A stretch of 21,740 nt of DNA from Candidatus Poribacteria bacterium (GTDB lineage Bacteria; Abyssobacteria; SURF-5): assembly GCA_016215705.1 (NCBI GenBank), contig JACRIR010000219.1, positions 1 to 21,740 on the forward strand, read 5' to 3'. The first letter of the stretch is position 1. Each line of letters starts with the position of its first letter. Positions 1 through 21,740 of the stretch are shown here, piece after piece. The notes under the pieces were generated by a model. That model was not told the origin of the DNA. It saw only the letters and a list, made by a program, of their open reading frames with translations, and did no database searches. The translations under genes and the position numbers were made by a program.

Positions 1-1
1 C

Positions 2-73
2 TGAACAGCCGTCTCCGCCGATGGCATTGCCGTCATCACATAACTCGCCCAACTCGAGAGCGCCGTTACCGCA
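2..73 (-). other. Partial DUF4215 / myxococcus-type cysteine-rich repeat in the giant protease
   Basis: The last 24 visible residues (about 2662-2685) read [16 protein letters not shown] followed by GGDGCS. This fits the CGxGxxExGExCDDGN...GDGCS pattern of the DUF4215/TIGR02232 disulfide-rich repeat common in secreted proteins of Myxococcales and related uncultured bacteria. The repeat is cut by the window edge, so further copies or a C-terminal anchor may follow. Confidence 0.75.
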
Positions 74-3000
74 TGTTTGAGCGTCGCAGGAGTCGCCGAC
101 GCCGTCGCCGTCGAGATCAGCTTGAGCCGGGTTGTTCACAGTCGGGCAGTTGTCGCAGGCGTCGCCATATCCATCGCCGTCGCCGTCGGCCCATCCCGGA
201 TTCGAGACGGTGGGGCAGTTATCGCAGTCGCTGCCCAGTGAATCGCTATCGGGGTCTGCGCTGAAGGTGTTTGGGTTGGGATCGAAGATGTTCCAACAGC
301 CGTCGCCGTCGAGGTCGTCGTCGCAGACGTCGCCCGAGCCGTCCGCGTCGGTATCCGATTGACTTGCATTCGAGATGGCAGGGCAGTTGTCGCATGCGTC
401 GCCATATCCATCGCCGTCGCCGTCGGCCCATCCCGGATTCGAGACAGTGGGGCAGTTATCGCAGTCGCTACCCAGCGAATCGCCATCGGGGTCTGCGCTG
501 AAGGTGTTTGGGTTGGGATCGAAGATGTTCCAACAGCCGTCGCCGTCGAGGTCGTCGTCGCATGCATCGCCCGAGCCGTCCGCATCGATATCCGATTGAC
601 TTGCATTCGAGATGGCGGGGCAGTTGTCGCAGGCGTCGCCATATCCATCGCTGTCGCCGTCGGCCCATCCCGGATTCGAGACCGTGGGACAGTTATCGCA
701 ATCGCTTGCCATCGAATCGCCATCGGGGTCGGCGCTGAAGACGCTTGGATTAGGATCGACAATATTCCAGCAGCCGTCGCCATCCATGTCGTCGTCGCAT
801 GCGTCGCCCATGCCATCCGCATCGACATCCGATTGGTCGGCATTAGCGATGGACGGGCAGTTGTCTACATCACCGGACACACCGTCGCCATCCGTGTCAT
901 TGTTGGGGTCGTTCGGCCAGGGGTCACACACGTCGCCGGCGCCGTCGGTGTCGGAATCGAGTTGGTCGGGATTAGAAGCGCCGGGACAGTTGTCGCAGGC
1001 GTCGCCGTCCCCGTCGCTATCCGCATCCACCTGGCTTTCATTTGGGGTATCCAGGCAGTTGTCGCAGGCGTCGCCGAACGAATCACCAAGGATGATTGTG
1101 TTCATGTAGATATCATAGTTGCCGTTTCGCGCATCCTGCCACACGGTGTAGATGCGTCTGTTTCCGTCACCGGATATTTGCGGATACAGGGACAAGAATG
1201 GTCCCGCGCCCGTTTCAAGTCGGATATCAGGCGACTGCCAGGTGGCCCCAAAATCCGAGGAGTAGTTGAAATAGACGTCCTGTGTAAAGACCTCCTGCCA
1301 TGTCACGAAGACACGGCCGTTCGCGTCGCTGAAAATCTGCGGATAGATCGCAAAGCTATAATCAGTAGTGTCGATCCTAGTGTCAGAGGGCTGCCACGTG
1401 GCGCCATAATCTGACGAATGGTTGAAATAGATATTGTAGAAAATCCCGGCGCGCGTATCGAACCACGTGACATAGACATGTCCGCTCGAGTCAAATGACA
1501 CTTGCGGCCAAGCCGAAGTGGATGCGCCAGGGGTATCCGTGTCGAGCCGGATATCAGCGGTTTGCCAGGTCTGGCCATAGTCAGTCGAGTAGTTGAAATA
1601 GATGTCCTCCAAGCCATTCCGTTCATCGTGCCATGCGACATACACGTGGCCGGCGGAATCATTCGTGATTTGAGGCTCGTTGGAGTCTGAAACGCCCGCG
1701 CCGTTCGTGTCAATCCTGATATCAGCCGGTAACCACGTGATGCCGTAATCCGATGAACGGTTGAAGAAGATATCCCACTGTCCATTTCTGTTGTCGGCCC
1801 ACGTCACATATACACGGCCCGAGGAGTCATTCGATATCTTCGGAGAAGAGGAGATGGAAGAGCCTGCGGCGCTCGTATCGAGCCGGATATCGGACGGCAA
1901 CCATGTGATCCCGTAGTCAGATGAACAGTTGAAATAGACATCTCCCAGCCCGTTCCGCAAGTCATACCATGTCACATACACGTGGCCGCTCAAGTCGCTC
2001 GCGATTTCGGCGAACTGAGAATGAGATGCTCCGGCGGCGTCGGTGTCGAGGCGGATATCGGCCGGCTGCCACGTGGCGCCATAGTCGGAAGAATGGTTGA
2101 AATAGATGTCGGCGGCGCCGCTACGCGCGTCGGACCACGCCACATACACGTGTCCGCTCGAGTCGCAGGCAATGCGAGGAAGATTCGCATGCCCGGAACC
2201 CGGCATTGAGGTGTCGAGACGCGTATCTGAGGGCTGCCACGTAACGCCTGCGTCGCTGGAGTAGTTGAAATAAATCCCCGCGCCGGGAACATTCCGCGTA
2301 TCTTGCCACACGACGTAGACGTGGCCGCTCGCATCACTCGCTATCTGTGGCGCTTGCGATTCAGCCGCGCCGGGCAAGTCCGTGTCGAGCCTCGTGTCCG
2401 CTGACAAAGGAGCGGCAGCGTCCAAATCCGAATTGGCCTGGTCGATATTCGCGGTTGCGAGGCAGTTGTCGCAAGCGTCGCCCACTCCGTCGGTGTCGGA
2501 ATCAGTCTGGCCGGCATTGGCGGTTGTCGGACAATTGTCTATATGGCCTGACACTCCGTCGCCGTCGATGTCATTCTGCGGATCGTTTGGCCAGGCGTCG
2601 CAAGCGTCGCCAAGCGCGTCGCCGTCGGCGTTTGCCTGGTCCGTATTGGCGGTTGTCGGACAATTGTCTATATGGCCTGACACTCCGTCGCCGTCGATGT
2701 CGTCTTGCGGATCATTCGGCCACGGATCGCAGGCGTCGCCCGCGCCATCGCCATCCAGGTTCGTTTGATCTTCGTTTGCGACGCCGACGCAGTTATCACA
2801 AGCATCGCCGAGGGAGTCGCCGACAGTGATCGCGTTGAAGAAAACATCTTCGCTGCCATTTCGCTGGTCCAACCAAACAACGTAGGCCTGCCTGTCTTGA
2901 TTCAATGCGATGCGCGGTTCAGTGGACCTGGCGCCTCCCGCCGCGTCGGTATCGAGCCGGATATCGGCGAGTTGCCATGTGGCGCCGAAATCGATCGAAT

Positions 3001-6000
3001 AGTTCATATAAATGTCATTCAAATAGCTCGAGTTGCGGGAGTCCTGCCATGTCACGAAGACAAGACCTGTTCCCTGGCTGGAGATTTGAGGCACATCGTA
3101 TACGTCACCTGATCCGGCCGGACTAGTGTCGATGTGGATGTCCGAGGGCTGCCATGTTGCGCCATAATCGGAGGAGCGGTTGAAATAAACGTCCTGATTG
3201 CCGTTCCGCATTTCAAGCCAGGAAACATACACATTGCCATTCGAATCGCTGGAAATCCGGGGGAGCCCTGAGCTCGCCGCGCCCGAAGTATCCGTATCGA
3301 GGCGGATGTCCGAGGGCTGCCATGTGACTCCGTAGTTCGTAGAATAATTGAAATAGATGTCAGCCGACGAACCATTGCGCACGTCAGGCCACACGACGTA
3401 GACGTGGCCGCTCGAGTCGCAGGAAATGCGTGGATACCACGAGTAGGCTGCCCCTATCGCGTCCGTGTCGAGGCGGATGTCGGCGGATTGCCACGTCGCG
3501 CCAAAATTCATGGAATAATTGAAATAGATATCGGCCTGACCGTTTCTGGTGTCATACCACGTCACGTACACATGGCCGAGCGAATCACTCGAAATCTGTG
3601 GTTCGTGGGAGGAACCCACTCCGGCCGTATCCGTGTCGAGGCGGATGTCGGCGGATTGCCACGTCGCGCCGTAGTCATTCGAGTAATTGAAGTATATGTC
3701 GTTGTTGCCGCTCCGCCGATCAGCCCAAACTGCATAGACATGGCCTTGCGAGTCGCAGGAAATCTCGGGCATGATCGATACTGCCGCCCCCGGCGCATCC
3801 GCATCCAGCCGCCTGTCCGAAGGCTGCCACGTCGCTCCAAAATCCGTCGAGTAGTTGAAGTAAATATCCGGGTTTGCTCCGTTGCGTTTGTCTCTCCACA
3901 CGACGTATACGTGGCCGGTTGCGTCATTGCAGACCTGAGGAAACTCCGACATGGCCGCTCCCGCCGCGCCCCTGTCAAGCCGGATGTCGCTTGGAGCCCA
4001 CGTCGCTCCTGAGTCAGATGAATAGTTGAAGTAGATATCGCTTTGGATGTTCCGGGCGTCGCTCCAGACAACATATACGTGGCCAAGCGCGTCGCCGGAA
4101 ATATCGACGTACTGCGACCTGGACGCGCCCGGCGCATTCGTATCGAGCCGGACATCATTCGGGAAGGTCACTCCCCAACTTGCGTCCGAATTCCCCTGGC
4201 CGGGATTCGCATCGACCGGGCAGTTGTCCTCATCAACGCAGAAACCGTCGCCGTCTATGTCATTGTCCGGGTCTGCCGGACAGTTATCACACGCATTGCC
4301 TATTCCGTCGCTGTCAGCGTCGGCCCAGCCTGGATTCGATATTGCGGGGCAGTTATCGCAATCGCTCCCGAGCGTGTCTCCATCCGGATCGGGGCTGAAC
4401 AAATTAGGATTCGGGTCAACCATCCATTCATATCCGGGCGCAGGCGGATAATCCCAACAGCCGTCTCCGTCTCGATCATTGTCACACACGTCGCCCATCG
4501 CGTCGCCGTCTATATTTGATTGATTAGTGTTCGGTACATTGACACAGTTGTCACATGCGTCGCCGACCCCGTCGGCGTCCGTGTCAGTAAAGTAACCCGG
4601 CAGATTAGGACAATTATCGCAGTCGTTCCCTATCATGTCGCCATCGGGGTCAGCGCTGAAGATGTCGGGATTAGGGTCCATGATATTCCAGCACCCGTCG
4701 CCGTCACGGTCATCATCGCAGACATCGCCTAATCCGTCAGAATCGATATCCGCCTGTCCGGCATTTGCCACTGACGGGCAGTTGTCACACGCATCGCCGA
4801 CTCCGTCGGCGTCCCCATCCTGCCACCACATGTTCGGAATGGCAGGGCAGTTGTCGCAGTCGTTCCCCCAAGTGTCTCCGTCGGTGTCCGGGCTGAAGGT
4901 GTCAGGATTGGGGTCGAAGATATTCCAGCACCCGTCGCCGTCACGGTCATCATCGCAGACATCGCCTAATCCGTCAGAATCAATGTCCGCTTGACCGGTG
5001 TTCGCCACGGAGGGGCAGTTATCGCACGCATCGCCGACTCCGTCGGAGTCTCCGTCTTGCCACCCTGGGTTCGGAATGGCAGGGCAGTTGTCGCAGTCGT
5101 CCCCAAGCATGTCGCCGTCGGTGTCCGGGCTGAGTGTGTTCGGATTGGGGTCAATCATATTCGGACAATTGTCCCCGTCACGGTCGCCATCACAGACATC
5201 GCCTGAGCCGTCGGAGTCCATGTCCGATTGGCCGGAATTCGCATCAAACGGACAATTGTCGACGTTGCCGCAGACCCCGTCTCCATCAATGTCATTATTC
5301 GGATCGTTCGGACACGCATCCACGTCGCCGCAGATGCCGTCTCCATCCGCGTCATTGTTGGCGTCGTTCGGACAGACATCGCAAGCGTCGCCGGCCGAGT
5401 CACCATCTGAGTTCTGTTGTCCGGCATTCGCAGTTGCGGGGCAATTATCGACATTACCGCAGACCCCATCTCCGTCCATGTCATTATTCGGATCGTTCGG
5501 GCAGATATCCACGTCGCCGCAAATGCCGTCCGAATCTATGTCATTATTGGCGTCGTTCGGACAGATATCGCAAGCGTCACCGTCCGAATCACCGTCTGTA
5601 TTCTGCTGTCCGGCATTGGCGACAAACGGGCAGTTGTCGACGTTGCCGCAGAGACCGTCGCCGTCAATGTCATTGTCGGGGTCGAGCCAGCAAATGTCAC
5701 AAATGTCGAATATCCTGTCACCGTCCGTATCAGGTGAGGATATGGTGGCTTCGGGAGTATTCCCATAGGCGCCCATGTTGATTCTGCCGCCGTTCGGCGA
5801 CGGTTCGTTAAAGTAGTCAGATGTTGGATCTCCGGAATCAATCGCGGGAGAGCAAAGCTGGAGATGGCAATCTCCGGCTGCCGGATTCACAAACAGCGGA
5901 TCACTGTTTATGTTGCCGGCGCCCCAATTGAGAGTGTCGCCGGGGTCAATTTGAATGGCGGCAGCGCCTCCTTCTATGATACTGTAAGAGACACTAACCG

Positions 6001-8056
6001 ATGACGTATTGAGAATCGTGATCTCCGCGTCGGCAGGCGCTATGTTATCCCACAAGATGCAGTTGGTCAGGGTAGGCCCCGAAAGCGAAGAGGAACAAGT
6101 GCCGCCGCCGCTCGAGCCGGCCGAGTTGCCACTAAGTGTGCAGTTGCTGATTGCCGGGGATGATTGCTCGCTGCAGATTCCGCCGCCTGAACTGGAGGCG
6201 GCGTTGTTCCTGATGATGCAATTGGAGATCGTGGGCGAAGAGTTCTCGCAGAGTATTCCTCCGCCGGCGCCATTGGGCCAACTACCGGAGACGGAGCCGT
6301 TGATAATCGTGAAGCCGTCCACCAATGAAACAAATGTCTCGCCGCTGTTAAAGATAAAGCCTCTGCCGCTGCCTTCGCAGTCGATGATGCAATTTGTCGG
6401 CCCGTTAAGCGATTGCACCGTTATCGCCCTGCCGCCGAAACTAAGATTCTTGTTATTGGAACCGGTGTAGGCGCCGTCGTTGACAATGATCGTGTCGGTG
6501 TCGTAGGAATTGTTAATAGCAGTCTGAATATCACAGTATGGATTCAACAATGTCCCTGCGCCAGGACACACAGCATCGTCGTCAACATAGATGATGACGG
6601 GTGGACTCGTGCCGAATTTTGCGTATATCTCCGCGCCCGGAGTTGTTCCCAAATCAACGATATCCCAAACGGCAACGCCCGAGTTGGAGCCATCGTATTT
6701 GTCGCTCGAGGGTGTGGTATTTGAGCCGATTTCGTCCCCTTCATTGTACAGGTCATTATTGTCAACACTGGAGAATCCCGTCTCAATCTGCTCCAGTCCG
6801 TCTGCTTCCATTATTCTGAGAAGCTTATGACTTGTGTACGAGTTGTCGTATTTAAAGTTATTGCCGGCGGTGTTCAGAGTGGCATCGACGTGCCAGATGA
6901 CGAGGCCGTCAGGCGAAAACCAAAAGGGATTGTCATTGTCGTCATTCCCTATGTTCTGCCTGTTCTCCACCATAAAGAACTCGCTGAAGATATTTCCCAG
7001 GCCAACTCCCGGCCAAATAAGGACAGCGTCCCCGGATGTCGCGGAATCATCCAGTGTGATGACTTGGCCTGCGGCGGAGACGACCGTCGGAGTGATCCAC
7101 TCGAGCATCCACTTGCTGAAACAATTGTGGTCCCAATAGGCATTATCCATCATGTCAAAGTTGCCGACGCCGCCGTCGGGGCCAACATTTGGATCGTAAT
7201 CGTAGTAGTCAGGCAGGCCGAGGGCATGTCCTGTTTCATGGATTGTGGTGCTTGGGTCTAAGGATTCCCATTGCCAGGAATACTTCTTAAGGGTCTTGCC
7301 ATCGAGCATATAAGAGCTGTCGTTCCATGAGGTTTGATATGCCCACCAGAACGAAGCCCAAGCGCCACTCGGTCCGGTCCATATAACGATGAAGTAGTCT
7401 ATGTCACCGTCGCCGTCGTTATCGTACTGGCTGAAATCGTGTGCGCCATCATAAGAATTCAAAGCCTCCCTTATCAGATTCTGTCGTCCGGCCGACGTCT
7501 GCGCGACTGAGCTACGGTTATACGCCGCGTGGTACCAACCGAGGGTAGCTCCACCACCCAAATCAAGGAGACCGTGTGAAGAGCGGTCATAGTAACTGGT
7601 CAGGCTTTCCCGAGGATAGTCAGCAGGTTCGCCATCTCCATAAAGCATATCGTCCACGACTGTTTCGGAGACGTGGTGGATATAGTCATCAAACTCGATG
7701 AGCAGCGCAAAGGTCTTTACCGTTCCGGTCGTCGGCATGCCCTGCCAGGCCGACGGTGGCGCCAGCATCCGGTCTAGTTCGGGCCCCTTGATCCCTCGCG
7801 ATTCAAGAATCACCCGCATCAGTTTGTTTCTGGCTCTTTCCACAAGGCTTGGATCAACTTTGTGGTTGCCAATACTGTAAGCCATATCGAGATGTTCGGC
7901 GAATACGCCTTCTGCCTTGAGCTGCTCTACCTCCCCGGGCCGGGGAGGCTCTAAAGCAAGAACCTGTCCCGCGCTGAAGCAGGCGATGATGAGCGACAAG
8001 CAGAGCGCCAGATATGTTCTATTAAGCATCGTGGGCCGGATTCGCCTGAAGGTCAT
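2..8056 (-). CDS. Giant secreted M6-type metalloprotease with beta-helix, TSP3 and BNR repeats (3' end outside window)
   Basis: The frame stays open for 2,685 codons from ATG 8056 to the left edge; codon phase was checked at several points (4151, 2822, 2390, 1088, 71). The start is supported by a G-rich ribosome site (GAGGGGGG) about 8 bases upstream; an in-frame ATG at 8029 lacks one. Residues 1-36 form a signal peptide (hydrophobic [15 protein letters not shown], then VLA). The M6 (immune inhibitor A-like) domain spans about 40-475: zinc motif [11 protein letters not shown] has His273, Glu274, His277 and Asp283, with a likely Met-turn (DMMDN) near 302 and a Ca-type DNDGDGDID loop. About 490-765 is a right-handed beta-helix ending in a choice-of-anchor Q-like segment ([12 protein letters not shown]). 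TSP3 arrays lie at 776-1295, 1745-1886 and 2324-2661, BNR arrays at 1302-1745 and 1887-2323, and a DUF4215-type repeat starts at 2662. Role inferred: a secreted or surface-held, calcium-stabilised protease with binding propellers. Its substrate is unknown. Confidence 0.93.
74..1087 (-). repeat. TSP3 calcium-binding repeat array 3 of the giant protease
   Basis: Residues about 2324-2661 are DxDxDG-type thrombospondin type 3 motifs, alternating D(A/V)CDNCP with DGDGxGD loops. Much of the array is a 79-residue super-unit containing the marker [14 protein letters not shown]. In this family such repeats bind calcium and form a stiff stalk. The array directly follows the second BNR block through the junction [12 protein letters not shown]. 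Confidence 0.85.
144..854 (-). repeat. Three tandem 237-bp direct repeats inside TSP3 array 3
   Basis: The marker gggcagtt(g)tcgca recurs at 144, 381 and 618, and gggcag again at 855, giving an exact 237-base period (79 codons) and three full units. Units one and two differ at only about ten positions over roughly 195 bases compared by eye; the third is more diverged. The exact in-frame period points to recent tandem duplication in the coding sequence. Confidence 0.85.
1088..2398 (-). repeat. BNR/Asp-box repeat array 2 (eight units) of the giant protease
   Basis: Residues about 1887-2323 hold eight successive units of about 50-59 residues. Each has the order RLDTD, a variable stretch, P(Q/R)I(S/A), GHVYVxWxDxRNG, DIYFN and an Asp-box SSDYGATW. 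The eighth unit ends after DIYMN without its Asp-box, as expected if the chain closes a circular propeller. BNR repeats form beta-propeller blades in sialidases and many secreted binding domains. The catalytic residues of a sialidase are not evident, so a binding or structural role is more likely. Confidence 0.82.
2399..2821 (-). repeat. TSP3 repeat array 2, linker between the two BNR blocks
   Basis: Residues about 1745-1886 are TSP3 motifs. Two neighbouring stretches share nearly identical sequence encoding [20 protein letters not shown], seen in the DNA as repeats near 2520-2590 and 2650-2715. It joins the two propeller blocks like a rigid calcium-bound linker. Confidence 0.82.
2822..4153 (-). 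repeat. BNR/Asp-box repeat array 1 (eight units) of the giant protease
   Basis: Residues about 1302-1745 comprise eight units of about 56 residues with the same plan as array 2 (RLDTD...GHVYVVWxDxRNG...[14 protein letters not shown]). The last unit again stops after VFFN and passes into [13 protein letters not shown], the same type of exit junction as array 2. This suggests that a block of TSP3 plus eight BNR units was duplicated as a whole. Confidence 0.82.
4160..5731 (-). repeat. TSP3 repeat array 1 of the giant protease, with 237-bp and 189-bp sub-periods
   Basis: Residues about 776-1295 are TSP3 motifs. The part nearest the beta-helix repeats with a 189-base period (63 residues; cagaccccgt-type markers at 5271, 5460 and 5649) built on [17 protein letters not shown]. 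The rest repeats with the same 237-base period as array 3 (gggc markers at 4608, 4845 and 5082). One unit (4347 to 4608) is 261 bases long because eight extra residues containing PPAPGYEW sit beside its CW motif. Confidence 0.85.
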
Positions 8057-8190
8057 AATCAGTCCCCCCCTCGTTTGGTCTCTCTTCTGTGGTTTTGATA
8101 CGGGTTTTACGGCTCTCTCTCTTATCTCTGAGTGAGTTTCCTGAGACGAATGCATATGGAAGGCGGCATTTTTGAAGACTCTCGAAATAT

Positions 8191-8377
8191 TCGGCGTGTT
8201 GCCCAAATGGCAACAGCCGTTTGTCATTCTGAGCGAAGGGCCGCAGGCCCGAGCGAAGAATCTCTGTCTATAGGTCGCAAATTCGCAGGAAAACGAGAGA
8301 TTCTTCGTCGCTTCGCTCCTCAGAATAACAATCCTGACAGCCCTATGAAGCGCAATTTCATTCGGGCAACACGCCGT
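8191..8377. repeat. Nested inverted repeats in the divergent intergenic region (MITE-like)
   Basis: An outer perfect 13-base inverted pair, cggcgtgttgccc at 8192-8204 and gggcaacacgccg at 8364-8376, with partly matching flanks, encloses an inner inverted pair. The inner left arm is tgtcattctgagcgaag...gaatctc (8222-8263); the right arm is gagattcttcg...cagaataaca (8297-8330). The inner 'TCATTCTGAGCGAAG / GAATCTC' type is known as a dispersed non-coding repeat in several bacterial phyla. No transposase gene is present. The following 8380-8640 holds nothing I can assign. Confidence 0.6.
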
Positions 8378-8651
8378 ATTCATTTGACCACTCCCTGTTT
8401 TTTGAGACAGACGAAGGGATTAAGAAAGGAACGCGCTTCTTGCTCAGGAAAGCTTGATTGAAAGAAAGGAGTAAAGGAATTGTTCTTCGCAAAGTCCCGC
8501 CTCGCAACCCTATAGGTCACCTTTGCGTCTTGTGCCAGTGAGCGGGATTTTATCATCGAATCCATATTCTGTCAAGCGTTTTTACCGCGGATTCTGCGTC
8601 TTTGGCGGCGGGCTTTGCAGTGGGGTCTTGCCGGGGCTCTGAATCTGGGGG

Positions 8652-8699
8652 AAAATCGGGGACACGATGTCCCGCCTTTGGAGGGATGTCCCCGATTTT
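8652..8699. repeat. GGGGACA-type intergenic hairpin (REP-like), copy 1
   Basis: Perfect 13-base arms aaaatcggggaca (8652-8664) and tgtccccgatttt (8687-8699) enclose 22 bases that contain a smaller tccc/ggga stem. It resembles a terminator with A- and T-tracts, but it lies upstream of two divergent genes. Its core GGGGACACGATGTC recurs at copy 3, so a dispersed REP element is the better reading. Confidence 0.6.
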
Positions 8700-8748
8700 T
8701 CCGCTCGCGGCTGTGTCACGTTGAGAAATCTTGAACTGGAGTGGAGCC

Positions 8749-8777
8749 TTGAATTTGCCCGGTGGTTTTGCTAAGAT
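8749..8777 (+). promoter_or_regulatory. Putative sigma70-like promoter for secA
   Basis: TTGAAT at 8749-8754 and TAAGAT at 8772-8777 are separated by exactly 17 bases; each matches the consensus at 4 of 6 positions. It lies about 50 bases before the secA start. The call rests on pattern alone. Confidence 0.35.
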
Positions 8778-8829
8778 TAGATGGTATTTTATGAGAGATG
8801 TTCCCGTTTGTATGGAGTGAATACAACCA

Positions 8830-11800
8830 ATGATATTCAAGCTTCTTGGCAAGATTTTCGGCACGAAGCACGAGAGAGATATCAAGAAACTTCTGCCGAT
8901 AGTCGATGATATCAAGTCGCACGAAGCCGAAATGGCCGCCCTTTCCGACAAGGAATTGAGGGCCAAGACGGCCGAGTTCAAACGCCGTCTGTCCCAGGGT
9001 GAGGCTCTCGACGATATCCTGCCCCAGGCCTTCGCAGTCGTGAAGGAAGCTTGCCGCAGGCTTTACGGCAAGACGTGGTTCGTCCGCGGCCATGAGATTA
9101 CGTGGGATATGGTGCACTTCGACTGCCAGCTCATCGGCGGAATCGTGCTCCATCAGGGTAAGATCGCCGAAATGGCGACCGGCGAAGGCAAAACGCTCGT
9201 CGCCACTCTTCCGATATATCTCAATGCGCTCGCAGGCGAAGGCGTACATCTCATTACCGTCAATGATTATCTGGCCAGCCGCGACTGTGAGTGGATGGGC
9301 CCCATTTACGAGTTCCTCGGGCTCGGCGCGGGCTGTGTCCAGCAACGGATGGACTCGGGCGAACGACAGATTCACTACCAGGCAGACGTCACTTACGGCA
9401 CCAACAGCGAGTTCGGATTCGACTATCTTCGCGACAACATGTGCGTCAGGAAAGAACACCAGGTGCAGCGCGGCCATCATTACGCGATCGTGGACGAGGT
9501 TGACAGCGTGCTAATCGATGAAGCCCGCACCCCTCTGATTATCTCAGGCCCCGTCGAGCAGTCAAACGAGCAGTACGAGGAGCTGTCTCCGCATGTCGAC
9601 AAACTGTTCCGGCAGCAGCAGCGGCTGGTGAACCGGCTCATGGATGAGGCCGAGAAACTGCTTGAGAGCGAGAATCCGGACGATGTATACGAAGCCGGCA
9701 GGAAGCTGCTTACCGTCAAGAAGGGCTCACCGAAGGAAAAGCGATTCCTGCAATTAATGGAGAATCCCAAGCTTCAGAAGCTTATCCATCGCGCAGAGCT
9801 CGACATGATGGGTGACAAACTCATGGGTGGTACGGAAGAGTCAGCCATGATGAAGCTGGTGTCGGAGCTTTATTTCACCATTGACGAGAAATCCAATGTG
9901 GCCGACCTCACCGAAAAGGGGCGGCGCACGATTTCGTCCGGCAACCTCAACATGTTCATCGTCCCCGAAATCGAGGATGAAGAGCGGCAAATTGACACCG
10001 AAATTGAGAAGCTGAAGTCAGACGACTCCATGGATTATCAGGCAAAGTCAATTCGCGAGCAAGAGCTCGAGGCCGCGCGTTGGCAACTCTATGACCGCCT
10101 GAATTCGGTGAACCAGCGGATACACGCGACGTCGCAACTCTTAAAGGCATACTCGCTCTTCGAGCGCGACGTTGACTACATTGTCTCGACGGATAACAAA
10201 GTCGTGATAGTGGACGAGTTCACGGGCAGGCTTATGCCGAGTCGCCGCTACAGCGACGGTCTGCATCAGGCGCTCGAGGCGAAAGAGCGCGTGAAAGTCG
10301 GCGAGGCGAACCAGACCCTTGCGACTATTACTCTCCAGAATTACTACAAGATGCACAAGAAACTGGCGGGCATGACCGGCACAGCCGACACCGAGGCCCA
10401 GGAATTTCACGATATCTACAAGCTCGACGTGGTCGTCATACCCACGAACCGCTCTCTTGTCCGGTATAATTACACCGACGTAGTGTACAAGACGGAGCGC
10501 GAGAAGTTCAAGGCAGTCATCAACGAGATAAGGGAGATGCACAAGCTCGGCAGGCCCGCGCTCGTTGGAACGATTTCGGTTGAGAAATCCGAAGTCCTCG
10601 GCAAAATGCTGCGCGCCGAGCAGATACCGCACCATATCCTCAATGCGAAATACCACGAGAAAGAAGCCGAGATCGTGGCAAGGGCCGGCCAGAGAGGCGC
10701 CGCCACGATTGCGACCAACATGGCCGGCCGGGGCACGGACATCAAGCTCGGTGAGGGAGTCGCGGAGTTGGGCGGCCTGCACATCATCGGCACGGAGCGT
10801 CACGAGAGCCGGCGCATAGATAACCAGCTTCGCGGCCGCGCCGGCAGGCAGGGCGACCCGGGCTCGTCGAGATTCTACATCTCGCTCGAAGATGACCTTA
10901 TGCGCCTGTTCGGGTCCGATCGCATTATGAAAATCATGGATCGACTCGGCATCGAAGAGGACCAGCCTATCGAGCACGCGCTCGTGACAAGATCGATCGA
11001 GACGGCGCAGAAGCGCGTCGAGGCGCATAACCTGGAAATCCGCAAGCACCTCCTTAAGTATGACGACGTCATAAACAAACAGCGCGAGATCATTTACGCT
11101 GAAAGGCAAACGGCTCTCGACCAGGAAAACCTGAAGGAGCATATCCTCGAAATGGTCGATGACGTCCTCGACGAGGCGCTCGCCGAGTTTGTGCCCGAAA
11201 ACACGTTTCCCGACGAGTGGAATCTGCGCGGTTTGACCGACTGGATTCGCAGGCGTTTCGGGCTGCACATTCGGTTCGACAATATCAACATGGAGACCAT
11301 ACAGGACGAGGGAATATTCGAGCAACTTCAGCAATTCGTGCGCGCAGCGTACGACGAGAAGGAGAAACGACTCGGCAACGATACGATGCGCGAAATAGAG
11401 CGAGTCGCCGTCCTGAGAGCATTCGATTCCAGGTGGAAAGAGCATCTCTATGCGATGGACTTGCTGAAAGAGGGCATCGGGCTCAGGGGTTACGGCGGAA
11501 AGGACCCCCTGGTCGAATACAAGCAGGAAGCATACAACCTGTTCAGCGAAATGACCGCGGACGTCAAACGTGAGGTCGCCGAGTTCATATTCAGAGTGCA
11601 GGTGGCGCAGCCCGAGCGGATGGAAGAGCGCGAGCACGCGCCGACCCCCGCCCTGCTAACGTCGCACAATTCCTCCGCAGGTTCATTCAGGGAACCGGAG
11701 CAGGCCGCTGCCGATTCCTCAGGCGAATCGAAACAGGCGGCGAAAGTCCCCATCCGCGTTGGCCAGAAAATTGGCCGCAATGAGCCTTGCCCGTGCGGCA

Positions 11801-11835
11801 GCGGCAAGAAATTCAAGAAATGCTGCGGCGCATAA
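8830..11835 (+). CDS. secA: Protein translocase ATPase SecA, 1001 aa
   Basis: SecA is the cytosolic/peripheral ATPase that pushes preproteins through SecYEG. The N-terminus (FKLLGKIFGTKHERDIKK) is typical. Walker A ATGEGKT is at about 116-122; the Walker B-type region VDEVDSVLIDEARTPL starts near 221; motifs MAGRGTDIKLG and QLRGRAGRQGDPGSSRF are intact. The C-terminus ends in the zinc-binding SEC-C tail NEPCPCGSGKKFKKCC, which contacts SecB or ribosomes in characterised SecA. The protein is about 100 residues longer than E. coli SecA (901). The extra length is mainly two charged insertions near 253-330 and 380-430, as in Bacteroidetes-type and other long SecA proteins. ATG 8830 has GGAG 12 bases upstream, a long spacing. 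The divergent giant protease is a likely Sec client. Confidence 0.98.
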   Translation: MIFKLLGKIFGTKHERDIKKLLPIVDDIKSHEAEMAALSDKELRAKTAEFKRRLSQGEALDDILPQAFAVVKEACRRLYGKTWFVRGHEITWDMVHFDCQLIGGIVLHQGKIAEMATGEGKTLVATLPIYLNALAGEGVHLITVNDYLASRDCEWMGPIYEFLGLGAGCVQQRMDSGERQIHYQADVTYGTNSEFGFDYLRDNMCVRKEHQVQRGHHYAIVDEVDSVLIDEARTPLIISGPVEQSNEQYEELSPHVDKLFRQQQRLVNRLMDEAEKLLESENPDDVYEAGRKLLTVKKGSPKEKRFLQLMENPKLQKLIHRAELDMMGDKLMGGTEESAMMKLVSELYFTIDEKSNVADLTEKGRRTISSGNLNMFIVPEIEDEERQIDTEIEKLKSDDSMDYQAKSIREQELEAARWQLYDRLNSVNQRIHATSQLLKAYSLFERDVDYIVSTDNKVVIVDEFTGRLMPSRRYSDGLHQALEAKERVKVGEANQTLATITLQNYYKMHKKLAGMTGTADTEAQEFHDIYKLDVVVIPTNRSLVRYNYTDVVYKTEREKFKAVINEIREMHKLGRPALVGTISVEKSEVLGKMLRAEQIPHHILNAKYHEKEAEIVARAGQRGAATIATNMAGRGTDIKLGEGVAELGGLHIIGTERHESRRIDNQLRGRAGRQGDPGSSRFYISLEDDLMRLFGSDRIMKIMDRLGIEEDQPIEHALVTRSIETAQKRVEAHNLEIRKHLLKYDDVINKQREIIYAERQTALDQENLKEHILEMVDDVLDEALAEFVPENTFPDEWNLRGLTDWIRRRFGLHIRFDNINMETIQDEGIFEQLQQFVRAAYDEKEKRLGNDTMREIERVAVLRAFDSRWKEHLYAMDLLKEGIGLRGYGGKDPLVEYKQEAYNLFSEMTADVKREVAEFIFRVQVAQPERMEEREHAPTPALLTSHNSSAGSFREPEQAAADSSGESKQAAKVPIRVGQKIGRNEPCPCGSGKKFKKCCGA

Positions 11836-11907
11836 ATCAAGGTGAAAGACAAAAGGAACAAGGCGAAAGGGAAAGAAAGGTTAGGGCGGGGTTCAGTGTG
11901 CAGGAAA

Positions 11908-11954
11908 CCCTTAATTCGGGGACACCTTGCGGTAAGGTGTCCCCGAATTAAGGG
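11908..11954. repeat. GGGGACA-type intergenic hairpin, copy 2 (perfect 21-bp stem)
   Basis: The arms at 11908-11928 and 11934-11954 (cccttaattcggggacacctt and its exact complement) enclose a 5-base loop gcggt. It lies 73 bases after the secA stop. The stem could act as a terminator or protect the mRNA 3' end, but no T-tract follows. The shared GGGGACAC core links it to the hairpins at 8652 and 16334, consistent with RAYT-associated REP elements. Confidence 0.7.
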
Positions 11955-11970
11955 TGACGGTCGCCGCTTT

Positions 11971-11993
11971 CTTATTGCTCAGAATGACGAAGA
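11971..11993. repeat. Truncated copy of the TCATTCTGAGC-type repeat
   Basis: GCTCAGAATGAC at 11977-11988 is the exact complement of the left-arm end of the inner repeat at 8222. Only one arm is present, about 20 bases beyond the hairpin at 11908-11954, so it is probably a remnant. Confidence 0.4.
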
Positions 11994-12046
11994 CGTTTGG
12001 AATTCTGGAAATGTCCTGAATAGTTTGCGTCCCCAAAGGTTGTCAT

Positions 12047-13591
12047 TTGTCTCTCATTAAGTCCAAAAGAAAAAGAATAATTCTCGTTGCGCTCATTGCA
12101 GTCTTCTGGCTCGCGATGAACGCGCAACTCGTGCGTAGAGAACTTCTGCTGCCACGCCTGCCGTCAGGCTCGACCAGCATTGCCGCCTCCCTCACTCCCG
12201 AGATTTCTTACAAAGAACAATGGATGGGGATCTACTATGAAGGGCAGAAAGTCGGCTACTCGGGCACGATGGTCAACCGGCTGAGCGGGGAAGGCGCCCC
12301 CGGCTATAACATCATGAACCGCACTTACATGACGGTCAATTTCCTCGACAACCCCCTTAAAGTGCAATTCGACGGGCGACTGCGCACCGATGCCGATTTC
12401 AGGATGCGCAATTTCAGTTGTCTGCTCAAGTCGGCGGGGCATGAGATTCAACTCGACGGCGAGCTCAAGGGCGACATGCTCTCTTTCAGCGTGGTCACCG
12501 GCAACAAGGTCTTCCGCAAGAAGGCCAAGGTCGACAAGGATGTGAACATGTCCAACAGCCTCACGCCCCTCCTTTTTCTCCCCGATCTGAAGCCGGGCGT
12601 GACCTATACCGTGGACATCCTTGATCCCCTCTCGCTTGCCACTAACAAAGCAAAAATCACGGCCACCGGCATGGAAAAATACGAATACGAGGGGGCGCAC
12701 GTGGACGTTTATGTCGTCGAGACGGAGTACCAGGGGATTTCATTTACCGCGTGGGTGACCGAGGGCGGAGAAGTGCTGAAAGAGACTACGCCGCTCGGCT
12801 GGACTCTCATCAAGGAAGACCGTCGCGTCGCGATGGAGTTTCCGGTCGAGAATCCGACGCCGGCGCGTGATATTGCCAGGCTCGTGGCGGTTCCATCCGA
12901 TGTTCGTATCGTTGAGCCTGAGCAGGTGAGGAAAATGGACGTCAACGTATCCGGCATCGACCTTGGCCACTTCATGCTCGAGGGGGCAGGTCAGCGCCTG
13001 ATCGATCCGCAAAAGGGGCTGGTCCGCATCGAGAGGGAACGGCCGGCCGAAGCGCCATCGACTCCGATAACCGACGGCTCGCTCGCCGAATTCCTCAGGC
13101 CGACCATGCTTATTCAGTCCGACGACGAGGCGATCAAGAAACTGGCGCGGCAGATTGCGGATGGCGAGAATAACAGCCTCGTTGTGGCCGACAGAATCAA
13201 TCAATGGGTTTTCGACAACGTCCGCAAGAAAGTGACCTTATCGCTTCCCTCCGCAGTGGAAGTCCTCGAGACGCGTGAAGGCGATTGCAATGAGCATACG
13301 CAACTGTTTGTCGCTCTCGCAAGGGCTGCCGGCATTCCTGCGAAAGCCGCCACCGGCCTCGTGTACCACAAAGGGAGTTTCTACTATCATGCATGGCCGG
13401 AGGTATACGTCGGCAAGTGGCTTGCGATGGACCCGACCTTCGGGCAGACGCTCGCCGACGCGACCCACATAAAGCTTCTCGAAGGCGAACTCGACCAGCA
13501 GACAAAACTTGTGCAGGCCATTGGGAAGCTGAAGCTTAGCATCCAATCGTTCTCATATGCGCCGCCGGCTGCAAAGGGGAAAGCGCTATGA
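12047..13591 (+). CDS. Membrane-anchored transglutaminase-like protein, 514 aa
   Basis: A TTG start is chosen because AAAGGT lies 6 bases upstream and the first ATG (12116) would remove the only hydrophobic segment. Residues about 10-27 (RIILVALIAVFWLAMN) form a signal anchor, leaving the rest outside the cytoplasmic membrane. Residues 50-300 are a beta-rich region with no domain I can name. The C-terminal transglutaminase-like fold has the triad Cys414 (EGDCNEHTQLF), His448 (YYHAWPEVYVG) and Asp462 (LAMDPTFGQ). Bacterial relatives act as proteases or peptide cross-linkers rather than blood-type transglutaminases; the reaction here is unknown. The stop overlaps the next start (ATGA), so translation is probably coupled with the exporter subunit. 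This pairing suggests a shared envelope function. Confidence 0.88.
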   Translation: MSLIKSKRKRIILVALIAVFWLAMNAQLVRRELLLPRLPSGSTSIAASLTPEISYKEQWMGIYYEGQKVGYSGTMVNRLSGEGAPGYNIMNRTYMTVNFLDNPLKVQFDGRLRTDADFRMRNFSCLLKSAGHEIQLDGELKGDMLSFSVVTGNKVFRKKAKVDKDVNMSNSLTPLLFLPDLKPGVTYTVDILDPLSLATNKAKITATGMEKYEYEGAHVDVYVVETEYQGISFTAWVTEGGEVLKETTPLGWTLIKEDRRVAMEFPVENPTPARDIARLVAVPSDVRIVEPEQVRKMDVNVSGIDLGHFMLEGAGQRLIDPQKGLVRIERERPAEAPSTPITDGSLAEFLRPTMLIQSDDEAIKKLARQIADGENNSLVVADRINQWVFDNVRKKVTLSLPSAVEVLETREGDCNEHTQLFVALARAAGIPAKAATGLVYHKGSFYYHAWPEVYVGKWLAMDPTFGQTLADATHIKLLEGELDQQTKLVQAIGKLKLSIQSFSYAPPAAKGKAL

Positions 13592-15273
13592 GCACGCTCG
13601 CCCCGTATGGGCTCAACAAGCTTATGCTGATTCGAAACAATATCCGGTCGGTCCGCAAGGAATCGAAACTCAAGCTTGTCGTTGTCTCAACATGGTTGAC
13701 CATCTTCCTGTCGGTCGGCTGTTGGTTCTTCTTGTTTGCATTCAATTTTCTGTACAATTTCCCTGTGGGCGATCTCCTGGCGATTCGCGTGCTCGCCCTT
13801 TTTTTCCTCACCCTTTTCGCAATGTTGATGTTCAGCAATATCCTTGTCGCTTTCTCGACCATGTACAAATCATCCGAGACTGATTTCCTCTTTTCGCTGC
13901 CGATGGAAGATAAGGAGATTTTCCTATGCCGTTTTGCCGAGACGCTCGCTTATAGCTCGTGGGCGTTCATTTTCCTGGGTATCCCGCTCATGGTAAGCTA
14001 CGGCGTCGTGTTCCGCGTGAAATGGTATTTCTATCCGGCGCTGCCGCTATTTTTCCTGCCGTTTGTCGTTATTGCCGGAATGCTTGGCGCGCTGCTCATA
14101 ATGGTCATGGTTCGCCTGTTCCCGAAGATGAATCTGAAGGTTGTTGCAGGCCTGATAGGCGCGCTGGGATTCGGATTCGCTTACTTTCTGTTTCGCTCGT
14201 TCAAAGTCGCGCGGATCAGTCAACTGGACGCGCTCGACCGGATACTCTCGGCGCTCAAGACGACACAGTCCCCCTTCTTTCCGAGCCATTGGGTCAATGA
14301 GGGCCTCCTGGCGGCGGGCGCAGGCGACCTGCGCGAATCCGCTTTTTATCTCGGCCTCCTGCTCAGCAACGCCCTCATGATCACAATGGTTTCATTGTGG
14401 CTGGCCGGATTCCTATACCACAAAGGATGGACGGGTTTGAGAGGTTTCAGCCTGACCCACTACTACCCGGCGGGAAAAGGCCCCTTGAACAGGATCGAGG
14501 CGATCCTCGGTTCATTGAGGACACCGACTCGCGCGCTCGTCATGAAAGACCTGCGGATGTTCTGGCGAGATCCGTCTCAGTGGGCGCAGTTTACCCTCTT
14601 CTTCGGGCTCCTCATAGTATACGTAAGCAATCTCTATAACTACGAGAAATACATAGGACCGGAGTGGCAGACGCGTATCGCGTTTCTCAACCTCGGGGCG
14701 GCGGCGCTCGTGCTCTCCGTCTTGACCACCCGGTTCGTTTTCCCTTTGTTCAGTCTGGAGGGCAAGCGGTTCTGGATTGTCGGCCTTGCGCCCGTCAGGC
14801 GGAGCCGACTCCTGATCCAGAAGTTCTTCTTGAGCATTGCCACAACCCTCATTTTCACCGAAGCGCTCATGATAGTGTCGAGCATAGCCCTGAATCTCAG
14901 CAAGACCGTCACACTCGTCTGTTGCGCCACCATGTTTTTGATGAATTTCTCGATGGCCGGGCTCGCAGTCGGCCTCGGATCGATGTACCCGAATTTCAAA
15001 GATGACAATCCTGCCCGTATTGTGTCCGGTCTCGGCGGCACGTTAAATTTTATCCTCAGCATGCTTTACGTCGCTGCAATCGTGCTGCTCGAGGGAATAG
15101 TCTTTTGGGAGTATACCGAAAGGGCTAAGACGGGCTGGTTGGTGGCCTTCCTCAGAATGGATTTTCATACCGCCATACTGTTTGCCTTTGCGCTGGTTCT
15201 CGCGATCAGCGTCTTTACAACAGTTGTCCCGATGTACCTCGGCATCAAGAACGTCAATAGACTTGAATTCTAG
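13588..15273 (+). CDS. Putative ABC exporter membrane subunit, 561 aa
   Basis: It is a polytopic inner-membrane protein with about 12 hydrophobic segments (near 33-55, 65-90, 118-138, 146-172, 177-195, 240-270, 332-347, 365-385, 406-430, 435-460, 480-505 and 525-552), in two halves of about six. Length, layout and the early FSLPMEDKEIFLCRF stretch match the 'putative ABC exporter' family (ABC-2-like, PF16962 type) from memory. The N-terminal NNIRSVRKESKLK region would be cytosolic. It has no nucleotide-binding domain and none is encoded nearby, so an ATPase from elsewhere is needed if it is a true ABC subunit. Its start overlaps the transglutaminase stop by 4 bases. Substrate unknown. Confidence 0.82.
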   Translation: MSTLAPYGLNKLMLIRNNIRSVRKESKLKLVVVSTWLTIFLSVGCWFFLFAFNFLYNFPVGDLLAIRVLALFFLTLFAMLMFSNILVAFSTMYKSSETDFLFSLPMEDKEIFLCRFAETLAYSSWAFIFLGIPLMVSYGVVFRVKWYFYPALPLFFLPFVVIAGMLGALLIMVMVRLFPKMNLKVVAGLIGALGFGFAYFLFRSFKVARISQLDALDRILSALKTTQSPFFPSHWVNEGLLAAGAGDLRESAFYLGLLLSNALMITMVSLWLAGFLYHKGWTGLRGFSLTHYYPAGKGPLNRIEAILGSLRTPTRALVMKDLRMFWRDPSQWAQFTLFFGLLIVYVSNLYNYEKYIGPEWQTRIAFLNLGAAALVLSVLTTRFVFPLFSLEGKRFWIVGLAPVRRSRLLIQKFFLSIATTLIFTEALMIVSSIALNLSKTVTLVCCATMFLMNFSMAGLAVGLGSMYPNFKDDNPARIVSGLGGTLNFILSMLYVAAIVLLEGIVFWEYTERAKTGWLVAFLRMDFHTAILFAFALVLAISVFTTVVPMYLGIKNVNRLEF

Positions 15274-15291
15274 CCCGACCGATTCCGCAGA

Positions 15292-16209
15292 TCAGCTTCT
15301 ATCCTTCCCGCCTATCCTTATCTCGCGCTCGCGCTGCTTATAGAGAGGATCGTCAAATCTGATGGAATCGGGATCGATCAGCCAGCGGAATTCGCCGCGG
15401 GCAGCGGCTTCATCGAGCGCCTCCCGGTAGTGCATATAGTTCGCGGGCGCCATCGCCACAAGCATGTCCCAGTCGCCCTCGATCGCGAGAGTGGGGCAAA
15501 CCTTTGCGCAGTTCCAGCAATAGACGCACGGTTGCTGTATGCGCGGCGGTTCGGACTCGACGTCGATGCCCTTGACCGGACAATTATCCTCGCACTCGTG
15601 ACACTTGATGCATTTCTGCATGTCGATGCGCAGCTTGGGCATCGTTTGTTGCAGGAACTCTGGATTCAGCATTTGCGAAGACCGGACCCACGCCTCCGGC
15701 ACGGATTTCGGAGCGGGTATCAGGCTCTTGTCGCCCTCAGCAATGCGCTGGCTGCGAGCCGCTATTTTTCTTCCGAATGCGCGCGCCTCTTTCAAATCGA
15801 GGGCATCGGGATGTCCGGTTGTCAAAGTCGGATAGGGATAGAATGGCAGCGTGCCATCCGCATAGCTGTCGTGGTAGCCGATCACGAGGACGCCTTTCTT
15901 CTGTAACCGATCGGCCATCGAGGGGAACGTGTTGCCGATGACCGAGCCATGCGTGCAGAAGACAAACCAGTGCCGCCCATTCAACTGCGGCAAATCCTCT
16001 ATGAAATTGCGAACATTGAACGGTTCCTGATAGTAGAATACGGGGCAGCCTAACCCGACGAGGTCGTAATCGGCCAGCGAGTTCTTGTCCACTTCATCAA
16101 GTTTCTTCATGTCGCATTGGCCTGTCACTTCAACAATGCCGTTCCTGATTTGTTCGGCTATTCTGCGAGTGTTGCCCGTCTGCGAGAAACATATAATCAG
16201 CGTTTTCAC
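15292..16209 (-). CDS. Flavodoxin/ferredoxin fusion (EFR1-like), 305 aa
   Basis: GTG 16209 is preferred over the upstream ATG 16269 because CGGAGGAG lies 8 bases before it and the flavodoxin fold starts there (VKTLIICFSQTGNTRRIAEQI). The FMN phosphate loop is S9-Q-T-G-N-T14. Residues 1-150 are flavodoxin-like. Two [4Fe-4S] motifs follow: Cys200/203/206/210 (CIKCHECEDNCP) and Cys228/231/234/238 (CVYCWNCAKVCP). This is the layout of EFR1-type flavodoxin-ferredoxin proteins, which carry low-potential electrons in anaerobes. It probably passes electrons between FMN and the two clusters in the cytoplasm; the partner enzyme is unknown. The gene converges on the exporter gene with an 18-base gap and no visible terminator. 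Confidence 0.88.
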   Translation of the reverse strand: MKTLIICFSQTGNTRRIAEQIRNGIVEVTGQCDMKKLDEVDKNSLADYDLVGLGCPVFYYQEPFNVRNFIEDLPQLNGRHWFVFCTHGSVIGNTFPSMADRLQKKGVLVIGYHDSYADGTLPFYPYPTLTTGHPDALDLKEARAFGRKIAARSQRIAEGDKSLIPAPKSVPEAWVRSSQMLNPEFLQQTMPKLRIDMQKCIKCHECEDNCPVKGIDVESEPPRIQQPCVYCWNCAKVCPTLAIEGDWDMLVAMAPANYMHYREALDEAAARGEFRWLIDPDSIRFDDPLYKQREREIRIGGKDRS

Positions 16210-16333
16210 GTTTTCGGCTCCTCCGTATGGATGCGATGGCGGAAGTGTATCATAAACCGCCATGTCCATTCAATAGCGCGCAGATGGAAATCACAAAGCT
16301 GCAATGAATTGCTCCCTTGCAGACACGAATGTA

Positions 16334-16375
16334 GAAGACCGGGGACACGATGTCGCATCGTGTCCCCCTGTCTTC
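16334..16375. repeat. GGGGACA-type intergenic hairpin, copy 3
   Basis: gaagaccggggacacgatg (16334-16352) pairs with catcgtgtccccctgtcttc (16356-16375) over a 3-base loop, with one bulge. It lies between the divergent flavodoxin and O-methyltransferase genes and shares GGGGACACGATGTC with copy 1. Confidence 0.6.
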
Positions 16376-16390
16376 AGAGTCGCCTTGCAG

Positions 16391-16410
16391 GGGCGCGATT
16401 CATCGCGCCC
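16391..16410. repeat. Short palindrome GGGCGCGAT-tc-ATCGCGCCC
   Basis: Perfect 9-base arms surround a 2-base centre, 15 bases after the copy 3 hairpin. It could be a second dispersed repeat type or an operator for either divergent gene. The following GC-rich stretch to about 16445 shows nothing else I can assign. Confidence 0.45.
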
Positions 16411-16472
16411 GATGTATGCCGGCCGGCTGCGGCGGCGCCGGGCTGCGGATTCCCGATTCTTTTGCTCTTACG

Positions 16473-16501
16473 TTGACAACAGGAGTATGTCATAGTATCG
16501 T
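16473..16501 (+). promoter_or_regulatory. Putative sigma70-like promoter for the O-methyltransferase gene
   Basis: A perfect -35 box TTGACA (16473-16478) and TATCGT (16496-16501, 4 of 6) are separated by 17 bases, about 70 bases before the start codon. This is the best promoter match in the window. Confidence 0.55.
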
Positions 16502-16570
16502 AATTGCAGTTTCGTTGGGTGACGATCGAATGGGTGGTTATGGCTGATTCTGCGCAGGAAGGAACTGGCT

Positions 16571-17557
16571 ATGAGCGGAAAAGAAGAAGTCATGGCGGTT
16601 TTGCAGAAGTCCCGCGCCTTCTGGGAAGCGCGAGTACTCATGACGGCGGCGGAACTCAACATTTTCTCTTTGCTTGAGGACAGCGCGAAGACGGCATCTG
16701 AGGTGTCCAAGGAGCTATCGTCCGACATCAGGGGAACCGAAGCTCTTCTGAACGCGGTGGCGGGTATGGGACTGCTTGTCAAGAAGGCTGACGCCTTCAA
16801 GGTGAAGCCTTCCCTGAAGAAGTATCTTTCAAGCTCGTCGCCCGAAACAGTTGTTCCTATGATAGAACACATGGGGCATATGTGGGAGAACTGGGGGCGT
16901 CTGACACAAATCGTGCTCAAGGGCAAGCCTGAGGAAAAACGAGAGAGAGACGAGAAAAGCCTCAAGGCGTTCATCGGCGCGATGCATGCGATAGGGCAGG
17001 GAAAGGCTGCAGCGGTCGCCTCGAAGCTTGACCTCGGGAAGCACGTAAACATGATCGACGTGGGTGGCGGCTCGGGGGTTTACACGATCGCGTTTCTGAA
17101 AGCGGCGCCCAAACTGCGGGCCACGATTTTCGATCTTCCACCGGTAACCGAGATCGCTCGGCAGAAGATAGCCGAGCAAAAGCTGCTTGATCGCGTGACG
17201 TTCGCAAAAGGGGATTTCTACAAAGACTCCTTGCCGGGCGGGCACGACCTCGCTCTGCTCTCGGCGATTATCCACATGAATAGCCCGAGCCAGAATGTTG
17301 ACCTGTACCGGAAGATTGGGGACGCGCTCGTGCCCGGCGGGACGCTCGTGATTCGTGATCACGTCATGAGTGAAGACCTCACGAAGCCGCTGGACGGAGC
17401 TCTTTTCGCCATCAACATGCTGGTGGCCACTCCCGGCGGCAAATCGTACTCATTCGACGAGATCAAGAAAGGTCTCGAACAAGCCGGCTTCGTGCGCGTT
17501 AAGCTCATTCGCGGAACCGAAATGGACAGCCTCGTCACCGCTCAGAAGCCAAAATAG
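16571..17557 (+). CDS. SAM-dependent O-methyltransferase, acetylserotonin/caffeate OMT family, 328 aa
   Basis: It transfers a methyl group from S-adenosylmethionine, probably to a hydroxyl of a small aromatic or polyketide-like molecule. Residues 1-95 are a winged-helix dimerisation domain (AELNIFSLLEDSAKTASEVS). The Rossmann domain starts near 155 with motif I IDVGGGSG at 162-169, then FDLPPV and KGDFYKD. His235 in SAIIHMNSP sits where this family has its catalytic base (hvLHdW), though the following residues differ. The ATG is preceded by AGGAAGGA at 16556-16563, a strong ribosome site. The gene stands alone downstream of its own promoter, and no biosynthetic cluster is seen, so the substrate cannot be named. 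Length is usual for the family. Confidence 0.9.
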   Translation: MSGKEEVMAVLQKSRAFWEARVLMTAAELNIFSLLEDSAKTASEVSKELSSDIRGTEALLNAVAGMGLLVKKADAFKVKPSLKKYLSSSSPETVVPMIEHMGHMWENWGRLTQIVLKGKPEEKRERDEKSLKAFIGAMHAIGQGKAAAVASKLDLGKHVNMIDVGGGSGVYTIAFLKAAPKLRATIFDLPPVTEIARQKIAEQKLLDRVTFAKGDFYKDSLPGGHDLALLSAIIHMNSPSQNVDLYRKIGDALVPGGTLVIRDHVMSEDLTKPLDGALFAINMLVATPGGKSYSFDEIKKGLEQAGFVRVKLIRGTEMDSLVTAQKPK

Positions 17558-17626
17558 GACCAGAATAGTTCTTCACCGCAAAGGGTCACAGACCCGAGGC
17601 GCAAAGAAAAAAAAGAGGATGCAAAC

Positions 17627-17653
17627 CACGGGGATCACGGGGAATCACGGGGA
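17627..17653. repeat. Short tandem CACGGGGA repeat
   Basis: CACGGGGAT, CACGGGGAAT and CACGGGGAA follow one another directly. Just upstream (17575-17605) is a caccgcaaag...gcgcaaag stretch of the kind often scattered in uncultured genomes. The rest of the 17558-17942 gap is AT-richer and contains only the small reading frame described separately. Confidence 0.45.
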
Positions 17654-17750
17654 AAGGAACAGCCCGACAAATGAAGAATTCCCCCTCCGCGACTCCCTGT
17701 GCTCGCCGTGATAATATATACTTGAAATTCATTTCGTTCTCAAAGCCCGT

Positions 17751-17891
17751 TCAAGAGAGGTTCGGTCTCACAATATATTCAGGAAGAGGCCGTGTTTTGT
17801 AGAGATTAGCGGGATTCCTCTTGAGTATCTTGGACAAAAGTGGCGGGACATCGGAGAGATGATTTATGCTTGATTTTGCCGCTTCACTCAT
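17751..17891 (-). CDS. Possible 46-aa small protein divergent from the DNA methyltransferase gene
   Basis: ATG 17891 to TGA 17751 reads MSEAAKSSINHLSDVPPLL, continues through a basic middle and ends YIVRPNLS. Composition is protein-like, but no ribosome site is visible and I recognise no family. It is too short for a normal restriction controller protein and has no clear helix-turn-helix. It may be a real small gene, a remnant or chance. Confidence 0.22.
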   Translation of the reverse strand: MSEAAKSSINHLSDVPPLLSKILKRNPANLYKTRPLPEYIVRPNLS

Positions 17892-17892
17892 T

Positions 17893-17898
17893 TATAGT
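17893..17898 (+). promoter_or_regulatory. Possible -10 box TATAGT before the methyltransferase gene
   Basis: TATAGT matches the consensus at 5 of 6 positions, but no -35 box lies 16-18 bases upstream. If real, transcription would start near 17905, which favours ATG 17943 over the in-frame GTG 17901 as the start codon. Confidence 0.25.
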
Positions 17899-17942
17899 GG
17901 GTGTGTGGACCTAACGAATCTGACTGTTCTCCGATAGTTGAC

Positions 17943-19343
17943 ATGTATACATTGATTTATGAGCCACCTCCCATGAAATCCAACTCCGGGCAACTGAGCT
18001 TGCCGCTTTCGAATTCTGATCCTGTCGAACAACTTGAGGACACGTCCCAGAGAAGGGACAAACGAATCAACAAATTGGAACCGAAAGACCGTGCCTTTCA
18101 TGACTGGTATCGCTTCGTGCTCTCTTTTCCTCCGCATTTGGTGCGCAAGTATCTTGACGACTTTGGCCTGAAAAGCAACCACGTTGTCCTGGATCCTTTC
18201 TGTGGGACGGGGACAACTCTTGTCGAGGCCAAACTAAGCGGAATCCGGACCATTGGTCTTGAGGCGAACCCCTTCGCGCATTTTGCCAGTTCCGTCAAAG
18301 TGGACTGGGAAATCGATTCCGACTTGCTTCGGGAGCGAGCGCGTGACATCGCAGACTCTGTCGTAAAATCGCTTCTGTCGCAGGGCATCGATGATGATCG
18401 GTCTTTTGATGATTCTCATGCCGATTTCTCGCTGAAGACGCTTGACGCCGAGGCTGAGAAGCTTTTGATAACGAACTCCATCAGTCCCCTTCCTCTACAC
18501 AAGACGCTTGTTCTTCTGGAACACCTAAAGAATCATCAGAATGAACGATACTATCGGCATGCGCTGCTGGCCTTGGCAAATGCGCTCGTCTTTAAGATCA
18601 GCAACTTGAACTTTGGGCCGGAGGTGGGAGTCGGAAAACAGAAGAAGGATGTCCCTGTAGTCGCTTGCTGGCTGTCCGAAGTAAATAAAATCGCTAATGA
18701 TTTGCGCCGTGTCGCTGGAAAACAGTACCTCGATTGCCGGGTTTTCCTGTCAGATGCGCGCGAGATCAGCCACGTCATACCGGCCGACTCTGTTGACGCC
18801 GTCATAACTTCTCCTCCTTACCCGAATGAGAAGGACTACACGCGAACGACAAGACTTGAGTCAGTGCTACTCGGATTCATCAAGAATAAGGTCGACTTGA
18901 GGAGGCTGAAGAAGAGACTTGTGCGTTCAAACACACGCGGTGTTTACAAGGAAGACAATGATCACACGTGGGTGGCCGCGCACTCAAGAATCGAGCAAAT
19001 CGCCGAATCGATAGAGGAGCGCAGAATAGAACTCGGCAAGAACTCAGGATTCGAGAGACTTTATCCGAAAGTGACCAGGCTGTATTTTGGAGGAATGGCG
19101 CGTCATCTGGCTGAACTACGCGATGTCCTGCGTCCCGGCGCAAGGCTGGCTTATGTCGTCGGCGACCAGGCTTCTTACCTCAGAGTCTTGATCCTGACGG
19201 GGGAACTATTGGTGGAGATAGCCGAAGCATTGGGCTACGAGTTCATTCGAACAGACCTTTTTCGATCTAGATTCGCCACAGCCACAAAGGAAGAGTTGCG
19301 CGAAGAAGTAGTCATCTTGCGCTGGACAGGAAAGAAGAAGTAA
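17943..19343 (+). CDS. DNA methyltransferase, SPPY-type (N4-cytosine or N6-adenine), 466 aa
   Basis: It methylates DNA bases using S-adenosylmethionine and is probably the protective half of a restriction-modification pair. The SAM-binding motif I is DPFCGTGT at 84-91 and the catalytic motif IV is TSPPY at 289-293. Serine before PPY is typical of N4-cytosine enzymes, though N6-adenine cannot be excluded. Motif I precedes motif IV with about 200 residues between, where a target-recognition region could sit. A late YVVGDQASYLRV segment resembles a conserved motif of this group. Start: ATG 17943 is used; GTG 17901 would add 14 residues and ATG 17973 remove 10, and none has a clear ribosome site. 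A 120-base sample of the gene counts 57 G+C, well below secA, so transfer is likely. Confidence 0.86.
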   Translation: MYTLIYEPPPMKSNSGQLSLPLSNSDPVEQLEDTSQRRDKRINKLEPKDRAFHDWYRFVLSFPPHLVRKYLDDFGLKSNHVVLDPFCGTGTTLVEAKLSGIRTIGLEANPFAHFASSVKVDWEIDSDLLRERARDIADSVVKSLLSQGIDDDRSFDDSHADFSLKTLDAEAEKLLITNSISPLPLHKTLVLLEHLKNHQNERYYRHALLALANALVFKISNLNFGPEVGVGKQKKDVPVVACWLSEVNKIANDLRRVAGKQYLDCRVFLSDAREISHVIPADSVDAVITSPPYPNEKDYTRTTRLESVLLGFIKNKVDLRRLKKRLVRSNTRGVYKEDNDHTWVAAHSRIEQIAESIEERRIELGKNSGFERLYPKVTRLYFGGMARHLAELRDVLRPGARLAYVVGDQASYLRVLILTGELLVEIAEALGYEFIRTDLFRSRFATATKEELREEVVILRWTGKKK

Positions 19344-19347
19344 CCAT

Positions 19348-20148
19348 ATGGCGACCTCGAAGAACCGGTACTCTCGAATCATAGAAGCAATCTTCAACAA
19401 GTACTATCAAAAAGGGGCAACCGAAATCTCCTTTAAAAGACCGGATATAACTCGAGCCGCTGAGGAGTTGGAGATTAGACTTCCCAAGAATTTGGGAGAC
19501 GTTCTTCACTCGTTCAGATACAGGGCCGACTTGCCCAACAGTATAGTCAAGAAAGCTCCGGAAGGATATGAGTGGATCATTCGTCCTGCAGGTCGCGCCC
19601 AGTATAAACTTGTCCTTGTTCCCAAAGTAGCCATCGGTCCTTCAGGAATGCTGGCGGAAACGAAAATCCCGGATGCCACGCCGGGAGTCATCGCCCGCTA
19701 CTCACTGACAGATGAGCAGGCGCTCTTGGCGAAGCTGCGCTACAATCGACTAATCGATATCTTCACCGGCCTCGCTTGCTATTCGTTTCAGAGTCATTTG
19801 AGGACAAGCGTGCCCGATATTGGCCAAGTCGAAACCGATGAAATCTACATTGGCATCGATAAGCGGGGTGCTCATTTTATCTTGCCGGTCCAAGCCAAGG
19901 GCAAAGCAGATAAGATAGGGATCGTTCAGATAGAGCAGGATTTTGCCCTTTGTGCGCGAAATTTTTCGGGATTGGTTTGTCGATCAATTGCCGCACAGCT
20001 TATGGAAAACCAACTTATTGCTCTGTTCGAACTTAAACAGAACGTCAAGGAAGGCATTCGAATCTCCGCCGAGAGACATTACAGGCTCGTGAATCCAGAA
20101 GATTTGTCTGCGGAGGAACTGGAAACGTACCGCAATCGTCCCATCTGA
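19348..20148 (+). CDS. Probable restriction endonuclease, PD-(D/E/Q)xK-like, 266 aa
   Basis: It starts 4 bases after the methyltransferase stop, as expected for a restriction partner. Residues 162-184 hold VETDEIYIGID followed by ILPVQAKGK: Asp164 or Asp171 and Gln182-x-Lys184 fit a PD-(D/E)xK nuclease site with Gln replacing the usual Glu/Asp, a known variant. The N-terminal 100 residues (RPDITRAAEELEIRLPKN, HSFRYR) look like a winged-helix DNA-binding region. I recall similar unnamed proteins beside DNA methyltransferases but cannot name a characterised enzyme or recognition site. The ribosome site is only a weak GAAGAAG. The gene converges on the acyl-CoA synthetase with a 29-base gap. Function is inferred from context plus the motif. 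Confidence 0.72.
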   Translation: MATSKNRYSRIIEAIFNKYYQKGATEISFKRPDITRAAEELEIRLPKNLGDVLHSFRYRADLPNSIVKKAPEGYEWIIRPAGRAQYKLVLVPKVAIGPSGMLAETKIPDATPGVIARYSLTDEQALLAKLRYNRLIDIFTGLACYSFQSHLRTSVPDIGQVETDEIYIGIDKRGAHFILPVQAKGKADKIGIVQIEQDFALCARNFSGLVCRSIAAQLMENQLIALFELKQNVKEGIRISAERHYRLVNPEDLSAEELETYRNRPI

Positions 20149-20177
20149 CTACAGAACTTCCGAACCTACCGTGGCCC

Positions 20178-21737
20178 CTATATTTTCACCTCGCGGTCTT
20201 TCCAATAAGGCGCTTTGATGATTTTCTTGAGAATCTTGCCGGTGTCGGTTTTCGGAAGCTCGGAGACGAAGTCAACCGAGCGGGGAATCTTGTAGCCGGC
20301 GAGATGCTGGCGGCAGTAATTTATGAGGTCCTCGGCGGTTGCTGTCTCTCCCTCTTTCAGAACGAGCACGGCCTTGACCGATTCGCCCCATTCGTCATCC
20401 GGAACTCCAATGACAGCGGCCTCGAGAATCTTGGGATGCCTGTAGAGGACGGCCTCGATTTCGGCAGGATAGATGTTTTCGCCGCCGCTTATGATCATGT
20501 CGAACTTGCGGTCGACAAGATAGTAGAACCCGTCCGCATCCATGCGCGCCATGTCGCCGCTGTAGAACCACCCGCCTTTGAATGATTTCTTTGTCGATTT
20601 GTCGTCTTTGTAATACTCGGTGACTTTTCCGAGGATTGCGCCTTCTCGCGGGCGCGAGATGAACTGGCCGACTTGCCCCTGCGGGACCTCGTTGCCGTCG
20701 TCGTCTACGAGTTTGATCTCGACCGTCGGGAGCGCCATGCCGACGGAGCCCGGCCGGTTGAGTTGTTCCTCCGGCGGCAGATACGTGACCACGCCGGCCT
20801 CGGTCCCACCGTAGATTTCGTGCAGACCCGCTTTCGGGAAGTTCGCGACTATCCATTGTTTGGTCGGGAACGGAAGCGGCGCTGACGATTGCAGCAGGCT
20901 CCTCATGGATGAAACATCATATTTCTTAAGAACATCGGGAGGCAGGTTCTTCAATCGGCTGTACATGGTAGGCACCATCGACGAGAACGTCGTTCTATAT
21001 TTCTCTATTAGCCTCAACGCTTCTTCGGGGCGGAACCGTTCCATCACGACCACTGTCTGGCCGGCGTAGTGGCTCACACTCGATGTATTGATTGCGTTCA
21101 TATGGAACAGGGGCATGGTGAGCAGTTGAACATCATCGTCGCCCAGCCGAATCAAACCAAACAGAGAGAGCACCTTTATTTCCCAGTCGCCGTAAGGAGT
21201 GACGGCGCCCTTCGGGAATCCGGTAGTGCCTGATGTGTATCCTATAAAGAAAGGATCCCCCGGCTGATTCTCTGCGCCCGGCTCGGAATCAGAGGCTTTG
21301 GCGAGAATTTCCTCGTATTTATGCATGTTAGCGGGCGCATTCTCGCCTACGCACATGTAGCGACCGGCTGAAACATTGGGAAGCTCTTTCATGATCGGCG
21401 TGAGTTTTTCGAGAAACTCTTCGTCAACCACAACCGCCGATGCGTCCGAGTTGTTTATGACATATTTCATTTCCTCTGGCGCGAACCGCCAGTTCACCGG
21501 CACAAGCGTAATTCCGGCCTTGACACATCCATAGATGATTTCGAGAAACTCTGTTCGGTTCTTGAGAATGACCGCCACCCTCTCCCCTCTCTTGAGCCCC
21601 AGCGAGGCTATCGCGTTGCCGAAACGGGCAGAGCGGTTGTTAATCTCGGCGTATGTGGTTATCTTGTCGTTGAATATGACTGCTGGCTTTTCGGGAAACT
21701 GCTCCGCATTCTGCTTTAGTTTGGCTCCAAAGTCCAT
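20178..21737 (-). CDS. AMP-forming acyl-CoA synthetase (fatty-acid-type), 519 aa
   Basis: It activates a carboxylic acid, probably a fatty acid, to its acyl-CoA through an acyl-AMP intermediate. The adenylation core has the phosphate loop YTSGTTGFPKG at 167-177, the aromatic-acid/adenine motif YGGTEAG, and the hinge region YSGDMARMDADGFYYLVDR. The C-terminal domain has ISGGENIYPAEIEAVL and the catalytic lysine Lys501 in PKTDTGKILKK. Length is normal for the medium/long-chain ANL superfamily. The ATG at 21737 starts in line with family N-termini, but only three bases remain upstream, so its ribosome site and neighbours are not visible. Chain-length preference cannot be read from sequence alone. 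Confidence 0.93.
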   Translation of the reverse strand: MDFGAKLKQNAEQFPEKPAVIFNDKITTYAEINNRSARFGNAIASLGLKRGERVAVILKNRTEFLEIIYGCVKAGITLVPVNWRFAPEEMKYVINNSDASAVVVDEEFLEKLTPIMKELPNVSAGRYMCVGENAPANMHKYEEILAKASDSEPGAENQPGDPFFIGYTSGTTGFPKGAVTPYGDWEIKVLSLFGLIRLGDDDVQLLTMPLFHMNAINTSSVSHYAGQTVVVMERFRPEEALRLIEKYRTTFSSMVPTMYSRLKNLPPDVLKKYDVSSMRSLLQSSAPLPFPTKQWIVANFPKAGLHEIYGGTEAGVVTYLPPEEQLNRPGSVGMALPTVEIKLVDDDGNEVPQGQVGQFISRPREGAILGKVTEYYKDDKSTKKSFKGGWFYSGDMARMDADGFYYLVDRKFDMIISGGENIYPAEIEAVLYRHPKILEAAVIGVPDDEWGESVKAVLVLKEGETATAEDLINYCRQHLAGYKIPRSVDFVSELPKTDTGKILKKIIKAPYWKDREVKI

Positions 21738-21740
21738 GAC

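Follow-up and report, generated by a model that had tools for sequence, protein, structure and literature searches.

Whole domains nested inside TSP3 repeats of a giant M6-type protease from the Candidatus Abyssubacteria lineage

Introduction

What sets a very long M6-type protease apart, its size or the way in which its parts are joined? The question is raised by a gene at the edge of the window, that is, the whole stretch of DNA analysed, 21,740 nucleotides long, which is one entire contig (G000:C156) of an uncultivated bacterium from the subsurface. An earlier note on this DNA described an N-terminal M6 metalloprotease joined to a beta-helix, three TSP3 stalks, two BNR blocks and a cysteine-rich repeat, and considered both the length and the architecture unusual. 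In this study, the set of domains was found to be ordinary and the way of joining them unusual; the interest of the protein lies in the nesting of domains, not in its length.

Results

Gene, frame and contig join

The minus-strand frame 8056..2 runs for 2,685 codons with no stop, as the earlier note had read it, and is open to the contig edge, where the gene is truncated. The ATG at 8056 opens a signal-peptide-like sequence; an alternative in-frame ATG upstream, at 8383 (2,794 codons), is less likely as the start. When the last 300 bases of the window were compared with the organism's own genome, contig C74 was found to begin with an exact 141-bp overlap. The joined C156-C74 frame runs to a stop, giving a gene of 9,849 nt and a protein of 3,282 aa. 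GC at codon position 3 matches across the join (0.658 and 0.661), and both parts agree at each codon position. The overlap looks like an assembler k-mer; because the contigs break at a repeat with such an overlap, their join into one gene is likely, short of proof, and the final 597 residues depend on it. The features are as follows.

7952..8056, minus strand: start codon and signal peptide, read directly
6893..7705, minus strand: M6 metalloprotease catalytic domain (aa 118-388), by TIGR03296 and a profile match to InhA 4yu5
7208..7240, minus strand: zinc motif HExxHxxGxxD (aa 273-283), with residues invariant in the alignment and a Met-turn candidate, DMMD, near aa 301-304
5741..6595, minus strand: right-handed beta-helix-like domain (aa ~488-772), by weak DUF5123, choice_anch_Q and NosD matches
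4229..5731, minus strand: TSP3 repeats, first run, by PF02412
4184..4228, minus strand: split TSP3 repeat 1, N-half, by sequence and half-repeat scoring
2822..4183, minus strand: inserted BNR propeller 1 (454 aa), eight repeats, seven Asp boxes
2789..2821, minus strand: split TSP3 repeat 1, C-half, by sequence and half-repeat scoring
2471..2788, minus strand: TSP3 repeats, second run, by PF02412
2426..2470, minus strand: split TSP3 repeat 2, N-half, by sequence and half-repeat scoring
1088..2425, minus strand: inserted BNR propeller 2 (446 aa), eight repeats, seven Asp boxes, with an AlphaFold2 model
1055..1087, minus strand: split TSP3 repeat 2, C-half, by sequence and half-repeat scoring
77..1054, minus strand: TSP3 repeats, third run, matching COMP 3fby at 4e-52
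2..73, minus strand: start of a cysteine-rich repeat (TIGR02232), continued on contig C74
Contig C74 (L010 1-1934): remainder of the gene, by the 141-bp exact overlap and domain matches, with, in order, the cysteine-rich repeat, three MopE metal-binding motifs, an HYR domain and a C-terminal PxKF domain

The MopE, HYR and PxKF domains are what C74 adds to the domain search that the earlier note had proposed for the recovered 3' end. Two further features of the window were observed. Just upstream of the gene, at 8230-8330, lies an inverted repeat (agcgaag...gaagaatctctcg / gagattcttcgctc...cttcgctcagaatgac) that resembles a small mobile palindrome. An ORF at 19348-20148 without a Pfam or NCBIfam match directly follows a DNA methylase (17901-19343), and is a possible restriction partner.

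Profile searches recovered the parts named in the earlier note: PF02412 (TSP_3) scored 307.1 bits in 26 stretches and, like BNR_2 and BNR_4, was above its cut-off; the beta-helix is indicated by sub-threshold matches only. The beta-helix module is present in many proteins of the organism's own genome, and several proteins across the phylum's genomes carry it at 49-63% identity. In one of these genomes (L045, G001:C50), as judged by eye, the same module follows a gingipain-like caspase-fold protease; in this lineage it is thus joined to different proteases. A similar tail, also ending in PxKF, is found in the protein on C187 of the own genome; it thus appears that the M6 protease was grafted onto a stalk that is standard in this organism.

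The M6 protease

The M6 model TIGR03296 matched aa 118-388 at 137.5 bits (cut-off 110.8), and PF05547 alone fell just below its gathering score (20.6 vs 22 bits); a PF05547 profile search of the own genome listed only C65. A profile built from six M6 sequences found immune inhibitor A (4yu5) with an E-value of 3.4e-32. H, E, H, G, L, P, D and M are invariant in the six aligned sequences, and the five aligned homologues (28-45% identical) keep the zinc motif and the downstream methionine. The predicted structure of this part (mean pLDDT 48.8) was too poor for use. Judged from profiles and alignment, the protein is a predicted M6-type zinc protease with its catalytic residues intact, in agreement with the earlier note. 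It has in common with M6 peptidases of the immune inhibitor A type the catalytic domain, HExxHxxGxxD and the candidate Met-turn, but it differs from them in scoring just under the PF05547 cut-off, in its giant size, and in its TSP3 repeats and Asp boxes. Phage records searched with the M6 part gave no match.

M6 proteases are usually far shorter, as the earlier note held, with most sampled frames at about 550-1,300 aa. Length as the main novelty is nevertheless ruled out by M6 frames of 4,410 aa (L312, G177:C88) and 3,583 aa (L313, G258:C34), both without TSP3 or Asp boxes. The claim of an unusual architecture likewise stands in part: four other M6 giants of more than 2,600 aa contain no TSP3 and no Asp boxes, but a simple combination of M6 and TSP3 is found elsewhere (L249). 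Length and parts are therefore unusual but not unique. The own genome encodes a second M6 protease (L011, G000:C65, 3605-8287) of at least 1,561 aa, which runs off its contig end and in which the M6 domain is followed by FG-GAP-like and repeated Ig-like domains.

Whole domains inside single TSP3 repeats

The linear module order of the earlier note proved wrong. Each BNR block sits within a single TSP3 repeat, between two halves (…DQxNSD and GDSxGDACDNC) that together make one complete 26-residue repeat; the sequences before the inserts are NPGQGNSD (454 aa inserted) and NIDQANSD (446 aa inserted). Both blocks consist of exactly eight repeats, each about 56 residues long, with seven Asp boxes; the eighth Asp-box hairpin is absent, and the chain enters and leaves the TSP3 repeat in its place. 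In COMP and the thrombospondins, the DxDxDGxGD sequence forms a calcium loop. In the window protein, the DxDxDGxGDxCD loop is interrupted in these two repeats and uninterrupted in the remaining ones.

Nesting cases total 12 in three genomes of the phylum (Candidatus Abyssubacteria lineage), 10 of them outside the window protein. The own genome has six BNR inserts in three proteins (two in the window protein, one in C257, three in C16), and a LamG domain is inserted at the same joint in C187. G001 contributes three cases, with a CBM96, an NHL propeller and a LamG insert, and G002 two, both with NHL propellers. Four unrelated domain types (BNR, LamG, NHL, CBM96) thus occupy one identical point within the DxDxDG loop. 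The residue preceding the insert is D or E in 12/12 cases and the second residue after it is D in all 12, the insert always splitting two acidic positions of the DxDxDGxGD loop.

The repeats were scored with a TSP3 model built from 96 repeats of other lineages only. Rejoined 26-residue repeats (n=12) averaged 47.2 bits (40.6-51.9) and intact repeats of the lineage (n=49) 46.6 bits (38.2-54.0); the half-repeats with their native neighbours reached 27.8 and 16.4 bits. By this scoring, neither half alone is a TSP3 repeat, and the rejoined halves are a normal repeat with no residue lost. Unpaired TSP3 ends were rejected on the rejoined scores together with the identical phase, and on sequence grounds the nesting of domains inside TSP3 repeats is demonstrated.

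These data bear on the simplest alternative, an ordinary mosaic in which the propellers stand in line between separate TSP3 arrays that happen to stop and restart mid-repeat, which would make the halves fragments without a partner. Proteins with BNR or NHL domains in line with TSP3 do exist (L132 and L148 of Acidobacteria; L277), but in truly linear proteins the adjoining TSP3 repeats are complete, and here 12/12 junctions are in the same phase, with halves that complement each other without loss or duplication around four unrelated domain types. A linear mosaic seems already contradicted by the junctions and is highly improbable.

Two other repeat arrangements were observed in the phylum. In L183 (G001:C12), a TSP3 region at aa ~1400-1620 is likewise interrupted, though not at the same point (DNCPNTPNGVF ...), so insertion may occur at more than one. 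The C-terminal part of a 3,810-aa protein (L184, G002:C111) carries a long run of another repeat, CPxDPxKxxPGxCGCGxxDTDxDxDGTxDCND.

Fold of the inserted BNR blocks

AlphaFold2 modelled block 2 with its flanks as a propeller, mostly at pLDDT 80-94; at the N-terminal end of the propeller lies a short strand (77-79) and at the other end the long last strand (511-519). Each block is predicted to be a closed propeller. The TSP3 flanks had pLDDT below 50, so loop closure over the insert is not visible in the model. Foldseek with this model returned Asp-box enzymes and the GH protein BT3686, and VIA-align placed CylK first (Z 27.1), followed by the Photorhabdus lectins PLL and PHL (Z ~25, rmsd 3.6-4.0). 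The propeller lectins PLL, PHL, BP39L and CV39L share the fold and quasi-identical blades (Z 22-25), but are 10-15% identical to the window propeller, which has eight repeats and is nested in a TSP3 repeat. Within one block, the blades have a mean identity of 59%, and such near-identical blades would agree better with repeated binding sites than with a single active site of dedicated catalytic residues, as in a sialidase or other Asp-box enzyme. With respect to whole-propeller copying within the genome, same-position blades were barely closer to each other (0.593) than to others (0.572).

The nesting could be real but structurally neutral: the loop would then be broken, flexible and free of calcium, with the insert hanging from it, and the arrangement would simply have been inherited and copied. 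The low-confidence flanks of the model would agree with this, as would the fact that 6/12 cases are one propeller family in one genome. It is nonetheless unlikely, given that acidic residues persist at the calcium-ligand positions flanking the insert in 12/12 cases, that rejoined repeats score as intact ones do, and that four fold types use the same point.

Distribution of the nesting

A motif-rule detector found no split TSP3 repeat in 82 distinct TSP3 proteins (427 repeats) from outside the lineage, a sample that draws in part on a phylum of 132 genomes rich in TSP3 and in which many loci span only ~1.5 kb either side of the match. In the lineage's own proteins (the phylum being three genomes in the searched set), the same detector found 11 split repeats in eight proteins with 65 intact repeats; it missed one true case, the twelfth, which was found by eye. 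A propeller scan of 84,980 species gave 79 loci with 90 propeller ORFs. None of these 90 ORFs from other species is nested in TSP3, and the two that also have TSP3 are in linear order. BNR proteins of Scalindua, Verrucomicrobia, Omnitrophota and others have propellers 47-55% identical to those of the window protein but, unlike it, none nested in TSP3. When 386 genomes were searched with LamG and NHL cassettes, matches that covered both halves were confined to this lineage. The near misses G231 and L132/L148 were rejected as linear in order, and in L248, L278 and L280 the motif check flagged no TSP3 repeat.

COMP and thrombospondin-2 (3fby, 1yo8) share the calcium-loop TSP3 repeat with the window protein, but their matched stretches contain no domain inside a repeat, whereas in the window protein whole domains break the loop. 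In a literature search, with subscription journals mostly outside it, no work linked TSP3 to the nesting or insertion of domains. The reading that such nesting is widespread among bacteria was rejected on its absence from the 82 TSP3 proteins, the 90 propeller ORFs and the 386-genome cassette searches; by the repeat sequences, it appears limited to this lineage among those sampled.

Discussion

The window protein is best explained, with somewhat better than even confidence, as a secreted 3,282-aa M6 protease on a TSP3 stalk whose split calcium loops hold inserted binding heads. Its export and protease chemistry are suggested by intact motifs. From the parts we infer protease activity, a surface location, a ligand, side display and calcium closure, which could act together as follows. 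In this lineage, whole domains would be accepted by the EF-hand-like calcium loop of TSP3 (DxDxDGxGD): the chain would leave the loop past the second acidic residue, fold a domain with neighbouring ends, and re-enter to complete the loop. After export, calcium would fold the stalk, and its binding would close both halves beneath the inserted domain and hold the domain ends together, fixing the domain as a rigid side head on a rod. The propellers most likely bind to a glycan or a repetitive surface, because their near-identical blades are like those of glycan-binding propeller lectins, and the N-terminal protease would cut nearby protein. The calcium-stiffened arm with two binding heads of the earlier note is retained here insofar as the stalk is of the calcium type, the heads are of the binding type by profiles, and their nearest folds are lectin-like; its linear order is not.

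Another role is conceivable for such a protein. It may serve mainly in structure or cohesion, as does MtsC, the TSP3 protein of myxobacterial cell-cell cohesion, with the protease trimming or maturing it and having no outside targets. The MtsC model (NF047638) scored 565.5 bits, above its cut-off of 350, and the sister proteins on C16, C257 and C187 share stalk, heads or tail without a protease. The score, however, stems from the TSP3 repeats alone, the M6 and inserted propellers of the window protein lie outside the MtsC match, and the M6 catalytic residues are intact. A MYXO-CTERM sorting tail was looked for in the full protein and not found, the C-terminus being the PxKF domain. We consider this role rather doubtful, and still take it more seriously than any other rival of a secreted protease with inserted binding heads.

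Beyond this one protein, the TSP3 calcium loop may be a general plug-in socket of this candidate phylum, one point taking propellers, LamG and CBM domains, with calcium both stiffening the stalk and clamping the heads; we regard this as evenly balanced. If true, domains would be displayed here by a modular system of another kind than that of known TSP3 proteins, whose domains are shuffled end to end.

In sum, it is hard by design to place a whole domain within a metal-binding loop and still keep that loop, yet one lineage appears to have managed this at a single site with four unrelated folds. Linear domain lists miss such nesting, so other repeat-rich surface proteins merit the same check. 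Should calcium close the loop beneath the inserted domain, the arrangement would offer a natural, testable rule for setting rigid side domains on a rod, together with a calcium switch.
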